Source: Nitrosococcus halophilus Nc 4
GTDB lineage: Bacteria; Pseudomonadota; Gammaproteobacteria; Nitrosococcales; Nitrosococcaceae
Direction: 5' to 3'
Length of the DNA stretch: 64,000 bases
NCBI RefSeq assembly: GCF_000024725.1
Contig: NC_013960.1
Location: forward strand, 186,001-250,000
The position numbers were made by a program, and so were the translations under genes. Under the pieces are notes generated by a model that worked only from the letters and a program-made list of their open reading frames with translations, had not been told where the DNA came from and ran no database searches. Shown here in pieces: positions 1-64,000 of the stretch (positions within the stretch are counted from its first letter, which is position 1; each line of letters starts with the position of its first letter).

Positions 1-1619
1 GGGAAACCTTTGCCAGTAAGCTCGACGATCACCGGCGTCGGGTCCAAGGGCATTTTGAACAGTTATTCGCCGCGCCCCATATGGACACGGCTGGCCAGAT
101 GACGCGGGAAAAGGGGTTGGCTGAGGTCTGGTCAGGGAGTGGTCCAACGGAGTCGGTCCTCGCAACCTTAAAGGCGGCGGGCTATCATTCCCCGGAAGAA
201 GTGGCACAGATCCTGGCCTACTTGCGTCAGTCCTATACGGTGCGGGCTCTCAGCGCTCAGGCCCGAGCTCGTTTGGATCAGTTGATGCCCTTGTTGCTGG
301 GAGCGGTTGGCCGTACCGAGCAACCAGAGCAGTGCCTGCAGCGAGTGGTGACCTTGCTGGAGACCGTGGCGCAACGCACCGCTTACTTAGCTTTGCTGGC
401 GGAACATCCCATGGCTTTATCCCAGCTTGTTAAGCTCTGCGCGGCCAGCCCCCTGATTGCGCGCCAGCTTACCCGCTACCCCTTGCTGTTGGATGAGTTG
501 CTGGATCCCCGTTCCTTGTATCGCGTGCCGGACTATGAGTCCTTGGTCAAGGATTTGGGGCGATCATTGGGAGCGGTTCCCGGGGATGATTTAGAGCAAC
601 AGATGGAGTTGCTTCGCCACTTTTGCCAGCGCCAGACGTTGCGGGTGGCCGCTGCCGATGTGACCGGGGTTTTGCCCCTGATGAAAGTGGGCGATCACTT
701 AACTCATTTGGCGGAGGTGATCCTAAAAAAGGCCCTGGAGCTTAGTTGGCAGCACTTGACCCACCGCCATGGCCGGCCTCAACGTAGCAGCGGAGAGCAA
801 GCAGGAGAGTACGGCTTTGCTGTCATTGGCTATGGTAAGTTGGGAGGATATGAGCTGGGCTATGGTTCCGATCTGGACCTGGTTTTCCTCCATGCCGCCC
901 AATCCAGTGATCCCCCCACCGAAGGGGAAAAAACCTTGGATCCCATTGTCTTTTATAGCCGTTTGGGTCAGCGTTTGATCCACATGTTGCAGACTCTGAC
1001 TCCCTCCGGAAAACTCTATGAAGTGGATACTCGCCTGCGTCCCAGCGGGGCTTCGGGGCTGCTGGTCAGCAGCCTGGAGGCCTATAGTGATTACCAGCGC
1101 ACTCAAGCTTGGACTTGGGAGCATCAAGCCCTGGTTCGGGCCCGCTTCGTGGCGGGCGATGAAAGACTCGGCGCTGCCTTTGCCGCTATGCGACGGGAGA
1201 TCTTGGGGCGCCAGCGGGATCTGGCAACACTACGGGAGGAGGTTCGCGGTATGCGGACCAAGATGCGGAACCAATTGGACTGGAGTCGACCGGGCTGGTT
1301 TGACCTTAAGCAGGGCAAGGGTGGTATCGCCGATATAGAATTTATGGTCCAATATGGCGTACTTGCCTGGGCCCATGCTTACCCACAACTGCTAGAGTAC
1401 CCGGATAATATTCGGATTCTGGAAGGCTTTGCCCAGGCTGGGTTGATGGCGCCAGCAGAAAGCCTGCAGCTAGCAGATGCCTATCGCGCCTATCGGGCAG
1501 CAGCTAATCGACTCACCTTACAGGAGCAGAAGGCCCTAGTGGAGGATGAGCAATTTCGCCAGGAGCGTACCGCCGTCCAGGGGGTGTGGTCTGCGCTGCT
1601 AGAGGATGAGGCTGCCTAA
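1..1619 (+). CDS. glnE: Glutamine synthetase adenylyltransferase/adenylyl-removing enzyme, C-terminal part
   Basis: The reading frame is open from base 3, so the gene starts before the window; about 538 C-terminal residues are visible of a family usually near 950. GlnE adds and removes AMP on glutamine synthetase in response to PII, setting nitrogen assimilation. The visible part holds the second nucleotidyltransferase domain (adenylylating half), with the signature GYGKLGGYELGYGSDLDLVF around bases 828-890, and a helical C-terminal region. The methionine at base 81 is internal, since the codons before it (F-x-x-K-L-D-D-H-R-R-R-V) also fit the family. It is followed directly by ilvE, the same order as in Pseudomonas. 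Identification is firm; only the N-terminal half is unseen. Confidence 0.95.
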   Translation, partial: ETFASKLDDHRRRVQGHFEQLFAAPHMDTAGQMTREKGLAEVWSGSGPTESVLATLKAAGYHSPEEVAQILAYLRQSYTVRALSAQARARLDQLMPLLLGAVGRTEQPEQCLQRVVTLLETVAQRTAYLALLAEHPMALSQLVKLCAASPLIARQLTRYPLLLDELLDPRSLYRVPDYESLVKDLGRSLGAVPGDDLEQQMELLRHFCQRQTLRVAAADVTGVLPLMKVGDHLTHLAEVILKKALELSWQHLTHRHGRPQRSSGEQAGEYGFAVIGYGKLGGYELGYGSDLDLVFLHAAQSSDPPTEGEKTLDPIVFYSRLGQRLIHMLQTLTPSGKLYEVDTRLRPSGASGLLVSSLEAYSDYQRTQAWTWEHQALVRARFVAGDERLGAAFAAMRREILGRQRDLATLREEVRGMRTKMRNQLDWSRPGWFDLKQGKGGIADIEFMVQYGVLAWAHAYPQLLEYPDNIRILEGFAQAGLMAPAESLQLADAYRAYRAAANRLTLQEQKALVEDEQFRQERTAVQGVWSALLEDEAA

Positions 1620-1664
1620 TGACTCCTAAATGAATAACCAGGTAAGTGAAGGAGACCAAATGAA

Positions 1665-2594
1665 ATGAGCACTATGGATGACCGCGACGGCGTCATCTGG
1701 TTAGACGGCGAACTGGTGCCCTGGCGCGAAGCCCGGGTCCACGTATTAACCCACACCTTACACTATGGAATGGGCGTTTTTGAGGGGGTGCGTGCTTACA
1801 AGGCCACTCAAGGTACCGCTATTTTTCGGTTGCAGGAGCATACCGACCGTTTATTCCGCTCCGCCCATATCCTCAATATGGTCATTCCCTATGACCGGGA
1901 AACCTTGAATCAGGTCCAGCGCCTGGTGGTGCGAGAGAACGGTTTAGACACCGCTTACCTCCGTCCCATGTGCTTTTACGGTTCCGAAGGTATGGGGTTG
2001 CGAGCCGACAACCTCCGGGTCCATGTGATGGTCGCAGCCTGGCCCTGGGGAGCCTATCTTGGCGCTGAGAATATGGAAAGGGGAATCCGGGTGAAGACTT
2101 CCTCCTATACCCGGCACCATGTGAACATCACCATGTGCAAGGCCAAGGCCAACGGCAATTACATGAATTCCATGCTGGCTCTGCAAGAGGCCCTGGCTGC
2201 CGGCTGCGATGAGGCGTTATTGCTGGATTCGGAAGGGTATGTCACCGAAGGCAGCGGGGAAAATATCTTCATTGCCCGCAACGGGGTGCTCTATACCCCG
2301 GATCTTACTTCCGCCCTGGAGGGAGTCACCCGGGACACCATTTATCAGTTGGCTCGGGAGATTGGAGTGCCTCTGTGCGAGAAACGGATCACCCGGGATG
2401 AGGTCTATGTGGCGGATGAAGCTTTCTTTACCGGGACGGCGGCGGAAGTCACCCCCATCCGCGAGTTGGATGGCCGAAAGATTGGTAATGGGGCCCGAGG
2501 ACCCATTACGGAGCGTCTCCAGACTCTGTATTTCGATCAGGTCCATGGCCGTCGAGAAACCCATCCGGAGTGGTTAACCCTGGTATCCGATTGA
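1665..2594 (+). CDS. ilvE: Branched-chain amino acid aminotransferase
   Basis: A 309-residue class IV PLP aminotransferase that makes valine, leucine and isoleucine from their keto acids with glutamate as donor. The Schiff-base lysine is probably Lys161 in KANGNYMNS, and the cofactor-binding EGSGENIF motif lies near residue 195. Length is normal. The ATG at 1665 is preceded by AAGGAG about 10 bases upstream; an ATG at 1660 opens a two-codon dead frame and cannot be the start. It lies 45 bases after glnE and 31 bases before yebC, so the three could be co-transcribed. Confidence 0.95.
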   Translation: MSTMDDRDGVIWLDGELVPWREARVHVLTHTLHYGMGVFEGVRAYKATQGTAIFRLQEHTDRLFRSAHILNMVIPYDRETLNQVQRLVVRENGLDTAYLRPMCFYGSEGMGLRADNLRVHVMVAAWPWGAYLGAENMERGIRVKTSSYTRHHVNITMCKAKANGNYMNSMLALQEALAAGCDEALLLDSEGYVTEGSGENIFIARNGVLYTPDLTSALEGVTRDTIYQLAREIGVPLCEKRITRDEVYVADEAFFTGTAAEVTPIRELDGRKIGNGARGPITERLQTLYFDQVHGRRETHPEWLTLVSD

Positions 2595-2625
2595 GATTGC
2601 TGATTGATTAAACGAAAGGAGAGCT

Positions 2626-3372
2626 ATGGCAGGACATAGTAAATGGGCCAATATTCAGTACCGCAAGGGTGCCCAAGATGCCAAGCGTGGCAAACTCTTT
2701 ACCAAGCTTATTCGCGAGATTACGGTGGCAGCCCGCCTGGAGGGGGGCGATCCGGCCACAAGTCCCCGCTTGCGCATTGCCATTGACAAAGCGTTGGCCG
2801 CCAATATGCCCAAGGATAATATTGAGCGGGCTATCAAGCGGGGCACTGGCGATATGGAAGGCGTGGCCTACGAAGAGATCCGCTATGAAGGGTATGGCCC
2901 CCATGGGGTAGCGGTAATGGTAGACTGTATGACCGATAATCGGAACCGTACCGTGGCCGAGGTTCGTCACGTCTTTAGTAAATGGGGCGGAAATCTAGGC
3001 ACAGATGGGTCAGTCGCCTATTTATTCAGTAAAAAAGGCATTATTAGCTATCCTAAAGGGAGCGATGAGGAGGCCATCATGGAGGTGGCGATTGAAGCGG
3101 GCGCCGAAGACGTGGTGACTAACGAGGATGGTTCAATAGACGTGTTCACCGAGCCGGAGGAGTTTTCGGCTGTCAAGAAGGCCTTAGAGGAGGCTGATCT
3201 AAAGCCGGCCCAGGCGGATGTGACTCAACATGCTTCCACCATCGTGTCCTTGGAGTTAGAGGATGTCAAGAAAATGTTGACTTTTCTGGAGACCTTGGAA
3301 GATCTGGATGATGTCCAACAAGTCTACAGCAACGCTGACTTTTCCGAGGAGACTCTGGCCCAACTGGAGTAA
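2626..3372 (+). CDS. yebC: YebC/PmpR family protein
   Basis: A 248-residue protein starting [20 protein letters not shown], the hallmark N-terminus of the YebC/TACO1 family. Family members act as DNA-binding regulators (PmpR in Pseudomonas) or, for some, as translation factors for proline stretches; the sequence does not tell which applies. A strong AAGGAG site precedes the start. It lies immediately before ruvCAB, the usual location. Length is typical. Confidence 0.95.
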
Positions 3373-3473
3373 GGTGAGGACCTGGCCATTGCAAAGTAGG
3401 GCGATTAGGCGGGAAAGACGGATGTTACCGCCTAGCGAAATTTTTCTTTTTCAGAGAATACTCTAGTCTGTTT

Positions 3474-3998
3474 ATGGTGCGAATCCTTGGTATCGATCCC
3501 GGGTCTCGTATCACCGGCTATGGGTTGATTGAAACCAATGGCAAGGAGGCGGCCTATATCACTGCTGGCTGTATTCAGGCGGGGAATGGGGAACTAGCGG
3601 AACGGCTGGGGCGGATATTCAAGGGAATCACCGCGATCATCGAGGACTATCATCCTGATGAAGTGGCAGTGGAGCAAGTTTTTATGCACCAAAATCCAGG
3701 GGCTGCCCTGAAGCTAGGGCATGCCCGGGGCGCGGCTATCTGCGCGGCTATGAATGTAGTCCTCCCGGTTTTCGAATATACGCCCTCCCAGGTGAAACAG
3801 GCGGTCGTGGGCCGGGGTGATGCCGCCAAGTCTCAAGTTCAATATATGATACGGTTATTGCTTAAACTGCCTTCTGAGCCGGTGACGGATGCCGCCGATG
3901 CTCTAGCCTGCGCTCTCTGCCATGGTCATGCGGGTCCCCTGTTGGCTGGCTTGGCTGGGCAGGTGAGAGGCCGGCGGCGGGGACGCTATTACCGATGA
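3474..3998 (+). CDS. ruvC: Crossover junction endodeoxyribonuclease RuvC
   Basis: A 174-residue RNase H-fold nuclease that cuts Holliday junctions after RuvAB branch migration. All four acidic catalytic residues are present: Asp8 (GIDPG), Glu67 (VEQVF), Asp139 and Asp142 (DAADALACA). The 101-base gap after yebC is long enough for its own promoter. The stop overlaps the ATG of ruvA by four bases, implying coupled translation in a ruvCAB operon. Confidence 0.96.
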
Positions 3999-4594
3999 TT
4001 GGGCGCCTGCGGGGTGTTTTGTTGGAAAAACGGGCCCCCTTTTTGCTACTAGAGGTGCAGGGCGTGGGTTATGAGCTAGAAGCGCCCATGTCCACTTTTT
4101 ATGTGCTTCCTGATAGGGGCGCTGAAGTAATCCTATACACTCATTTGGTGGTGCGGGATGATGCCCATTTGCTCTATGCTTTTGCCAGTGAAAAGGAGCG
4201 CGAACTGTTCCGCAATCTTATTCGGGTCAATGGGGTGGGGGCTAAATTGGGATTGGCTATTCTTTCCGGAATTGAGGTCGAATCTTTCACCCGCTGTGTT
4301 CAGGAAGGAGATACGGCGAGTCTGACCCGGTTGCCTGGTGTGGGTAAGAAAACGGCAGAGCGCCTCATTGTGGAGATGCGGGATCGGCTCTTCGATGGGC
4401 CCAGGGAGGAGATGGCCGGCGTACTCCCTCGGGTGGGCTCTGGCCAGGTGCCAACCTCCGATGCGGTCAGTGCCTTGGTGGCCCTAGGCTATAAATCCCA
4501 GGACGCTAGCCGAATGGTGCGCCAACTGAATACCGAAGGACTGGCAACTGAAGAGATCATCCGTCAGGCCCTACAGAGGATGCTGAAATCATGA
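3995..4594 (+). CDS. ruvA: Holliday junction branch migration protein RuvA
   Basis: A 199-residue protein with the three RuvA domains: an N-terminal OB fold ([12 protein letters not shown]), tandem helix-hairpin-helix motifs in the middle ([13 protein letters not shown] and [16 protein letters not shown]) and a small C-terminal domain that contacts RuvB. The RuvA tetramer holds the four-way junction while RuvB pumps DNA. It overlaps ruvC and ruvB by four bases on either side. Confidence 0.96.
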
Positions 4595-5637
4595 CTCTAA
4601 GTCGGGGCTTGGTTTCCCCCCAAGGGGCCAGTGATGAAGCCGTCGTTGAACCTTCCCTGCGCCCTGCCAAATTGGCTGATTATGTGGGACAACCTCAGGT
4701 GCAGGAGCAGATGGAAGTTTTTATTCCCGCCGCTCGGGCTCGGGGAGAGGCTCTTGATCATGTGCTCATTTTTGGGCCTCCAGGATTGGGTAAGACCACC
4801 CTTTCCCATATCGTTGCCAATGAATTGGGGGTCAATCTGCGCCAGACCTCCGGGCCGGTATTGGAGCGTCCTGGCGACTTGGCTGCTCTGCTAACTAACC
4901 TAGAGCCACGGGATGTGCTTTTTATCGATGAAATTCATCGCTTGAGCCCCGTGGTGGAAGAAGTGCTCTATCCTGCCATGGAAGATCGCCAGATCGATAT
5001 TATGATTGGTGAAGGTCCGGCGGCACGCTCCATTAAATTGGATTTGGTGCCCTTCACCTTGGTGGGGGCCACCACCCGGGCTGGATTGCTGACCTCTCCT
5101 TTACGGGATCGCTTTGGTATCGTCCAACGCCTGGAATTCTATGACGTCGAGCATTTGGTCTTGATTGTGGAACGTACGGCCCGTATTCTTGGCATGGTCA
5201 TGGAAGCAGGGGGCGCGTTGGAAGTGGCCCGCCGCTCTCGGGGGACACCACGGATTGCCAACCGCCTGCTGCGGCGGGTGCGGGATTACGCCGAGGTGAA
5301 GGGAGACGGCCGGGTTACCCATGAGGTGGCGAAAAAAGCCTTGGACCTGCTAGATGTGGATAGCAACGGTTTTGATACCATGGACCGCAAGCTGCTGCTA
5401 GCGATGATTGAAAAATTTGATGGCGGGCCGGTGGGGGTCGATAGTTTGGCCGCTGCCATTAGTGAAGAGCGGGGCACTATCGAAGATGTGATAGAGCCAT
5501 TTTTAATCCAACAGGGATTTGTGATGCGTACGCCGCGAGGCCGAATGGCGACCCGTCATACCTATCTTCATTTTGGTTTGGAGCCGGCTGCGGAGGCAGT
5601 ACAGCAAGAAACCCCAGATCTTTTCTTCAATGAATGA
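4591..5637 (+). CDS. ruvB: Holliday junction branch migration ATPase RuvB
   Basis: A 348-residue AAA+ motor of the RuvABC complex. The Walker A motif GPPGLGKT is at residues 62-69 and Walker B FIDEIH near 111-116 (Asp113, Glu114). The sensor and arginine-finger segment GATTRAG...PLRDRFG follows, then a winged-helix C-terminus ([18 protein letters not shown]). Normal length. Its stop codon overlaps the start of ybgC, continuing the transcription unit into the Tol-Pal genes. Confidence 0.97.
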
Positions 5638-6037
5638 GTTTGTATTGCCAATGCGTGTCTACTATGAGGACACGGACAGCGGTGGTGTGGTTTATCATGC
5701 CAATTATCTCAAGTTTATGGAACGGGCCCGCACCGAGTGGTTGCGTAGTCAGGGCTTTGAGCAGGATGCTTTGCTCAAGGAACAGGGACTGTTGTTCGCG
5801 GTGCGTTCCTTGCGTTTGGATTACCTGCGGCCAGGGCGTTTTAATGATTGGCTAAAGGTGCATACTCATCTCCTGCAGTGCAGAAAGGCCAGTTTGACTT
5901 TTTCCCAGACGGTGCAGCGGGGAGAGGAATCCGCGCTCTGCCAGGCTGAGGTCAAGGTGGCCTGCCTAGATGCCCAAACCTTTCGCCCCCGTCCTATACC
6001 TAAACTGATACTTGCGGAGATTACTGGTGGCTGTTGA
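5630..6037 (+). CDS. ybgC: Tol-Pal associated acyl-CoA thioesterase YbgC
   Basis: A 135-residue hotdog-fold thioesterase with the family motif [24 protein letters not shown] (first part near residues 11-20), which contains the catalytic aspartate. YbgC hydrolyses acyl-CoA thioesters and is nearly always the first gene of tol-pal operons. I place the start at the ATG at 5630, which overlaps the ruvB stop; the frame stays open further upstream inside ruvB, but family proteins begin close to the hotdog domain. An ATG at 5651 is an alternative. Confidence 0.93.
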
Positions 6038-6704
6038 TCTTTCTCTTTTTGAACTCGTCACGGGAGCCAGCTTTTTAGTGCAGCTAGTGATGCTGATATT
6101 GCTGGTGATTTCTGTGATCGCTTGGACCCTTATCTTCCGCAAACGAAGTGAGCTTAAAGGGGCCAAGGAGGCGGCTGATGAGTTCGAAGATCGTTTTTGG
6201 TCGGGCAAAGAACTCAATAGCCTCTATGCTGAGTTGGCGGCGCGAGAAATCCCGCTTCATGGCATGGAGGGTATTTTTTTTTCAGGTTTCAGGGAGTTCG
6301 TGCGCCTACGTAAACAGACCAACGCGGAGCACCGGGCCGTGTTGGATGGAACGCAGCGGGCTATGCGGGTCTCCCTGGCGCGGGAAATCGATACTTTGGA
6401 GGCCGCGTTACCTTTTTTGGCCACTGCGGGCTCTACCAGTCCCTATATCGGCTTGTTTGGTACGGTGTGGGGAATCATGAATTCCTTCCGGGCTTTGGGA
6501 AATGCCCACCAAGCCACTTTAGCCATGGTGGCGCCAGGGATCGCCGAGGCCCTTATCGCTACGGCCATGGGGCTGTTTGCCGCCATTCCAGCGGTCATTG
6601 CTTACAATCGTTATATCCATGAAGTGGAGCGCTTGATTAACCGCTATGACACTTTTTTGGAAGAATTTTCGACTATTCTTCAGCGCCAACTTCACCTTGC
6701 TTAG
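6027..6704 (+). CDS. tolQ: Tol-Pal system proton channel subunit TolQ
   Basis: About 225 residues with three membrane helices: an N-terminal one (LVQLVMLILLVISVIAW), then two adjacent ones after the cytoplasmic loop (around GLFGTVWGIM and ALIATAMGLFAAIPAVIAY). TolQ is homologous to ExbB/MotA and with TolR uses the proton motive force to energise TolA. I choose the GTG at 6027 because GGAG lies 7 bases upstream; a TTG at 6012 in the same frame is the longer alternative. It overlaps the end of ybgC by 11 bases. Confidence 0.94.
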   Translation: MAVDLSLFELVTGASFLVQLVMLILLVISVIAWTLIFRKRSELKGAKEAADEFEDRFWSGKELNSLYAELAAREIPLHGMEGIFFSGFREFVRLRKQTNAEHRAVLDGTQRAMRVSLAREIDTLEAALPFLATAGSTSPYIGLFGTVWGIMNSFRALGNAHQATLAMVAPGIAEALIATAMGLFAAIPAVIAYNRYIHEVERLINRYDTFLEEFSTILQRQLHLA

Positions 6705-6713
6705 GTCAGTTCA

Positions 6714-7160
6714 ATGTATGCTTCTCAGCAACGCAAGCGGCGTCGGCCTCTATCGGAAATCAATGTGGTGCCCTATATTGATGTGATGTTGGTGTTATTG
6801 GTGATCTTCATGATTACGGCGCCCATGCTGACCCAGGGAGTCAAAGTGGATCTGCCCCAGGCAAACGCTAAACCGGCAAAGCTGCCCCAGGATCAGGACC
6901 CTTTGCTAGTCAACGTGGATGCCCAAGGGCGCTACTATCTCAATATGGGCAAAGCGTCGCACCAACCGATAACGGCCGATGAGCTTTTAACCAAGGTGGC
7001 TGCCGTCCTGCGCCGTAAACCCCATACCCCGGTTCTCGTGGGGGGGGACCGGGAGGTTCCTTATGGCGCCGTGGTGCGAGTGATGGCCCTGTTACAGCAG
7101 GCGGGGGCTCCCCATATCGGGTTGATTACAGAAACGCCAACCCGGCGGGAACCCGGTTAA
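6714..7160 (+). CDS. tolR: Tol-Pal system protein TolR
   Basis: A 148-residue ExbD/TolR family protein. It has one N-terminal membrane helix containing the proton-carrying aspartate (PYIDVMLVLLVIFMITAPML) and a periplasmic domain ending in GLITE. It works with TolQ. It is 9 bases after tolQ and directly before tolA. Confidence 0.95.
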   Translation: MYASQQRKRRRPLSEINVVPYIDVMLVLLVIFMITAPMLTQGVKVDLPQANAKPAKLPQDQDPLLVNVDAQGRYYLNMGKASHQPITADELLTKVAAVLRRKPHTPVLVGGDREVPYGAVVRVMALLQQAGAPHIGLITETPTRREPG

Positions 7161-7168
7161 TATTGCCC

Positions 7169-8059
7169 ATGGGGAAGTCACGCCCGCCGCTGGCTGCCTT
7201 TTTACTGGCTCTCCTGGTCCATGGACTCTTGTTCGGGGTGATCGTTCTTAGCTTTGGTTGGACTCCTAAACCCGAGCCGGTGGATACTCGGTCCATGGAG
7301 ATTGTGCAGGCCACGGTGGTGGAGCGGGAGAAGTTGTTGGCGGAGCAGCGGCGGGCGGAACAAGCTGCATTAGCCCGCCAGCAAGCCGAAGCGCAAAAGC
7401 GGGAAGCGGCCAAGCAACAGGCCATGGCGGAGCAGGCCAGGCAAGAGGCAAAAAAACAGCAGGAATTGGAACAAAAACGGCGGCAGGAGCAAGCGCGGCT
7501 CAAACGCTTGGAGGCGGAAAGGAAAGCCAAGAAAGAAGAAGCTCGCCGTAAGGCAGAAGCGGAACGGAAGCGCGCTGAGGAGGAAAAGCGCCGGGCTGAG
7601 GCCGAGAAACGGCGCTTGGAAGAAGAGCGGCGCCGGGCCGAGGAAGCGAGGCGAAAAGCGGAGGAAGAGCGTAAAAAAGCGGCAGCGGCGGCCCGCCGCA
7701 AGGCGGAGGAAAAACGCCGCCAGCAGGAGCTTCAGGCCCGTATCGAGGCGGAGCAAAATGCCGCTCAAGTTGAGGCTGCCCTCAACCGCTTTGAGACTCA
7801 AATACAACAACGGGTGGGGCGCTATTGGACTCGTCCTCCTAGTGCCCGCGATAATCTAGAGGTTGTGCTACAGGTGGAAATGTTACCCGATGGTGAGGTG
7901 CGCAATGTGAAAGTGGTTAAAACCAGCGGCGACCGAGCCTTCGACCGCTCGGCGGAGGCCGCTGTTTATAAAGCCGCGCCTTTGCCGGTACCGCCTGACC
8001 GGGCGGCAGCGGCAAAGTTGCTGCCTAGCTTTAACTTTAAATTTACTTCCGGTAGCTAA
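7169..8059 (+). CDS. tolA: Tol-Pal system protein TolA
   Basis: About 296 residues: an N-terminal membrane anchor (LAAFLLALLVHGLLFGVIVL), a long charged helical region rich in Ala, Glu, Lys and Arg (roughly residues 45-195), and a C-terminal TonB-like domain (VQQRVGRYWTRPPSA to the end). TolA spans the periplasm and links TolQR to Pal/TolB. The ATG at 7169 is chosen; a TTG two codons earlier is also possible. The coding bias of the AEKRR repeats creates long antisense reading frames that are not genes. Confidence 0.93.
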   Translation: MGKSRPPLAAFLLALLVHGLLFGVIVLSFGWTPKPEPVDTRSMEIVQATVVEREKLLAEQRRAEQAALARQQAEAQKREAAKQQAMAEQARQEAKKQQELEQKRRQEQARLKRLEAERKAKKEEARRKAEAERKRAEEEKRRAEAEKRRLEEERRRAEEARRKAEEERKKAAAAARRKAEEKRRQQELQARIEAEQNAAQVEAALNRFETQIQQRVGRYWTRPPSARDNLEVVLQVEMLPDGEVRNVKVVKTSGDRAFDRSAEAAVYKAAPLPVPPDRAAAAKLLPSFNFKFTSGS

Positions 8060-9352
8060 ATGGGCATGAAAGTTTGGTCTAAGATTTTGTGGCTGTGGAT
8101 ACTGCTCGTGCCGACACAAAATGTTTCGGCGGTGCTCACTATTGAAATCACCGGCGGTACCGAGGCAGCCTTACCTATTGCGATTGTTCCCTTCGGGAGC
8201 CAGGGCGGTATTCCGCCTGAAGATGTGGCTGCCGTTGTGGCCGCTGATTTAGCCCGCAGCGGGCGTTTTGCCCCGTTGCCGGAAAAGGATCTGCTCTCCC
8301 GCCCCCATCGCGCCTCTGAAATCGAATTCCATGATTGGCGGCGGCTAGGATCGGAAGGTTTGGTGATCGGTGAGGTCACTCATTTGGGGGCGGATCGTTA
8401 TGGAGTGCGCTTTCAGCTTTTTGATATTTATAAGGCAGAGCAATTGGTGGGACGCCGCTACCAGGTTCCGGCGACGGGGCTGCGTCATTTGGCCCACCAG
8501 ATTGCGGATTTGATCTACGAGACCCTGACGGGTGAAAAAGGGGCCTTTACCACCCGCATTGCCTTTGTCACGGTTTCCAAGGCGGTTGATGGGGCTAAAG
8601 AGTATTCCCTCCAAGTGGCTGATGTGGATGGCCATAATCCCCACACCATCTTGCAATCGAAGGAACCCATTATGTCACCCGTATGGTCTCCTGATGGGAC
8701 TAAGCTCGCTTATGTGTCCTTCGAGCGAAAGCGTTCGGAGGTCATTGTTCAGGAATTACGGACCGGCCGGCGGCAGTCGGTCGCTTCATTCCCTGGGATC
8801 AACAGCGCCCCCGATTGGTCCCCGGATGGGCGCAAGTTGGCACTGGTTCTATCCAAGGAGGGTAATCCGGAGATCTATATTCTGGATCTGGCAACCCGCA
8901 GGCTGACCCGCCTGACCCGCAACGCCAGCATTGATACCGAGCCCACCTGGGCCCCCGATGGGCGGAGTATTGTCTTCACCTCAGATCGTGGCGGGCGGCC
9001 ACAACTTTATCAGATTTCCGCTTCGGGTGGGCAGGCGCAGCGCTTGACCTTTGACGGGACTTATAATGCTTCCGCCTCGTTTGCGCCGGATGGCCAGCGG
9101 TTGGCGCTCGTTCATGGAGATAAGGGACAATTTCATATTGCTGTATTGGATTTAGCGAGCAAAGACTTGCAAGTCTTGACCGAGACTCGGATGGATGAAT
9201 CTCCAAGCTTTGCCCCTAATGGCCGGATGATCCTTTATGCCACTTCAGGGCCCCAGGGAGGGGCATTAGCCGCCGTCTCTACCGACGGGCGGGTTCGCCA
9301 ACGTTTGGCCCAGAAAGGCGATGAAGTCCGGGAGCCAGCCTGGTCACCTTGA
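8060..9352 (+). CDS. tolB: Tol-Pal system beta-propeller protein TolB
   Basis: A 430-residue periplasmic protein with a signal peptide (about residues 1-25), an N-terminal domain and a six-bladed beta-propeller with repeated WSPDG/WAPDG motifs. TolB binds Pal and outer-membrane partners during cell constriction. It starts one base after the tolA stop. Length and motifs are typical. Confidence 0.96.
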   Translation: MGMKVWSKILWLWILLVPTQNVSAVLTIEITGGTEAALPIAIVPFGSQGGIPPEDVAAVVAADLARSGRFAPLPEKDLLSRPHRASEIEFHDWRRLGSEGLVIGEVTHLGADRYGVRFQLFDIYKAEQLVGRRYQVPATGLRHLAHQIADLIYETLTGEKGAFTTRIAFVTVSKAVDGAKEYSLQVADVDGHNPHTILQSKEPIMSPVWSPDGTKLAYVSFERKRSEVIVQELRTGRRQSVASFPGINSAPDWSPDGRKLALVLSKEGNPEIYILDLATRRLTRLTRNASIDTEPTWAPDGRSIVFTSDRGGRPQLYQISASGGQAQRLTFDGTYNASASFAPDGQRLALVHGDKGQFHIAVLDLASKDLQVLTETRMDESPSFAPNGRMILYATSGPQGGALAAVSTDGRVRQRLAQKGDEVREPAWSP

Positions 9353-9386
9353 ACTAAAAAAATAAAATTTTTAAGGAGTTCTAGCG

Positions 9387-9962
9387 ATGCGTCTAGTCAT
9401 TCCCTTTTTTTTTCTGCTGGCATCGGTTTACGGGCTGGCAGGATGTGCTGGAGGTCCTGCCACCCAGGGCGAGCCCACCGGTGTCGTCGTGGAGGAACGG
9501 GGTACAGGTGTTGGCGAGACCGCCTATCCTGAGGGTGAAGCCTTGGAAGGTGAAGGGGCAACCGCCTGGGGAATAGGCGAGGGGGCCGCCTATCAAGGAG
9601 ATCCCTTGGCTGATCCTGCAAGCCCTTTGGCCAACCGGGTGATTTATTTTGAATTTGATAGCAGTGAGATCCAAGAAGATGACCGGCCCATTGTGGAGGC
9701 CCACGGCGACTATCTGGCAAAGCATCCTGATGTCAGCTTGACTTTGGAAGGCCATACCGACGAGCGGGGTTCCCGGGAGTATAATTTAGCGCTGGGTGAG
9801 CGCCGGGCCAATGCGGTGCGTCGTTTGGTTCTCTTGATGGGAGCTTCGGAAGACCAAGTTCAAGTGGTCAGCTATGGTGAAGAGCGGCCAGCCGTGGATG
9901 GCCACGATGAAGGGGCTTGGCAGCTCAATCGTCGGGTCGAAATCCTTTATTCAGGAGAATAA
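9387..9962 (+). CDS. pal: Peptidoglycan-associated lipoprotein Pal
   Basis: A 191-residue lipoprotein with a lipobox LAGC (Cys20), a linker rich in Gly and Glu, and a C-terminal OmpA-like domain that binds peptidoglycan (FEFDSSEI, GHTDERGSREYNLALGERRA). Pal anchors the outer membrane to the wall and is moved by TolA/TolB. AAGGAG precedes the start. The linker is long and low-complexity, a minor variation. Confidence 0.96.
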   Translation: MRLVIPFFFLLASVYGLAGCAGGPATQGEPTGVVVEERGTGVGETAYPEGEALEGEGATAWGIGEGAAYQGDPLADPASPLANRVIYFEFDSSEIQEDDRPIVEAHGDYLAKHPDVSLTLEGHTDERGSREYNLALGERRANAVRRLVLLMGASEDQVQVVSYGEERPAVDGHDEGAWQLNRRVEILYSGE

Positions 9963-9964
9963 CA

Positions 9965-10729
9965 ATGGCGTCGTGCCGGAGCCACTGGCTATTGGCAGGG
10001 GGGCTGCTGCTCCAGGTATCGGCTGTGCCTGGGGCTGAAGTGGAAGTGGCTGAGGTGGTTGATATGGGTGAGTTGGAGCAACGCCTCCAGCGCCTAGAAC
10101 GGATCGTCCAGGGGCAGGGGTTGTCCGAGTTGTTGTTGAAGTTGGAACAGCTAGAAGCTGAGGTGCGGCGACTTCAGGGGGAAAATGAGGAACTCGGATA
10201 TGAGATTGATAATCTCAAGGAACAGCAGCGGGAATTGTATTTGGATTTGGACCGGCGATTACAAAAGCTAAACGCCTCCGAGGAAAGCTTATCCCCCCCT
10301 TCAGAAATGACAGAGGCTGGTACGATGGACTCTGCTCCTGATTCTGGGGAGCCAGCCTATCAGGCTGCCCTGAAGTTGCTCAAGGAAGGGCGCTATGAAG
10401 AGGCGATGGCGGCGTTTCGCCAGTTTCCCCAGCAGTATCCAGAGAGCCGTTATCGGCCTAATGCCCAGTACTGGCTGGGAGAGTCCTACTATATGTTGCG
10501 GGATTTTAGCGCCGCCGCCCAAGCCTTTCAGGCCCTGGCGGAGCAGTATCCGGAAAGCGCCAAGGTTCCCGATGCTATGCTCAAGCAAGGGCTGGCTTAT
10601 TACGAATTAGAGCAGTGGGAGCAAGCGAAAGCGCAGCTCCAAGAAGTGATGGCCCGCTATCCTGCTTCGACCGTTAGTCGCTTGGCCGAAGATCGCCTTG
10701 AAAAAATGAAGCGTGAGGGTCATCGTTGA
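9965..10729 (+). CDS. cpoB: Cell division coordinator CpoB (YbgF)
   Basis: About 254 residues: a signal peptide, a coiled coil (roughly residues 35-105, LEQRLQRLERIVQ...) and a C-terminal TPR domain of three repeats (AYQAALKLLKEGRYEEAM and following). CpoB trimerises and couples Tol-Pal energy to peptidoglycan synthesis at the septum. The ATG at 9965 has a GGAG site and lies two bases after the pal stop. The open frame extends 16 codons upstream into pal, which I regard as chance. Confidence 0.93.
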   Translation: MASCRSHWLLAGGLLLQVSAVPGAEVEVAEVVDMGELEQRLQRLERIVQGQGLSELLLKLEQLEAEVRRLQGENEELGYEIDNLKEQQRELYLDLDRRLQKLNASEESLSPPSEMTEAGTMDSAPDSGEPAYQAALKLLKEGRYEEAMAAFRQFPQQYPESRYRPNAQYWLGESYYMLRDFSAAAQAFQALAEQYPESAKVPDAMLKQGLAYYELEQWEQAKAQLQEVMARYPASTVSRLAEDRLEKMKREGHR

Positions 10730-10774
10730 TCCTATTGCCATGGTGGAGTTACCGTCTCCCTGGATGCGGTTGCT

Positions 10775-11416
10775 ATGAAGCGTCTACGTATCACTGAAAT
10801 TTTTCACTCCCTCCAGGGAGAATCCCGCAGCGTGGGTTGGCCGACGGTCTTCGTGCGTTTAACGGGTTGCCCCCTCCGCTGCCATTATTGCGATACTGAA
10901 TATGCCTTTCAGGGCGGAACCTGGATGGAGCTAGATGAGATTCTCGCCACCGTCGCCGAATTCGGCGCTCGCCATGTGACGGTGACCGGTGGCGAACCTC
11001 TGGCTCAACCAGCTTGCCTGGAACTTTTGACCCAACTCTGTGACGTCGGGTACGAGGTCTCATTAGAGACCAGTGGGGCGTTGGATATCTCCGCCGTTGA
11101 TCCGCGGGTAGTCAAGGTCATGGATTTAAAGACTCCGGGATCGGGGGAAGAAGCACGGAACTCCACTACTAATCTTGATTATCTTTCGTCCCAGGACCAG
11201 GTAAAGCTGGTGCTCTGTGACCGCCATGATTACGAGTGGGCTCGGACGGCCCTGGAGCGTCATCGCCTGGCTGAACGTTGCGAGGTGCTGTTTTCCCCCA
11301 GCTACGAACAACTCAGTCCCACCGATCTAGCTGAGTGGATACTGGAAGACCGTTTGCCGGTGAGAATGCAGATTCAGTTACATAAATACCTTTGGGGGGA
11401 GGAGCCTGGACGATGA
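10775..11416 (+). CDS. queE: 7-carboxy-7-deazaguanine synthase QueE
   Basis: A 213-residue radical SAM enzyme. The cluster-binding cysteines are in [17 protein letters not shown], a CX3CX2C spacing near residues 32-39. QueE converts CPH4 to CDG on the way to preQ0 and queuosine in tRNA. It overlaps queC by four bases and follows the Tol-Pal genes, as in Pseudomonas. Confidence 0.95.
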
Positions 11417-12087
11417 GTTCCCCTAAAGCGGTGGTTCTAGTCTCTGGAGGGCTGGATTCAGCCACGGTACTGGCTATCGCCCGGGAGCAGGAGTTTGCTT
11501 GCTATACCATGAGCTTTGATTATGGCCAGCGGCACCGGGTCGAACTTCAGGCGGCCGCCGAAATTTCCCGCTTGTTAGGGGCTGTCGAGCACAAACTTAT
11601 CACCATCGATCTGGGCGGTATGGGAGGCTCCGCTTTGACGGATTCCAGTATCGCCGTGCCGGAGGCGCCCACGGAGGCCATTCCAGTCACCTACGTGCCG
11701 GCGCGGAATACGGTGTTTTTGGCCTTTGCTTTAGGTTGGGCCGAGGTACTGGGAGCCCAGGATATTTTCATTGGCGTCAATGCGGTGGACTACTCCGGTT
11801 ATCCTGATTGCCGCCCGGCATTTGTTGAGGCTTTTGAGCACCTGGCCAACCTTGCCACCCGCGCAGGCCTGGAAGGGCAGCGGTTTCGTATTCAAGCTCC
11901 CCTAATTCATCTTTCCAAGGCTGAGATTATCCGGGAAGGCATTCGCCTCGGTATTGATTATTCCCGCACGGTTTCCTGCTATCAGGCAGATGAGACCGGG
12001 CGCGCTTGTGGGGTTTGTGATTCTTGCCGGTTCCGCAAACAGGGTTTTCAGGAAGCCGGTGTGCCTGACCCTACCCGATATCATTAA
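11413..12087 (+). CDS. queC: 7-cyano-7-deazaguanine synthase QueC
   Basis: About 224 residues with an N-terminal PP-loop ([13 protein letters not shown]) for ATP pyrophosphatase chemistry and a C-terminal zinc site ([14 protein letters not shown]). QueC turns CDG into preQ0 with ammonia and ATP. The ATG at 11413 overlaps the queE stop. A further queuosine gene, the precursor transporter yhhQ, is in this window at about 20 kb but is disrupted. Confidence 0.96.
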
Positions 12088-12103
12088 AAATGCTTGCAAT
12101 GGT

Positions 12104-12131
12104 TTGAGATTCTCGGCAACTCAGGTAAAAT
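12104..12131 (+). promoter_or_regulatory. Putative sigma-70 promoter of tRNA-Lys
   Basis: TTGAGA at 12104-12109 and TAAAAT at 12126-12131, separated by 16 bases, lie just upstream of tRNA-Lys. This would place transcription start near 12138, about 15 bases before the mature tRNA. The match is by eye only. Confidence 0.5.
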
Positions 12132-12152
12132 TACGTGCTTATCCTATCACGG

Positions 12153-12228
12153 GGGCCGTTAGCTCAGTTGGTAGAGCACCGGACTTTTAATCCGTGTGTC
12201 GAAGGTTCGAATCCTTCACGGCCCACCA
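12153..12228 (+). tRNA. tRNA-Lys (anticodon UUU)
   Basis: A 76-base cloverleaf including the encoded CCA. The acceptor arms GGGCCGT and ACGGCCC pair, the D arm is GCTC/GAGC, and the anticodon loop CTTTTAA (12184-12190) carries TTT at 12186-12188. The T arm carries the usual GGTTCGAATCC. Position 27-43 is a C-T mismatch. It marks the right edge of the conserved core block; accessory and decayed genes follow. Confidence 0.97.
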
Positions 12229-12424
12229 TTTTAAATCAATTGCTTACGGAATTTTTCGACACTCTCATTTTCCGCAACGTGACCAGATCGTGACAATCTT
12301 TCCGATCGGGTCACTACTTCCCTGCTACAGTTGATGGTGCGTCACTCTAATAGACCCCACCCCCAAATCAGCGGGCCATTCCATCACTTCATTCATAGCT
12401 GCTTCCGCCCTTCTCTTTGCCTAG

Positions 12425-12598
12425 ATGCTCTCATTGATTACCTATGCGCTGGGGGTGATTGCCCGCGCCAAAGGGATGATACAGCTGGCCCATGAAACTG
12501 GGCTTTCGCGTGAAAGCCTGTATAAGGCGTTGTCAGCCGAGGGAGATCCGGAATTTGCCACATTGGGCCAAATTTTGTGCTTTTTGGATTGTTTGTGA
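12425..12598 (+). pseudogene. Truncated addiction-module antidote (HTH) remnant
   Basis: A 57-codon frame that matches from memory the C-terminal half of the 'putative addiction module antidote' family: ALGVIARAKGMIQLAHETGL followed by SRESLYKALSAEGDPEFAT. Intact family members are about 95-100 residues and have an N-terminal segment that is missing here; an in-frame TAG sits immediately before the ATG. No partner toxin is next to it. The end (LGQILCFLDCL) also departs from the usual VLKVLRALGL. I call it a degenerate fragment. Confidence 0.6.
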
Positions 12599-12642
12599 GT
12601 GTGTTTAACAGCCAATCGGGCTTCCGGTACATTCCTCCCTTA

Positions 12643-13659
12643 ATGAAAAAGGGCGTTTATTTTTCCTATAAGCTAACTGGATTCTGGCTAGCAGGTGGTC
12701 TGCTGGCTATGCTGTCCCTTATCGGTAAGGCTACACCGGAAATAGCAGATCAACACTCCCCAGGACTGGCAATGACGCCCGCCATCAAAAAAAGCCGGGC
12801 TACTCAGCTCCGAGCCCACGTGGAGGCGCTGGCCACGGGCATCGGCGAGCGCAATATGTTTACTCCTAATTCCCTGGCCCGCGCCGCGGAGTATATCCGC
12901 CATCAATGGGAAACCCAGGGCTATGAGGTGGCGGCGTACCCTTATATCGTACGAGGGCAGGAAGTGGAGAACCTGGAAGTGGCCCTGAAGGGGACCGAGT
13001 TCCCCGAAGAAGTCATTTTGGTGGGGGCCCACTACGATACGGTGCCCGGCAGTCCCGGCGCCAACGATAATGCCAGCGGCGTTGCTGCGCTGCTCGAACT
13101 CTCGCACAAACTGGCAGGTAAAGAACTGCCTCGCTCGCTAAGGTTCGTCGCCTTCGTCAATGAGGAACCCCCTTTTTTCAAGACGCCGAAGATGGGCAGC
13201 CGAGTTTACGCGCGCATGGCCCGCGAACGTGGTAAGCGACTAAAGGGAGTAGTGGTGCTGGAAACCATTGGCTACTATCGCAACGAGCCCGACACCCAGA
13301 AGTATCCTCCCCTGTTTGGCCTATTCTATCCGGATCGGGGCAATTTCGTTGGCTTTGTCTCCAATCTGCGATCTCGCGGGTTGCTACACCGCGCCGTTGG
13401 GTCCTTTCGGAAGCACTCTAATTTTCCCTTGGAATATCTGTCGGCACCCGCTCTCATCCCCGGTGTGGATTGGAGCGATCACAGTTCCTTCTGGCGCTAT
13501 GGCTATGACGCCATCATGGTGACGGATACGGCGTTGTACCGTTACCCCTATTACCACTCGTTCCAGGATACGCCCGATAAACTGGACTATGATTCCTTGG
13601 TGCAGCTTACGGTGGGTCTTTACGGGATGTTGCTCGAACTCGCCTCGGCAGATCTGTAA
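12643..13659 (+). CDS. M28 family zinc aminopeptidase-like protein
   Basis: About 338 residues. An N-terminal hydrophobic segment (LTGFWLAGGLLAMLSLIG) suggests a signal anchor or export. The peptidase core shows the metal-binding series VGAHYDTVPGSPGANDNASG, then FVNEEPPFF, LETIGYY and WSDHSSFW; YPYYHSFQDTPDKLDY supplies the last histidine. This fits metallopeptidase family M28 (di-zinc aminopeptidases); the substrate is unknown. The ATG at 12643 is chosen because residues after it look like a signal sequence; the frame stays open for 22 more codons upstream, overlapping the antidote remnant. Confidence 0.85.
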   Translation: MKKGVYFSYKLTGFWLAGGLLAMLSLIGKATPEIADQHSPGLAMTPAIKKSRATQLRAHVEALATGIGERNMFTPNSLARAAEYIRHQWETQGYEVAAYPYIVRGQEVENLEVALKGTEFPEEVILVGAHYDTVPGSPGANDNASGVAALLELSHKLAGKELPRSLRFVAFVNEEPPFFKTPKMGSRVYARMARERGKRLKGVVVLETIGYYRNEPDTQKYPPLFGLFYPDRGNFVGFVSNLRSRGLLHRAVGSFRKHSNFPLEYLSAPALIPGVDWSDHSSFWRYGYDAIMVTDTALYRYPYYHSFQDTPDKLDYDSLVQLTVGLYGMLLELASADL

Positions 13660-13909
13660 GCTCACCGTGGCAAAACGACTTTCTGTGGCTATCCCAAAAT
13701 AAAAAAAATTGTAAAGCACACGATATAGTTTTCTGGCCCTTCAGTAGCTCCTTTTTGCTATACAGGTCTAACGGGTTGGGGTAAGAAGACTTGGCAAAAA
13801 TCGTCGATATCTCAAAATAAAGCCTCTAAGCTCATCATTCAGGCAGCGAAAAATCTTGATTTCCTTGAGGATCAGGAGACCGCAAATTGATGGGTACTCC
13901 GGGAGGGTG
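13660..13909. other. Intergenic region without recognisable features
   Basis: About 250 AT-richer bases between the M28 peptidase and the decayed enoyl-CoA hydratase. I see no convincing reading frame, hairpin terminator or promoter pair here. Confidence 0.4.
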
Positions 13910-14421
13910 ATGATAGTGATTCCCAGTGATTGTCCTCAGTTGTTGGTGGAGCAGAGGCAACCACTGCTCACCATCGGATTTCACCGGCCTAAATATAAAA
14001 ATGCTTTGACACTAGCCATGTACGCTGCTGCAGCGGATGCTCTGGAACAGTCGGACGAGATTGATAATGTGCGGGTGATTCTGATTTATGGCACTGCCGG
14101 TTATTTCACTAGCGGCAATGACTTGAAAGATTTCAGGCAGGCATCGACAATCCATGAGAATCATCCGGTGGTTCGGTTTATGCGCGCCTTGCAGCATTGC
14201 CGTAAGCCAGTAGTGGCGTCGGTGCGCGGCCCTGCGGTGGGTATAGGCACCACATTGCTATTCCACTGCGATCTGGTTTACGCCGCCCAGGGTGCGCAAC
14301 TGCAGCTACCCTTCGTTAATCTTGGCCTCTGTCTCGAATATGCCGCCAGCTATTTGTTGCCGCGTTGGTTGGGGCATGCCAAGGCCGCCGAATTACTGCT
14401 GTTGGGAGAGGCATTCAGCTG

Positions 14422-14443
<22 letters not shown>
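13910..14443 (+). pseudogene. Enoyl-CoA hydratase/isomerase family, 3'-truncated
   Basis: The frame encodes a crotonase-fold protein: LLTIGFHRPKYKNALT, then SGNDLKDF (oxyanion-hole region) and GPAVGIGTTLLFHCDLVYAA. Homology runs to about base 14419 (LLLGEAF) and then stops abruptly, giving 170-180 residues where the family has about 250-270. The DNA continues as an SDR-type dehydrogenase in another frame, so a deletion joined two genes. The start is uncertain (ATG 13910 or GTG 13916, behind GGGAGG). Confidence 0.7.
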
Positions 14444-14841
<398 letters not shown>

Positions 14842-15056
14842 GGGGAAAGAACCGGCGGGGTTGGAGTAAGAGGTTTTTTATCTGCTATACCAAAAATTGG
14901 AGATTGACTTTATAGTACCGATAGGTGGGGTCTTATAGCCTTTTTCCCGGCCTAAACGCAATAGAAAGTGGCTCTTCACCGGCGAGCAGTTTTGTGAGTG
15001 GCAGGAATAGGACTTGCGGGCATTTGCTCGCCCGTGCCGAGTGCAATGGAGGTGCT

Positions 15057-15983
15057 ATGATGGGGCTCAAGAGGGGAGTGCTTATTATTGTCGCATCGGT
15101 GTTGCTCGGGTATCTTAGTAGTTCCTGGGCGGTGCTACACTTATTGCTCACTCCCGAACATAAGCCGATGACACAAACGCCGGTGCAACTGGGTTTTCCC
15201 AACACCAAATCTGTATGGGTGGAAACTTCAAAAGACCATATCCGCTTGCGTGGTTGGTTGGTGCCCGCCAACCAGTCTCGAGCGATTATATTGGTACATG
15301 GAATCCATTCTAATGCTTGGGACTGTCAGACGCCGGATGTCGTACGCGCTTATCAGGCATCCGGTTTTCAGGTTTTCCTGTTCGATTTAAGGGCCCACGG
15401 TGGTTCCGGTGGTGAACATATTGGGTTGGGTCTGCATGAGCATCACGACATTCAAGCGATAGTTGATTACTTGCAAACCGAGGCGGCTATCCCGCCGGGA
15501 AGTATCGGGCTTCATGGCACTTCTTATGGCGCGGTAGTGGCTTTGTTTGCCGCAGCCGACATTGAGGCGATCAAAGCAGTGATTGCTGACAGCGCTTATG
15601 CGAATCTCTTTGATGTAATCGGCGGTGAATTGGAGCGCCAGACAGGCTTGCCTTCAGAATGGGGTGTCATGTTCGCCCCAGGATTTGAACTGATGGGCAG
15701 AGTCGTGTATGGCCTTGATATTGATAAGGCTATGCCTTTGCAGGCAGTCCGTAAAATACAACAGCGCCCACTCTTGTTGATACATGGACAAGAGGATGAA
15801 ATTCTTCCCCCCGACCATGCACGCCGTTTAAACCAAGCCGGTGGACCCAATACCCAACTGTGGTTATTGCCAGGCCGTAGACATACGCAGGGTGTTCGTC
15901 TCGTGCCTGATTGCGATAAACTTTCCCCGTTGCGCGAGGAATTCTTACGCAGGACCACAAGTTTTTTCAAACGATACCTTTAA
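15057..15983 (+). CDS. Alpha/beta hydrolase with N-terminal membrane anchor
   Basis: About 308 residues. After an N-terminal hydrophobic helix (GVLIIVASVLLGYLSSSW) comes a serine hydrolase fold: oxyanion loop LVHGIHSNAWD, nucleophile elbow LHGTSYGAV (Ser in GTSYG), acid in IHGQEDEILPP and a histidine in GRRHTQG. The order and spacing fit the ABHD17/BEM46-like family of alpha/beta hydrolases. Substrate unknown. ATG at 15057 follows GGAGG; the frame is open 44 codons further upstream without a site. Confidence 0.8.
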   Translation: MMGLKRGVLIIVASVLLGYLSSSWAVLHLLLTPEHKPMTQTPVQLGFPNTKSVWVETSKDHIRLRGWLVPANQSRAIILVHGIHSNAWDCQTPDVVRAYQASGFQVFLFDLRAHGGSGGEHIGLGLHEHHDIQAIVDYLQTEAAIPPGSIGLHGTSYGAVVALFAAADIEAIKAVIADSAYANLFDVIGGELERQTGLPSEWGVMFAPGFELMGRVVYGLDIDKAMPLQAVRKIQQRPLLLIHGQEDEILPPDHARRLNQAGGPNTQLWLLPGRRHTQGVRLVPDCDKLSPLREEFLRRTTSFFKRYL

Positions 15984-16113
15984 GCCCAATACAAAGGACA
16001 AAGGAATCGATTGTAGCGATGGCGTGGCCGAAGGTCGAACACATCCCCGCTCGCTGCTTGATGGGCTTCCCTTCCCAGGAATATCCCATAACTACAAAAT
16101 AGCGTTCAGTTGA

Positions 16114-17973
16114 TCAACGGATCTGTCCCCGGATCTCACCCGCCGGATGAGCTAAGGTATGGACATTGACGTAGGCACCGCCGTTGCCCATGGCAGCCTT
16201 GACATCTGCTATGTCGTCCCAAGTACAGGCATTACCGGCATCGGGTGTGGTGGTGGTCCCTTCTGCTAAAATGCCGTTGACGGTCACCGGGCCACCACTA
16301 AAGAGCGTAACGCCAATGGGGCCGTTCACGCCCTGGGGTGCACAATGAATATGCGCTGCAATCACCTCCTCGATGTTGGCAACAATGAGCTTGAAGGTCA
16401 GTTCGGTCGCCGCTTGGTTCACTGTGAAAAGGGCTTGCCCCTGGGCCTGCGTATCCACTGGCGGGACTTCTTCATCTCCGCTCAAGTGAGCTGAAAAGCG
16501 GGCTGGGATTTGGCCCCGGTCCCGAGTGATCTTGAGCACAACACCCGTGTCGCCGAAAGGCGTGCCAGTCATGTTGGCGAGGACATACAATTCGCCGAAG
16601 GCATCCTGGCCAAAGCCGAGCAACGACAGACCCAGGTTCTCCTGATTAGCCAGCGGGAACTCAAAGATTCGGCGATTCTTTTCAAGCTGGAAAAGCCGGC
16701 CACTGCCGCTGGGAGAATCGGAAAAATCACCGAACACAGACGGGAACTTAAAGATTCGGGGATTCCTTTCCAGGTAGAAAAGTCGGCCACTGCCGCTGGC
16801 GGGATCGAACAAGTCACCGAACACATATCGCCCCCGGAGTGAGGGCAGCTGAATACCACGATACACGAAGCCACCGATGACAGCGGTGCCCTCGTCGTGG
16901 TCGTATTCGGCGATCGGGTCGATAAGATCAGCAGGCACATCATCCGGCTGGCATTCAAAGACAAAGCCAGGATCATTGCCGTTGGGGTCAAAACAGAACG
17001 ACCCCTCTTTCAAGCGCCAGCCGTAATTGCCGCCGGCGAGGCCCACGTCAATTTCCTCGATATCATTTTGCCCCACATCCGCAATCCACATCTCCCCCGT
17101 GCGGGAATCGAAGGAAAAGCGGAAGGGATTGCGAAAGCCATAGGCGAAGATCTCGTCGAGAAAACCCGACTGACCAACAAAGGGATTGTCGGTTGGGATA
17201 CCGTATTGGCCGTTGGCGGCGTTCGAGCCGTCCGGATCGATCCGGAGGATGGTGCCGAGAATATTGCTGGGGTCCTGACCATTGCCTCCGGGGACATGAC
17301 CTCCTCCCTGGTCATCGGCAGCGCCGCCGTCACCGAGCGAAATATAAAGCTTCCCGTCCATTCCAAAGTTCAGGGCACCGGCGTCGTGGTTAAATTGAGG
17401 TTCATCAATGCGAAGCAACTCTCGGGCACTGTCAGGATCGACGACCGAATCGGGATGGCAGGGGTCAGGGATTCGCCATTCAAGCACTATGCTCTGGTGA
17501 TTGGCTGTTTCCCCTGCGGGTAGGGTGGAGAAATCGGCTGGACCATCCACCGGCTCTGAGGTATAGGTGTAAAGAAGACCGTTATCTGCAAACTCGGGAT
17601 GGAAGGCCACGCCTAGAAAACCTCGCTCATCAAAGGTGCCTGGACCCGCCACGCCGAGAGAGACTAATCGATCGCTGACATCGAGCAACACGCGCTTTTC
17701 GCCTGTTGTCAGATGGATCGCCCAGAGGATCCCGTCTTGGTCCGTGACTACGAGACGGTTCTGCAGGTTAGCGCAGCCCGGTACCGCCGTCCCCCAATTG
17801 GGGGCCGTCAGCCTCTCAGCCACCGCTTCGAGTGCGATGGGGACACGGCCTTCTGGAATTGACCTGGGAATGGGATCTTCAAGCGGTTCGTTGCCATTAG
17901 CAGGAGCGGAGGCGATGCTTGTCAGTAAGGTTGCAAGCATCGCGAGCCCCCCTAGGTGCATTGTCTTATTCAT
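16114..17973 (-). CDS. Soluble glucose/sorbosone dehydrogenase-like beta-propeller fused to a CHRD domain
   Basis: About 619 residues with a signal peptide (MNKTMHLGGLAMLATLLTSI...). Residues ~50-480 form a PQQ-dependent sugar dehydrogenase type propeller: RGFLGVAFHPEF, FNHDAGALNFGMDGKLYISL, NPFRFSFD, DVGQNDIEEID and GNYGWRLKEG. The last ~125 residues are a CHRD domain (FSAHLSGDEEVPP, AAHIHCAPQG, ending HPAGEIRGQIR). Within the propeller an 87-base unit is duplicated in tandem, adding 29 residues. The start at 17973 has AAGGAAG 7 bases upstream; the frame is open nine codons further. Substrate and the presence of bound PQQ are unproven. Confidence 0.8.
   Translation of the reverse strand: MNKTMHLGGLAMLATLLTSIASAPANGNEPLEDPIPRSIPEGRVPIALEAVAERLTAPNWGTAVPGCANLQNRLVVTDQDGILWAIHLTTGEKRVLLDVSDRLVSLGVAGPGTFDERGFLGVAFHPEFADNGLLYTYTSEPVDGPADFSTLPAGETANHQSIVLEWRIPDPCHPDSVVDPDSARELLRIDEPQFNHDAGALNFGMDGKLYISLGDGGAADDQGGGHVPGGNGQDPSNILGTILRIDPDGSNAANGQYGIPTDNPFVGQSGFLDEIFAYGFRNPFRFSFDSRTGEMWIADVGQNDIEEIDVGLAGGNYGWRLKEGSFCFDPNGNDPGFVFECQPDDVPADLIDPIAEYDHDEGTAVIGGFVYRGIQLPSLRGRYVFGDLFDPASGSGRLFYLERNPRIFKFPSVFGDFSDSPSGSGRLFQLEKNRRIFEFPLANQENLGLSLLGFGQDAFGELYVLANMTGTPFGDTGVVLKITRDRGQIPARFSAHLSGDEEVPPVDTQAQGQALFTVNQAATELTFKLIVANIEEVIAAHIHCAPQGVNGPIGVTLFSGGPVTVNGILAEGTTTTPDAGNACTWDDIADVKAAMGNGGAYVNVHTLAHPAGEIRGQIR
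16653..16826. repeat. Intragenic 87-bp tandem duplication
   Basis: Bases 16653-16739 and 16740-16826 are two diverged copies of the same 87-base unit, on the minus strand coding for GDLFDPASGSGRLFYLERNP... and GDFSDSPSGSGRLFQLEKNR.... The unit is 29 codons, so the frame is kept. The copies differ at many positions, so the duplication is old or the copies diverge under selection. Confidence 0.85.
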
Positions 17974-18123
17974 CACCCTGCTTCCTTTAAGGTAGCGCAA
18001 GTTCGGTTTAGGGTAAGGCTGGAACTCGCGGTCAGCTTGTTATCACTATGATTAACAGTGTAGTGGCGGTGTGGAGGCTTTTCCCAAAAAAATTAGCCTG
18101 TGGCTATTAGGAAATTGCTCTCC

Positions 18124-18618
18124 TCATAGCCCGATTCCAACTCCTATTCCAAAATGAAAGCCTGTTCTACCACCGCCTCCCGCTTCTTTTTCGCGGGGCC
18201 ATAAATAAATCTGCTCCGGTCGCAAAACCGGATAAGTATATTCCATTTCGCCAATCCTTCCCGTGGTGGTTTTTGTTATGCTGCCCACCACCGTCATCTC
18301 TCGCCCCGGTGAATAATCGATCGGTTCCAGAAAAGAGTCGCTTTGGAGAATGAAGCGGCCCAGAGGTTGAGCCTGGGTTTTGGGCTCTAGGTTGCCTGAA
18401 AGCGGGTAGGCCAGCACTTCCAGCATTGTGCTTTCCGCCAGACTCGTATGGTTAACGATAAGGCCACCCCACACCACCCTTTGCCCCTGGTAAGCATCAA
18501 AGTTGGCGGCCACTTCAGGAGGGGCAAGGTCTTGGGCGGCGCCAGCCGTCTCCAACTTAGGCGCAGTGGCACAAGAGCCCAGCCCTAGCGCGGCGAGCAT
18601 TAGGAAAACAAGCTTCAC
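18124..18618 (-). CDS. Slp family outer membrane lipoprotein (paralog 1)
   Basis: A 164-residue lipoprotein with lipobox GSC (Cys16). Family motifs are YQGQRVVWGG, LEVLAYPL, GRFILQSDSFLEP and a terminal YLWP. Slp proteins are starvation- or stationary-phase-inducible outer membrane lipoproteins in E. coli; the role here is unknown. The C-terminus ends in a glycine-rich tail (AGGGGRTGFHFGIGVGIGL). It lies 21 bases downstream of a second Slp gene, so the two form an operon and arose by tandem duplication. Confidence 0.85.
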   Translation of the reverse strand: MKLVFLMLAALGLGSCATAPKLETAGAAQDLAPPEVAANFDAYQGQRVVWGGLIVNHTSLAESTMLEVLAYPLSGNLEPKTQAQPLGRFILQSDSFLEPIDYSPGREMTVVGSITKTTTGRIGEMEYTYPVLRPEQIYLWPREKEAGGGGRTGFHFGIGVGIGL

Positions 18619-18639
18619 GATGGGCCTCCTACTGCTTTC

Positions 18640-19203
18640 TTACCAATAATAAGGCCGCCGCCAAGGGTAAAACCAGGGATCGTAGAAAAAGGGACTGAAA
18701 CGATAGTAGGGCCAAGAGTAAAACCATGGGTCGTAGAAGAAGGGATCTGGATAGACATATTGCACGACCTTGCTGGGCCACAAGTAATCACGATCCACAT
18801 GGACCACCGGGTAGCGGTAGTTGAACGCGCCAATCTCGTCCGTTTCAGCACCGGTCACTTCTCCAAGGACCGTGATAAGGCGCCCGCTGGTGTAAATCGC
18901 CGGATCAAGGAACCCCGGGAAAGCGGCCAGAAAGCGCCCTGGACTCTCATCGACAGCCCTCGGTCTTCCCTCATTGTTGAGGGGTTTGCCGACGATTTCA
19001 ATGATGGTCCGCGCTTCAAAATTTTTGACTTCCTGAATAACGCCACCCCATCGCACTCTTTGCCCTTGAAAGTCATCAATATTGGCGCGCACGGTCTCAA
19101 TGCTCGGATTAACGGGCAACTCTTCCTGAATGGGCTTGGGCATTTGGGCGCACGCGGACAATAAAATCCCGAGGATGAAAATGGGGTAGCGCTGTTTCTT
19201 CAT
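18640..19203 (-). CDS. Slp family outer membrane lipoprotein (paralog 2)
   Basis: A 187-residue lipoprotein with lipobox SAC (Cys18). It matches its downstream neighbour over the Slp core (FQGQRVRWGGVI, IIEIVGKPL, GRFLAAFPGFLDP, DYLWP). Unlike paralog 1 it carries a C-terminal aromatic tail with a twofold repeat, PFFYDPWFYSW and PFFYDPWFYPW. Its upstream region runs straight into the detached 3' end of yhhQ. Confidence 0.85.
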   Translation of the reverse strand: MKKQRYPIFILGILLSACAQMPKPIQEELPVNPSIETVRANIDDFQGQRVRWGGVIQEVKNFEARTIIEIVGKPLNNEGRPRAVDESPGRFLAAFPGFLDPAIYTSGRLITVLGEVTGAETDEIGAFNYRYPVVHVDRDYLWPSKVVQYVYPDPFFYDPWFYSWPYYRFSPFFYDPWFYPWRRPYYW

Positions 19204-19238
19204 CAGTCCCCTCTCCCTTTAAATAGTTTGGTCCCGTT

Positions 19239-20253
19239 TCAGTCCGATTGATCCTGTCTTTTAAATTTTTTGATCTTGAATGGGTTGAAATTCGTTTCAT
19301 GGTCGTAAACATCGGCTCTTTCAGTACGTTGGAGCCTCACATGGATGTTAGGCGCCCCCCTAACAAGGTTGCGAAGTGAAACGGCGCGCCGAGCGCGAGG
19401 GCCACATTAGTTGCGTTTTGCCATGAATTGGCGCTATGATTTTCTTGCTCTCGGAGCCTAGGGTGGGGAGCACCCGAAGTGAAAGCGCGAGGAGCGGTAA
19501 AGACCCCAAGACCAAGGTCACCCCTTGGTTGAGGACCGCGAGGAACCGCGAATTCTCCAGATTGATGAAGTTTTGTAGGAACAAAATTGAAATCAGTCAT
19601 GGCGAAACTCCAATCAAGTAGTTAACCACTAGATAAGTGAGGGGAGTTGCCACTGTCTCATATGCGGATTTCACGCCCCATTGGATCAGGATGGCGAGAA
19701 CTAGACCTTCCAGCGGTATAGTGCCCAAAAAGGCTACGATGATGAACACCGCTGAGTCCAGTCCCTGACCCACAAGTGTGGAGCCAATAGTACGTGTCCA
19801 TAGCCAGCGTCCTTGGGTGGCGATCTTCATCTTGGCAAGCACGTAGGCATTGGTGAACTCGCCCACCAGATAGGCCAGGAAGGAAACCAGCAACAGGCGA
19901 GGGGCATAGCCCAGAATGCGCTCAAAGGCTTCTTGCCCATCCCAGAATGCAGCGGGAGGCAGTGCCATGGCCAAGGTGATGGCGCCTACTGCCAAGAGGT
20001 TACAGAAAAAGCCCAGCCATATCACCTGGCGGGCGCGACGGTAACCGTAGACCTCAGTCAGCACATCGCCGATGATATAGCTCAGGGGAAAGATGATCAC
20101 CCCGGCTGGCATGACCCAGCCCCAAATATCGATTAGCTTGACGGCAATAATGTTGGCGATGAGCAAGGAGGTGATGAAGCCTGCTAGGATCACCAGGAAG
20201 GCAGGAGAATAGCTACTCTTGGTCCTTGTTGGATTAATTGTCTGAGCATCCAT
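19239..20253 (-). pseudogene. yhhQ: Queuosine precursor transporter YhhQ, interrupted near its 3' end by a short tnpB-derived element
   Basis: The 5' part (19614-20253) encodes a multi-helix VUT/ECF-type membrane protein with GDVLTEVYGYRRARQVIWLG and LVGEFTNAYVLAKMK, the YhhQ family that imports preQ0/preQ1. As it stands translation reads into the inserted element and stops after four foreign codons (GVSP), giving 218 residues. Beyond the element, 19239-19330 in the restored frame encodes KRTERADVYDHETNFNPFK..., containing the TNFNPF motif typical of the YhhQ C-terminus. About 32 native residues are lost; whether the shortened protein still works is unknown. Start ATG 20253 follows AGGGAGG. 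Confidence 0.88.
19331..19613 (+). mobile_element. Short tnpB-less element, copy A (omegaRNA-like segment plus both ends)
   Basis: A 283-bp unit bounded by GGAGCC... and ...AAACTCCAA. It is about 96 percent identical by eye to copy B and matches the left end and the last ~160 bases of the tnpB element at 57892-59201. It contains GCGCGAGGGCCACATTA from the left end and GAGCGGTAAAGACCCCAAG plus GAGGACCGCGAGGAA from the right end. Hairpins are at 19461-19475 and 19511-19529, with a third at 19570-19587. It carries no transposase or nuclease gene. Inserted antisense in yhhQ. Confidence 0.85.
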
Positions 20254-20431
20254 GATGTACCTCCCTCTGCAATTTTTTGATTATGCTCTATCGGTAAACC
20301 TGAGCCCGTTGTCGCTCCGTTAGAAGGGTGATCCGCCATACCGTTTCACCTTGTTATGTTTGGAGAAGTTTCTATCCTTTAAGTTAAGAGGAAGGCATGC
20401 TTTGCACGACTTCTGCGGATTAATGGCTGAA

Positions 20432-20437
20432 AGGAGG
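20432..20437 (+). promoter_or_regulatory. Ribosome binding site deciding the EF-hand gene start
   Basis: AGGAGG at 20432-20437 lies 9 bases before the ATG at 20447. It selects that start over the longer open frame that begins at 20351. Confidence 0.7.
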
Positions 20438-20446
20438 AACTTCAAG

Positions 20447-20794
20447 ATGGCTATGAAATACAAGGTAATGTGTTATTCCCTCTTTCTTGGGGGAGTCTTA
20501 TCCCTGGTTTTAATACCCGCCTTTGCTGGGAATCCCTATGGCAGTGAAGAAGAGGGGGCAGCGGAAGAGCAGGAGATGCACAAAAAAATGTTCCAAAAGC
20601 TGGATGAAGATGGTGATGGAAAGATCAGCGAGGACGAATTTGAAGAGGCCATGGAGGAGAAATTCGAACGTATGGATAAGGATGATGACGACTTATTAAC
20701 TCAGGAAGAATGGGAGGCCGCCGCTAAGAAACATAAGAAGGAATATAAGAAAGAGCACCACCGCGGAGCAGGTGAAGGCAGCGAGGGATACTAG
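20447..20794 (+). CDS. Exported EF-hand calcium-binding protein
   Basis: A 115-residue protein with a signal peptide (cleavage probably after LVLIPAFA) and two EF-hand loops: DEDGDGKISEDEF and DKDDDDLLTQEEW. The second loop has DDDDL instead of the usual DGDG pattern but keeps the acidic ligands. The rest is highly charged, rich in Glu and Lys with a His/Gly tail. Likely periplasmic calcium binding; partner unknown. It stands alone, divergent from yhhQ. Confidence 0.8.
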   Translation: MAMKYKVMCYSLFLGGVLSLVLIPAFAGNPYGSEEEGAAEEQEMHKKMFQKLDEDGDGKISEDEFEEAMEEKFERMDKDDDDLLTQEEWEAAAKKHKKEYKKEHHRGAGEGSEGY

Positions 20795-20813
20795 GGAGGT
20801 AACAGGCAAGAGA

Positions 20814-20868
20814 GAGGGGGCACCTCTGAAAAAGCTTCTCTCAAGCTGGCAGGTGCCTCTTCTTTATC
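20814..20868 (+). terminator. Possible terminator after the EF-hand gene
   Basis: GGCACCT (20819-20825) pairs with AGGTGCC (20851-20857), followed by a T-rich stretch (TCTTCTTTATCTTT). The loop is long and contains a smaller AGCTT/AAGCT hairpin. Moderate support. Confidence 0.45.
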
Positions 20869-21057
20869 TTTAATCCGACAGAGAAAATATTTCGCCAATC
20901 CTGAAGTCGGCCTGGTATATTCTTCTCGTCGGCAGGCAATAGGAATCTTCTGACCCGTTGCAATCGGGTTTGACATCATAGTTCTTCTTTAGTCGATGAC
21001 TTTTGCCAGTTTTTTACCCCAATAGGAGCGAGAGTCGTTTATTGGTCGGTGGAGTTT

Positions 21058-22819
21058 TCACCGCTTGATAGGGTGTCTGCTATTATTCTCGAAAGAAGCG
21101 CCAGTTTGGTAGATTTCTGGTTTCTCCTTGCCCTTGGCGTAAAGGAATCCGCGCAGTCCCCGTTCCATACGGGATAAGGCGTGATCGACCAGGATGTATT
21201 TGCCTGGTACATCCAGTTTAAGTTCCACAATAGCAGCGCCACCAGGCGCTACGGGCACTGTCTGAATCCCCTCAACCGGTCCGCTCCTCAGCCCGCCCCA
21301 TTCATGGACGTAGTCCAATATCTCGCCAATGATGTGGAAAGAGGAGGTGAAGTTTGGTCCGCCCACTCCGAAGAAAATGCGTACTGTCTCACCTACCTGA
21401 GCGTGCAGCGGGTAGTCTTTGGTAAGCGCCCCCGTCGCGCCGTTGAAGACAAAATATTCAGGGGCTTCATCCAGCAGTTTCTCAACGCTGAACTCCTGGC
21501 GTCCTTTCTTGCCGAAGGAGGCCTGGGTGTAGATTTCCCCCTGCATCACGTAATACTCCCGATCGACTAGCGGTAGCCCGCCTTCAGGCTCCACCAGAAT
21601 CATGCCGTACATTCCATTGGCAATGTGATGGGCCACCATCGGGGTGGCACAGTGATAAACATAGAGCCCTGGGGTAAGCGCTTTAAAGGTAATGGATTTC
21701 TCCTCGCCAGGGGGGGACTTGAAGATAAGTGGCGCCTCCCCCAGGTCCGGTCACTGCGTGGAGATCGACCGAGTGAATGATGTCGCTGTCAATCTCGTTG
21801 GCGAGCTTGAGTTTGACTGTATCGCCAACCCGGACTCGGAGCAGGGGACCGGGCACCGTGCCGTTGAAGGTCCAGTAGTGATAAGTCGTGCCTTCCGCAA
21901 GTTCTCCTTCCAATTCTACCGCCTCAAGGCCGAACTCAAGCTTCTTGGACTCTCGGTCTCCCACAGGTTGAGGCACATCATGGGGATTGCGCACAATATC
22001 CCGAGCCTTTGCCAATTCCTCCCGAGGTGTTTCACGTACTAGGAGATGCCCTTCCATTCCGGCCTCGCGATGTCCGGGAAGGGTGCAATAATAAGTGAGT
22101 TCACCCGCGCTGGTGGCCCGGAAAGCCAGCGTCGTACTACTGCCTGGAGTGGTCACCTGCTCGGAGCGGGCGTTGAACTCAGGGAAAAAAATATCATGGG
22201 TAGTGCCTTCGCCATTGACCAGGTTGATCTGCACTACCTCTCCCTTATGTACCTCCAGAGTAGGGTTCACCACCCCGTCAATATCGGCACCGACACCGAT
22301 GAAAACGAGACGCCCTGCGGCAACCCCGGTTTTCAAGGTCACGGTAAGATCGGGGGTGTAGGCTGCTACGCTTTGTGTATTGTTTTCTTGCTGTAGTTTG
22401 GTTTCTTCGGGGGAGGCAGGGGTGCGTCGAAGGGAGGCGTTTATCCCCTGCTTAAGGTAAGCAATGACATTCTCACGGTCCTCTTCATTGCGTAGACCCG
22501 CAAAGTGCATCTGACTTCCAGGTAGGTAGTGTTGCGGGTTGGCTAAGAATTTATTGAGAGTGTCTTCCGTCCAGATAATATCGGCCTCTTCCATTGCCTG
22601 GGAATAACTGAACTCCTTAAGACTGCCCGCCTGACGCCCGAAGAGATTAGCAAGTGAGGGACCAACTTGGTATTGGGCAGGTTCAAGCCTATGACAAGCC
22701 TGACACTTGCGGAATACTTCGCGGCCAGCTTGAGGATCACCTTTGGCAAAGATCGGGTGACTCATAAGAAAAGTGGCCGCACTAGTGAGCGTGAGAGCGA
22801 TAAGATTCCTGGTACGCAT
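21058..22819 (-). pseudogene. nirK: Cytochrome c-cupredoxin-NirK fusion (copper nitrite reductase), frameshifted at a C7 run
   Basis: Read as one gene this encodes about 586 residues: signal peptide, cytochrome c domain (C39-QA-C42-H43, Met104), an extra cupredoxin domain (His208, Cys245, His250, Met255) and a two-domain copper nitrite reductase. NirK residues include His349, the catalytic Asp352 and His354; the second frame has PMVAHHIANGMYGMI, FHIIGEILDY (catalytic His) and LVDHALSRM. NirK reduces nitrite to NO in the periplasm, and the fused cytochrome could supply electrons. The frames separate at a run of seven C (G run 21710-21716 on the plus strand) where six would keep the frame. It may be a sequencing error, a phase-variable tract or a real mutation. 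GGAG precedes the ATG at 22819. Confidence 0.85.
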
Positions 22820-23010
22820 ATCTACTCCTGTTCACCTTGGATAACTGAGCGAGCCGAAAAGCTATTTCCATCTCTTTTTTGTGCGGTTTGTCGTGTTCTG
22901 TGCACTTGTTTTTTATTTTTATAAAGTAAACCTGCCCCATTTTTCAGTTTGTCTTCAGTTTCATGTTTTATCCTGACATTATCTAACAGCACTAAAGGAG
23001 GTATATCCAA

Positions 23011-23124
23011 ATGAAACGGAAACAAGAAACCCAATCCCGCAGTTCACTGCTTACTTTTTCCTTGTTAATTCTCTATGTGCTGTTTGCCGTCATCCTGCTT
23101 GGCTTAGGTTTGGGTGCCGCTTAA
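23011..23124 (+). CDS. Small single-span membrane protein (37 residues)
   Basis: An ATG at 23011 follows a strong AAAGGAGG site at correct spacing and opens 37 codons: a charged, polar start (MKRKQETQSRSS) and one hydrophobic helix (LLTFSLLILYVLFAVILLGL). A strong Rho-independent terminator follows 56 bases after the stop, so this is a compact monocistronic unit. It is divergent from nirK across about 190 bases. I do not recognise the family; small subunits or assembly factors of respiratory enzymes look like this, but nothing specific supports that. Confidence 0.65.
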   Translation: MKRKQETQSRSSLLTFSLLILYVLFAVILLGLGLGAA

Positions 23125-23180
23125 ATTGCCCATAGTTTAAGGGGCTGCGCTGCTGGCCTATTTTTTCAGTGTGCAAGTGC

Positions 23181-23221
23181 GGCAAGGGTGCCCAAGAAAA
23201 GGGTGCCCTTGCCATTTTTTT
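23181..23221 (+). terminator. Rho-independent terminator
   Basis: The hairpin arms GGCAAGGGTGCCC (23181-23193) and GGGTGCCCTTGCC (23201-23213) form a 13-pair stem with a G-T wobble, followed by A and seven T. It terminates the small membrane protein gene. Confidence 0.85.
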
Positions 23222-23419
23222 GAACGGTTTCCCCGAGGGAAAGTGTTAAGGAGCACAGCCGCCATTGCAGCATTGCTAAAATTTTCCACCATACTGCCCG
23301 TAGCAGCGCAGAAGTTTTGAGGGAGTTAGCTGTACTTCTCCTTGCCGTAAATCAATATTAATACGAGGGCGAATGGAATAATTTGGGTATGAATGAGATT
23401 ACTCCATTAAGGGAAGCGC

Positions 23420-25024
23420 CTACTGTCGTTTAAGCCAAAAGATAAGGGCCTCTTTGTCTTCCTCGGGAAGCTCTGAGCCATAGTAATGGCCTCGGTTCTC
23501 AATGATATCGTCGCAGAGGAGCTCATTGGTCTCTGGGTCACGGCTAAAGACGTAGGTCAAGGGTGTACCCGCCGGGAAGGGTCCGATCGATACCGGCAAC
23601 ATATTGATCTGGGGCACGCGAAATGGCGAGAGCAGTTCCCGCATCGCGACTTCATAGATCTCTGCGCGTTCCTCAGGCGAGGTGTTCGCTTCAGGGTAAG
23701 GACCGACGGATTGATTGTGGAGAAATGGCGCCGTTGCCCAAATTCCCGCAAGTGGCATAGTACGATACCCCTTTAAACCGGCCGCCGCCCGGTCCTTATA
23801 GACCTGGGAAGAGAAAGCCGCCCACAAATGGTCAGCTTCCCATTGGGAAGTGAGGGCGCGGCAGGCATTGGTGGCGTTTTCCGGTGCTTGGATAAGCGGA
23901 TTCACCTCATCATTGGAGAGAACACGTCCCGCCTTACCCTTAAAGGTGTGACAGGAAGCACAGTTATCTTTGAACACCTTTTGTCCCCAGGCAAAGAGAT
24001 ATTTTTTGCGTGAACGCTCACGGGAGAAGTTTGTTTGGATCGACTCCGGGAATTTTGGCGCCTTGATTGAACGAAGGAATCGGCTCAAATCATTGAGATC
24101 CTGTTCTGGAGGAAGGTCGGCACAGTCGCGGCGACACTGCTTGAGATCAATAGGCCTGTCCTCAGCAAGACTCGGTGCGACGCATTCAAAGAAGCAGACC
24201 CCAATATTCGTGTAGACACGCAGAGCCGCCCTTTGGCTGCCCAGGTCGTCCTCGCCCCCCTGGCCCATCCGAATTTTAGGTTTATCAGGTCCTACGTTAA
24301 AGGTGGGACGGTGCCGCAGCTCCCAAATCGGGGTAATTGTGCCTGGGTTCATGATATGGTCGCTGAAAAGGACCGTGGTATCGACAGTGCCATCTGGCCA
24401 CCCCTCAAACATAAAGCGCCGCGGATCATCGGCAGGAAGATTCGCTGCGAGGATCTTGCCGGCTTTCAAATGTTGGTTGCCAATCGTCGGGTGGATATTG
24501 TCCCAACTCGGTTCATTGACATCTAAGGGAGGATTGAGTGGATCAAAACCCGCGTGGCATGAGGCACAGGAGAGACCAAAGATCGTCCGTCCATCAGCAG
24601 TAAGAAATCGGCGGATTCCGATAACGCCGCTGGCATTAGGATCAGAACAGAGATCCGGTCCCCCTTGGGGGTTTGCCCTGCAGTCAGGATCATTGAGGGT
24701 GCCCCAGGCCTGAAAACGGCGATCCCTTGGGGTGTTGATGACATTCTTAAAACCGACCTGCAGGCGCCTGTCAGCTAGAAAATCGAAGAATTTCTCCCCG
24801 CCATAAGTATTATTGAACCAGATATCACGGCCGCGTTGGATGGCGGAGTTTTTTTCTCCGCTACCGGCGTGGTTGAAGCCAGGCTCGCGGCGATGCAGAG
24901 TAGGCTTCCCACTAGGCAAGGAAGCTCTAAGCTCGGGGAGGGACCCAGAAAATTCTTCTGAAGAATAGCCTGGTACCAGATAAAACAGCAAAAGTATGCA
25001 CAAATTTCGCCCTAGCCATGTCAT
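23420..25024 (-). CDS. Dihaem cytochrome c, RoxA/CcpA-like
   Basis: About 534 residues with a signal peptide (MTWLGRNLCILLLFYLVPGYSS). Two haem-binding motifs are visible: CASCH in FGLSCASCHAGFDPL and CASCH in DNCASCHTFKG. A C-terminal MPLAGIWATAPFLHNQSVG segment is characteristic of the dihaem peroxidase/RoxA-type cytochromes. Between the haems is a cysteine-rich insertion (CFFEC...CRRDC) that could form disulfides. Start at 25024 has AAGGAGG at good spacing; the frame is open 14 codons further. Reaction unknown: peroxidase, dioxygenase or electron carrier are all possible. Confidence 0.75.
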   Translation of the reverse strand: MTWLGRNLCILLLFYLVPGYSSEEFSGSLPELRASLPSGKPTLHRREPGFNHAGSGEKNSAIQRGRDIWFNNTYGGEKFFDFLADRRLQVGFKNVINTPRDRRFQAWGTLNDPDCRANPQGGPDLCSDPNASGVIGIRRFLTADGRTIFGLSCASCHAGFDPLNPPLDVNEPSWDNIHPTIGNQHLKAGKILAANLPADDPRRFMFEGWPDGTVDTTVLFSDHIMNPGTITPIWELRHRPTFNVGPDKPKIRMGQGGEDDLGSQRAALRVYTNIGVCFFECVAPSLAEDRPIDLKQCRRDCADLPPEQDLNDLSRFLRSIKAPKFPESIQTNFSRERSRKKYLFAWGQKVFKDNCASCHTFKGKAGRVLSNDEVNPLIQAPENATNACRALTSQWEADHLWAAFSSQVYKDRAAAGLKGYRTMPLAGIWATAPFLHNQSVGPYPEANTSPEERAEIYEVAMRELLSPFRVPQINMLPVSIGPFPAGTPLTYVFSRDPETNELLCDDIIENRGHYYGSELPEEDKEALIFWLKRQ

Positions 25025-25066
25025 AGAATGACCTCCTTGCCAGCGGTGAGTTTCCAACGCTAGCAT

Positions 25067-25498
25067 GCTTTTTTTGTCTATAGGGTTACGCTCCTTATTA
25101 TTGTAGGGTTTAGCACTTCCACTTTAGTTTTCAAGAGGGACTGGCATTAGGAAAGTTCAGAACAATGCTCGGCATCCATAATAGGCTAGATAATTATCGG
25201 GTAGGGGAGAGTTTCTAATTACCGCTCCAAAGCCCCATAACTAACTAGTTGACACCCCCCATGTAATACCAATTTCATGTAATTTTGCATTCTATAGATT
25301 CAGTCTAAACAACCACTTGAAGCCTCAATAAATTGCATTCTTTAACTAAATTGGTATAACCAGCATTGGGGTGTAGCGGTGCGGGCACATTCTGGACCCT
25401 GCACAGGTAAAGGGACTAACCTTGTTTAGTGCTTATCTGGGAGTTTGATAGTTAGGCTGCAATAGGCAAAACCATGACACCATTTTCGGTGTCTTTCT
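25067..25498. other. 432-base intergenic region containing an inverted-repeat element
   Basis: AT-rich DNA between the dihaem cytochrome gene and the amine oxidase pseudogene. Apart from the inverted repeat at 25266-25357 I see no gene or clear promoter. Confidence 0.4.
25266..25357. repeat. 92-bp MITE-like inverted-repeat unit
   Basis: ATACCAATTT (25266-25275) is matched by AAATTGGTAT (25348-25357). Next to the arms, TTTTGCATTCT (inside the left arm) and TTGCATTCTTT (inside the right arm) are direct partial copies. No coding capacity. It looks like a small non-autonomous element or intergenic repeat. Confidence 0.5.
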
Positions 25499-26949
25499 TT
25501 ACTTAGGCAGATCCAGCGCTGGGTTACGGTCAAAGAAGTCGAAGGGTCGGAGTTCGAAGCTGTGCCACAGCATAGGCGTCACGGGCCAATCCTCTGCTCT
25601 GACCAGGTGATGCATGCCGATTGTATGCCAGAGAACGATGTCGGTATTCTCGATTGAACGATTCTCACTGCTCCAAGCGGGTAACCCTTGCTCCGGTTTG
25701 CTAAGGGTCGGATAGTCTCCTGCTGCGTAGCGTTCGTTCACGCGATAAGGGGTGACCCACAGATGATGATCAATGAAGCCGGCGCGGCGACGCGGATAGT
25801 CATCCGGGCTGAGCAGCGTGTTGGTATTTTTACCCGGCATGAGTTGATAGCTGGTTGGATATCCCACATGGTTGGTTTGAGAATCGCTGATCACGCGCCA
25901 AAGGGCAGGTCGATCCAGGCTAATATTGAGTTGGGCGTCGGCTTCCTGGCGTGCCAGCATCGGCTCACGTACCCACACGCTCCGGCGCGGGTGGCCCTCC
26001 GGAAGAATTTGGGTCTTCAAGCGGTCGATGAGCAGGCTGTTTGCAATGCCATCTACATCAAGATCCAGCCGGAAGTTGAAGTAGTGGTCATGGTTGACCG
26101 CTACGATCTGCCGGTCAACAAAGTGCCCGTAAGCATCGGCATCCTCCGTGGTAGTGGGGGTCTCCTGACCATTCGAGCCATGGGTTCCGCCGGCTGGGCC
26201 TGTGTTCATGGAAGCTGTCTTCGGAGTGACCATTTTAGTTTCGGCTATGCCCGTAGCTCCCACAGCCACCCGAATCGCTCCGTCTTGTTGAAAGATCCAG
26301 TCGAACACATAGTCGTAATTTCCAATGACCACCGCAGTTCGTACAACAAGATCTCGCTTTGCACGGCTTTTCGAGCCTCCATCCTCGTCCCAATGGCGCC
26401 ATACCATATCGCCCGTCACCCGCTCGAACACGCAGATGGTTTTGGGCACCGTGTGCGGGCGCCCCCTGTCTCCTGCAACCAGAGCATCGAAGTAGATAGC
26501 ATGTTCGGGACAATCTTGTTTGGGGATCAGGGGCTTGGAAAGGCCGCCGAAACTGAATTCCCCGGCATCAAGAAAATTGCGGGCATACCAAGCGAAGGAG
26601 GGATCCATATAGGGCACGAATATCTCTGACAGGTGGCCTTGGTACAAGATAGGACGGGCTTGATCACCTTCACCATAGGTGACCGCCGAGATGATCATCC
26701 CGACCCGTTGATCGGGGCGAACATGAAAGCGCCACTTTTGCCACGCTACCTGATGTCCGTTCAGACGAAAGCCTGGTCCATTGAGAAGCGGGTATTTGCA
26801 TCTAAGTATTCCGCCTTCCGGAGTACTTCCAGCACGGTCCAGTACTCCTGCCATGTCAGTGGGTCGAGGGGATGCCGTACCCCCTGAGCTGCCACTGTCA
26901 GCGGGCTAATAACTGCGAGGAGAAAGACAGTAAGCACGGTCTTCTTCAT
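25499..26949 (-). pseudogene. Copper amine oxidase with internal deletion and frameshift
   Basis: The 5' part (ATG at 26949) encodes a signal peptide and the opening HPLDPLTWQEYWTVLEVLRK...TRFSM typical of copper amine oxidases. The frame then shifts at about 26770-26780 and homology jumps to the middle of the family (GPGFRLNGHQVAWQKWRFHV), losing roughly 170-200 residues of the N2/N3 domains. The catalytic domain is otherwise recognisable: base in MDPSFAWYARNFLDAGEF, the topaquinone tyrosine in GNYDY, copper ligands in NHDHYFNF and GMHHLVRAEDWPV. Intact enzymes oxidise primary amines to aldehyde, ammonia and peroxide. As it stands it cannot make a full enzyme. Confidence 0.8.
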
Positions 26950-27343
26950 GGTTTCGTATCTCCCTTGAATTATGCCCTGGATGGTATCTAACCATAATGG
27001 CGGAATAGGTTTTCTCGCAGTGTTTCCCCCTTTATCCTGCTCTACTGTAAATGCTAACTGGCGATGCAATACAGAGGAATATAGTTTTGATAGGAACCGG
27101 GTGCAACGTTGACAATAATGTTGCCCCTTGAGCCTTGTTCGTAGAGTATGCTGAATGCAAGTGGAGCACACCACGTTACGGGGTCACATCATTTCTATTC
27201 TGGGGGTATTCTAGAACTAAAACTAAGGTTTAGCATCTATCAAGACCTGACCCTTTTTAATGCTATTTTAACTATTTGGTGGCGGGGAAAGAGCCGCTGC
27301 GCAATTTCTGAAAGATTAAAGCCGCCTCAGGTGCAGCGCTGCG
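26950..27343. other. 394-base region without recognisable gene
   Basis: Holds the upstream region of the amine oxidase pseudogene (GGGAG about 9 bases before its ATG). The frames present here look random and lack family motifs or ribosome sites. Confidence 0.4.
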
Positions 27344-27646
27344 TTAGGTATATTCAGATTGCTTGGATGACAACTTCTTTACTTGAAGTTTGCCACGGTG
27401 CTGTTCAGCCCGCCAGAGATCATACTGAACTTGCTGATTTAACCAGCTTTCCGCTGTTGTATCAAAGGCAATAGAAAGACGAATAGCCATCTCAGGGCTA
27501 ATACCCGTACGGCCATTTAAAATGCTCGATAAAGTCTTTCGGCTAACCCCAAGCGCCTTGGCGGCTTCAGTAACACTTAAACCCAAAGGTTCAAGGCACA
27601 GGTGCTTTAGGATTTCACCAGGATGGGGAGGGTTGTGCATCTGCAT
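27344..27646 (-). CDS. higA: HigA family antitoxin
   Basis: A 100-residue helix-turn-helix protein beginning [20 protein letters not shown], the signature N-terminus of HigA antitoxins, with the DNA-binding motif [20 protein letters not shown]. It neutralises HigB and represses the operon in known systems. It lies 9 bases downstream of the toxin gene, the reversed toxin-first order typical of higBA. Confidence 0.93.
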
Positions 27647-27655
27647 AAACTTGCC

Positions 27656-27934
27656 TCAATGATAATCTTCATAGTCCACATCGTCGGCATCTCCACCTGA
27701 GAAAGTGAAGGTGACTCGCCAGTTACTACTGACCTTCACAGACCAAATGCCTTTGCGATCGCCGCTCAATTCATGTAGACCTAATCCAGGTAGGTTCATG
27801 TCTTGAGGGCATGTAGAGGCGTTCAAACGACCTAGAATCAAACGCAAACGTTCAGTATGCTTAGTTTGAATGCCTGCCTTTGTTCCGTGGAGAAAGAACC
27901 GTTCCAGGCCTTTATGTTTGAAGCCCTTGATCAT
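27656..27934 (-). CDS. higB: HigB family mRNA-interferase toxin
   Basis: A 92-residue RelE-superfamily toxin starting MIKGFKHKGLERFF, with LGLHELSGDRKGIWSVKVSSNWRVTF (first part near residue 52) and the terminal DADDVDYEDYH. Known HigB toxins cleave mRNA in the ribosome. It is the first gene of an intact higBA pair in an otherwise decaying stretch. Confidence 0.93.
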   Translation of the reverse strand: MIKGFKHKGLERFFLHGTKAGIQTKHTERLRLILGRLNASTCPQDMNLPGLGLHELSGDRKGIWSVKVSSNWRVTFTFSGGDADDVDYEDYH

Positions 27935-28089
27935 AGGGTAGAGTGTAACCTATAACTAGATAGGTTACAATTTTTGATGTCCTGCCTTAGCGGTGCCGCT
28001 TCTGCAGCATTTATTGGACTTCAGGGTTAGTTCGAATACTTCATCTCTTAGTTTTGCTCCATCTAGGCTAGATTTGGGATCAACCATGG

Positions 28090-28257
28090 TCATTGCCTGG
28101 CTGGAAACGCCTTAGCTTGGGCAAGTTCTGGGCGCTCGGTATCGCGATTGGCTGTCAATTTTAGTGATTTATCGTAGTGATCGCGGGCTGTCTGTTGGTT
28201 GTCGGAGGCTTCTGTAGCACGGGCAGCACCATAAGTCCCTCGGGTGTGATTAGGATT
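28090..28257 (-). pseudogene. C-terminal remnant of a TPR protein
   Basis: A 56-codon minus-strand frame reads NPNHTRGTYGAARATEASDN, then ARDHYDKSLKL and TERPELAQAKAF before the stop at 28090. This matches the closing TPR segment of a widespread tetratricopeptide protein group (RG-x-YGAARA...TERPEL). There is a stop a few codons upstream and no N-terminal part nearby. Confidence 0.55.
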
Positions 28258-28314
28258 ATAGGAAATATAGGATTAGTCTTGCTGAGTGCCTCCAGTAGAA
28301 TGAGCTAGTAAAAA

Positions 28315-28372
28315 GCATATAGCAAGATCTGACCCCTTTATTGCGCATATAGCAAGATCTGACCCCTTTATT
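28315..28372. repeat. Tandem 28-base direct repeat
   Basis: Two exact copies of a 28-base unit beginning GCATATAGCAAGATCTGACC at 28315-28342 and 28345-28372, separated by GC. A similar phrase (AGACCTGACCC) occurs near 27243 and TAGCAAGATCTTGA near 29532. No coding. Confidence 0.8.
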
Positions 28373-28381
28373 CGAGCGCAA

Positions 28382-29257
28382 TCATTTCTCAGGCCCGGCA
28401 AACGGTATCGTAACGCTGCCCTTGAGGCGATTTTTAATAGCGGTAAACTCATAGATCCGGAACCAATCCTTATGCCCAGGAAGCCTGGCGTCTATCCACA
28501 GGTCAGGACCGTAATCGTTTGCCTTTTCGAATTCAAAGGAGATAGTATTCTGCACACCTTGCTTTAGGAAGCGATCTATAACAAGATTCTTATCGAATTG
28601 ATAGATTCCCAGGGGGAGTCCGTTAATCTTAACGGTGTACTTGACCCTACGTACGTCACCGGTCTGGAGCTTGATACTAGAATACCCACCTGCCACTGGA
28701 GCTAGGGCATTGGAGCTTCCTGACCCGACCTCGGCAAGTGCTGGACGGGTGCTTGGTGTAGGCTTTTCTTCAGATTCTTCCTTAATGCGAATGCTGTCAA
28801 TCCCTGGTAGCTGAGTAAGATTAAAGCTCGCTGTCTCTTCGTCTGGCGCTTCCGTAACGGCTTTCTTAAAGTACTCTTTAGCCTTATCTTGATTGCCAGT
28901 TGCCAGATAAGCAGCACCCAGGTTGTTGAATACCGCCGGAACTGGCGCGGCTGCCACCGCACCCTGGAGAAGCGGGATTGCCTTGTCGAATTCTTTCGAC
29001 TGGGCAAACTCCAATGCTTGGCGTAAAGTCGTCACTACGTCGTCTGGTAAGTCCTTACCCAATACCTGGAGTGCTTGTTCAGCAATGACAGTCACATTGT
29101 TGAAAGCGACCTTGCCGGTGAATTGCGCTCCAACAACATCAACATATATCGGTTTACTGTCCCCATCTTTCCTTATGTCCGGGATCATAGTAATTATCGC
29201 AACAACGATAGGAACCGCAACGCCGACAACCCACCAATACTTCTTTGGAGCTTGCAT
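28382..29257 (-). CDS. Membrane-anchored TPR protein of unknown function
   Basis: About 291 residues. An N-terminal helix (YWWVVGVAVPIVVAIITMIP) anchors it. Residues ~75-150 hold TPR-like helices (EFDKAIPLLQGAVAAAP and AVFNNLGAAYLATGNQDKAK), then a low-complexity linker and a beta-rich C-terminal domain (YTVKINGLPLGIYQFDKN). ATG at 29257 follows GGTGGA; an ATG four codons earlier is possible. I do not recognise a named family. The TPR remnant about 120 bases downstream is not obviously part of it. Confidence 0.6.
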   Translation of the reverse strand: MQAPKKYWWVVGVAVPIVVAIITMIPDIRKDGDSKPIYVDVVGAQFTGKVAFNNVTVIAEQALQVLGKDLPDDVVTTLRQALEFAQSKEFDKAIPLLQGAVAAAPVPAVFNNLGAAYLATGNQDKAKEYFKKAVTEAPDEETASFNLTQLPGIDSIRIKEESEEKPTPSTRPALAEVGSGSSNALAPVAGGYSSIKLQTGDVRRVKYTVKINGLPLGIYQFDKNLVIDRFLKQGVQNTISFEFEKANDYGPDLWIDARLPGHKDWFRIYEFTAIKNRLKGSVTIPFAGPEK

Positions 29258-29590
29258 GAGTCCACCCATTAAATCGGAATATCACTTCTTAAGCGCACAC
29301 AAACGTTGTTATCTACACGTAGACCTCCTAAACGACGCCTTATAAAACGTCAAAAGTGAGATCTAATTCAGTAAATTGTAGATAACTATCTGTTATTATT
29401 GACAATCAGCAGAAATAGATCTTACTGATTTCTTTTGCTTTTAAGTAGCAGGCTTATTTATGACTGTCAAGCATCATTAACGTGTCAGGTCTTGCATTGT
29501 GCTTTTTGTAGCTATATATTTTTGTATGCACGTAGCAAGATCTTGATGACGTGTTCTATTTACCCCCTTTTCGCTAGGGAATTTTGCTCG
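29258..29590. other. 333-base region without recognisable gene
   Basis: AT-rich spacer between the TPR gene and the end of pyrK; it marks the end of the accessory stretch. I see no coding signal or strong terminator. Confidence 0.4.
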
Positions 29591-30466
29591 TTAGGCAAAC
29601 ACCGCCTTCGCATCAAATACTGGTCCGTCTACGCAAACCCGTTTCATGGCCGGTCCTTGGGAGGTTTGAACTTTTACCACGCAGCCGGCGCAACCGCCCA
29701 CGGCGCAGGCCATGAATTCTTCCAGGGAGACCTGGCAGGGGAGATCGAATTCCTGGGCAAGTTTTGCCGTGGCTTCTAGCATGGGGTGGGGACCACAGGC
29801 GTAAATGGCGACTGCTTGGCGTTGGGCGGGGTCCAGGGTTTGCAACCAGTGGCGGGCTAAGTCGGTGATAAAGCCTTCGAAGCAACCTGGGTAGCCCTGG
29901 AGGCTGGTAAGCCGGTTGGGGATTTTCCAATCTTCTAACAGGGGCATGGCGCCGATGGCTCCCTCCGGCAAGCCTGGGATCAGAAATTGGGAGGGCCGTG
30001 GCCGGAAAGGGAAAGGGACTTCCGAACCCATGAGCACCAGGGGCTTGAATTGTTTGTCCCGGCGCAAAGTATCGGCTAAAAACACCATGGGGGGGATGCC
30101 TACGCCGCCGCCGAGAAGTAGGGGCCGTGGATAGGCAGGGTCTATTTGGAAGGGTTGGCCGATGGGGCCCAGGATGCTGATTTTCTCACCAGGCTTCCGT
30201 TGGGCCAGCAATCGAGTACCTTGGCCTATCGCTTTGTAAAGAAAGTCCATCCAGCCGTGGCGGGCATCGACCCGCATGATAGAGAGGGGCCGCCGCATGG
30301 GAAGGCTAGGATCGCACTGGAGATGGGCGAAGCTGCCAGGGGTCGCACGGGGGGCGATGCCGGGGGCGGTGACTCTCAACACATATTGATCACCCGGATG
30401 GGGGTCATGGGCCAAGACCTCGCAGTCTTCCATCAGAATGGTGCCCCGGTGGGATTTGGGTTTCAT
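29591..30466 (-). CDS. pyrK: Dihydroorotate dehydrogenase electron transfer subunit-like (PyrK family)
   Basis: A 291-residue ferredoxin-reductase-fold protein: an FAD-binding domain with MRRPLSIMRVD, an NAD-binding part with LLLGGGVGIPPMVFLAD, and C-terminal [2Fe-2S] cysteines in CAVGGCAGCVVK and VCVDGPVF. PyrK passes electrons from dihydroorotate dehydrogenase type 1B to NAD. No pyrD is in the window, so the partner is elsewhere or the protein serves another oxidoreductase. Its ATG overlaps the pyrC' stop by four bases, placing it last in the pyrimidine operon. Confidence 0.88.
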   Translation of the reverse strand: MKPKSHRGTILMEDCEVLAHDPHPGDQYVLRVTAPGIAPRATPGSFAHLQCDPSLPMRRPLSIMRVDARHGWMDFLYKAIGQGTRLLAQRKPGEKISILGPIGQPFQIDPAYPRPLLLGGGVGIPPMVFLADTLRRDKQFKPLVLMGSEVPFPFRPRPSQFLIPGLPEGAIGAMPLLEDWKIPNRLTSLQGYPGCFEGFITDLARHWLQTLDPAQRQAVAIYACGPHPMLEATAKLAQEFDLPCQVSLEEFMACAVGGCAGCVVKVQTSQGPAMKRVCVDGPVFDAKAVFA

Positions 30467-31752
30467 GGGTCTTTAGTTTCAGTGGCAAAAACCACCTGGC
30501 CTTCCAGCAGAGTATGAGTGACCCGCCCTTGAAATTCCCATCCTCCAAAGGGGGTATTTTTCCCCTGACTGACCATTTCCTCAGGCTTGAGAACCCAGTG
30601 GTCGTGGGGATCAAAAATACAGATATCGGCTCGCTGTCCAGGGGCCAAATGGCCGCCTTCAATGCCGAGTACTTGAGCAGGTTGGTAGGTGAGATAAGCA
30701 ATGACTTCGGGGAGAGTCAAAATATCGTCCTGGGTGAGTCGCAAGGAGAGGGGAAGCAAGGTTTCCAGTCCTGAAATCCCCGGTTCGGTAATAGGGAAAG
30801 GGCCCAGTTTGGCATCGATCTCATGGGGCTGGTGATCGGAGCAAATGGCGCTGAAGGCGCCATCCCGCAGGCCCTCGTGGAGAGCATCCCGGTCCCGTAG
30901 GGAACGCAAGGGGGGAATGACGTGGCACTGGCTGTTGAATTCCCCAATGTCGTGTTCGGTGAGATGGAGATGATAGGCGGTCACATCGGCGGTGATGGGG
31001 AGCCCTTCGGCCCGGGCTTCCCGCACCATTCGAACGGCCCGGCTGCTAGAGAGATGGCAGAAATGGGCCTGAACGCCGGTTTGTTCAATGAGCAATAGAT
31101 CCCGGGCCAGCGCAACAGTCTCTGCAGTCTCGGGAATGCCCGTCAGCCCTAGGCGGGCGCTGACAATGCCTTCGTGGCAACAGCCATCAATGCCGAGCCA
31201 AGGATCCCGGGGATGGAGAAAGACGGTGATCCCTAAGGTGGCGGCATATTCCATGGCCCGGCGCATGACCTGACTGTTGGCGATGGGAACTAAGGCATTG
31301 CTCACCCCTACGCAACCTGCTTCCCGGAGGATAGCCATTTCCGCCAATTGTAAGCCTTTTAATCCTTGGGTGAGAGCACCGAGTGGCAGAATTCGGGTTC
31401 GCTGATGTTGTGCTGCCCGGTGGGCAATCAGGTCGGCCACAGCGGGGGTGTCGACGACGGAAATGGTATCCGGCGGACAACAGAGGGTGGTAATGCCCCC
31501 TTTGGCGGCGGCCAAGGTTTCCGTGGCGATAGTTCCCTTCCGCTCCTGTCCCGGTTCCCGTAAGCGGGCCCGCAAATCAATCAGTCCGGGGCATACGATT
31601 TGGCCCTGGGCGTTGATTTCCTGTTCGGCCCTAAAACCTTCTGGGGCGTTACCGATGGCCACTACCCGGCCATCGGCTAGATAGAGGTCCTGGACGGCAT
31701 CCACCTCGTTATAGGGGTCAATGAGGTGCCCATTTTTAATGACCAAGCGCAT
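30463..31752 (-). CDS. pyrC': Dihydroorotase-like protein PyrC' (probably catalytically inactive)
   Basis: A 429-residue amidohydrolase closely following the dihydroorotase pattern (CPGLIDLRARLREPGQE, CPPDTISVVDTPAVADL, ICSDHQPHE). The zinc-binding HxH of active enzymes (DLHVHLREPG) is replaced by RAR. In Pseudomonas the pyrB-linked pyrC' product has lost activity and serves as the structural partner that holds aspartate transcarbamoylase in a dodecamer. The same role is the natural reading here. It overlaps pyrB by one base. An active dihydroorotase must be encoded elsewhere. Confidence 0.9.
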   Translation of the reverse strand: MRLVIKNGHLIDPYNEVDAVQDLYLADGRVVAIGNAPEGFRAEQEINAQGQIVCPGLIDLRARLREPGQERKGTIATETLAAAKGGITTLCCPPDTISVVDTPAVADLIAHRAAQHQRTRILPLGALTQGLKGLQLAEMAILREAGCVGVSNALVPIANSQVMRRAMEYAATLGITVFLHPRDPWLGIDGCCHEGIVSARLGLTGIPETAETVALARDLLLIEQTGVQAHFCHLSSSRAVRMVREARAEGLPITADVTAYHLHLTEHDIGEFNSQCHVIPPLRSLRDRDALHEGLRDGAFSAICSDHQPHEIDAKLGPFPITEPGISGLETLLPLSLRLTQDDILTLPEVIAYLTYQPAQVLGIEGGHLAPGQRADICIFDPHDHWVLKPEEMVSQGKNTPFGGWEFQGRVTHTLLEGQVVFATETKDP

Positions 31753-32726
31753 TAACGGGCCTCCTTGGCTTCAGGGACCGGTACCTGCATGGCCATGGCC
31801 ATCACCGCCATGCGAATCGCGATGCCATGGCTGACTTGTTCCAGGATGACCGAATGGGGTCCGTCGGCAACGGCCGATTCGATTTCTATTCCCCGGTTGA
31901 TGGGGCCCGGATGCATCACGATGACATCGGGCCGAGCGAGGACAAGTTTTTCTTCGGTTAAACCGTAGAGTCGAAAATATTCCCGTTCGCTGGGCAGGAG
32001 TGCGCCTTGCATGCGTTCCCGCTGGAGCCGCAGCGTCACCACTACATCCACATCTTTAAGACCTTCCTTCATGTTGTGGAAGACATGAACTCCCAAGGAG
32101 TCCACGCTGCGGGGTAGCAGGGTCCGGGGGGCAATCACCCGGATTTCGCCCGTTCCTAGGGTTGACAGGGCATGGATCTCGGAGCGGGCCACCCGGGAGT
32201 GGAGGATATCGCCCACAATCGCTACCCGGAGATTGGGAAATGAGCCCTTATGCCGGCGGATTGTGAGCATGTCTAACATGGCCTGGGAAGGGTGGGCGTG
32301 GCAACCATCTCCCGCATTGATAACACTGACATGGGAGGGGGCATGGCGGGCGATGAAGTGGGCGGCGCCGCTGTCGGAGTGGCGGACCACGAACATGTCG
32401 CAGTGCATGGCTTCCAAGCTGCGGAGGGTATCCAGTAGGCTTTCCCCCTTCTTGGTGGAGGAGGTGCGCACATTGAGGTTCATGACGTCCGCTGAAAGAC
32501 GCTTGGCCGCCAATTCAAAGGTGCTTAAGGTTCGGGTGCTACTCTCGAAAAAGAGATTGACAATGGTTTTTCCCCGCAGCAGGGGAACCTTTTTCACCTG
32601 TTGGGCGCCAATGGCAGCAAAGGATTCGGCAGTATCCAGGACACGGGTGAGCAGCTCCCGGTTCAGTCCCTGGATGCTGAGAAAATGGCGTAATCGGCCT
32701 TCGCTGTCCAGTTGAATGTTATTCAT
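31752..32726 (-). CDS. pyrB: Aspartate carbamoyltransferase catalytic subunit
   Basis: A 324-residue enzyme joining carbamoyl phosphate and aspartate, the first committed step of pyrimidine synthesis. The carbamoyl-phosphate motif [13 protein letters not shown] is near residues 60-72, and [12 protein letters not shown] is near the C-terminus. It lies between pyrR and pyrC' with small overlaps, the pyrRBC' arrangement known from Pseudomonas. Confidence 0.96.
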
Positions 32727-33256
32727 TCGTTAGGCTCGACACACTGGATGCTAAATTGCAAAGGTTCTGGGCCGGTCAGTTTGACTTGTTCGTTAAGGGC
32801 TAGATCCAAATGATGGCCAAGCACGTCTGCTTGTATCGGCAGCTCGCGGCCGGCCCGTTCTACGAGGACGGCTAAAGTAACACTGGCAGGGCGACCATAG
32901 TCGAAAATCTCATTTAACGCTGCTCGTACCGTTCGTCCCGTGTAAAGCACATCATCTACCAGGATAATATGCCGATCGGCGACAGAAAAGGGTAATTGGG
33001 AAGGTTGCACTTGGGGATGCATGCCGATGCGGGTGAAATCATCCCGGTAGTAGGCAATGTTAAGCACCCCTAAAGGGTCGGAAACTAGATTATCTAGCTG
33101 GGCCAATAAACGCTCTGCCACCCACACCCCTCCCGTGTGGATACCAATCATGGCCGGGTTATCCCATTGTTGTTCAGCCATCCGCTGGCTTAGGTCTGTT
33201 GCTAGCTTACGGCATAAAGCCTCCACATCTAACGAAAGGGACCGCGGAAGATTCAT
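32723..33256 (-). CDS. pyrR: PyrR bifunctional regulator/uracil phosphoribosyltransferase
   Basis: A 177-residue phosphoribosyltransferase-fold protein with the PRPP loop [17 protein letters not shown] and [13 protein letters not shown]. In Gram-positives PyrR binds mRNA to attenuate pyr operons; in Pseudomonas it is a transcriptional regulator. Its position at the head of pyrBC' suggests control of this operon. I saw no obvious attenuator in the 43 bases before it. Confidence 0.93.
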
Positions 33257-33299
33257 AGGGACCTCGCACCGGAAATCCGCGCTTTTCGCCGCGGATGGT

Positions 33300-33743
33300 T
33301 TATTGCTCTCTTAGCCAAGTTTGCAAGATACACTGGGCAGCTACCTGATCAAGCTCCGGGTGGCGGCCAAGGGAAGAGGGCTTAAGATTTAACCGTTCCC
33401 GGGCCTCGATGGTGGATAAACGCTCATCAACCCATTCCACGGCCAAACCGTACCGGCCATGTAAGCGATTGCCAAAGCGGCGAGCCGCTTGAGTCAAGAG
33501 CTGCTCGGATTGATCCATATTAAGAGGTAGTCCGACGATCAGCAAGTCAGGGCGCCATTGCTCGATAAGCCGGGTGACCAGGTCCCAATTGGGTTTTCCG
33601 TCACGGGCTTTCAAGGTGGTCAGGGGAGTGGCGCTGTGGGTCACTTCCTGGCCTACGGCGACCCCTATCTGACGCATGCCAAAGTCAAAGCCAAAAACCA
33701 CTCGGGGCTTTGGGGGAGGGGGAGTGGCAGCGGTCCCCTTCAT
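33300..33743 (-). CDS. ruvX: Putative pre-16S rRNA nuclease YqgF/RuvX
   Basis: A 147-residue RNase H-like fold protein with VFGFDFGMRQIGVAVGQ at the N-terminus, LLIVGLPLNMDQSEQ in the middle and WVDERLSTIEARE. It is implicated in 16S rRNA 5' maturation. It overlaps yqgE by four bases. Confidence 0.93.
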   Translation of the reverse strand: MKGTAATPPPPKPRVVFGFDFGMRQIGVAVGQEVTHSATPLTTLKARDGKPNWDLVTRLIEQWRPDLLIVGLPLNMDQSEQLLTQAARRFGNRLHGRYGLAVEWVDERLSTIEARERLNLKPSSLGRHPELDQVAAQCILQTWLREQ

Positions 33744-34303
33744 GCGTGCCCAATCTCTCCGGAGAGGCGGGAGAGGTCGACTCCGGCTAAGGCCGCGGCC
33801 GCTTCCCAGCGCTGTGGGTAAGGGGTGTCAAAAACAATCGTGCTATTGGCAGGGGTGCTTAGCCAAGCATTTTCCGCCAGCTCCTGCTCTAACTGATTAG
33901 GCCCCCAACCGGCATAGCCCAAGGCAATCAGGGTCTGTTGGGGGCCTTGCCCTTGGGCAATGGCGTCGAGAATGTCGCGGGAGGTGGTAATACCCACCTC
34001 ATCGCTGACCGTGAGCGTTGCTTCCCAGTGGCCAATGGGACGATGCAGCACGAACCCCCGGTCTTGTTGGACGGGGCCCCCTAGAAGTACAGGACTTGCC
34101 CCCACCTCTTGGGGGCAGTTTTTGACTTTCATGTGCTGCAACACTTGCTTCAGGGTGATATTTAAGGGGCGATTGATAATGAGGCCTATGGCGCCGTCCC
34201 GGTTGTGCTCGCAGATATAGGTGACCGTGCGAGCAAAATTGGCATCCTCCAGGGTAGGCATGGCTATCAAAAAATGATTACGGAGATAGCGCATCGTCTT
34301 CAT
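33740..34303 (-). CDS. yqgE: YqgE/AlgH family protein
   Basis: A 187-residue protein with the family start YLRNHFLIAMPTLED, then DGAIGLIINRPL and YAGWGPNQLEQEL. Function is not established; AlgH in Pseudomonas was linked to alginate regulation. It normally follows tonB directly, but copy B of the short element now sits 27 bases upstream of its start and may affect expression. Confidence 0.93.
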   Translation of the reverse strand: MKTMRYLRNHFLIAMPTLEDANFARTVTYICEHNRDGAIGLIINRPLNITLKQVLQHMKVKNCPQEVGASPVLLGGPVQQDRGFVLHRPIGHWEATLTVSDEVGITTSRDILDAIAQGQGPQQTLIALGYAGWGPNQLEQELAENAWLSTPANSTIVFDTPYPQRWEAAAALAGVDLSRLSGEIGHA

Positions 34304-34330
34304 GGTAGAGTCATTATACCAAGCAGCATT

Positions 34331-34613
34331 GGAGCCTCACATGGATGTTAGGCGACCCCCTAGCAAGGTCGCGAAGTGAAACGGCGCGCCGAGCGCGAGG
34401 GCCGCATTGCTTGCGTTTTGCCATGAATTGGCGCTATGGTTTTCTTGCTCTCGGAGCCTAGGGTGGGGAGCGCCCGAAGTGAAAGCGCGAGGAGCGGTAA
34501 AGACCCCAAGACCAAGGTCATCCCTTCGTCGAGGACCGCGAGGAACCGCGAATTCTCCAGATTGATGAAGTTTTGTAGGAACAAAATTGAAATCAGTCAT
34601 GGCGAAACTCCAA
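34331..34613 (+). mobile_element. Short tnpB-less element, copy B
   Basis: 283 bp, about 11 differences from copy A by eye, with the same ends (GGAGCC... and ...AAACTCCAA). It lies between tonB and yqgE on the opposite strand to them and supplies the last codons and stop of tonB. The hairpin at 34461-34475 keeps pairing by a G-T wobble (GGGTG with CGCCC). Confidence 0.85.
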
Positions 34614-35508
34614 TACCGCTGTGGAATTGCCAGGTGCGGGTAATAGACAGTATATCGTGACCCTGAAGTAAGTTCTCGGGCACTTTGGCAAAAGGGGCGG
34701 CCAAGCGCACGATTCGGATGGCCGCCTCGTCTAAAATCTGATAACCAGAAGAGCGGCGTACCACAATATTGGCGACGCTGCCATCTACGTTTAGGTCCAC
34801 CACCAGGATGAGGCTTCCCGAAAGTCCCTGCCGCTTGGCCTCCTCTGGATAATTCATTTTTCCGACCCGCTCTATTTTTTTGCGCCAAGCATCTAAATAA
34901 GCGGTTGCCGCATATTCCTTGGTGCTGGAATCAATGTGCCGCTTACGGGGCTGATTGGCATAACCCTGGATTTCCTTGGCAAGTTGTCCTTCTAAGGCGG
35001 CGATCAACTCTCGGGCCGAGGGCCGGGGCTTGGGAGAATCCTCCACTTCCACGGTGTCGAGTGGCTCGGGTTCGGATGCCTGTTGAGTCACAGGGCGGGA
35101 AGCGTGTTTTTGAGTCAGCACGGAGGGCGTGGTGACGGGCTCGGGGGGAGGAAGTTTTTTCTCGGTTAGGGTCGCCCCTGAGGGTTGAGTTGTCCCGTTG
35201 GAGGCTGTCTGGAGAGGCTTGGAAGCAGGGGGGGGGCTAGGGGGCGTCGGCCGTGGAGGTTGTTTCTCTTTCAGACTCCCACCGATGTGATTGGCTTGGG
35301 CCAGAAAGTCCGGTTTCTCAGGGGCTTGTTCTTGTTTGATGGGGACAAGCACAATTTCCAAGGGGGGGGAGTGGACTGGAGTCGGCGGGGGAAGAATATT
35401 CAACTGGCCTATACTGAGGATCGCAGCTCCATGGAGCAGAGCCGAGAGGAGCAGCGCCAAGCCCAACCGGTAGCTCATGGTGGGGATAGTAAAAGCTGTG
35501 AAGGACAT
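34597..35508 (-). CDS. tonB: TonB family energy transducer, C-terminus replaced by an inserted element
   Basis: About 303 residues: an N-terminal membrane anchor (YRLGLALLLSALLHGAAILSI), a proline-rich periplasmic spacer and a C-terminal TonB domain (KMNYPEEAKRQGLSGSLILV, VRRSSGYQILDEAAIRIV and ITRTWQFHSG). The native end after HSG is cut by copy B, and translation ends in GVSP encoded by the element. The domain core is complete, so function may persist. Placement between gshB and yqgE matches Pseudomonas TonB3, which is linked to type IV pili; a FimX-like gene is also in this window. The start at 35508 follows AAGGGAG. Confidence 0.88.
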   Translation of the reverse strand: MSFTAFTIPTMSYRLGLALLLSALLHGAAILSIGQLNILPPPTPVHSPPLEIVLVPIKQEQAPEKPDFLAQANHIGGSLKEKQPPRPTPPSPPPASKPLQTASNGTTQPSGATLTEKKLPPPEPVTTPSVLTQKHASRPVTQQASEPEPLDTVEVEDSPKPRPSARELIAALEGQLAKEIQGYANQPRKRHIDSSTKEYAATAYLDAWRKKIERVGKMNYPEEAKRQGLSGSLILVVDLNVDGSVANIVVRRSSGYQILDEAAIRIVRLAAPFAKVPENLLQGHDILSITRTWQFHSGIGVSP

Positions 35509-35516
35509 GGCTCCCT

Positions 35517-36479
35517 TTAAGCCCTTGCTTGTGGTGCTAGCCGGCTGGCCAAGCAATCCATCAGTTGGGCGCTGATATTGAGGCCATAAAGGGCATCCAA
35601 TTCCCGGATGCAAGTGGGGCTGGTGACATTAATCTCAGTGAGATAATCGCCAATCACGTCTAGGCCTACGAAGATAAGTCCCCGTGCCTTCAGGGTGGGA
35701 CCCACCTGCTCACAGATCCAATAGTCTCGGGCGCTGAGGGGAATCCCCTCACCCCGGCCTCCGGCGGCAAGATTACCGCGAGTTTCCCCTGGCGCTGGGA
35801 TGCGGGCAAGGGCATAAGGAATGGGTTGGCCATCCACCATTAAAATGCGTTTGTCGCCAAAGCGAATTTCCGGCAGGTAGCGCTGAGCCATCACCTGGCG
35901 TTGGCCCTGGTGGGTCAGGGTTTCAATAATAACCGCCAGATTAGGGTCCTCTTGACGAACCCGGAAGATGGAGGCCCCTCCCATGGTATCTAAAGGCTTG
36001 AGGACGATATCCTGTTGTTCAGCCAGAAAATCCCGCAGTAGCGTTGCCTTACGGGTGACCAGGGTGGGGGGGCAACACTGGGGAAACCAAGCCGTATAGA
36101 GTTTCTCATTGGCATCGCGTAGGCTACTGGGTTTGTTCACGACCAACACCCCGGCTTGTTCTGCCCGCTCAAGCAGATAGGTGGTGTAGACATATTCCAT
36201 GTCAAAGGGGGGATCTTTTCGCATTAGGATAAGATCCAATTCGGTCAGTGACACGGGGTGGGGTTGACCGAGTTGATACCAGCTCGCAGGATCGTCTTTG
36301 ACCATGAGCTCTCGAAGCAGGGCATAGGCATGACCGTCCTTGAGATAAAGTTCGCTTTGCTCCATGTAGCCCAAGGTCCAGCCCCTGGACTGGGCCTCTA
36401 GTAGCATTGCAAAGGTGCTGTCTTTTTTGATATTGAGGGTGGCAATAGGATCCATTACCACGCCGAGTCGAATGGTCAC
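35517..36479 (-). CDS. gshB: Glutathione synthetase
   Basis: A 320-residue ATP-grasp ligase adding glycine to gamma-glutamylcysteine. Motifs include LGVVMDPIATLNIKKDSTFA at the N-terminus, VVNKPSSLRDANEKLYT, DTMGGASIFR, and VGLDVIGDYLTEINVTSPTC near the C-terminus. Normal length. First gene of the minus-strand cluster leading to pyrBC'. Confidence 0.96.
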   Translation of the reverse strand: MTIRLGVVMDPIATLNIKKDSTFAMLLEAQSRGWTLGYMEQSELYLKDGHAYALLRELMVKDDPASWYQLGQPHPVSLTELDLILMRKDPPFDMEYVYTTYLLERAEQAGVLVVNKPSSLRDANEKLYTAWFPQCCPPTLVTRKATLLRDFLAEQQDIVLKPLDTMGGASIFRVRQEDPNLAVIIETLTHQGQRQVMAQRYLPEIRFGDKRILMVDGQPIPYALARIPAPGETRGNLAAGGRGEGIPLSARDYWICEQVGPTLKARGLIFVGLDVIGDYLTEINVTSPTCIRELDALYGLNISAQLMDCLASRLAPQARA

Positions 36480-36743
36480 CAGTAATACCCCAACTCGTTA
36501 GTCACTTAGATATTGGCTTGATCAAGCGCTATTTTGTATCGAAGACCCAGCGAGACCCCTTACTTATTACTTATTAGGAAATACGGTGTACCCACTATTA
36601 TGAGCATCCCCAGGGGCCTATTCAGAGTTTGCTTTTCAACCCGTTTAAGTATCGCATACCTGGCGACGATGCCCTAGGTACTTGGAACACAAATTTGGGT
36701 TCTGAATCGTGCAATTCATAAGAATCTAAAAATAAAGCCGGTG

Positions 36744-38477
36744 ATGTTTCAGCGGACCTTATTCGCTCTTTTGCTCCTTTTCTTGGGGATCGGATCTGCT
36801 TGGCCTCAAGCCCGCCTTGAAGTAGAGGTGCAGGGTGTGGAAGGGAAAGTCCTGAAAAATGTGATGGCCTATCTCAGTATTGTCCACCACCAGGAGGACC
36901 CGAAGCTGACCGTGGGGCAAATTCGCCGCCTTCATGATAAGGCGGTGGATGAGATCAAGACCGCCCTAGTCGTTTATGGTTATTACTGGCCCCAGATCCA
37001 GGCGGAATTGCAACCATATCCCGAGCAATGGTTGGCCCGCTACCGGGTTGATCCGGGTCCCCGGATGAGGGTGGAGGAGGTGAATTTAAACCTTACCGGT
37101 GAGGGGACGGAGGACCCTGCTTTTCAGGCATTACAAGAGGACTTCCCTGTTAAAAGGAAGGATCCCCTGAATCACGCCGATTATGAGCAGGGGAAGGCCG
37201 CTTTGCAGCAATTAGCCGCTGAGCGTGGTTATTTTCAGGCGGAGTTTATCCAACAGAAGTTGCAGGTAGACCTTGAAGCCTATGCGGCTACCGTGGTCCT
37301 ACATTTTGACACCGGCCCCCGTTACCGCTTTGGTCCGGTGACTTTTTCCGAGACCGTCGTGCGGCCCCAGCTCTTAGCCCGTTATGTGCCTTTTGAGGAA
37401 GGGGAGTTTTATGAAAGCTCAGGCCTGATTGAACTCCACAAAGCGTTAGTGGACAGCGATTATTTTGCTGAGGTGGAAGTGGAGCCTCAGCCTGAGCAGG
37501 CGGTGGAACACAAAGTACCCATAGGGGTTCGCTTACAAGCCAAGAAGCGCCATCGTTATTCGGCGGGAGTAGGTTTTGGGACAGACACGGGGCCGCGAAT
37601 TAATCTGGGTTGGGAAAATCGATATGTTAATCGTCGCGGCCATCGCTTTGGTTTCGCCCTGAGAGCTTCAGAGATTCGCCAGGCTTTTGATACCAACTAT
37701 GTGATCCCTATGCGAGACCCCCGTACGGATCAACTGGGATTTGCTTCCAGTTTTGGCCGAGAATCAACCCGCACCAGTGATAGCCGCATTGCCCAAGTGG
37801 GAGTCCGTCGGATCACGGCCCGGGACGGGTGGCGGGAAACCTTATCTTTGGATTATCGTTGGGAGGATTTTGAAATTGATGGGGAGTCGGGGACGGCCAA
37901 TCTGTTGATGCCCGGTGTCATTTGGTATCGGAGCCAGGCCGACGATCCTATCTATCCCCGCCGCGGCCATCGCCTCAGTTTGGAACTGCGGGGAGCAGCG
38001 CAGGAGTTGCTTTCGGATAATACTTTTTCCCAGCTTACTCTGCGGGGGAAAATGGTCCGTAGCTTGGGGTCCCGCAGTCGGGTGCTAGTGCGGGGAGCGC
38101 TGGGGATGAGTTTGGTGTCGGAGTTTTCAGAGCTTCCGCCCTCGGTACGGTTTTTTGCGGGTGGTGATCAGAGTGTGCGGGGCTATGCTTTTAATGCCCT
38201 AGGGGCTAAAGACGAGGAGGATCGGGTGGTGGGGGGAAGAAATCTTCTGGTGGGTAGCCTGGAGTACGAATATCGCTTTCTCGATAAGTGGGCGGTGGCT
38301 ACCTTTTATGATGCGGGAAATGCATTTAATGATTTCTCCTTGGATTTACGGCAAGGAGCAGGGGTGGGTATCCGCTGGATTTCCCCGGTAGGACCCGTCC
38401 GGGTGGATCTTGCCTGGGCCCTTTCTAAGGCCGATACGCCTATTCGCTTACATGTCTACTTAGGTCCTGATTTGTGA
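36744..38477 (+). CDS. tamA: Translocation and assembly module subunit TamA (Omp85 family)
   Basis: About 577 residues with a signal peptide (LFALLLLFLGIGSAWP), three POTRA-like periplasmic domains and a C-terminal 16-strand barrel of the BamA/TamA type (FFAGGDQSVRGYAFNALG, ending VHVYLGPDL). With TamB it moves proteins or lipids to the outer membrane. The ATG at 36744 is preceded by a GTG; the site upstream is weak. It is translationally coupled to tamB through a GTGA overlap. Confidence 0.93.
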   Translation: MFQRTLFALLLLFLGIGSAWPQARLEVEVQGVEGKVLKNVMAYLSIVHHQEDPKLTVGQIRRLHDKAVDEIKTALVVYGYYWPQIQAELQPYPEQWLARYRVDPGPRMRVEEVNLNLTGEGTEDPAFQALQEDFPVKRKDPLNHADYEQGKAALQQLAAERGYFQAEFIQQKLQVDLEAYAATVVLHFDTGPRYRFGPVTFSETVVRPQLLARYVPFEEGEFYESSGLIELHKALVDSDYFAEVEVEPQPEQAVEHKVPIGVRLQAKKRHRYSAGVGFGTDTGPRINLGWENRYVNRRGHRFGFALRASEIRQAFDTNYVIPMRDPRTDQLGFASSFGRESTRTSDSRIAQVGVRRITARDGWRETLSLDYRWEDFEIDGESGTANLLMPGVIWYRSQADDPIYPRRGHRLSLELRGAAQELLSDNTFSQLTLRGKMVRSLGSRSRVLVRGALGMSLVSEFSELPPSVRFFAGGDQSVRGYAFNALGAKDEEDRVVGGRNLLVGSLEYEYRFLDKWAVATFYDAGNAFNDFSLDLRQGAGVGIRWISPVGPVRVDLAWALSKADTPIRLHVYLGPDL

Positions 38478-41400
38478 AGTTTTTACGGTGGGTGGGTGCC
38501 CTTATCCTCTTGGCAGTGGTGTTGCTCATGGGCAGTATCGCCTATGTGACCCAGACTGAGATAGGGACCCGGTGGCTATTGACCCAAGCGGCGCGGGTGG
38601 CGCCAGGAGAGTTGCAGACCCAACAGGTGGAGGGGCGTTTGGGGGAGGCCCTTACCCTGACCGGGCTGCGCTACCGAACTCCGGATTTTACCCTGGACAT
38701 CAAGCATCTTCACTTTGCCTGGCGGCCGGCAGCCTTGCTGGAGGCGACCTTCTGGGTTGAGCGGCTGCACCTTCGGGAGGTCAGTTGGCGTCAGGAGCGT
38801 CCTCCAGCGCCTAGTGCTCAAGAAGCGTCGATGACCCTTCCTGAGATACAACTCCCCTTAAAAGTGAGGGCAGAAAGTGTTCGGCTCCAGAATCTTTCCT
38901 GGCATCCGTTAGGGGTGTCCCCAGTGGTGATAGACACTATGGTTCTGAGGGGGAATTTCGATGGTCAGGCCCTAGAGGTGGCCGAGTTGGGAATCTCCGC
39001 CCCCCAAGGGCAACTGGAGGTGAGGGGAGGAATCGCTTTCCAGAGAGCTTATCCCCTGGAATTTGCCATGGGGTGGAAGATCCCGGCTCCTGAATTGGGG
39101 GAGGTGGTTGGCAGCGGCAAGGTGCAGGGGGATCTGCGCCAACTGACCCTTCGGCAAGAAGTTCAAACCCCCTTCCCTCTCCAATTCCGGGGCAGATTAT
39201 TTGAACTATTGGAACAGCCACGCTGGGTAGCGGTCGTTGAGATTCCCGAAACCGAGCTGGGGCATTTGTCTTCCCAGTGGCCCCCCCTACGCCTCGGGTT
39301 GGATCTTAAAGGAGCCGGCGGACTCAACCAGTTTAAGGTGCGGGGTTCTTACCAGATCCAGGAAGCCCGATTGGGCAAGCTGAGTGGCAAGCTCTCAGGG
39401 GAACAGCGGGCAATAGGGCATTGGGTCTTAAATCAACTGAGTGTGCAGCAAATTGAGGGCCCCGCCCATTTAGCCCTTCGAGGGGAGGGGATGATGGCAG
39501 AGGGCCAACCCCAACTGACTCTGGAGGGGCAGTGGCAGGATCTGGCCTGGCCGTTGACGGGCACGGCCCAGGTCTCCAGTGATTGGGGACAATTGACTTT
39601 GGCGGGCTCTCCCGCAGCCTACCAATTGCAGATGAGCAGCGCCCTTGCGGGCCAGAACATCCCCACTAGCGAATGGCATTTAGCCGGCGGGGGGGATACC
39701 ACCCAGTTCGGACTGGAAAAATTACAGGGACAGTTGTTGGATGGGTTCTTGCGCGGCTCGGGAAATTTTCGTTGGTCTCCCGCTTTGGCCTGGCAGTTGC
39801 AGTTAGCGGGGAAATCTCTCAACCCGGCGGAGCAATGGCCTGCATGGCCAGGGGAACTGGCCTTTAGCACCCATACCCGCGGTACTTTTGAGGATAGCGC
39901 CCGGACCCTCATGATCAATCTCCAAACCCTTTCCGGATCCTTGCGGGGCTATCCGGTGGCGGCCCAAGGACAGGTCCAACTTCAAGAGACGATCTGGCGT
40001 ATTGCCGATTTGAGAGTCCGCTCGGGGGATTCCCAATTTTCAATGGAGGGAACAATCAACGAGGAGCTGGGGTTGGACTGGCGGCTTGCTTCTCCAGACC
40101 TTTCCCAATTGTTGCCTACAGCCCAGGGGGATTTGAGGGCCAAGGGTCATCTCGGCGGGCCGCTCCAGCAACCTGCGTTGACCCTTCGTCTCCAAGGGGA
40201 AAAGTTGGCCTATCAGGACCTTCAGTTGGCATCGGTGGCGGCTGATGTGAATGTAGACTTGCAGGGAAAGCGGCCCTCACAGCTCTGGGTCGAGGCGAGT
40301 GATTTCACTTTGGGGACGCAGGCGCTCCATTCCTTGGAATTCCAAGGGCGGGGGACACCAGCGCAACATGAGCTGCGCCTGGAGGTGGCAGCCCCGGAGC
40401 ATTCCCTGGACCTTGAGGCCCAGGGTTCCTGGAGGGAAACGGCTTGGCAAGGGCAACTTTCTAGGGCTTTGTTCACGGACTCTCAAACGGGCCGCTGGGA
40501 GACAGCGGCTCCCGCCCCTCTCACCCTGAGCCCCAGCCGGGTTGACCTTGCTCCCTGGTGTTGGCAGCAACAGAGTGCTCAGCTTTGCCTTGGGGGGGGC
40601 TGGCAGCAGGGAGGCGTTTGGCAAGCCAGCCTTGGTATGGCGGATTTTCCTTTAGCGGTACTGGCGCCTCTTTTGCCGGAAAAAACCACTTTGGAAGGGA
40701 CTGTTGCCGGTGAGGCTAGGATGCAAGGGGAGGCGCGCCAACTAGCCCAGGCCCAGTTGCAACTCAATGTTTCCGAGGGTCAGTTGGCCCAGGTGGCGGC
40801 TGAAGGGCAGACCCTACGTTTTTCCCATCAAGGGGCGCAAGTTAAGCTTCGCCTGGAAAAGGACGGGGGGGAAGGAAGTTTCCAGTTGCTTTTGGCGGAA
40901 CCTAGTGCCGCGCCGGTTCATGCTTCCCTGCGTTTGCCTCCCGCCCCTTGGGATCTAACGGCCCTAGGGCAATTGCCGTTGGAAGGCCAGGTTTCAGCCG
41001 CTTTCGATGACCTTGCTTTTGTAGAGCTGTTGCTGCCGGAATTGCAGGCGGTTCAGGGGCAATTGGAGGTGGATTTGGATTTAGGGGGGCGGGTGGCCGC
41101 ACCCCGGCTTCGCGGGCAAGTGATACTGCAAGAAGGGGGTGCCCAGGTGGTTCCCCTGGGCCTGGCATTGACGGGAATCCGGTTGCGGGTAGAGGCCAGT
41201 GAGCAGGAGAGGGTAACGTTTGAGGGGGAAGTCCATTCCGGTGAGGGGCAACTGGCTTTCGATGGCCAGGCTCGCCTGGACCCGACAGCAGGTTGGCCTG
41301 CCAGGGTGACGGTGTCAGGGGAACGCTTTGAAGCCATGGAAACCACTGAAATCCGGGTATTGATCTCGCCCCAGTTGGAGATAAAGGTGGCGGCAGAGGG

Positions 41401-42238
41401 GATTCGGGTGGAAGGGGAAGTTGCGGTCCCTGAGGCGAACGTAGAAATTACGGATATCAAGCGAAGGGGGGGCGTGCCGGTCTCTAACGATGTGGTGATA
41501 GTCTCCCAGGAAAAGGAAGCTGAAGCCAAGGCGCTCCCCATTTATGCCCGGGTTAGAATCACCCTGGGGGATAAAGTCTCGGTGCAGGCCTTGGGCTTTA
41601 AAGGACGGGTAGCAGGCAACCTGTTGGTGACCGAGACCCCTGGGAAAGTCACCAGGGGAAATGGCGAGTTGCGGGTGGTGGAGGGCCAGTATAAGGCCTA
41701 TGGACAGCAGCTAAAGATTCAGCAGGGGCGGGTGATTTTCGCCGGGCCTATGAATAATCCTCGGCTAGATGTGGAGGCGGTGCGCCAGATCGGTGATGTC
41801 ATTGCTGGAGTTCGAATTCAGGGTTTGGCGAATGCCCCGGTGCTGACTTTATTTTCCGAGCCGGCCATGAATGAGGATAATATTTTGGCCTATCTGCTCC
41901 TGGGACGGCCTTTGGCCACTGCGTCCGGTGATGAGGGCGAATTATTGGCGAAAGCTGCGACTTCTCTTGGCCTCTCCGGCGGCAATCTTTTGGCCAAACG
42001 AATTGGGGAAACCTTTGGCTTGGAGGAAGTCGGGATTGAAACCAGAGGGGAGGACCAGAGCCAGGCATTGATGCTGAGTAAACACCTTTCACCACGCCTT
42101 TATATTGGTTATGGAATCGGGATATTTGAACGCTTTAATGCCTTTCAGATGCGCTATACCTTGAGCGAGCATTGGAGCTTGCAAGCCGAGACTGGCCTTG
42201 AAAGCGGTGTCGATCTATTTTACAACTTGGAGCGCTAG
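38474..42238 (+). CDS. tamB: Translocation and assembly module subunit TamB
   Basis: A 1254-residue AsmA/TamB (bridge-like lipid transfer) protein: an N-terminal anchor (WVGALILLAVVLLMGSIAYV), a very long beta-rich periplasmic body and a C-terminal DUF490 domain (PRLDVEAVRQIGDVIAGVRI, AYLLLGRPLA). It starts with GTG inside the tamA stop. Length is typical (1200-1300). Confidence 0.94.
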   Translation: MKFLRWVGALILLAVVLLMGSIAYVTQTEIGTRWLLTQAARVAPGELQTQQVEGRLGEALTLTGLRYRTPDFTLDIKHLHFAWRPAALLEATFWVERLHLREVSWRQERPPAPSAQEASMTLPEIQLPLKVRAESVRLQNLSWHPLGVSPVVIDTMVLRGNFDGQALEVAELGISAPQGQLEVRGGIAFQRAYPLEFAMGWKIPAPELGEVVGSGKVQGDLRQLTLRQEVQTPFPLQFRGRLFELLEQPRWVAVVEIPETELGHLSSQWPPLRLGLDLKGAGGLNQFKVRGSYQIQEARLGKLSGKLSGEQRAIGHWVLNQLSVQQIEGPAHLALRGEGMMAEGQPQLTLEGQWQDLAWPLTGTAQVSSDWGQLTLAGSPAAYQLQMSSALAGQNIPTSEWHLAGGGDTTQFGLEKLQGQLLDGFLRGSGNFRWSPALAWQLQLAGKSLNPAEQWPAWPGELAFSTHTRGTFEDSARTLMINLQTLSGSLRGYPVAAQGQVQLQETIWRIADLRVRSGDSQFSMEGTINEELGLDWRLASPDLSQLLPTAQGDLRAKGHLGGPLQQPALTLRLQGEKLAYQDLQLASVAADVNVDLQGKRPSQLWVEASDFTLGTQALHSLEFQGRGTPAQHELRLEVAAPEHSLDLEAQGSWRETAWQGQLSRALFTDSQTGRWETAAPAPLTLSPSRVDLAPWCWQQQSAQLCLGGGWQQGGVWQASLGMADFPLAVLAPLLPEKTTLEGTVAGEARMQGEARQLAQAQLQLNVSEGQLAQVAAEGQTLRFSHQGAQVKLRLEKDGGEGSFQLLLAEPSAAPVHASLRLPPAPWDLTALGQLPLEGQVSAAFDDLAFVELLLPELQAVQGQLEVDLDLGGRVAAPRLRGQVILQEGGAQVVPLGLALTGIRLRVEASEQERVTFEGEVHSGEGQLAFDGQARLDPTAGWPARVTVSGERFEAMETTEIRVLISPQLEIKVAAEGIRVEGEVAVPEANVEITDIKRRGGVPVSNDVVIVSQEKEAEAKALPIYARVRITLGDKVSVQALGFKGRVAGNLLVTETPGKVTRGNGELRVVEGQYKAYGQQLKIQQGRVIFAGPMNNPRLDVEAVRQIGDVIAGVRIQGLANAPVLTLFSEPAMNEDNILAYLLLGRPLATASGDEGELLAKAATSLGLSGGNLLAKRIGETFGLEEVGIETRGEDQSQALMLSKHLSPRLYIGYGIGIFERFNAFQMRYTLSEHWSLQAETGLESGVDLFYNLER

Positions 42239-42395
42239 GAAGGGGAAAGCTATCATGCTCCTGCAAGAATGACGGGTTATCATCCTAGCATTGGAATTTC
42301 CCTGCACGGTATATACTTGGACATTTAATCAAAAAGTCATCGGAAAGAGGAGAGAAAATCTTTTGATCAGCAAGCCCCGCCCTGTTGCAGCGACC

Positions 42396-43307
42396 ATGCC
42401 TGCAACTTTTCAGGAACTCATCTTGCGGCTGCAACAATATTGGGCTGAGCAGGGGTGTGTGCTTCTCCAGCCCTACGACATGGAGGTGGGCGCAGGGACC
42501 TTTCATCCCGGCACTTTTCTGCGCGCCATCGGCCCTGAGCCTTGGAGTGCCGCCTATGTCCAGCCTTCACGCCGTCCCACGGATGGGCGTTATGGGGATA
42601 ATCCTAACCGGCTCCAGCATTATTACCAATACCAAGTAGTACTCAAGCCGTCGCCCTTGGAAATCCAAGATCTTTATTTAGGATCCCTGCAGATGCTGGG
42701 GATATCCCCCCTGGTGCATGATATCCGCTTTGTGGAAGACAACTGGGAATCCCCTACCCTGGGTGCTTGGGGACTGGGTTGGGAGGTGTGGCTGAATGGC
42801 ATGGAAATTACCCAGTTTACCTACTTTCAACAGGTGGGGGGATTGGAATGCCGGCCCGTGACCGGCGAAATTACCTATGGCCTGGAGCGGATTGCCATGT
42901 ATTTACAGGGGGTCAGCAGCGTCTACGATTTAATTTGGACCGATGGTCCCTTAGGGCGCATTACTTATGGGGATGTCTTTCACCAGAATGAGGTGGAGAT
43001 GTCCACCTACAATTTTGAGCAAGCCGACACGGAAAGTTTATTCGCTTGGTTCAACAGTTGCGAGGCTGAAAGCAAGCGCTTGATTGAAGCCGGGTTGCCC
43101 TTGCCTGCCTATGAAATGGTCCTGAAAGCTTCCCATACCTTTAATCTTCTGGATGCCCGTCGTGCCATTTCGGTCACGGAGCGCCAACGTTACATTTTGC
43201 GAGTCCGGGCCCTGGCGCGGGCGGTGGCCGAGGCCTACCTGGCGCGACGGGAGGCCCTGGGATTTCCCATGTTGGCAGGAGTCACCAAGGAGGCGGCCTG
43301 TGCTTGA
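42396..43307 (+). CDS. glyQ: Glycine-tRNA ligase alpha subunit
   Basis: About 303 residues of the class II synthetase alpha chain: [53 protein letters not shown] and [13 protein letters not shown] place the start at ATG 42396 by family length, although no good ribosome site precedes it. A TTG at 42363 has AGGAG about 10 bases upstream and would add 11 residues; it is a serious alternative. Confidence 0.95.
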
Positions 43308-45375
43308 AACCCGGGACCTGTTAATCGAAATTGGCACCGAAGAGCTGCCCCCTAAAGCCCTGCGCAAACTGTCCGAGAGCCTGACCCAAGAACTTAGCCA
43401 AAGATTGCAGGCGGCAGGATTAGCCTATGGGAGTTTGAAAGGCTATGGCGCGCCACGACGCTTGGCTGTGTGGGTGCAGGAGTTGACCGCTTCCCAACCC
43501 GATCGGGTGCTGGAGCGTCGGGGGCCGGCACTGACAGCGGCTTTTGATGATGAGGGCAGAGCGACTGCTGCGGCCCAGGGTTTTGCCCGAAGCTGTGGCG
43601 TGCCGGTGGATGAGCTAGAGAGCTTGGAGAGTGAGAAGGGGGCTTGGTTAGTGCACCGGCAACGGCGGCAGGGGGCGCCCACCCGGGAATTACTGCCGGA
43701 TATTCTGGCCCAGTCCCTTCAGGCCTTGCCCATTCCCAAGCGCATGCGCTGGAATGACCTCTCGGTAGAGTTTATCCGCCCCGTCCATTGGTTAGTGCTC
43801 CTTTTTGGGGATGAAGCTATTCCTGCAGAGTTGCTAGGTGTCCAAGCGGACCGAGAGACTCGGGGCCATCGTTTTCATCATCCTGCCCCCCTCTATCTGG
43901 CGGAACCTGCCGCCTACGGGCCGTTATTGGAGACCGAAGGCAAGGTGCTCGCCGATTTTTCTGTCCGTCGTGAGGCCATCTATGCCCAGGTGGTGGAGGC
44001 TGCCAAGAAGGTAGGCGGGGAAGCCCTGGTGGAGGATGCTTTGTTGGATGAAGTCACCGGTTTGGTTGAATGGCCGGTGGCCCTGGCGGGACGATTTGAA
44101 CCGGACTTTCTCCAGTTGCCGGAAGAGGTCCTCATCGCCACCATGCAAGACCATCAGAAATATTTTCCAGTGCGGGATGGTCAAGGGCATTTGCTGCCCT
44201 ACTTTATTACCGTGTCCAATATCGAAAGCGAGCAGCCGGAGGCGGTGGTAGAAGGCAATGAACGGGTGATCCGGCCCCGTCTTGCCGATGCGGCTTTTTT
44301 CTATGCCACCGATCGCAAGGAATCCCTAGCCAGCCGCTGCGGGAAGCTAAAAAAAATCACCTTCCAGGAGAAGCTAGGAAGCGTTTTTGAGAGGACTGAG
44401 CGGCTGGCACAACTTGCCCGGAGCATTGCTATCAGTATTGGCGGCAATGGGGATTGGGCGGAGCGTGCTGGGCTGTTGTCCAAGTGTGATTTGGTCACCG
44501 AGATGGTCACCGAATTCCCGGAACTACAAGGGATCATGGGCCGTTATTATGCCCTCCGGGATGATGAACCGGCGGAGGTGGCGGAGGCGCTTCGGGAGCA
44601 ATATTTGCCCCGCTTTGCAGGTGATAAGCTGCCAGGGACCCCTACGGGTCAGGCGCTCAGTTTGGCGGATCGTTTGGACACCTTGGTGGGGTTATTTGGT
44701 ATCGGGGAACCGCCAAGTGGTGATAGGGACCCCTATGGCCTGCGCCGGGCTGCTTTGGGGGTATTGCGTATTATTATCGAGGCTGAGCTTGGGCTGGATC
44801 TTCGTCTTTTACTGGAGAGGGGTTGTCAGGCCTATGGGGGTCGTCTGACGGAAAGCAATACCGCAGCTCAAGTCCATGATTACTTGCTAGAGCGCCTTCG
44901 GGGTTACTACTTGGAAGCCGGTTTCCGGCCCGATGAAATCGAAGCAGTTTTGGTTTTAAAGCCCGGACGGCCCTGGGATTTTGATCGTCGCCTCAAAGGA
45001 GTCGCCTCTTTCCGTGAACTTCCCGAGGCGGAGTCCTTATCGGCGGCAAATAAGCGGATCCGAAACATTCTCCGCAAGAGTAAGGAGAAGATTCCGCCCC
45101 AGGTGGAACCTGGACTGCTGCAAGATCCCGCAGAGCAGGCCCTAGCCACCCAAATGTACGATCTGGAACGGGAAGTGTCCCCTTTGTTGGAGCGACAGGA
45201 TTACCAGGCTGCATTAAGGGCCTTGGCAAGTTTACGGGGGGCGGTAGATCGATTTTTCGACGAAGTGATGGTCATGGTCGAAGACCCCGCCCTGCGTGCT
45301 AACCGTTTAGCCCTCTTGGAGCGCTTACAAACCTTATTCCTCCAGGTGGCGGATATCTCCCGGTTGCAGAGTTAA
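43300..45375 (+). CDS. glyS: Glycine-tRNA ligase beta subunit
   Basis: About 691 residues: [18 protein letters not shown] at the start, [36 protein letters not shown], and an anticodon-binding C-terminus. The GTG at 43300 has AAGGAGG at ideal spacing and overlaps the end of glyQ, so the pair is coupled. The frame is open further upstream inside glyQ by chance. Confidence 0.96.
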
Positions 45376-45434
45376 AGGGGGGTAGGGGGAAGATTGAGGG
45401 TGAGGTTGGCGGGCAAAGTGAGAGGAGAATAGCC

Positions 45435-45974
45435 ATGCGCCTAGTTATTTTGGACCGGGATGGGGTCATTAACGAAGATTCTGATGCCTATATCAAATGC
45501 CCAGCCGAATGGGTACCGCTTCCCCGCAGTTTGGAAGCCATCGCCCGGCTCAATCAGGCAGGGTATCGAATTGTGGTCGCTACCAACCAATCGGGAGTAG
45601 GGCGAGGGCTTTTGGATGTGCCCACGCTCAATCGAATCCATAGCAAGATGCACCACCTGTTAGCACAAATGGGGGGAGGGATAGAGGCTATTTTGTTTTG
45701 TCCCCATGCCCCCGACGATGATTGCAACTGCCGTAAACCTCGCCCAGGTTTATTCCAGGAACTTGCCAGTCGCCTGCGTATTCAGTTAGAAGGGGTGCCG
45801 GCAATCGGGGATTCTTTGCGGGATCTGCAAGCGGCCCAAGCCGTTGGAGCCAAACCTTTGTTAGTGCGCACCGGTAAAGGCGAGATGACGGCGAAAAGTC
45901 CTAATTTACCCCCTGGGGTGGAGGTTTATGATGATTTATCTTCAGTTGTTGATGCGTTGTTAAAACATGGATAG
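45435..45974 (+). CDS. gmhB: D-glycero-beta-D-manno-heptose 1,7-bisphosphate 7-phosphatase
   Basis: A 179-residue HAD phosphatase: nucleophile in LDRDGVINEDS, VATNQSGVGRG, zinc-binding CPHAPDDDCNCRKPRPGL and GDSLRDLQAA. It acts in ADP-heptose synthesis for lipopolysaccharide. GGAG precedes the ATG; it overlaps plsC by 8 bases. Confidence 0.94.
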   Translation: MRLVILDRDGVINEDSDAYIKCPAEWVPLPRSLEAIARLNQAGYRIVVATNQSGVGRGLLDVPTLNRIHSKMHHLLAQMGGGIEAILFCPHAPDDDCNCRKPRPGLFQELASRLRIQLEGVPAIGDSLRDLQAAQAVGAKPLLVRTGKGEMTAKSPNLPPGVEVYDDLSSVVDALLKHG

Positions 45975-46881
45975 TCAAGCTCCAAAATCCGGCCAGCCTC
46001 TGAACAAAGTCTCTGGCCAATCATTTCCAGCTCAACACCGATCAAGCTCCAGTGGATTGCTCTGGCGCTCCCTTATTTTTAGCTTAGGGCAAGTATTCTC
46101 TACGCTTGTTTTTGGTCTGGTGGGGTTATGTTTGTCCTTCCTACCCTTTCACTACCGTTACCGTTTTCTCATTCAATGGGGGCGCCTCAATTTTTGGTGG
46201 CTCAGGAAAACCTGTGGCGTTAGTTTTCGGGTCCGAGGTGCAGAGCACATTCCCCCGGGTCCGGCGGTAGTACTATGCAAGCATCAGTCGGCTTGGGAGA
46301 CGATTGCCCTACAGCAGATTTTTCCGCCTCAGATTTGGGTACTGAAGCGGGAGCTGCTGTGGATTCCCTTCTTTGGCTGGGGGTTGGCCTTGCTTGAGCC
46401 TATTGCCATTGACCGTAAGTCAGGGCGCAAGGCCCTGGAGCAAATCATACAGCAAGGCCGCCAACGCCTTGCCGCGGGCCGTTGGGTGGTGGTATTCCCG
46501 GAAGGTACCCGGATGCCGCCCGGAAAGATGGGTCGTTTTGGCATTGGAGGGGCGGCCTTGGCCCAAGCCACCGGCTATCCGGTGGTGCCGGTGGCTCATA
46601 ACGCAGGACGCTATTGGCCCCGCAGTGGATTTACCAAATATCCTGGGGTGATCGACGTCGCCATTGGACCCCCCATTGATACTCAAGGCAAGACGGCGAC
46701 TCAAGTAAATCAACAAGCATACGATTGGATAGAACAAGCCATGGAGGAAATCGACCCTCCTGAGGCCGATGAATGTCCTGAAGCATCCAATTTAGATGCT
46801 TTAAATTTAGTTGTGCCGATTGAAGAGTACCGGAAACTTAATGCTAACACCCAAAGATATAGTGCGGTTGTTAATCGTTGA
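45967..46881 (+). CDS. plsC: 1-acyl-sn-glycerol-3-phosphate acyltransferase
   Basis: A 304-residue membrane acyltransferase. The catalytic motif is HQSAWE (HX4E rather than HX4D, a variant I recall in related bacteria), followed by VFPEGTRMPPG and GYPVVPVAHNAG. It makes phosphatidic acid. A polar N-terminal extension (~35 residues) and a ~55-residue C-terminal tail make it longer than the usual 240. Its 3' end overlaps the next gene by about 41 bases. Confidence 0.9.
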   Translation: MDSQAPKSGQPLNKVSGQSFPAQHRSSSSGLLWRSLIFSLGQVFSTLVFGLVGLCLSFLPFHYRYRFLIQWGRLNFWWLRKTCGVSFRVRGAEHIPPGPAVVLCKHQSAWETIALQQIFPPQIWVLKRELLWIPFFGWGLALLEPIAIDRKSGRKALEQIIQQGRQRLAAGRWVVVFPEGTRMPPGKMGRFGIGGAALAQATGYPVVPVAHNAGRYWPRSGFTKYPGVIDVAIGPPIDTQGKTATQVNQQAYDWIEQAMEEIDPPEADECPEASNLDALNLVVPIEEYRKLNANTQRYSAVVNR

Positions 46882-48931
46882 TGCCTCCTTTGAAAATGCC
46901 GAAATGGTCACCAACCTGCTGCGCAACATGGGCTTTGCGGTGCGGGCTTCGCGAGTAGAGGACGAGGAGGAAGTCCGGGAGGCATTGGAGGGGCAAGCCT
47001 GGGATCTGATCGTTTGCGCCGCCACGCCCCCCCAGTTGAGTGTGACCCAGATGCTACAGGTGCTGGCCCAGTCTGAAAAAGATATCCCCCTGGTTGTCGT
47101 TATCGATGAGGAAACCGATCCGGATGATATCGACGAGATGTATGCTGACGGTGCCCGGGATGTGGTACTCAAAAGCCGCCCTCTCCGTCTTCAACATGTG
47201 GTTAAACGGGAGCTTCGGGACTTGGAAAGTCGCCGGGCGCGCCGCCGCAGTGAGATGGTGTTAGGAGAAAGCGAGCGTCGGGCCCGGGCGTTGCTAGAAA
47301 GTTCCCGGGACGCTGTGGGCTATGTCCACGAAGGCATGCACCTCTATGCTAACCGGGCCTACCTGGATCTTTTTGGCTGTCATGATCTTGACGACATTGA
47401 GGGGATGCCTCTGCTGGATATGGTGGCGCCCGAGGAGCACAGCCGTTTTAAGACCTTTCTCAAAGAATATAACGCTAGGGAGGGGGGAAAATCTCAGCTT
47501 CCCTTAAAGGGACGCAAGTTGGATGGGAGCACTTTTAGTGCCACCCTGGAGTTTACCCCCGCAAGCATTGAGGGTGAACCTTGCACCCAAATCGTCATCC
47601 GAGATGAGGCCTATAATCCTGTTGCGGAGGAAAAGATCAAACAGGCCCAACAACGAGATGTGTTAACCGGCCTCTTTAGCCGGCCCTATTGTTTTGAGTT
47701 GATGGAAGAGGCGGTATCCGCTGCCAGGGCAGGAGAAAAGGAGAGCAGTTTACTCTATATCGCCTTGGATCAGTTCAACCGAGTCAGAGTGCGGGTCGGT
47801 ATTGGGGCCAGCGACCTGGTGATTACGGATGTGGCCCGGATTTTACAGCAGTATTGCGATGAAAAGGGGCTTCTCGCCCGTTTTGGGGATGAGATTTTTA
47901 TTCTCCTGGTCGCTCAAGCGAGTGACGAGCAAGTGGACACATTGGCTGAGCAGTTGCGCCAAGCTGTGGATCAGCATTTGGTGGAGATTGGCGAGCGGAG
48001 CATCAATGTGACGTGCAGCGTTGGGCTCTGTCGGATGGGGGAGAATACGCCAGGAGTGCAGCAAGTACTGGAGCGGGCCCATAAGGCCTGTGTCAAAGCA
48101 CAGGAGGCGGGAGGTAATCGGGTTGAGCGTTACAGCCCGGTGGCTGCCGATCTTACCGATCAGGAAAAAATCAAACAATGGGAGATTCGGCTCCGGCAAG
48201 CGATTGATAAGGATGGTTTTCGCCTGCTCTATCAACCGGTAGTGAGTCTCCATGGCAAGACCGAAGAAATCTTTGAAGCCTTGTTGCGGATGACCGATAA
48301 GGCGGGAGGGTACATCCCACCGGAAGAATTTTTAGAGCCTGCGGCTCAACTTAAGCTGATGGGCGAGATTGATCGTTGGGTGATCGCCAAGGCCAGTCGC
48401 GTATTGCGGGATCGGCATCAAGCAGGCCAGCCCACCCGATTCTTTATCAAATTGTCGGACTTCTCGATCCATGACAAAAATCTACTGCCTTGGCTTGAAA
48501 AGCATTTACGAGAGAATCAGCTAGATGCCAATTCACTCATTTTTGAGATTAGTGAAAGTTCCGCCCTTAATTATTTAAAACAAATGCAGCGGCTTATTGG
48601 GGGAATTCGGGCTTTAGGATGCTGCTTTGCCCTAGAACATTTTGGCACCGGACTGGACATGTCCAATTGCTTGAAGCATCTGGATGTGGACTACCTTAAG
48701 ATTAACGGCGCTTTCATCGAGAATTTACTCCAAGAAGAAGAAAACCAGACCGTCGTCAAGACCATTATTGAAATGGCTAAAGAAGCAGGTAAACCGACCA
48801 TTGCTGAATTTGTCTCCGATGCCAATACTTTGGCGCTACTTTGGCAGTTTGGTGTGGATTATGCCCAGGGCCATTACATTCAGGAGCCCAATGAATTACT
48901 AAGTTATGACTTTTCCGGGGATATCCAATAG
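46841..48931 (+). CDS. FimX-like REC-PAS-GGDEF-EAL protein with degenerate cyclase and phosphodiesterase sites
   Basis: About 696 residues: an N-terminal receiver-like domain (LLIVDASFENAEMVTNLLRN), a PAS domain (~155-275), a GGDEF domain with FGDEIF instead of GGDEF, and an EAL domain. EAL keeps FEALLRM but has EHFGTGLDMSN in place of the catalytic DDFGTG, and ends LWQFGVDYAQGHYIQEP, YDFSGDI like FimX. FimX is a cyclic-di-GMP receptor for type IV pilus extension in Pseudomonas. The start at ATG 46841 lies within plsC. Probable c-di-GMP sensor rather than enzyme. Confidence 0.85.
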   Translation: MLTPKDIVRLLIVDASFENAEMVTNLLRNMGFAVRASRVEDEEEVREALEGQAWDLIVCAATPPQLSVTQMLQVLAQSEKDIPLVVVIDEETDPDDIDEMYADGARDVVLKSRPLRLQHVVKRELRDLESRRARRRSEMVLGESERRARALLESSRDAVGYVHEGMHLYANRAYLDLFGCHDLDDIEGMPLLDMVAPEEHSRFKTFLKEYNAREGGKSQLPLKGRKLDGSTFSATLEFTPASIEGEPCTQIVIRDEAYNPVAEEKIKQAQQRDVLTGLFSRPYCFELMEEAVSAARAGEKESSLLYIALDQFNRVRVRVGIGASDLVITDVARILQQYCDEKGLLARFGDEIFILLVAQASDEQVDTLAEQLRQAVDQHLVEIGERSINVTCSVGLCRMGENTPGVQQVLERAHKACVKAQEAGGNRVERYSPVAADLTDQEKIKQWEIRLRQAIDKDGFRLLYQPVVSLHGKTEEIFEALLRMTDKAGGYIPPEEFLEPAAQLKLMGEIDRWVIAKASRVLRDRHQAGQPTRFFIKLSDFSIHDKNLLPWLEKHLRENQLDANSLIFEISESSALNYLKQMQRLIGGIRALGCCFALEHFGTGLDMSNCLKHLDVDYLKINGAFIENLLQEEENQTVVKTIIEMAKEAGKPTIAEFVSDANTLALLWQFGVDYAQGHYIQEPNELLSYDFSGDIQ

Positions 48932-48980
48932 CGCGGCTTTGGCTGCGACCTCTTCACTGTCCCTCCAAGGCAACAAGCAG

Positions 48981-48997
48981 CGTGCGCTGTGCGCACG
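48981..48997. other. Perfect GC hairpin between convergent genes
   Basis: CGTGCGC, loop TGT, GCGCACG at 48981-48997 lies between the end of the FimX-like gene and the end of the broken htpX. There is no T run, so it is at most a weak or Rho-dependent stop. Confidence 0.3.
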
Positions 48998-49011
48998 AAC
49001 AGGCGGCTCAT

Positions 49012-49760
49012 TCAATGCTCAGCGCGAAGGGCAGCGATCCGCTCTTCAATGGGCGGGTGGGACATGAATAAACGCTGCCAGCCCGATCTGCCTCCGGCGA
49101 TCCCAAAAGCATGAAGCTGATCCGAAAGACCTTCCTGGGCTAGTCGACCTAACCGCTCTAGCGCTGCAATCATCTTTTCCCTGCCGGCTAGTTGGGAGCC
49201 GCCTGCATCGGCTCGAAATTCACGCTGACGGCTGAACCACAAGACGATGAGGCTGGCGAGGATGGCAGGCACCATCTCGGCGATGATGGTGGTTATCCAG
49301 TTGGAGTTTCGCCATGACTGATTTCAATTTTATTCCTACAAAACTTCATCAATCTGGAGAATTCGCGGTTCCTCGCGGTCCTCGACGAAGGGGTGACCTT
49401 GGTCTTGGGGTCTTTACCGCTCCTCGCGCTTTCACTTCGGGTGCTCCCCACCCTAGGCTCCGAGAGCAAGAAATCATAGCGCCAATTCATGGCAAAACGT
49501 AAGTCATGCGGCCCTCGCGCTCGGCGCGCCGTTTCACTTCGCGACCTCGCTGGCGGGTCGCCTAACTTCCATGTGAGGCTCCAAAGCAGGGCCATGACCA
49601 CGCTCGGTTTTAAATACCACCCGATCCACCAGATGGCCGATCACCCGGGACAGGAAAATCACGAAAGTGTTGATTACCCCCTGAATCAAAGCCAGGGTGA
49701 TCATGTCGCCGTTAGCCACATGGCTGACTTCATGGCCCAATACCGCTTCTGAGAAGCGAT
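49012..49760 (-). pseudogene. htpX: Protease HtpX, N-terminally deleted and split by a short element
   Basis: The upstream half (49583 to ~49748) encodes [17 protein letters not shown]...[19 protein letters not shown]...ERGHGPA with the zinc motif HEVSH. The downstream half (49012-49310) encodes WITTIIAEM, WFSRQREFRADAGGSQLAG, ending SHPPIEERIAAL. Copy C is inserted exactly between PA and WIT; removing it restores Ala-Phe-Trp. About 125 N-terminal residues, including the first membrane helices, are missing upstream, so the gene was also truncated. HtpX is an inner-membrane quality-control protease. A different HtpX-like gene lies next to it. Confidence 0.9.
49311..49582 (-). mobile_element. 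Short tnpB-less element, copy C
   Basis: 272 bp, same family as copies A and B but inverted and about 11 bases shorter. On the minus strand it runs GGAGCCTCACATGG... to ...CATGGCGAAACTCCAA. It sits in sense orientation inside htpX. Part of its left end (ACCCGCCAGCGAG) is closer to the tnpB element's left end (CCCCCCAGCGAG) than are copies A and B. Confidence 0.85.
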
Positions 49761-49869
49761 AACTAGATGACACTATATGAGGGAGTTGCTAGAGTATTTC
49801 AAGAGGCTTGCTATATGCCGATCGACCTTTAATTCAAAGCCTTCCTATCCCCTATAGAGGAGGGATCTC

Positions 49870-50772
49870 ATGGCAAAGAGAGGACTGGGCGCTGACACCG
49901 GTTTGTCCTTCCGGATGGGCGTGGTACTGCTCATACTCACCGCCCTCTATCTGGCTTTTTTGGCTTTTCTGGCCGCTATGGGGGTTCCTTTTCGCGGCCT
50001 GGTGCTCTTTGCCGCACTTTTGCTGGGAGCCCAGTACTTCTTTTCAGGGAAATTGGTGTTGCTAGCCTCTGGCGCCCGGGAGGTCAGTCCCCAGCAAGCG
50101 CCTGAGCTTCATGCCCGGATTGAGCGTCTTGCCATGCAAATGGATCTGCCCAAGCCCAGAGTGGCGCTCATGGAAACGGATATCCCGAATGCCTTTGCCA
50201 CTGGACGGAGCCAAAAAAGCTCAGTGGTGGCGGTGACCCGGGGGCTTTTGCAGCGACTTGATGGGGCGGAGCTAGACAGCGTATTGGCCCATGAACTGAG
50301 CCATGTTGCAAACCGGGATGTGATGGTAATGACCTTGGCGAGCTTTTTTTCCACGGTGGCTTTTTTCCTGGTGCGGTGGCTGCTTTATATGCCTCGAATG
50401 GGGGGAAGTCAGCGGGAAAGGGGCAATTCCGCGGCGGCCCTATTTCTGGTATGGGTGATTTCGATGCTGGTGTGGGCGATAAGCACCTTGTTATTGCGGG
50501 CCCTTTCCCGTTATCGGGAGTTCGCCGCTGATCGAGGCTCGGCGCTCACCACGGGGGCGCCTTCTACCCTGGCTTCCGCCTTGCAAAAAATCAGCGGGAC
50601 CGTGGACCGGATTCCACAACAGGATTTGCGCCAAGTGGAAGCAGCAAGCGCTTTTTTTATTATCCCGGTCACGGGAAAAGAATTTTTGGTTAGGCTTCTC
50701 TCTACCCATCCCCCTCTTGAGCAACGTCTCCAGGAGCTGGAGCGTATTCAAAGGGAAATGGAACAGCGATGA
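49870..50772 (+). CDS. HtpX-like M48 zinc metalloprotease, Psp-module type
   Basis: A 300-residue membrane protease: two N-terminal helices (VVLLILTALYLAFLAFLAAM, LVLFAALLLGAQYFF), zinc site H141-ELS-H145, two more helices, then YREFAADRGSALTTG and a terminal STHPPLEQRLQELE. It is distinct from the broken htpX beside it and is coupled by a four-base overlap to pspAB, as in actinobacterial and archaeal psp loci. It could compensate for loss of the other HtpX. Start ATG 49870 follows GGAGGG. Confidence 0.9.
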   Translation: MAKRGLGADTGLSFRMGVVLLILTALYLAFLAFLAAMGVPFRGLVLFAALLLGAQYFFSGKLVLLASGAREVSPQQAPELHARIERLAMQMDLPKPRVALMETDIPNAFATGRSQKSSVVAVTRGLLQRLDGAELDSVLAHELSHVANRDVMVMTLASFFSTVAFFLVRWLLYMPRMGGSQRERGNSAAALFLVWVISMLVWAISTLLLRALSRYREFAADRGSALTTGAPSTLASALQKISGTVDRIPQQDLRQVEAASAFFIIPVTGKEFLVRLLSTHPPLEQRLQELERIQREMEQR

Positions 50773-51335
50773 AATGGTTGGACAGTCTTTTGGGCCGCGC
50801 CACCCCGCCTCCGCCCAAGCTTGAAAGGCTGTTTGCCCTCTCTACCGCCTATGTGACCTTGGCGGCTAAGTTGGGATACAGCTCAGGGGGGAAGGCCGGG
50901 ATAGTGTTTAGGTCGGCGGATGCTGCAGGTTTCCAAGGGCTTCAACAGGAGTTGGAGGATTTACTGCAACTGAGCGCGGCGGAAATGGAGAGTCGTTGCT
51001 TGCTGCAAAAGGACGACTATGGATTTTTATGGATGGTGGTCGAAGATGAGCAAGTAGAAGACCAAATAGCGACTGTGCACTTGGTGAGCAGTACGCTGAC
51101 GGACCAGGGCTATGGGTCCTCCCTGCTGGCGGCCGTCTTCCGCTTTGAGCAGGCCAATCAACCCATTTATTGGGTTTATAATTATAAGCGAGGGTCTTTT
51201 TACCCTTTTGTCCCTTTGCCGAACCAGCAGCGGGATAATGCCAAAGAGTTTCGGCTTAAGGCTTTGATGGAAAAAGAACTTCCCTTGGAGACCCAGCTAG
51301 AGTTGTGGTACCCCTTATGGGGATTACCCGTGTAA
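50769..51335 (+). CDS. pspAB: PspA-associated protein PspAB
   Basis: A 188-residue soluble protein beginning WLDSLLGRATPPPPKLERLF, then FRSADAAGFQGLQQELEDLL and WVYNYKRGSFYPFVPLP. From memory this is the PspAB family found with htpX and PspA in psp-like modules. Function unresolved. Coupled to the HtpX-like gene; convergent with pspAA. Confidence 0.85.
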   Translation: MKWLDSLLGRATPPPPKLERLFALSTAYVTLAAKLGYSSGGKAGIVFRSADAAGFQGLQQELEDLLQLSAAEMESRCLLQKDDYGFLWMVVEDEQVEDQIATVHLVSSTLTDQGYGSSLLAAVFRFEQANQPIYWVYNYKRGSFYPFVPLPNQQRDNAKEFRLKALMEKELPLETQLELWYPLWGLPV

Positions 51336-51353
51336 TGACCGTCGGCAAGGAGA

Positions 51354-51632
51354 TCAGCCGGGAATGATCCCTTCTCCCTTAAACAGTTGTTGGGCCTCCT
51401 TGAGTTCCAGATCGGGAGCAGGCAGGATCACATCGGATTCGACTAGCTCCGTGGCGGCTACCGGCTCCCCCTGCTGGCGCACAAAATCCAGCATTTGGGC
51501 ATAAGTAGTTTGGAAGTGGGCTTGATCGCCTTGAGCTACCGCAAGCACCACTTGGGCATCTAAATCGTTGAGTTGATCCAAGTGCCCACTGGGCATCCGG
51601 TACTGACCTTCGCTCATGATCCGGATTATCAT
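51354..51632 (-). CDS. pspAA: PspA-associated protein PspAA
   Basis: A 92-residue protein: MIIRIMSEGQYRMPSGHLDQ, then LNDLDAQVVLAVAQG and ending LPAPDLELKEAQQLFKGEG. This is the PspAA family, encoded next to PspA in partner-switching membrane-stress loci. It lies 30 bases downstream of pspA on the same strand. Confidence 0.88.
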   Translation of the reverse strand: MIIRIMSEGQYRMPSGHLDQLNDLDAQVVLAVAQGDQAHFQTTYAQMLDFVRQQGEPVAATELVESDVILPAPDLELKEAQQLFKGEGIIPG

Positions 51633-51662
51633 GCTTTCGCTCCCTATTTTCTATGGCATTCT

Positions 51663-52364
51663 CTATTGGCCAAGGCGTTCTTTCATGGCGGCGAGTTCCG
51701 CTTCCACATTTCGGGAAGCGCTGATTTGCTTTAATTCTCGACTCAATTGATCCTCCCCAGAACGGGTAAGATCCACCAGTACCCCCGTTTCAGCCAGTTC
51801 GTCGATTGCTGCAGCGCGGGCTCGCATGCTTTCTGTTTTTTCCTCCGCCCGTTCGATGGCCAATCCCATATCCGCCAACTCCTCCGAGAGCCCGTGCACT
51901 GCTTCGCCAATGCGCACTTGAGCTTCTGCGGCGGTATATTGGGCCTTGAGGGTTTCTTTTCGGGTGCGGAATGTTTCCACCTTCGTACTGAGTCTGGTTT
52001 CAGCAGTGGTGAGCCTTTGTTGCTCTTGCTCCAACACCGAAAGCTGTTGTTCCAAATCGCCGAGCTGTTCCTGGCCAATTTGTTTTCGCTGCAGGGCGAG
52101 CCGGGCCAAATCTTCTCTGCCCGCCGCCAGCGCCTCTTCCGCTTGGGCGTCAAGTTGGCTCACTTGCTCCCTCACTCGGGCAGCTTGCAGTTCCACGCGG
52201 CGTTTCGAAGTCACGACCTCTACAATGCCCCGCTTGACTTTTTGCAGAAGCTCTACTTGCTTTTGATAAGAATATTCCAGGGTTTCGGCAGGGTTTGCGC
52301 TGCTTTCCAACAGCGCATTCATCTTCGCCTTTAAAATAGTGGCCATACGAGATAGGAGCCCCAC
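51663..52364 (-). CDS. pspA: Phage shock protein A / IM30 family protein
   Basis: A 233-residue, almost entirely coiled-coil ESCRT-III-like protein (GLLSRMATILKAKMNALLES at the N-terminus, SYQKQVELLQKVKRGIVEVV). PspA binds stressed inner membranes and limits proton leakage. It heads a two-gene operon with pspAA and converges on htpX-like/pspAB. None of pspF, pspB or pspC is in the window, so this is not the E. coli type regulon. Confidence 0.92.
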   Translation of the reverse strand: MGLLSRMATILKAKMNALLESSANPAETLEYSYQKQVELLQKVKRGIVEVVTSKRRVELQAARVREQVSQLDAQAEEALAAGREDLARLALQRKQIGQEQLGDLEQQLSVLEQEQQRLTTAETRLSTKVETFRTRKETLKAQYTAAEAQVRIGEAVHGLSEELADMGLAIERAEEKTESMRARAAAIDELAETGVLVDLTRSGEDQLSRELKQISASRNVEAELAAMKERLGQ

Positions 52365-52453
52365 GCTTTACCTCCTTGAAAGAAGCTGAGAAGAAATTGG
52401 GGGGTAGCCCCGCTATTTCTGGCAATTAAAATAATAGACCAAAAGAGCGGTCC

Positions 52454-54034
52454 TTAGGGGGTTGGGTGCAGTTGATGAAGAAGCTGTTCCCTCAGGCTCT
52501 CCATATCTAAAGGCTGGGAAGTTTCAATAGGAAGGGTTATGTTTTGCTCCGCTTCAGTCAGGGGTTCCTGAGTCGTTTGTTGGTGTTCCAGAACAGCCAG
52601 ATCCGCATCGGAGGCATCCCTGTCCTGACGTTGGCGTTCCCGTATCCGCTGCTGTAATTGTTGGGGTTCACAGCGAAAATCCAGGATGGCAAAGGGCACG
52701 CCTAATGTTTGGGCTAAGTCTTGAAAGGCTTGGCGTTGTGCTTGCTTGAGAAAGGCCGCATCCACAAGGACAGGATACCCCGCTGCTAGCACTGTTTGGG
52801 CAAGTTGCTGGAGGTGCTGGTAAGTTTGGCGACTGGATTGTGCAGAATACATTCCGGTAGCCACCCCTTCACCGGGCCGGTCTCGGGGGTTCAAACCATG
52901 GAGGCGTTTGCGTTCAATATCCGAGCGCAAGCGGATGGCGCCGAGGTGATCGAGGAGGGGCTGACTCAAGGTGGTTTTACCGCTCCCGGAGAGGCCATGG
53001 GTAATGATTAAAAAAGTCTGGGCCGGTTGAATATAGCTTGAGGCCAGCTTCAGGTAACTGCGGTAGCGTTCCTTGATGGCTTGGGCCTCGGGGGCCGAGG
53101 GGGTTTGTCCCAAGCGGATAGCGGTGACCTTGGCCCGGACCAGGGCACGATAAACTTGGTAATAGCCCAATACCGCCAGTCCAGGATAGTCGCCGCTGCG
53201 TTCTAGGTAGCGGTTAAGGCAATGGTGGGCCAGGTCCGGACGACCCCGATCCTCCAGGTCCATGACCAGGAAGGCAAGCTCACTCATGACATCAATCCAA
53301 CGCAGATTCTCATTAAATTCGATACAGTCAAAGATGATGAACTGGCTCTCCCTTAAGGCGATATTGCCCAGATGCAAATCGCCGTGGCACTCCCGCACAA
53401 AACCAGCCTTTTTACGGCCGATAAATTCTGGTTGCAGTTGCCGCCATTTTTCCTCCGTCCATTGCCGAAGGCGGGCCAGCCGCTTTTGATCCTCCTTCTC
53501 TTCTTCAAGGAAGCTGTTCACCTGTTCAAAGTTTTCTAAGGCCGGTTGCAGCACCGCCTCGGGGGTACCATAAGGGCTGTCTTGAGGGGCAATCGCAATG
53601 CTTTGGTGAAAGGCCGCTACTTTATGGGCTAAGTTTTCGATGAGCTTCGGGGATAATTCGCCCCGTTGCAAGCAGTAGTCTAGACGGGCTTGCTGGGGGA
53701 ATTGGACCATTTTGACCGCGTATTCTATGGGGGTGTCGGCACCGCCAAGACGGGGATGGGCGGGACTGCCGCTGATAGGGACCACCTCCAGATAGATTTC
53801 GGGGGCAAGCCGCCGGTTGAGCCGCAGTTCCTCATGACAGTAGTGGCGGCGCTTGTCTAAGGTGGAAAAATCGAGAAAACCTAGATTAAGGGGTTTTTTG
53901 ATTTTGTAGGCATAGGGTCCCGTCAGCACCAGCCAGGAAATGTGGGTTTCAATCAGGGTAAGGTTTTCAACGGCATGATGGTAGACCTTAGGCTGTTGGA
54001 GGGCTTTAATCAGGGTGCCCGCCGGTTCAGTCAT
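52454..54034 (-). CDS. Aminoglycoside phosphotransferase-like kinase fused to a P-loop kinase
   Basis: A 526-residue two-domain protein. The N-terminal ~340 residues resemble an aminoglycoside/choline-type kinase (HGDLHLGNIALRESQFIIFDC with catalytic Asp). The C-terminal ~180 residues are an AAA/zeta-toxin-like kinase with Walker A THGLSGSGKTTLS and a lid rich in Arg and Gln. Such fusions are common but not functionally assigned; resistance is not implied. Confidence 0.8.
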   Translation of the reverse strand: MTEPAGTLIKALQQPKVYHHAVENLTLIETHISWLVLTGPYAYKIKKPLNLGFLDFSTLDKRRHYCHEELRLNRRLAPEIYLEVVPISGSPAHPRLGGADTPIEYAVKMVQFPQQARLDYCLQRGELSPKLIENLAHKVAAFHQSIAIAPQDSPYGTPEAVLQPALENFEQVNSFLEEEKEDQKRLARLRQWTEEKWRQLQPEFIGRKKAGFVRECHGDLHLGNIALRESQFIIFDCIEFNENLRWIDVMSELAFLVMDLEDRGRPDLAHHCLNRYLERSGDYPGLAVLGYYQVYRALVRAKVTAIRLGQTPSAPEAQAIKERYRSYLKLASSYIQPAQTFLIITHGLSGSGKTTLSQPLLDHLGAIRLRSDIERKRLHGLNPRDRPGEGVATGMYSAQSSRQTYQHLQQLAQTVLAAGYPVLVDAAFLKQAQRQAFQDLAQTLGVPFAILDFRCEPQQLQQRIRERQRQDRDASDADLAVLEHQQTTQEPLTEAEQNITLPIETSQPLDMESLREQLLHQLHPTP

Positions 54035-54092
54035 ATTCCCCCTCCATTAAGGTGATTGCACGTTTTGGTTCATCTTATAATTTTAAATTAGT

Positions 54093-55304
54093 TCAATTCG
54101 TTACGATTTGCTTAATCGCTTTAATTCGCTGCTGCTGGAGTTCTCGGGCAATCGCCTCTCCTTGGAAGCCCGCCGCCACCAGGGGCCGTGCGGTCACCGC
54201 CGCTGCCGCGTGAAAGGCGGAGCGAAGGCGGTCAGCCTGAGGGTAGGGTCGGTCCTCTAATCCCGCTCGACCCCGGGCATCCGCTTCACAGGCCAGCAAG
54301 AACTGATCGAAACGGGAAGGCCGACGGAAAGCGTCGACTCTATTGAGCAATTTAAGGAGGGTCCCGGGGCGCAACTCTTGAGCCCGATGCACTTGGTCAT
54401 GGTAGCGGGCCACATGGACGGCAAGTTCCTGATAAGCTTTGGGAACCCGCAAGCGTTGGCAGAGGGTCAGGACCAAAGCGGCCCCCCGCTCCCCATGGCC
54501 CCGATGGTGGGGCCACTCAGAGGGGAGGGTTTCCCCCTTGCCCAGATCATGGATCAAGGCGGCGAAGCGGACTTGGGTGTCCTGGCTCAGGCGGGCGGCC
54601 ATGTCTAGGACCTTCAAAGTATGGATGCCGGTGTCGATTTCCGGATGGTAACGCTTAGGTTGGGGGACGCCAAATAGGCGCTCGATTTCAGGGAAGATCC
54701 GGGCCAAGGCACCGCAGGCCCTGAGGATTTCAAAAAATCGCCGGGGGTGGGATTCGGCCAGGGCCTGCTCTAATTCCTTCCACACCCTTTCGGGCACTAA
54801 GTGATCTACCTCGCCGGCGGCCACCATGGCTTGCATGAGGGCCATGGTTTCGGGGGCCACTTCAAAATCAAAGCGGGCGGCAAAGCGGGCCACCCGCAGG
54901 ATACGGACGGGATCTTCAACAAAAGCGGGGGAGACGTGCCGCAAGATCCCCCGTTCCAAATCTTGCCGCCCGCCGAAGGGATCGAAAAGCGCGCCCTCAG
55001 GAGATTCGGCGATGGCATTAATGGTGAGATCCCGACGCTGCAAGTCTTCTTCCAAGGTAACGTCGGGGGCGGCGTAAACCTCAAAGCCTTTGTAGCCTGG
55101 CCCGGTCTTGCGCTCAGTCCGGGCCAGGGCATATTCCTCCTGGGTTTGAGGATGAAGAAACACGGGAAAATCCTTTCCCACGGGGCGGTAGCCTTGGGCG
55201 AGCAGGCTGGCCGGGGTGGCTCCCACGACCACATAGTCCCGCTCCTTAACCGGGCGTCCTAGAAGCTTGTCCCGGACGGCACCACCGACGAGATAGATTT
55301 CCAC
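54093..55304 (-). CDS. cca: Multifunctional CCA tRNA nucleotidyltransferase
   Basis: A 403-residue class II CCA-adding enzyme: [50 protein letters not shown], and an HD phosphohydrolase domain ([26 protein letters not shown]). It repairs the tRNA 3' end. It lies 8 bases downstream of the epimerase-like gene. Confidence 0.95.
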
Positions 55305-55312
55305 GGGTATCT

Positions 55313-56296
55313 TTAGCTCAAACCGGTTTCTTCATGGCGATGGGCATGTCGCCGCAGTTCAAGATAGTGGGCCCTTTGGTTATGTTGGCCGAGATATCCA
55401 GGGACCACTGCATCAATGGTGGTGGGCTCGATCCCCAGTTCACTCAACCCATTTTGATGGCAGATGCTAGGTGCCTGCAAGGAGTCATAATTGTCCTTGG
55501 AAAAAGGTTTTCCAGGCAGGTATTCAAAAATGTCCGCCTGAAGGCGGCTCAGTTTATCGGAAAGCCCGATGACACGGCGTCTAAGGCCTAGGACCTTGGC
55601 CGTATACTCCACTAATTGCTGCAGCGTGTAGATCTTGGGGCCGCACAATTCATAGCTCTGGCCAAAACTGTCCTTATCCGGGAGGGTGCGGACAAAGGCT
55701 TGGACCACATCCTCCACATAGACTGGAGTAAGACGGGCATCCGGACAGGCCAAAGGGAAGACAAAAGGCGACAACTTGAGCAAGGTACCAAAGCGGTTGA
55801 AAAAACTATCCCCTGGGCCAAAGATGACAGAAGGCCGGAAGATGGTGACCTGAAGTCCCTGTTCCGCTAAGGCCAGCACCCGGGATTCCCCTTCCCCCTT
55901 GCTACGCAGATAATGACTGGCGCCCTGGTTGGCATCGGCGTTGAGTGCACTCATGTGGAGTAAGCGCTGGATGCCGGTATCGAGACAAGCTTGGGCCACT
56001 TTCTCTGGCAGATCCGCGTGAACTCGGCGGAAGCCGCTGCCGTCACGTCCTTTTTCATTGAGAATGCCCACTAAATTAATCACGCTATGGCAGCCGCTCA
56101 ATTGGGCTGTAAGCTGGGCTGGATCGTGAATATCGGCTTCCTTGAGCTGCAAGCCAGGCAAGACAAGCAAATCCCGGTGCCGTTGCCGGTGCCGGGTCAG
56201 CACCCGCACTCTATAGCCATGGTCCACCAAATGGGCAGCTAGCCATCGACCAACAAAACCTGTACCTCCCAGGATGCAGACGGTCTGTTCGTTCAT
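55313..56296 (-). CDS. NAD(P)-binding extended-SDR protein, NDUFA9-like
   Basis: A 327-residue Rossmann protein with [20 protein letters not shown] at the N-terminus, [19 protein letters not shown] and [20 protein letters not shown]. This pattern fits the complex I NDUFA9-like subfamily of atypical SDRs. The catalytic YxxxK is not standard ([10 protein letters not shown]). Role unknown in bacteria. First gene of a unit with cca. Confidence 0.82.
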
Positions 56297-56488
56297 CAGC
56301 GTAGTTATTCTCCGTTATCTCAACTTCAAGATTAATACAGGTATCCCTGCTCTTACTTCACCAGGGATCATTAATTACCGTGTTATTTAGGATGTTGTGA
56401 TTATAAACGCATCCCCTTTTAGTCAGGTAAAAGTATGCCCCCCTATACTTAAATTTAATGGCTTATTTTTCCTTAAGGAGACGTCACT

Positions 56489-57853
56489 ATGGCTTTTGAA
56501 ACTGTTAATCCGACCACGGGCCAATCTCTCAAAACTTTTAGCGCCTGGGACAAGGAGGCCATTGAAGAGGCCCTCCAGCAGGCGCAAGAGAGCCGCTTTG
56601 TTTGGGCAGCCCGACCTCTTTCGGAGCGTTGCCGCTTGCTAGAGGCGGTCGCCCAGCAGCTTCGGGAGCGCAAAGAAGACTTGGCTCGGCTGATTACCCT
56701 TGAAATGGGTAAGCTTGTCACCGAGGCCCGGGCGGAGATCGAGAAATGCGCCTGGGTCTGCGAATATTATGCCGAGCAGGCGCCCCGATTTCTCGCCGAT
56801 GAGATGATTGAAAGCGATGCGGGCCGTAGCTATGTGGCCTTACAGCCCCTAGGCACTGTGTTGGCGATTATGCCTTGGAATTTTCCTTTTTGGCAGGTCT
56901 TTCGTTTTTGCGCGCCTGCCCTGGTGGCTGGGAATACGGCTTTATTAAAGCATGCCTCCAATGTTCCCCAGTGCGCCCTCGCCATTGAGCGGACTTTGCT
57001 GGAGGCTGGTTTTCCCCCAGGGGTGTTTCACACCTTGCTGGTCACCTCGGCCCAGGCGGCAGAGGTGATTGCCGATCCCCGGGTCCAGGGGGTGACCCTT
57101 ACGGGGAGTGAGGCCGCCGGGCGTAAGGTGGCGGAATGGGCCGGCCAACACTTGAAGAAAACGGTGCTAGAGTTAGGGGGCGCGGATCCTTTCATTGTGT
57201 TGGCGGATGCCGATTTGGAACAAACGGTGCCGGTGGCCGTGCAGTCCCGTTTTCTCAATGGGGGACAAAGCTGTATTGCCGCTAAACGCTTTATCGTGAT
57301 GGAAGAAGTGGCCAATGAATTTGTCGCCCGTTTTCGGGCTAGTCTGGAGGCTCTACGGCCGGGCGATCCCTTGGATGAGCAGACCACCCTCGCACCGCTG
57401 GCCCGGTTGGATTTGCGTGAGGGGCTCCACCGACAGGTGAAGGTCAGTATTGAACAGGGGGCGGTGGCGGTCGCCGGGTGCCAGCCCTTGCCAGGGCCGG
57501 GAGCCTATTATGCCCCTTCTATCCTGGACCGTGTGCAGCCGGGAATGCCGGCCTTCGAGGAGGAGCTTTTTGGGCCCGTGGCGGCGATTATTCGGGTTGC
57601 GGACCAGGCGGAAGCGGTCGCCATGGCCAATGCCTCTCGCTATGGTCTTGGGGGCAGCGTTTGGAGTCGGGATGTGTCGTGGGCTGAGCAGCTCGCCTTG
57701 CAACTCCAATGCGGGGCGGCCTTTGTCAATGGTCTGGTGAAAAGCGATCCCCGTTTGCCTTTTGGCGGGGTCAAGTGCTCCGGCTATGGGCGGGAGCTGT
57801 CTTGGCACGGGATGCGGGAGTTTGTCAATCAGAAGACTGTGTGGATCAAGTAA
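56489..57853 (+). CDS. gabD: NAD(P)-dependent succinate-semialdehyde dehydrogenase
   Basis: A 454-residue aldehyde dehydrogenase starting MAFETVNPTTGQSLKTF. Catalytic Glu228 (LELGGADPF) and Cys262 (NGGQSCIAAKRF) are present, with PWNFPFWQVFR for the oxyanion Asn. Members of this short subfamily oxidise succinate semialdehyde; related semialdehydes are possible. AAGGAG precedes the ATG. Confidence 0.88.
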   Translation: MAFETVNPTTGQSLKTFSAWDKEAIEEALQQAQESRFVWAARPLSERCRLLEAVAQQLRERKEDLARLITLEMGKLVTEARAEIEKCAWVCEYYAEQAPRFLADEMIESDAGRSYVALQPLGTVLAIMPWNFPFWQVFRFCAPALVAGNTALLKHASNVPQCALAIERTLLEAGFPPGVFHTLLVTSAQAAEVIADPRVQGVTLTGSEAAGRKVAEWAGQHLKKTVLELGGADPFIVLADADLEQTVPVAVQSRFLNGGQSCIAAKRFIVMEEVANEFVARFRASLEALRPGDPLDEQTTLAPLARLDLREGLHRQVKVSIEQGAVAVAGCQPLPGPGAYYAPSILDRVQPGMPAFEEELFGPVAAIIRVADQAEAVAMANASRYGLGGSVWSRDVSWAEQLALQLQCGAAFVNGLVKSDPRLPFGGVKCSGYGRELSWHGMREFVNQKTVWIK

Positions 57854-57891
57854 TTAGGGAAATTTATTTTATAAACTCTTCGCTTAGCATT

Positions 57892-59201
57892 GAAGGAGTG
57901 CATGGACGCACGACGACCCCCCAGCGAGAGTGCGAAGCTTGCTACGCGGTGAGCGCGAGGGCCACATTACTTTCGTTTCGCCATGAATTCGCGTTTCGCG
58001 TAGTTGGCCAGCCCTTGAGTATTCTTTTGCCATAGGCGACAGTTGTGGCATGATGGCTGCGTGGTAACGCAACGGGCCTACAAATTCAGGTTTTACCCTA
58101 CGCCCACGCAAAAGCGGCAATTGGCCATTGAATTCGGCCATGCCCGCTATGTGTGGAATTGGGCGTTGGAAACGCGAACGAAGGCGTATAAAGCGCAGGG
58201 CGAGTCGCTGAACACTATCAGCCTCAGCCGCCAATTGACGGTACTGAAGCAAACGGAATGCCCTTGGCTGAGCGAAGCCACCGCCAGTTGCCATACCCAA
58301 AAACTGAGGGACCAAGATACGGCGTTTAAAAACTTCTTCGCCGGTCGGGCCAAGTATCCCCGATTTAAGAAACGCCACCAAACGCAATCGGTGCGCTATC
58401 AACTCGATCAACGCCATATAGAAAAGAACTTCAACGCCGAAAGCAAGCGGTTGAAGCTGCCCAAGCTGGGTACGCTCAAGCTCAAGTGGTCTCAGCGTAT
58501 GGGGGGCATCCCCAAAATGGTCACGGTCAGCAAAGACCCGGCTGGCCGTTATTTCGTCAGCATGGCCTGCGAGGTAGAGATTCTCCCCTTGCCTGTGCGA
58601 AGGAACGCTATCGGCGTGGATGTGGGCGTCAAGGATGTGGTTATCACTTCCGATGGGTATAAGTCGGGTGCGCCCAAATACACCTACCGCTATGCCCGTC
58701 AATTGAAGCGGGCGCAGCGACGCTTGAGCAAGAAGCGTAAAGGCGCCAACCGCCGCCGCCAGCAGCAACAGCGTGTGGCCAGAATTCATGCCCGGATAGC
58801 GGATAGCCGCCGGGATTTTCTGAACCAACAATCCTCGAAGCTGATTAACGAGAACCAAGTAATTTGTCTTGAGGATTTGAATATCAAAGGGATGTTGAGA
58901 AATCGCCGCCTGAGTAAAGCCGTCGCGGATTGCGGGACTATTCAAGAGCCCATGCCGCTCAAAGTTCGCGAGTGGGTTTGCCCGGACTGTAATACCAGCC
59001 ATGATCGCGATATCAACGCGGCCAAAAATGTTTTGATGTTGGGTACGGCGGGGAGCGCCGAAACCGATAAAGCGCGTGGAGCGGTAAAGACCCCAAGGGC
59101 CGTGGCCTAGCCACCGTCTGAGGACCGCGAGGAAACGCGAATTCTCCAGACTGACAAGGTGAGGATGGACCGAACCGTAGTCAGTCATGGCGAAACTCCA
59201 A
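57892..59201 (+). mobile_element. TnpB element (IS200/IS605 or IS607 type) without tnpA
   Basis: About 1.31 kb between gabD and a response regulator gene. It begins near GAAGGAGTGCATGGACGCAC and ends ...CATGGCGAAACTCCAA. It carries tnpB but no tnpA, so it is immobile alone. Inside, GTTTCGCCATGA of the left end is the inverse of TCATGGCGAAAC of the right end. It is the parent type of the three short copies. Hairpins at 59047-59059 and 59102-59114 lie in and just after the tnpB 3' end, where omegaRNA scaffolds are encoded. Confidence 0.8.
58061..59110 (+). CDS. tnpB: RNA-guided nuclease TnpB, with internal deletion
   Basis: About 349 residues. N-terminal helix-turn-helix-like domain (QRAYKFRFYPTPTQKRQLAI), RuvC-I GVDVGVKDVVIT, RuvC-II ICLEDLNIKGMLRNR and RuvC-III HDRDINAAKN, so all three catalytic acids are present. 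After LSKAVADCG the normal ~35-40 residues (…FYEFRRQL…SSKxCxxCG) are missing and the text resumes TIQEPMPLKVREWVCPDC. The first CxxC of the zinc finger is lost. GTG 58061 begins MVTQRAYK, the usual start; a TTG at 58043 is less likely. Probably inactive or impaired. Confidence 0.85.
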   Translation: MVTQRAYKFRFYPTPTQKRQLAIEFGHARYVWNWALETRTKAYKAQGESLNTISLSRQLTVLKQTECPWLSEATASCHTQKLRDQDTAFKNFFAGRAKYPRFKKRHQTQSVRYQLDQRHIEKNFNAESKRLKLPKLGTLKLKWSQRMGGIPKMVTVSKDPAGRYFVSMACEVEILPLPVRRNAIGVDVGVKDVVITSDGYKSGAPKYTYRYARQLKRAQRRLSKKRKGANRRRQQQQRVARIHARIADSRRDFLNQQSSKLINENQVICLEDLNIKGMLRNRRLSKAVADCGTIQEPMPLKVREWVCPDCNTSHDRDINAAKNVLMLGTAGSAETDKARGAVKTPRAVA

Positions 59202-59319
59202 TTTAGAACGGGTTCACGCTTTATCATTCAAGTTTGCCGCCATCCATCCGATGATAAACATCAAGATTAAAAACGATTGCCACCGTCTTTCTCTCTTACA
59301 AAGATAAGGATGCAAGTTT

Positions 59320-60360
59320 ATGGCCCCACGTACCGCCTTAGTCGTTGATGACTCCAAGGTTGCCCGGATTGCAATCTCTAAATTGCTTAAGGAACGCAAT
59401 TTTAATGTGGATGACGCCGCTTCCGGTGAGGAGGCTTTGGAATATTTGGAACACCACCGACCTGATATTGTCTTTATGGATGTCATGATGCCCGGCATGG
59501 GGGGACTGGAAGCGACCCGCGCCATTTTGTCGCAGGAAGCGACCCGCTCATTGCCCGTGGTGATGTGTACCGGAAAGGAAGCCGCAGCCGATCAAAATTT
59601 CGCCCTGGAAGTGGGGGCCAGGGATGTCTTGGCCAAGCCGGCGGGAGAGGAAAATCTCGATCGAGTCCTGCAGGCGCTGGTGACCGATTCTTCAGCCGCG
59701 GCGGCTACTGGGGAGGTGGATGCTTCTGAAAGGATACCCACCGCGACCCAAGGGGCTGATGCCAGGGGAGGGGCAACGACCCTTGCCACCCAAGAGATTG
59801 TTGAGCAGGCAGTCGCTGAGGCCCGTCGGGCTAGCCAAGAACTGGCAGAAGGTATTGCCCGGGAGGTGGCAGAGAGCGTAAGCCGGCAACTGGTTGAAAA
59901 ACTTGTCCCGGAATTAGCCGAACAGGTCGCGAGAGAGACGGCCCAATCAGTGTCCCAGGAGGTTGCCGACAAGGCGCTGGTCGCCGCCCGGGAACAAGCG
60001 GAGCAAAAAGCCCAGGCGACGGCCGAAGCGGTCGCCCTAAAAGCCGGCCAGGAAGTGATGGGTAAGGCTGAAGAGGCGGTTAAAGCCATGGCTCGTTCTG
60101 CCGGTGCCCAGGCCGTAGCGGCCTTTTTAGAGCAGCAACAAGCTCAATTCCGGGAGACATTGCAAAAGGCTGCCGAGCAAACGGTAGCGGCAGCCGCAGA
60201 AAAACATGTGGCTTCGAGCTTCTCCCGTTATGCGCAAGAACAAGGTCGGGCTTTGATCCGGCAAATCATGGAGGAGACAGCCCAGGAAGAAGCAGTACCA
60301 AAGGAACCGTCTCAGCAAAGCCGCTCGGGTTTGTGGAAGTGGCGTTGGGGGCGGTCCTGA
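59320..60360 (+). CDS. Response regulator with long alanine-rich helical C-terminus
   Basis: A 346-residue protein. Residues 1-120 are a receiver domain with acidic Asp10/Asp11, phospho-acceptor Asp54 (FMDVMMPGMGG), Thr84 and Lys106. The rest has no DNA-binding or enzymatic motif: it is a long helical region of Ala, Glu and Gln with heptad-like spacing (ARRASQELAEGIAREVAESV). This resembles polar-localised scaffold regulators tied to pili, but I cannot assign it. Followed by a clear terminator. Confidence 0.8.
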   Translation: MAPRTALVVDDSKVARIAISKLLKERNFNVDDAASGEEALEYLEHHRPDIVFMDVMMPGMGGLEATRAILSQEATRSLPVVMCTGKEAAADQNFALEVGARDVLAKPAGEENLDRVLQALVTDSSAAAATGEVDASERIPTATQGADARGGATTLATQEIVEQAVAEARRASQELAEGIAREVAESVSRQLVEKLVPELAEQVARETAQSVSQEVADKALVAAREQAEQKAQATAEAVALKAGQEVMGKAEEAVKAMARSAGAQAVAAFLEQQQAQFRETLQKAAEQTVAAAAEKHVASSFSRYAQEQGRALIRQIMEETAQEEAVPKEPSQQSRSGLWKWRWGRS

Positions 60361-60437
60361 GTTAAGGAACTTGGCGGAATGCTCTATTCATAATTGCATG
60401 GGGTAGCCAGCGAGCCGTAAGGGCTGCTATTTTTCAT

Positions 60438-60479
60438 GCCCGGATTGGTAAGGGGAAAACCAATTCGGGCATTTTTTTA
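60438..60479 (+). terminator. Rho-independent terminator of the response regulator gene
   Basis: GCCCGGATTGGT (60438-60449) pairs with ACCAATTCGGGC (60459-60470) with one mismatch; A and seven T follow. Confidence 0.85.
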
Positions 60480-60495
60480 TAGGGGTAAGACAAGG

Positions 60496-60520
60496 AAAAA
60501 AAAAGGCTCCAATTGGAGCC
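60496..60520 (-). terminator. Strong minus-strand terminator
   Basis: The palindrome GGCTCCAATTGGAGCC (60505-60520) is followed on the minus strand by nine T (A run 60496-60504 on the plus strand). On the plus strand only four T follow. It therefore implies a minus-strand transcript arriving from the 60.5-60.8 kb interval. Confidence 0.75.
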
Positions 60521-60544
60521 TTTTAATAGGTCTTGAGCCTCTCT

Positions 60545-60682
60545 CTACTTATTATTTTTATAAAATAGTAATCTTATAAGCAGATCGTTAGATACTACTA
60601 GAGTCCGGATCTTCTTTGGAGAGGACAAAGGAAAGGAAGCTTCAGCCGAAAAGAAAAGGGCTTTAAGAATGTGACTACTCAT
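60545..60682 (-). CDS. Possible small protein (45 residues)
   Basis: On the minus strand ATG at 60682 opens MSSHILKALFFSAEASFPLS... and ends in YKNNK at 60545. A GGGGAAGG sequence precedes the ATG but is very close to it. The C-terminus is hydrophobic and basic (SNDLLIRLLFYKNNK). Not recognised; it may be fortuitous within a small RNA. Confidence 0.25.
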   Translation of the reverse strand: MSSHILKALFFSAEASFPLSSPKKIRTLVVSNDLLIRLLFYKNNK

Positions 60683-60778
60683 GCCTTCCCCCACAGGTCT
60701 TGAGGGAGCACGAACAAACTTTTCATTATCAGGGTAAGATATCCCATTGCTGGATCATCCTGAGCTGACTTGGCCGAC

Positions 60779-60807
60779 ACTATAATCCATCGTGCCCAGG
60801 ATTGCAA
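60779..60807 (-). promoter_or_regulatory. Putative minus-strand sigma-70 promoter
   Basis: On the minus strand TTGCAA (60807-60802), a 17-base spacer and TATAGT (60784-60779) resemble the -35/-10 consensus with optimal spacing. It faces the terminator at 60496-60520. Confidence 0.45.
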
Positions 60808-60835
60808 ACCCTAAATCACATTTGACCCTTTTTTA

Positions 60836-61702
60836 ATGGATAAGTTTAAGATGGCACCCCATATTTCTATTGCCTCGGCGATGGAGCTTGCTGCAGACCG
60901 CCTAGCTTCTACGGGCAGCGGGCGCTTAGAAGCCGAGCTATTGTTAAGTTATCTCCTGGAAGTAGAGCGAAGTTACCTGCACGCTTGGCCTGAGCAGGAG
61001 TTAACGTCGGTTCAATGGAGCTGCTTTGAGCAACTATTGCAGCGCCGAGCCAAGGGGGAACCCCTGGCTTATATCCGTGGCCGGCAAGAATTTTGGTCCC
61101 TTGACTTGCGGGTCACTGAAGCGACCTTGATTCCCCGCCCGGAAACGGAGCAGCTGGTGGAAGAGACCATAAAACGGATGGCCTTGGAACAAAGCCTTAA
61201 AATCGCCGATTTGGGAACGGGCAGCGGGGCTATAGCGCTGGCCATCGGGAGCGAACGGCCCCAGGCCCAGGTGATTGGGGCCGACATTTCAGCCGTTGCC
61301 CTTGCCGTAGCAAGGGAGAATGGGAGTCGCCTAGGGCTTGAAAATGTCACCTTTCGGCGAGGAGATTGGTTCGCTCCCTTAAGGGGGGAGCGTTTCGACC
61401 TCCTGGTTAGTAATCCACCCTATATCGCGGAAGGCGACCCCCATCTGACCCAAGGGGGTCTAGAGTTTGAGCCTGACACGGCTTTGATTGCGGGAGACAG
61501 GGGTTTGGAGGCGATACGCCATATTGCCACAGGGGCTCGGGAACACCTGGTCGAGGGGGGGTGGTTATTGCTGGAACATGGCTATGATCAGGGACCACTC
61601 CTTTTAGAATTGCTCACAACGCTAGGTTACCGGCAGGTAGTGGATTTTTGCGATTTGGCCGGGGTGCCCCGGGTGGTGGTGGGGCAATGGCGGGCTTGCT
61701 AA
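60836..61702 (+). CDS. prmC: Peptide chain release factor N5-glutamine methyltransferase
   Basis: A 288-residue SAM methyltransferase: an N-terminal helical domain, RRAKGEPLAYIRGRQEFWSL, the SAM motif IADLGTGSGAIALAIG and the catalytic NPPY in LLVSNPPYIAEGDPHL. It methylates the GGQ glutamine of release factors. ATG 60851 (MAPHISIASAM) has a slightly better upstream context and is an alternative start. No prfA is adjacent. Confidence 0.94.
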   Translation: MDKFKMAPHISIASAMELAADRLASTGSGRLEAELLLSYLLEVERSYLHAWPEQELTSVQWSCFEQLLQRRAKGEPLAYIRGRQEFWSLDLRVTEATLIPRPETEQLVEETIKRMALEQSLKIADLGTGSGAIALAIGSERPQAQVIGADISAVALAVARENGSRLGLENVTFRRGDWFAPLRGERFDLLVSNPPYIAEGDPHLTQGGLEFEPDTALIAGDRGLEAIRHIATGAREHLVEGGWLLLEHGYDQGPLLLELLTTLGYRQVVDFCDLAGVPRVVVGQWRAC

Positions 61703-61765
61703 GATTAAGGAAAGTTCAGCTCTCTTCGGTGGTCTCGCCTCGGATAAATTGATAGGTCTCCAAAG

Positions 61766-62767
61766 ATGTCTATGACCCCCGCCCCTCTCAAGGGAGAAAC
61801 CCCGTCTCCCCAATCTCTTGGAATTCCCCGAATACGCATTGCGGTGAGCAGTTGCCTCCTGGGGGAGAAGGTCCGTTTTGACGGGGGTCATAAGCGAGAT
61901 ACCTATGTGACCGAGGCCCTGACTGCCTATTTTGATTTTGTTCCCGTTTGCCCGGAGGTGGCCATCGGGATGAGCATCCCCCGGGAGCCAATCCATATTG
62001 TTAAAACCGACCAGGGGCCGCGGGTAAGGGGCATACGGCATAGGGATCTGGATGTCACCGACAAGCTGCGCCAGTTTGGAGAAGCCATGGCCGAAGAACT
62101 GGAGGATATCGACGGCTATATCTTGAAGAAAGACTCGCCAAGCTGCGGAATGGAGCGGGTTCGGGTTCATGGCACTGGGGGCGCCCCTTCCCGGACAGGG
62201 GTAGGGATGTATGCCCAGGCTTTTATGAGGCGGCGACCCTGGCTGCCGGTAGAGGAAGAGGGGCGTTTGAACGATCCGGTATTACGGGAGAACTTTTTTG
62301 AGCGGGTTTTTGTCCATTACCGCTGGCGGCAGATGCAGGCGGAGGGAATGACGCCCGCGGCTTTGGTGGAATTTCACAGCCGGCATAAATTTGCGGTCAT
62401 GGCCCATAGCCAAGCGGTTTACCGGCGTTTGGGGCGCTTGGTGGCAAAGGCGGGCAGCGAGCCCATTGAAACATTGGCGGCAGCCTATGGGGCGGAATTG
62501 ATGAGCGCCCTGAAAAAATGTGCCACCCGAAGGGGACATGCCAATGTGCTGATGCACCTGCTAGGATTTTTACGCACCCAGCTGGATAAAGAAGACCGGG
62601 CGGAACTCCTAGAGTCCATTGAAAATTACCGCCTGGGTCTGGTGCCCTTAATTGTCCCCATCACTTTGCTCAAGCATCATTTCCGGCGCCACCCCAACCC
62701 CTATGTGAACAAGCAATATTATCTTAATCCCCACCCTCCTGAATTAATGCTGCGGAATTTGATTTAA
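61766..62767 (+). CDS. TudS-like DUF523 domain fused to DUF1722 (YbgA)
   Basis: A 333-residue protein. Residues ~25-165 are DUF523 with the three cysteines of an iron-sulfur desulfurase: SSCLLGEKVRFDGGHK, VCPEVAIGM and KKDSPSCGMERV. DUF523 includes TudS, a 2-thiouracil desulfurase with a [4Fe-4S] cluster. Residues ~200-325 are DUF1722/YbgA (FHSRHKFAVMAHSQAVYRRL, ending PHPPELMLRNLI). The fused arrangement is common in Proteobacteria; the substrate is not established. Confidence 0.85.
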   Translation: MSMTPAPLKGETPSPQSLGIPRIRIAVSSCLLGEKVRFDGGHKRDTYVTEALTAYFDFVPVCPEVAIGMSIPREPIHIVKTDQGPRVRGIRHRDLDVTDKLRQFGEAMAEELEDIDGYILKKDSPSCGMERVRVHGTGGAPSRTGVGMYAQAFMRRRPWLPVEEEGRLNDPVLRENFFERVFVHYRWRQMQAEGMTPAALVEFHSRHKFAVMAHSQAVYRRLGRLVAKAGSEPIETLAAAYGAELMSALKKCATRRGHANVLMHLLGFLRTQLDKEDRAELLESIENYRLGLVPLIVPITLLKHHFRRHPNPYVNKQYYLNPHPPELMLRNLI

Positions 62768-63200
62768 TTCCTCAATTTTCCTCAGCTCGCTTAAATTCTT
62801 TTCTCTTGTGCTCTTTTTGTCTTGGTGAAAATCCGGGTAGAGCGTTTCCCTTATGTAGGAGATATACGGGTAGTTTAAGAAATTAAGGTCCTGCTACGTC
62901 GATATTCGTATCTCATTTATTCGGGAAACGCTCTAGAGATTTCCGTGTCGCTTCCAGGCGGTTGTCGTGGAGCAGGTGGCAGGTAAGCTTTCTTTCGCTA
63001 CGGGTTCCATGCTGAGGGTGACTAAAGTTTGTTAGTAAGGAGACGAAATTACTGAAAGTGGTCCTCCCGTTTGACATTCCAGTGGGTGATTTCTAACCAA
63101 TATGCAGGCAAACTTGCCTGATTTTTAAGTTAATATCAAGTCACTACTGTCCCACTAAGAATTAACGAAAAAGGCCTGAAAACCAACTTGTTTTGATACA
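62768..63200. other. 433-base intergenic region with two inverted repeats
   Basis: Between the DUF523/DUF1722 gene and the transposase. It holds the inverted-repeat unit at 62838-62935 and a palindrome CAGGCAA/TTGCCTG at about 63103-63118. The IS left end is probably inside its last ~70 bases. No gene seen. Confidence 0.45.
62838..62935. repeat. 98-bp MITE-like inverted-repeat unit
   Basis: TAGAGCGTTTCCC (62838-62850) is exactly mirrored by GGGAAACGCTCTA (62923-62935); after an 8-base gap the pairing resumes (GAGATATACG against CGTATCTC). Both ends carry TA, which is the target duplication of IS630/Tc1-type elements. No coding capacity. Confidence 0.6.
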
Positions 63201-64000
63201 ATGAAATCACGACAAATCATTGAAGAACAAGAAGGAGTTCAGGCCTTGACACATCATAATACTGTATTTTCTCAGTTACTGAAACTAGTCCCGAGACATG
63301 AATTCGTGGTGCTGGCAAATCAGCACCACGAGGGCCGGAAACTACGCAAGATGACCCGTTGGTCACAATTTGTTTCCATGGCACTGGCACAGCTGTCAGG
63401 GCGCACTAGTTTGCGTGATGTGGTCAGTAATCTATCGGCTCAGGCCAGAAAACTCTACCTTTTAGGTGCCGTGCCGGTGAGCCGCTCCTCTCTAGCCCGG
63501 GTTAATGAGAAACAACCCTATGCACTGTACGAAGCGTTATTCGCCAAACTGTTTTCCCGCTGTCAAGGGCTCGCGCCCCGTCATGGTTTCCGGTTCAAGA
63601 ACAAGCTCTACTCACTTGATGCTTCTACTCTCGATCTGTGCCTGAGCGTCTTTCCCTGGGCGAAGTTTCGAACCACCAAGGGGGCCGTCAAGCTCCATGT
63701 CGGTCTGGATCATGACGGGCTGCTCCCCGCATTGATGACCGTCACTAACGGCAAAGTCCACGATATTACCGTGGCCCGTACTTTGGCATTACCCAAAGGC
63801 AGTATCGTGGTCTTCGATCGGGGCTATACCGATTATGATGGGTATCATCAACTCAATACCCAGGGCATCTTTTTTGTCACGCGCCAACGTAAAAAGGCCC
63901 GCTATCGCGTGGTTGAACGCCGTAAAGTCGATAAATCCAAGGGCCTGACGAGCGATCAGACCCTCGAACTGACCGGCGCCAAGGCCCGAAACTGCCCGAT
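63130..64000 (+). mobile_element. IS4-family insertion sequence, left part
   Basis: The transposase frame starts inside this region and runs off the window. The left boundary is not resolved; the stretch CACTACTGTCCCACTAAGAA near 63142 is a candidate for the terminal region. Confidence 0.6.
63246..64000 (+). CDS. IS4-family transposase, 3' end beyond the window
   Basis: An open frame of 251 codons to the window edge. It reads LTHHNTVFSQLLKLVPRHEF, RWSQFVSMALAQLSGRTSLR, YSLDASTLDLCLSVFPWAKF (first catalytic Asp in the DAST segment) and VVFDRGYTDYDGY (second Asp). This is the ISL/IS4-type DDE transposase with an N-terminal DUF4372-like region. TTG at 63246 has AAGGAG 8 bases upstream; an in-frame ATG at 63201 is the alternative. 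The final catalytic Glu lies beyond the window. Confidence 0.85.
   Translation, partial: MTHHNTVFSQLLKLVPRHEFVVLANQHHEGRKLRKMTRWSQFVSMALAQLSGRTSLRDVVSNLSAQARKLYLLGAVPVSRSSLARVNEKQPYALYEALFAKLFSRCQGLAPRHGFRFKNKLYSLDASTLDLCLSVFPWAKFRTTKGAVKLHVGLDHDGLLPALMTVTNGKVHDITVARTLALPKGSIVVFDRGYTDYDGYHQLNTQGIFFVTRQRKKARYRVVERRKVDKSKGLTSDQTLELTGAKARNCP

Follow-up and report, generated by a model that had tools for sequence, protein, structure and literature searches.

The window, that is the whole analysed stretch of 64,000 nucleotides from the 4.15 Mb genome (two contigs) of Nitrosococcus halophilus Nc 4, carries three short elements and one longer element with tnpB. Short element A (19331..19613, plus strand) is without tnpB, follows the target CGTT, begins with GGAGCC and ends with CTCCAA. 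It is adjoined by two neighbouring genes for Slp-family outer membrane lipoproteins (18124-18618 and 18640-19203, both minus strand). Sequence comparison places short element B at 34331..34613 (plus strand), short element C at 49301..49582 (minus strand) and the tnpB element at 57892..59201 (plus strand). Complete short elements of this genome measure 267-285 bases with TT excluded. They begin with GGAG or GAAG 3' of a CNTT motif, whose C is present in 22 of 23 left flanks (TT was part of the search pattern), and end with CTCCAA, beyond which the sequence varies among 25 right ends.

In A, the left end forms a hairpin (19334..19353, plus strand) with an ATGGA-type loop that is constant across copies while the stems vary; it is probably a DNA signal for the transposase. 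Pattern and weight-matrix scans both find a promoter-like site, TTGCGT-18-TATGAT, at 19411..19440 (plus strand), with putative activity. The right end then runs from hairpin 1 (H1, 19461..19475, GGGAG loop at 19466-19470) through GGAG and a core stem enclosing hairpin 2 (H2) to a subterminal hairpin and CTCCAA, all on the plus strand. The core stem (19494..19539) pairs GCGGT at 19494-19498 with ACCGC at 19535-19539, and the outer stem around it (19486..19550) pairs CGCG(A) at 19486-19490 with (C)CGCG at 19546-19550 and is formed in most copies. H2 occupies 19511..19529 (ACCAAGG/CCTTGGT) and the subterminal hairpin 19560..19598 (GATTGAT/ATCAGTC).

The tnpB gene lies at 58043..59110 (plus strand). 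Its product scores over the cut-offs of PF01385, PF12323 and PF07282 in Pfam and of NF040570 in NCBIfam, and below the cut-off of 425 for NF038281. Comparison with solved structures returns an AI-designed nuclease first, followed by 8h1j and 8bf8, which we take to be ISDra2 TnpB, and the resemblance to solved TnpBs is nearly full-length. The gene has an internal deletion ahead of the first zinc-finger cysteines, which leaves it about 36 residues short of the longest frames of the own genome; three other tnpB copies of the genome hold long open frames of 399 codons. The segment in RNA sense, about 160 bases, runs from the last codons of tnpB to the CTCCAA of the right end. It overlaps the last 22 codons (59042..59107, plus strand), with H1 at 59047-59059.

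Other genes are found next to ends of this kind. Some tnpB elements (L077 at 317-469, L079 and L080) carry by the left end a small divergent ribbon-helix-helix gene on the strand opposite to tnpB (RHH_1, E 2e-7 in L077), the last codons of which resemble the stretch upstream of the promoter-like site of the short elements. At four places of the own genome (L084-L087, at C2:1871410, 1846423, 1736552 and 2975784) a left end like those of the family is adjoined by a gene for an IscB of 427 residues on the opposite strand, and in L084 the IscB product was checked and scores over the cut-off of NF040563. One end type seems to be common to TnpB, IscB and short elements.

The original prediction, made from the window alone, proposed that compensatory changes in H1 and H2 point to a selected RNA. 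All H1 letters that it gave for A, C, B and the tnpB element are present, as are the quoted hairpin sequences as a whole, and the two stretches it called nearly invariant each occur exactly four times in the window, against 0.03 in shuffles when up to 3 mismatches are allowed and 0.13 with up to 2. The single mismatch that it assigned to H2 of B is there (C.C) and is found in C as well, so that A is the odd copy. The window alone is thin evidence, since the three short copies differ in H1 by one base only.

We therefore turn to the relatives, with which the evidence for H1 becomes strong. Element A used as a DNA query gives 40 matches in its own genome, which fall on short elements, on the left and right parts of tnpB elements as separate matches, and on lone left ends. 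A DNA search finds the right end in 5 of 59 genomes, namely the own genome, three others of its genus and one further member of its family. A covariance model built from 25 right ends of the own genome (14 short, 11 tnpB-linked) yields 28, 35, 70, 17 and 6 matches in five genomes, 156 in all, and 0 in a sixth; in a class-wide sample of 274 genomes with strict filters, matches are restricted to the own genome and to one genome of another family (G173). We collected 122 of the 156 matches (27, 23, 51, 15 and 6 per genome), the omitted ones being mostly weaker, and set 25 aside by eye as truncated, lacking the H1 region or hard to align. The working set of 97 copies (96 distinct) comprises 65 without and 32 with traces of tnpB, as detected by tblastn within 330 bases upstream. 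For the gapless block alignment 92 of the 97 rows were used, with five short copies dropped because their H1 was out of register, which gave 84 distinct copies, 104 columns and 5050 column pairs. The G173 copies were excluded from all covariation tests, which were run with our own scripts in the manner of R-scape.

In the gapless blocks, the five H1 pairs, 96-100% paired, take ranks 1 to 5 of all 5050 column pairs. Their E values over all pairs are at most 0.01, 0.04-0.10, 0.09-0.14, 0.79-0.88 and 0.85-0.90. Limited to the 34 pairs of the structure, E ranges from 0.00007 to 0.006, values that are optimistic because the structure was chosen on the same sequences. When the partners are slid by 1-3 columns, 0-1 pairs are significant compared to 9, and pairing falls from 93.5% to 33-40%. 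A structure-blind MAFFT alignment of 96 distinct rows and 169 columns was evaluated by G-test with average-product correction. Of its 13,695 column pairs, the outermost pair of H1 scores highest and the innermost one next, and their scores are unmatched in 60 null alignments of either kind. Every other pair falls short of significance in this alignment, including the three in the middle of H1, which are 95-97% paired. The constant loop on a changing stem, as originally described, extends to five stem types under a GGGAG-type loop among the aligned copies: GGGTG/CACCC, GGGTC/GACCC, GGCG/CGCC, CCCTC/GAGGG and CCGGC/GCCGG. A GGTAG variant, with T at the loop site, is found in 11 of 84 copies. The compensatory change in H1 is real.

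H1 pairing holds in copies without a linked protein gene. The 55 distinct tnpB-less copies are 97.8% paired in H1 against a null mean of 61.7%, with 0 of 300 null values as high. The same is obtained for the short copies of group III alone (98.5% vs 88.1%, 0/300) and of groups I and II alone (97.2% vs 75.5%, 0/300). Mapped on a tree, the H1 pairs of short copies show 12 changes of both partners, 11 of a single partner that preserve pairing, and 5 that break it. As far as sequence comparison can tell, H1 pairing is kept by selection while its letters changed.

A second feature of the short copies is the promoter-like site. Of 55 short copies, 41 have the pattern TTGNNN-17/18-TANNNT shortly before H1, compared to 1.2 in shuffles (highest 4), counts that are not independent events because the copies are related. 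The scan took 55 of the 65 aligned short copies and left out ten divergent ones. The other strand of the short copies gives 0 matches, and none of 22 tnpB-linked copies has the pattern (0.6 in shuffles). A weight-matrix scan of the same 55 copies gives a mean z of 1.6. Both features bear on the view that the short elements are decaying or passive remnants, whose H1 changes stem from tnpB-linked ancestors by repeated origin or copy exchange and whose RNA is useless now. Many copies are indeed truncated or odd, one tnpB-linked copy of a related genome (L132 in G004) has a group III-like H1, and some copies have a subterminal hairpin whose two arms do not match, as if exchanged. We nevertheless consider passive decay unlikely, as H1 pairing exceeds the null within the groups taken separately, the promoter-like site is confined to short copies, and an H1 of group I or II type is found in none of the collected tnpB-linked right ends.

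For the remaining stems the picture is more graded. H2 is weakly supported as a selected RNA hairpin, so that the original proposal of a selected RNA stands for H1 and less so for H2: its best pair in the MAFFT alignment (68-84) is 98% paired with E about 1.1, and isolated H2 folds beat shuffles with a mean z of -1.6 over 53 distinct segments, which include only about three of the longer group III-type segments. In the gapless blocks, restricted to the structure, three of the five core-stem pairs reach E 0.03-0.06 and one of 13 pairs of the subterminal hairpin reaches 0.02, and no significant covariation is seen in the lower H1 pairs, the outer stem or the proposed pseudoknot. In the 55 distinct tnpB-less copies, the core stem is 95.3% paired compared to 50.8% in the null (0/300 as high), the inner subterminal hairpin 90.9% compared to 76.1% (0/300) and the outer stem 89.8% compared to 78.2% (17/300). 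Taken alone, neither group III (28/300) nor groups I and II (138/300) give a significant result for the core stem. The idea that the base of the outer stem covaries with a base 5' of H1 was dropped, as L009 and L094 do not fit.

Hairpins near both transposon ends likewise show paired letter changes, and compensatory change alone therefore cannot tell selection on RNA from selection on single-stranded DNA. It could be argued that all hairpins are DNA-only signals, read in single-stranded form by the Y1 transposase, with the RNA of the short elements irrelevant. The left-end hairpins, which lie outside the RNA, keep pairing with changed letters, and the subterminal right-end hairpin shows covariation and corresponds, according to the accessible part of PMC10278001, to a known site of the transposase. 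H1, by contrast, lies about 140 bases from the right end and carries the strongest covariation, rather than the subterminal hairpin. The original prediction also noted that H1 lies within tnpB codons, so that RNA and protein overlap, and from H1 onwards to the end of the gene synonymous sites are indeed constant. Eight long open tnpB frames, drawn from four genomes, were compared: within the last 22 codons, a stretch beginning at H1, 531 of 570 synonymous comparisons have the same third base, compared to 5612 of 8112 upstream (93% vs 69%). None of 398 equal-sized windows reaches this value, the highest being 0.89, and five representative frames give 187/202 compared to 1872/2871 upstream. Amino-acid identity in the last 22 codons is also higher (0.93 vs 0.82). 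In addition, at least eight copies, recognised by eye, have no H1 and have the left end fused straight to the outer stem; they are followed by different sequences, although H1 may have been lost after insertion. Distance, synonymous constraint and H1-less copies separate RNA from DNA selection in H1, if indirectly, and together they make a pure DNA signal improbable, more so than passive decay. The subterminal hairpin probably serves both the RNA and the transposase.

The short elements with both ends and without tnpB occupy differing genomic sites. Orthologous sites without the element are found for A in G003, for C in G001 and G002 and for L010 in G003, and for A and C the join of the empty sites falls after TT. 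A target motif TTGG/TTGA was rejected, since the element-free sites of relatives join after TT; a reading frame that is seemingly open across L005 if four bases are kept runs against the TT join. A copy shared at the same site was seen once, L015 in G003; the G003 sites of B and L013 carry other sequence, and the site of L011 matched through the join. A further reading, in which the host has adopted single short copies as regulatory RNAs fixed in place, such as guides for a TnpB that does not cut, could draw on the promoter-like site and the internal deletion of the window's own tnpB and is the least probable of the alternatives, with A, C and L010 missing at the orthologous sites of relatives and following sequences that vary among copies.

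We conclude that the hairpins are very probably part of an omegaRNA (reRNA) scaffold of an IS200/IS605-type TnpB that is copied in tnpB-less mini-elements. As described in the accessible part of PMC10278001, the omegaRNA of TnpB shares sequence with the 3' end of tnpB and stops at the right end; its guide comes from outside, and a subterminal hairpin lies near the scaffold end. The overlap with the 3' end of tnpB, the stop at the right end and the outside position of the guide fit this description and support the assignment. Here, the RNA starts in the last 22 codons, the scaffold ends at the right end and is followed by outside sequence with a predicted guide role, in A the host sequence at 19614..19633 (plus strand) directly 3' of the right end, and the subterminal stem found by RNAalifold closes 7 columns from the scaffold end, where an omegaRNA hairpin is expected within about 10 nt. 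In contrast to the omegaRNA as far as described there (PMC10278001), many copies here are without tnpB, most of these have a promoter-like site, and a 5' hairpin with a constant loop covaries.

Similar to the reRNA of ISFba1, an IS607 TnpB element, which is derived from RAGATH-18 RNA, the RNA has a hairpin on its 5' side, GGAG after an outer stem, a hairpin on an inner stem and a 3' part by the guide (PMC11061315, accessible part); the correspondence of stems is a reading by eye. They differ in that the ends are of IS605 type here and of IS607 type there, and in that copy A has no RAGATH-18 match. The same part of PMC11061315 describes base pairing between the apical loop of that 5' hairpin and a place near the guide. 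By analogy, we infer that the H1 loop may form a pseudoknot with CTCC at 19608..19611 (plus strand), which adjoins the guide in A. Such pairing would account for a GGGAG loop that stays the same while its stem changes. Loop and CTCC hardly vary in these copies and give no covariation signal, and copies with a GGTAG loop fit less well.

Rfam at gathering score reports only a tRNA in the window. For copy A no family is found, and loose thresholds give four low-scoring matches to unrelated families; L169 has no matches at loose thresholds, and RAGATH-18 RNA (RF03064) matches neither A nor L169 up to E 10. RAGATH-18-like RNA does occur in elements with this left end, none of them found with tnpB and all below gathering score: L089 (622-694, plus strand) at E 0.008, and L088 (589-661, minus strand), L090 (563-635, plus strand) and L007 (1914-1986, plus strand) at E 0.5-1.2.

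TnpB-less derivatives of IS605 are already known as PATEs, palindrome-associated transposable elements of Haloquadratum, which the accessible part of PMC3119063 describes as degenerate ends without RNA; one of them, HqIRS71, includes part of the TnpB C-terminal region. The short elements resemble these short IS605-type elements with terminal palindromes and without transposase gene or target duplication: they are about 280 bases long, have near-terminal palindromes, show no target duplication at the empty sites of A, C and L010 and hold no complete transposase gene. Unlike PATEs as portrayed there (PMC3119063), they keep a scaffold RNA by selection on pairing. Among literature titles, in a search that most subscription papers lay outside, none concerns tnpB-less elements keeping a covarying omegaRNA, and nothing on such elements is contained in PMC12558985 by word search or in the accessible part of PMC11870625.

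A possible course of events can be outlined. The RNA of the short elements would be transcribed from the promoter just upstream of H1 and run through the right end into host DNA, which would serve as guide, and the GGGAG loop would dock on CUCC beside it. Loaded in trans into the TnpB of another copy, it would direct cutting of the empty site left by excision, recognised by the CNTT motif and then the guide sequence, and repair from the sister copy would restore the element. Movement of short elements would need a Y1 transposase supplied in trans, for which the own genome has 17 Y1 matches. The RNAs of short elements are about 75% identical to tnpB-linked ones, and because of this difference loading into the resident TnpB is not assured. 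OmegaRNAs encoded away from the nuclease and guides encoded by PATEs were reportedly described by Altae-Tran in 2021 and Meers in 2023; in these systems the guide RNA is likewise separate from the nuclease gene.

The genome of the other gammaproteobacterial family, G173, gives 23 model matches in a fuller search. Ten fetched elements of about 360 bases are near-identical, end with CTCCAA and continue into ten different sequences; all ten left flanks have C at -4 and T at -2, with either T or C at -1. Their H1 has a CGGGC/GCCCG stem and a GGTAG loop. The fetched stretches contain no TnpB match, and the promoter pattern is absent from the one stretch examined for it. Besides fragments, the genome does hold two long open frames for TnpB, with 49% and 37% identity to the query, and the covariance model finds no RNA at either long frame.

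We tentatively propose, as a reading somewhat short of even odds, that the short elements are a long-lived, selfish class consisting of guide RNA only, which gave up the nuclease gene, gained its own promoter, borrows TnpB for self-restoration and has spread its layout to a second gammaproteobacterial family. If so, a mobile element can have a TnpB guide RNA as its only selected cargo and borrow the nuclease as well as the transposase. Many natural pairs of scaffold and guide would then be on offer in these genomes, and the compensatory H1 variants would be a ready test set for recognition by TnpB. The case also carries a warning, as compensatory change in IS605-derived repeats can stem from DNA hairpins as well as from RNA.

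Finally, several copies have insertions of REP-like palindromes, for instance CCTGCCTG...CAGACAGG, within or beside hairpins of the RNA. They are located in the subterminal loop in L141, L147 and L165 and in the outer stem in L164, and they replace H1 in L144 and L177.
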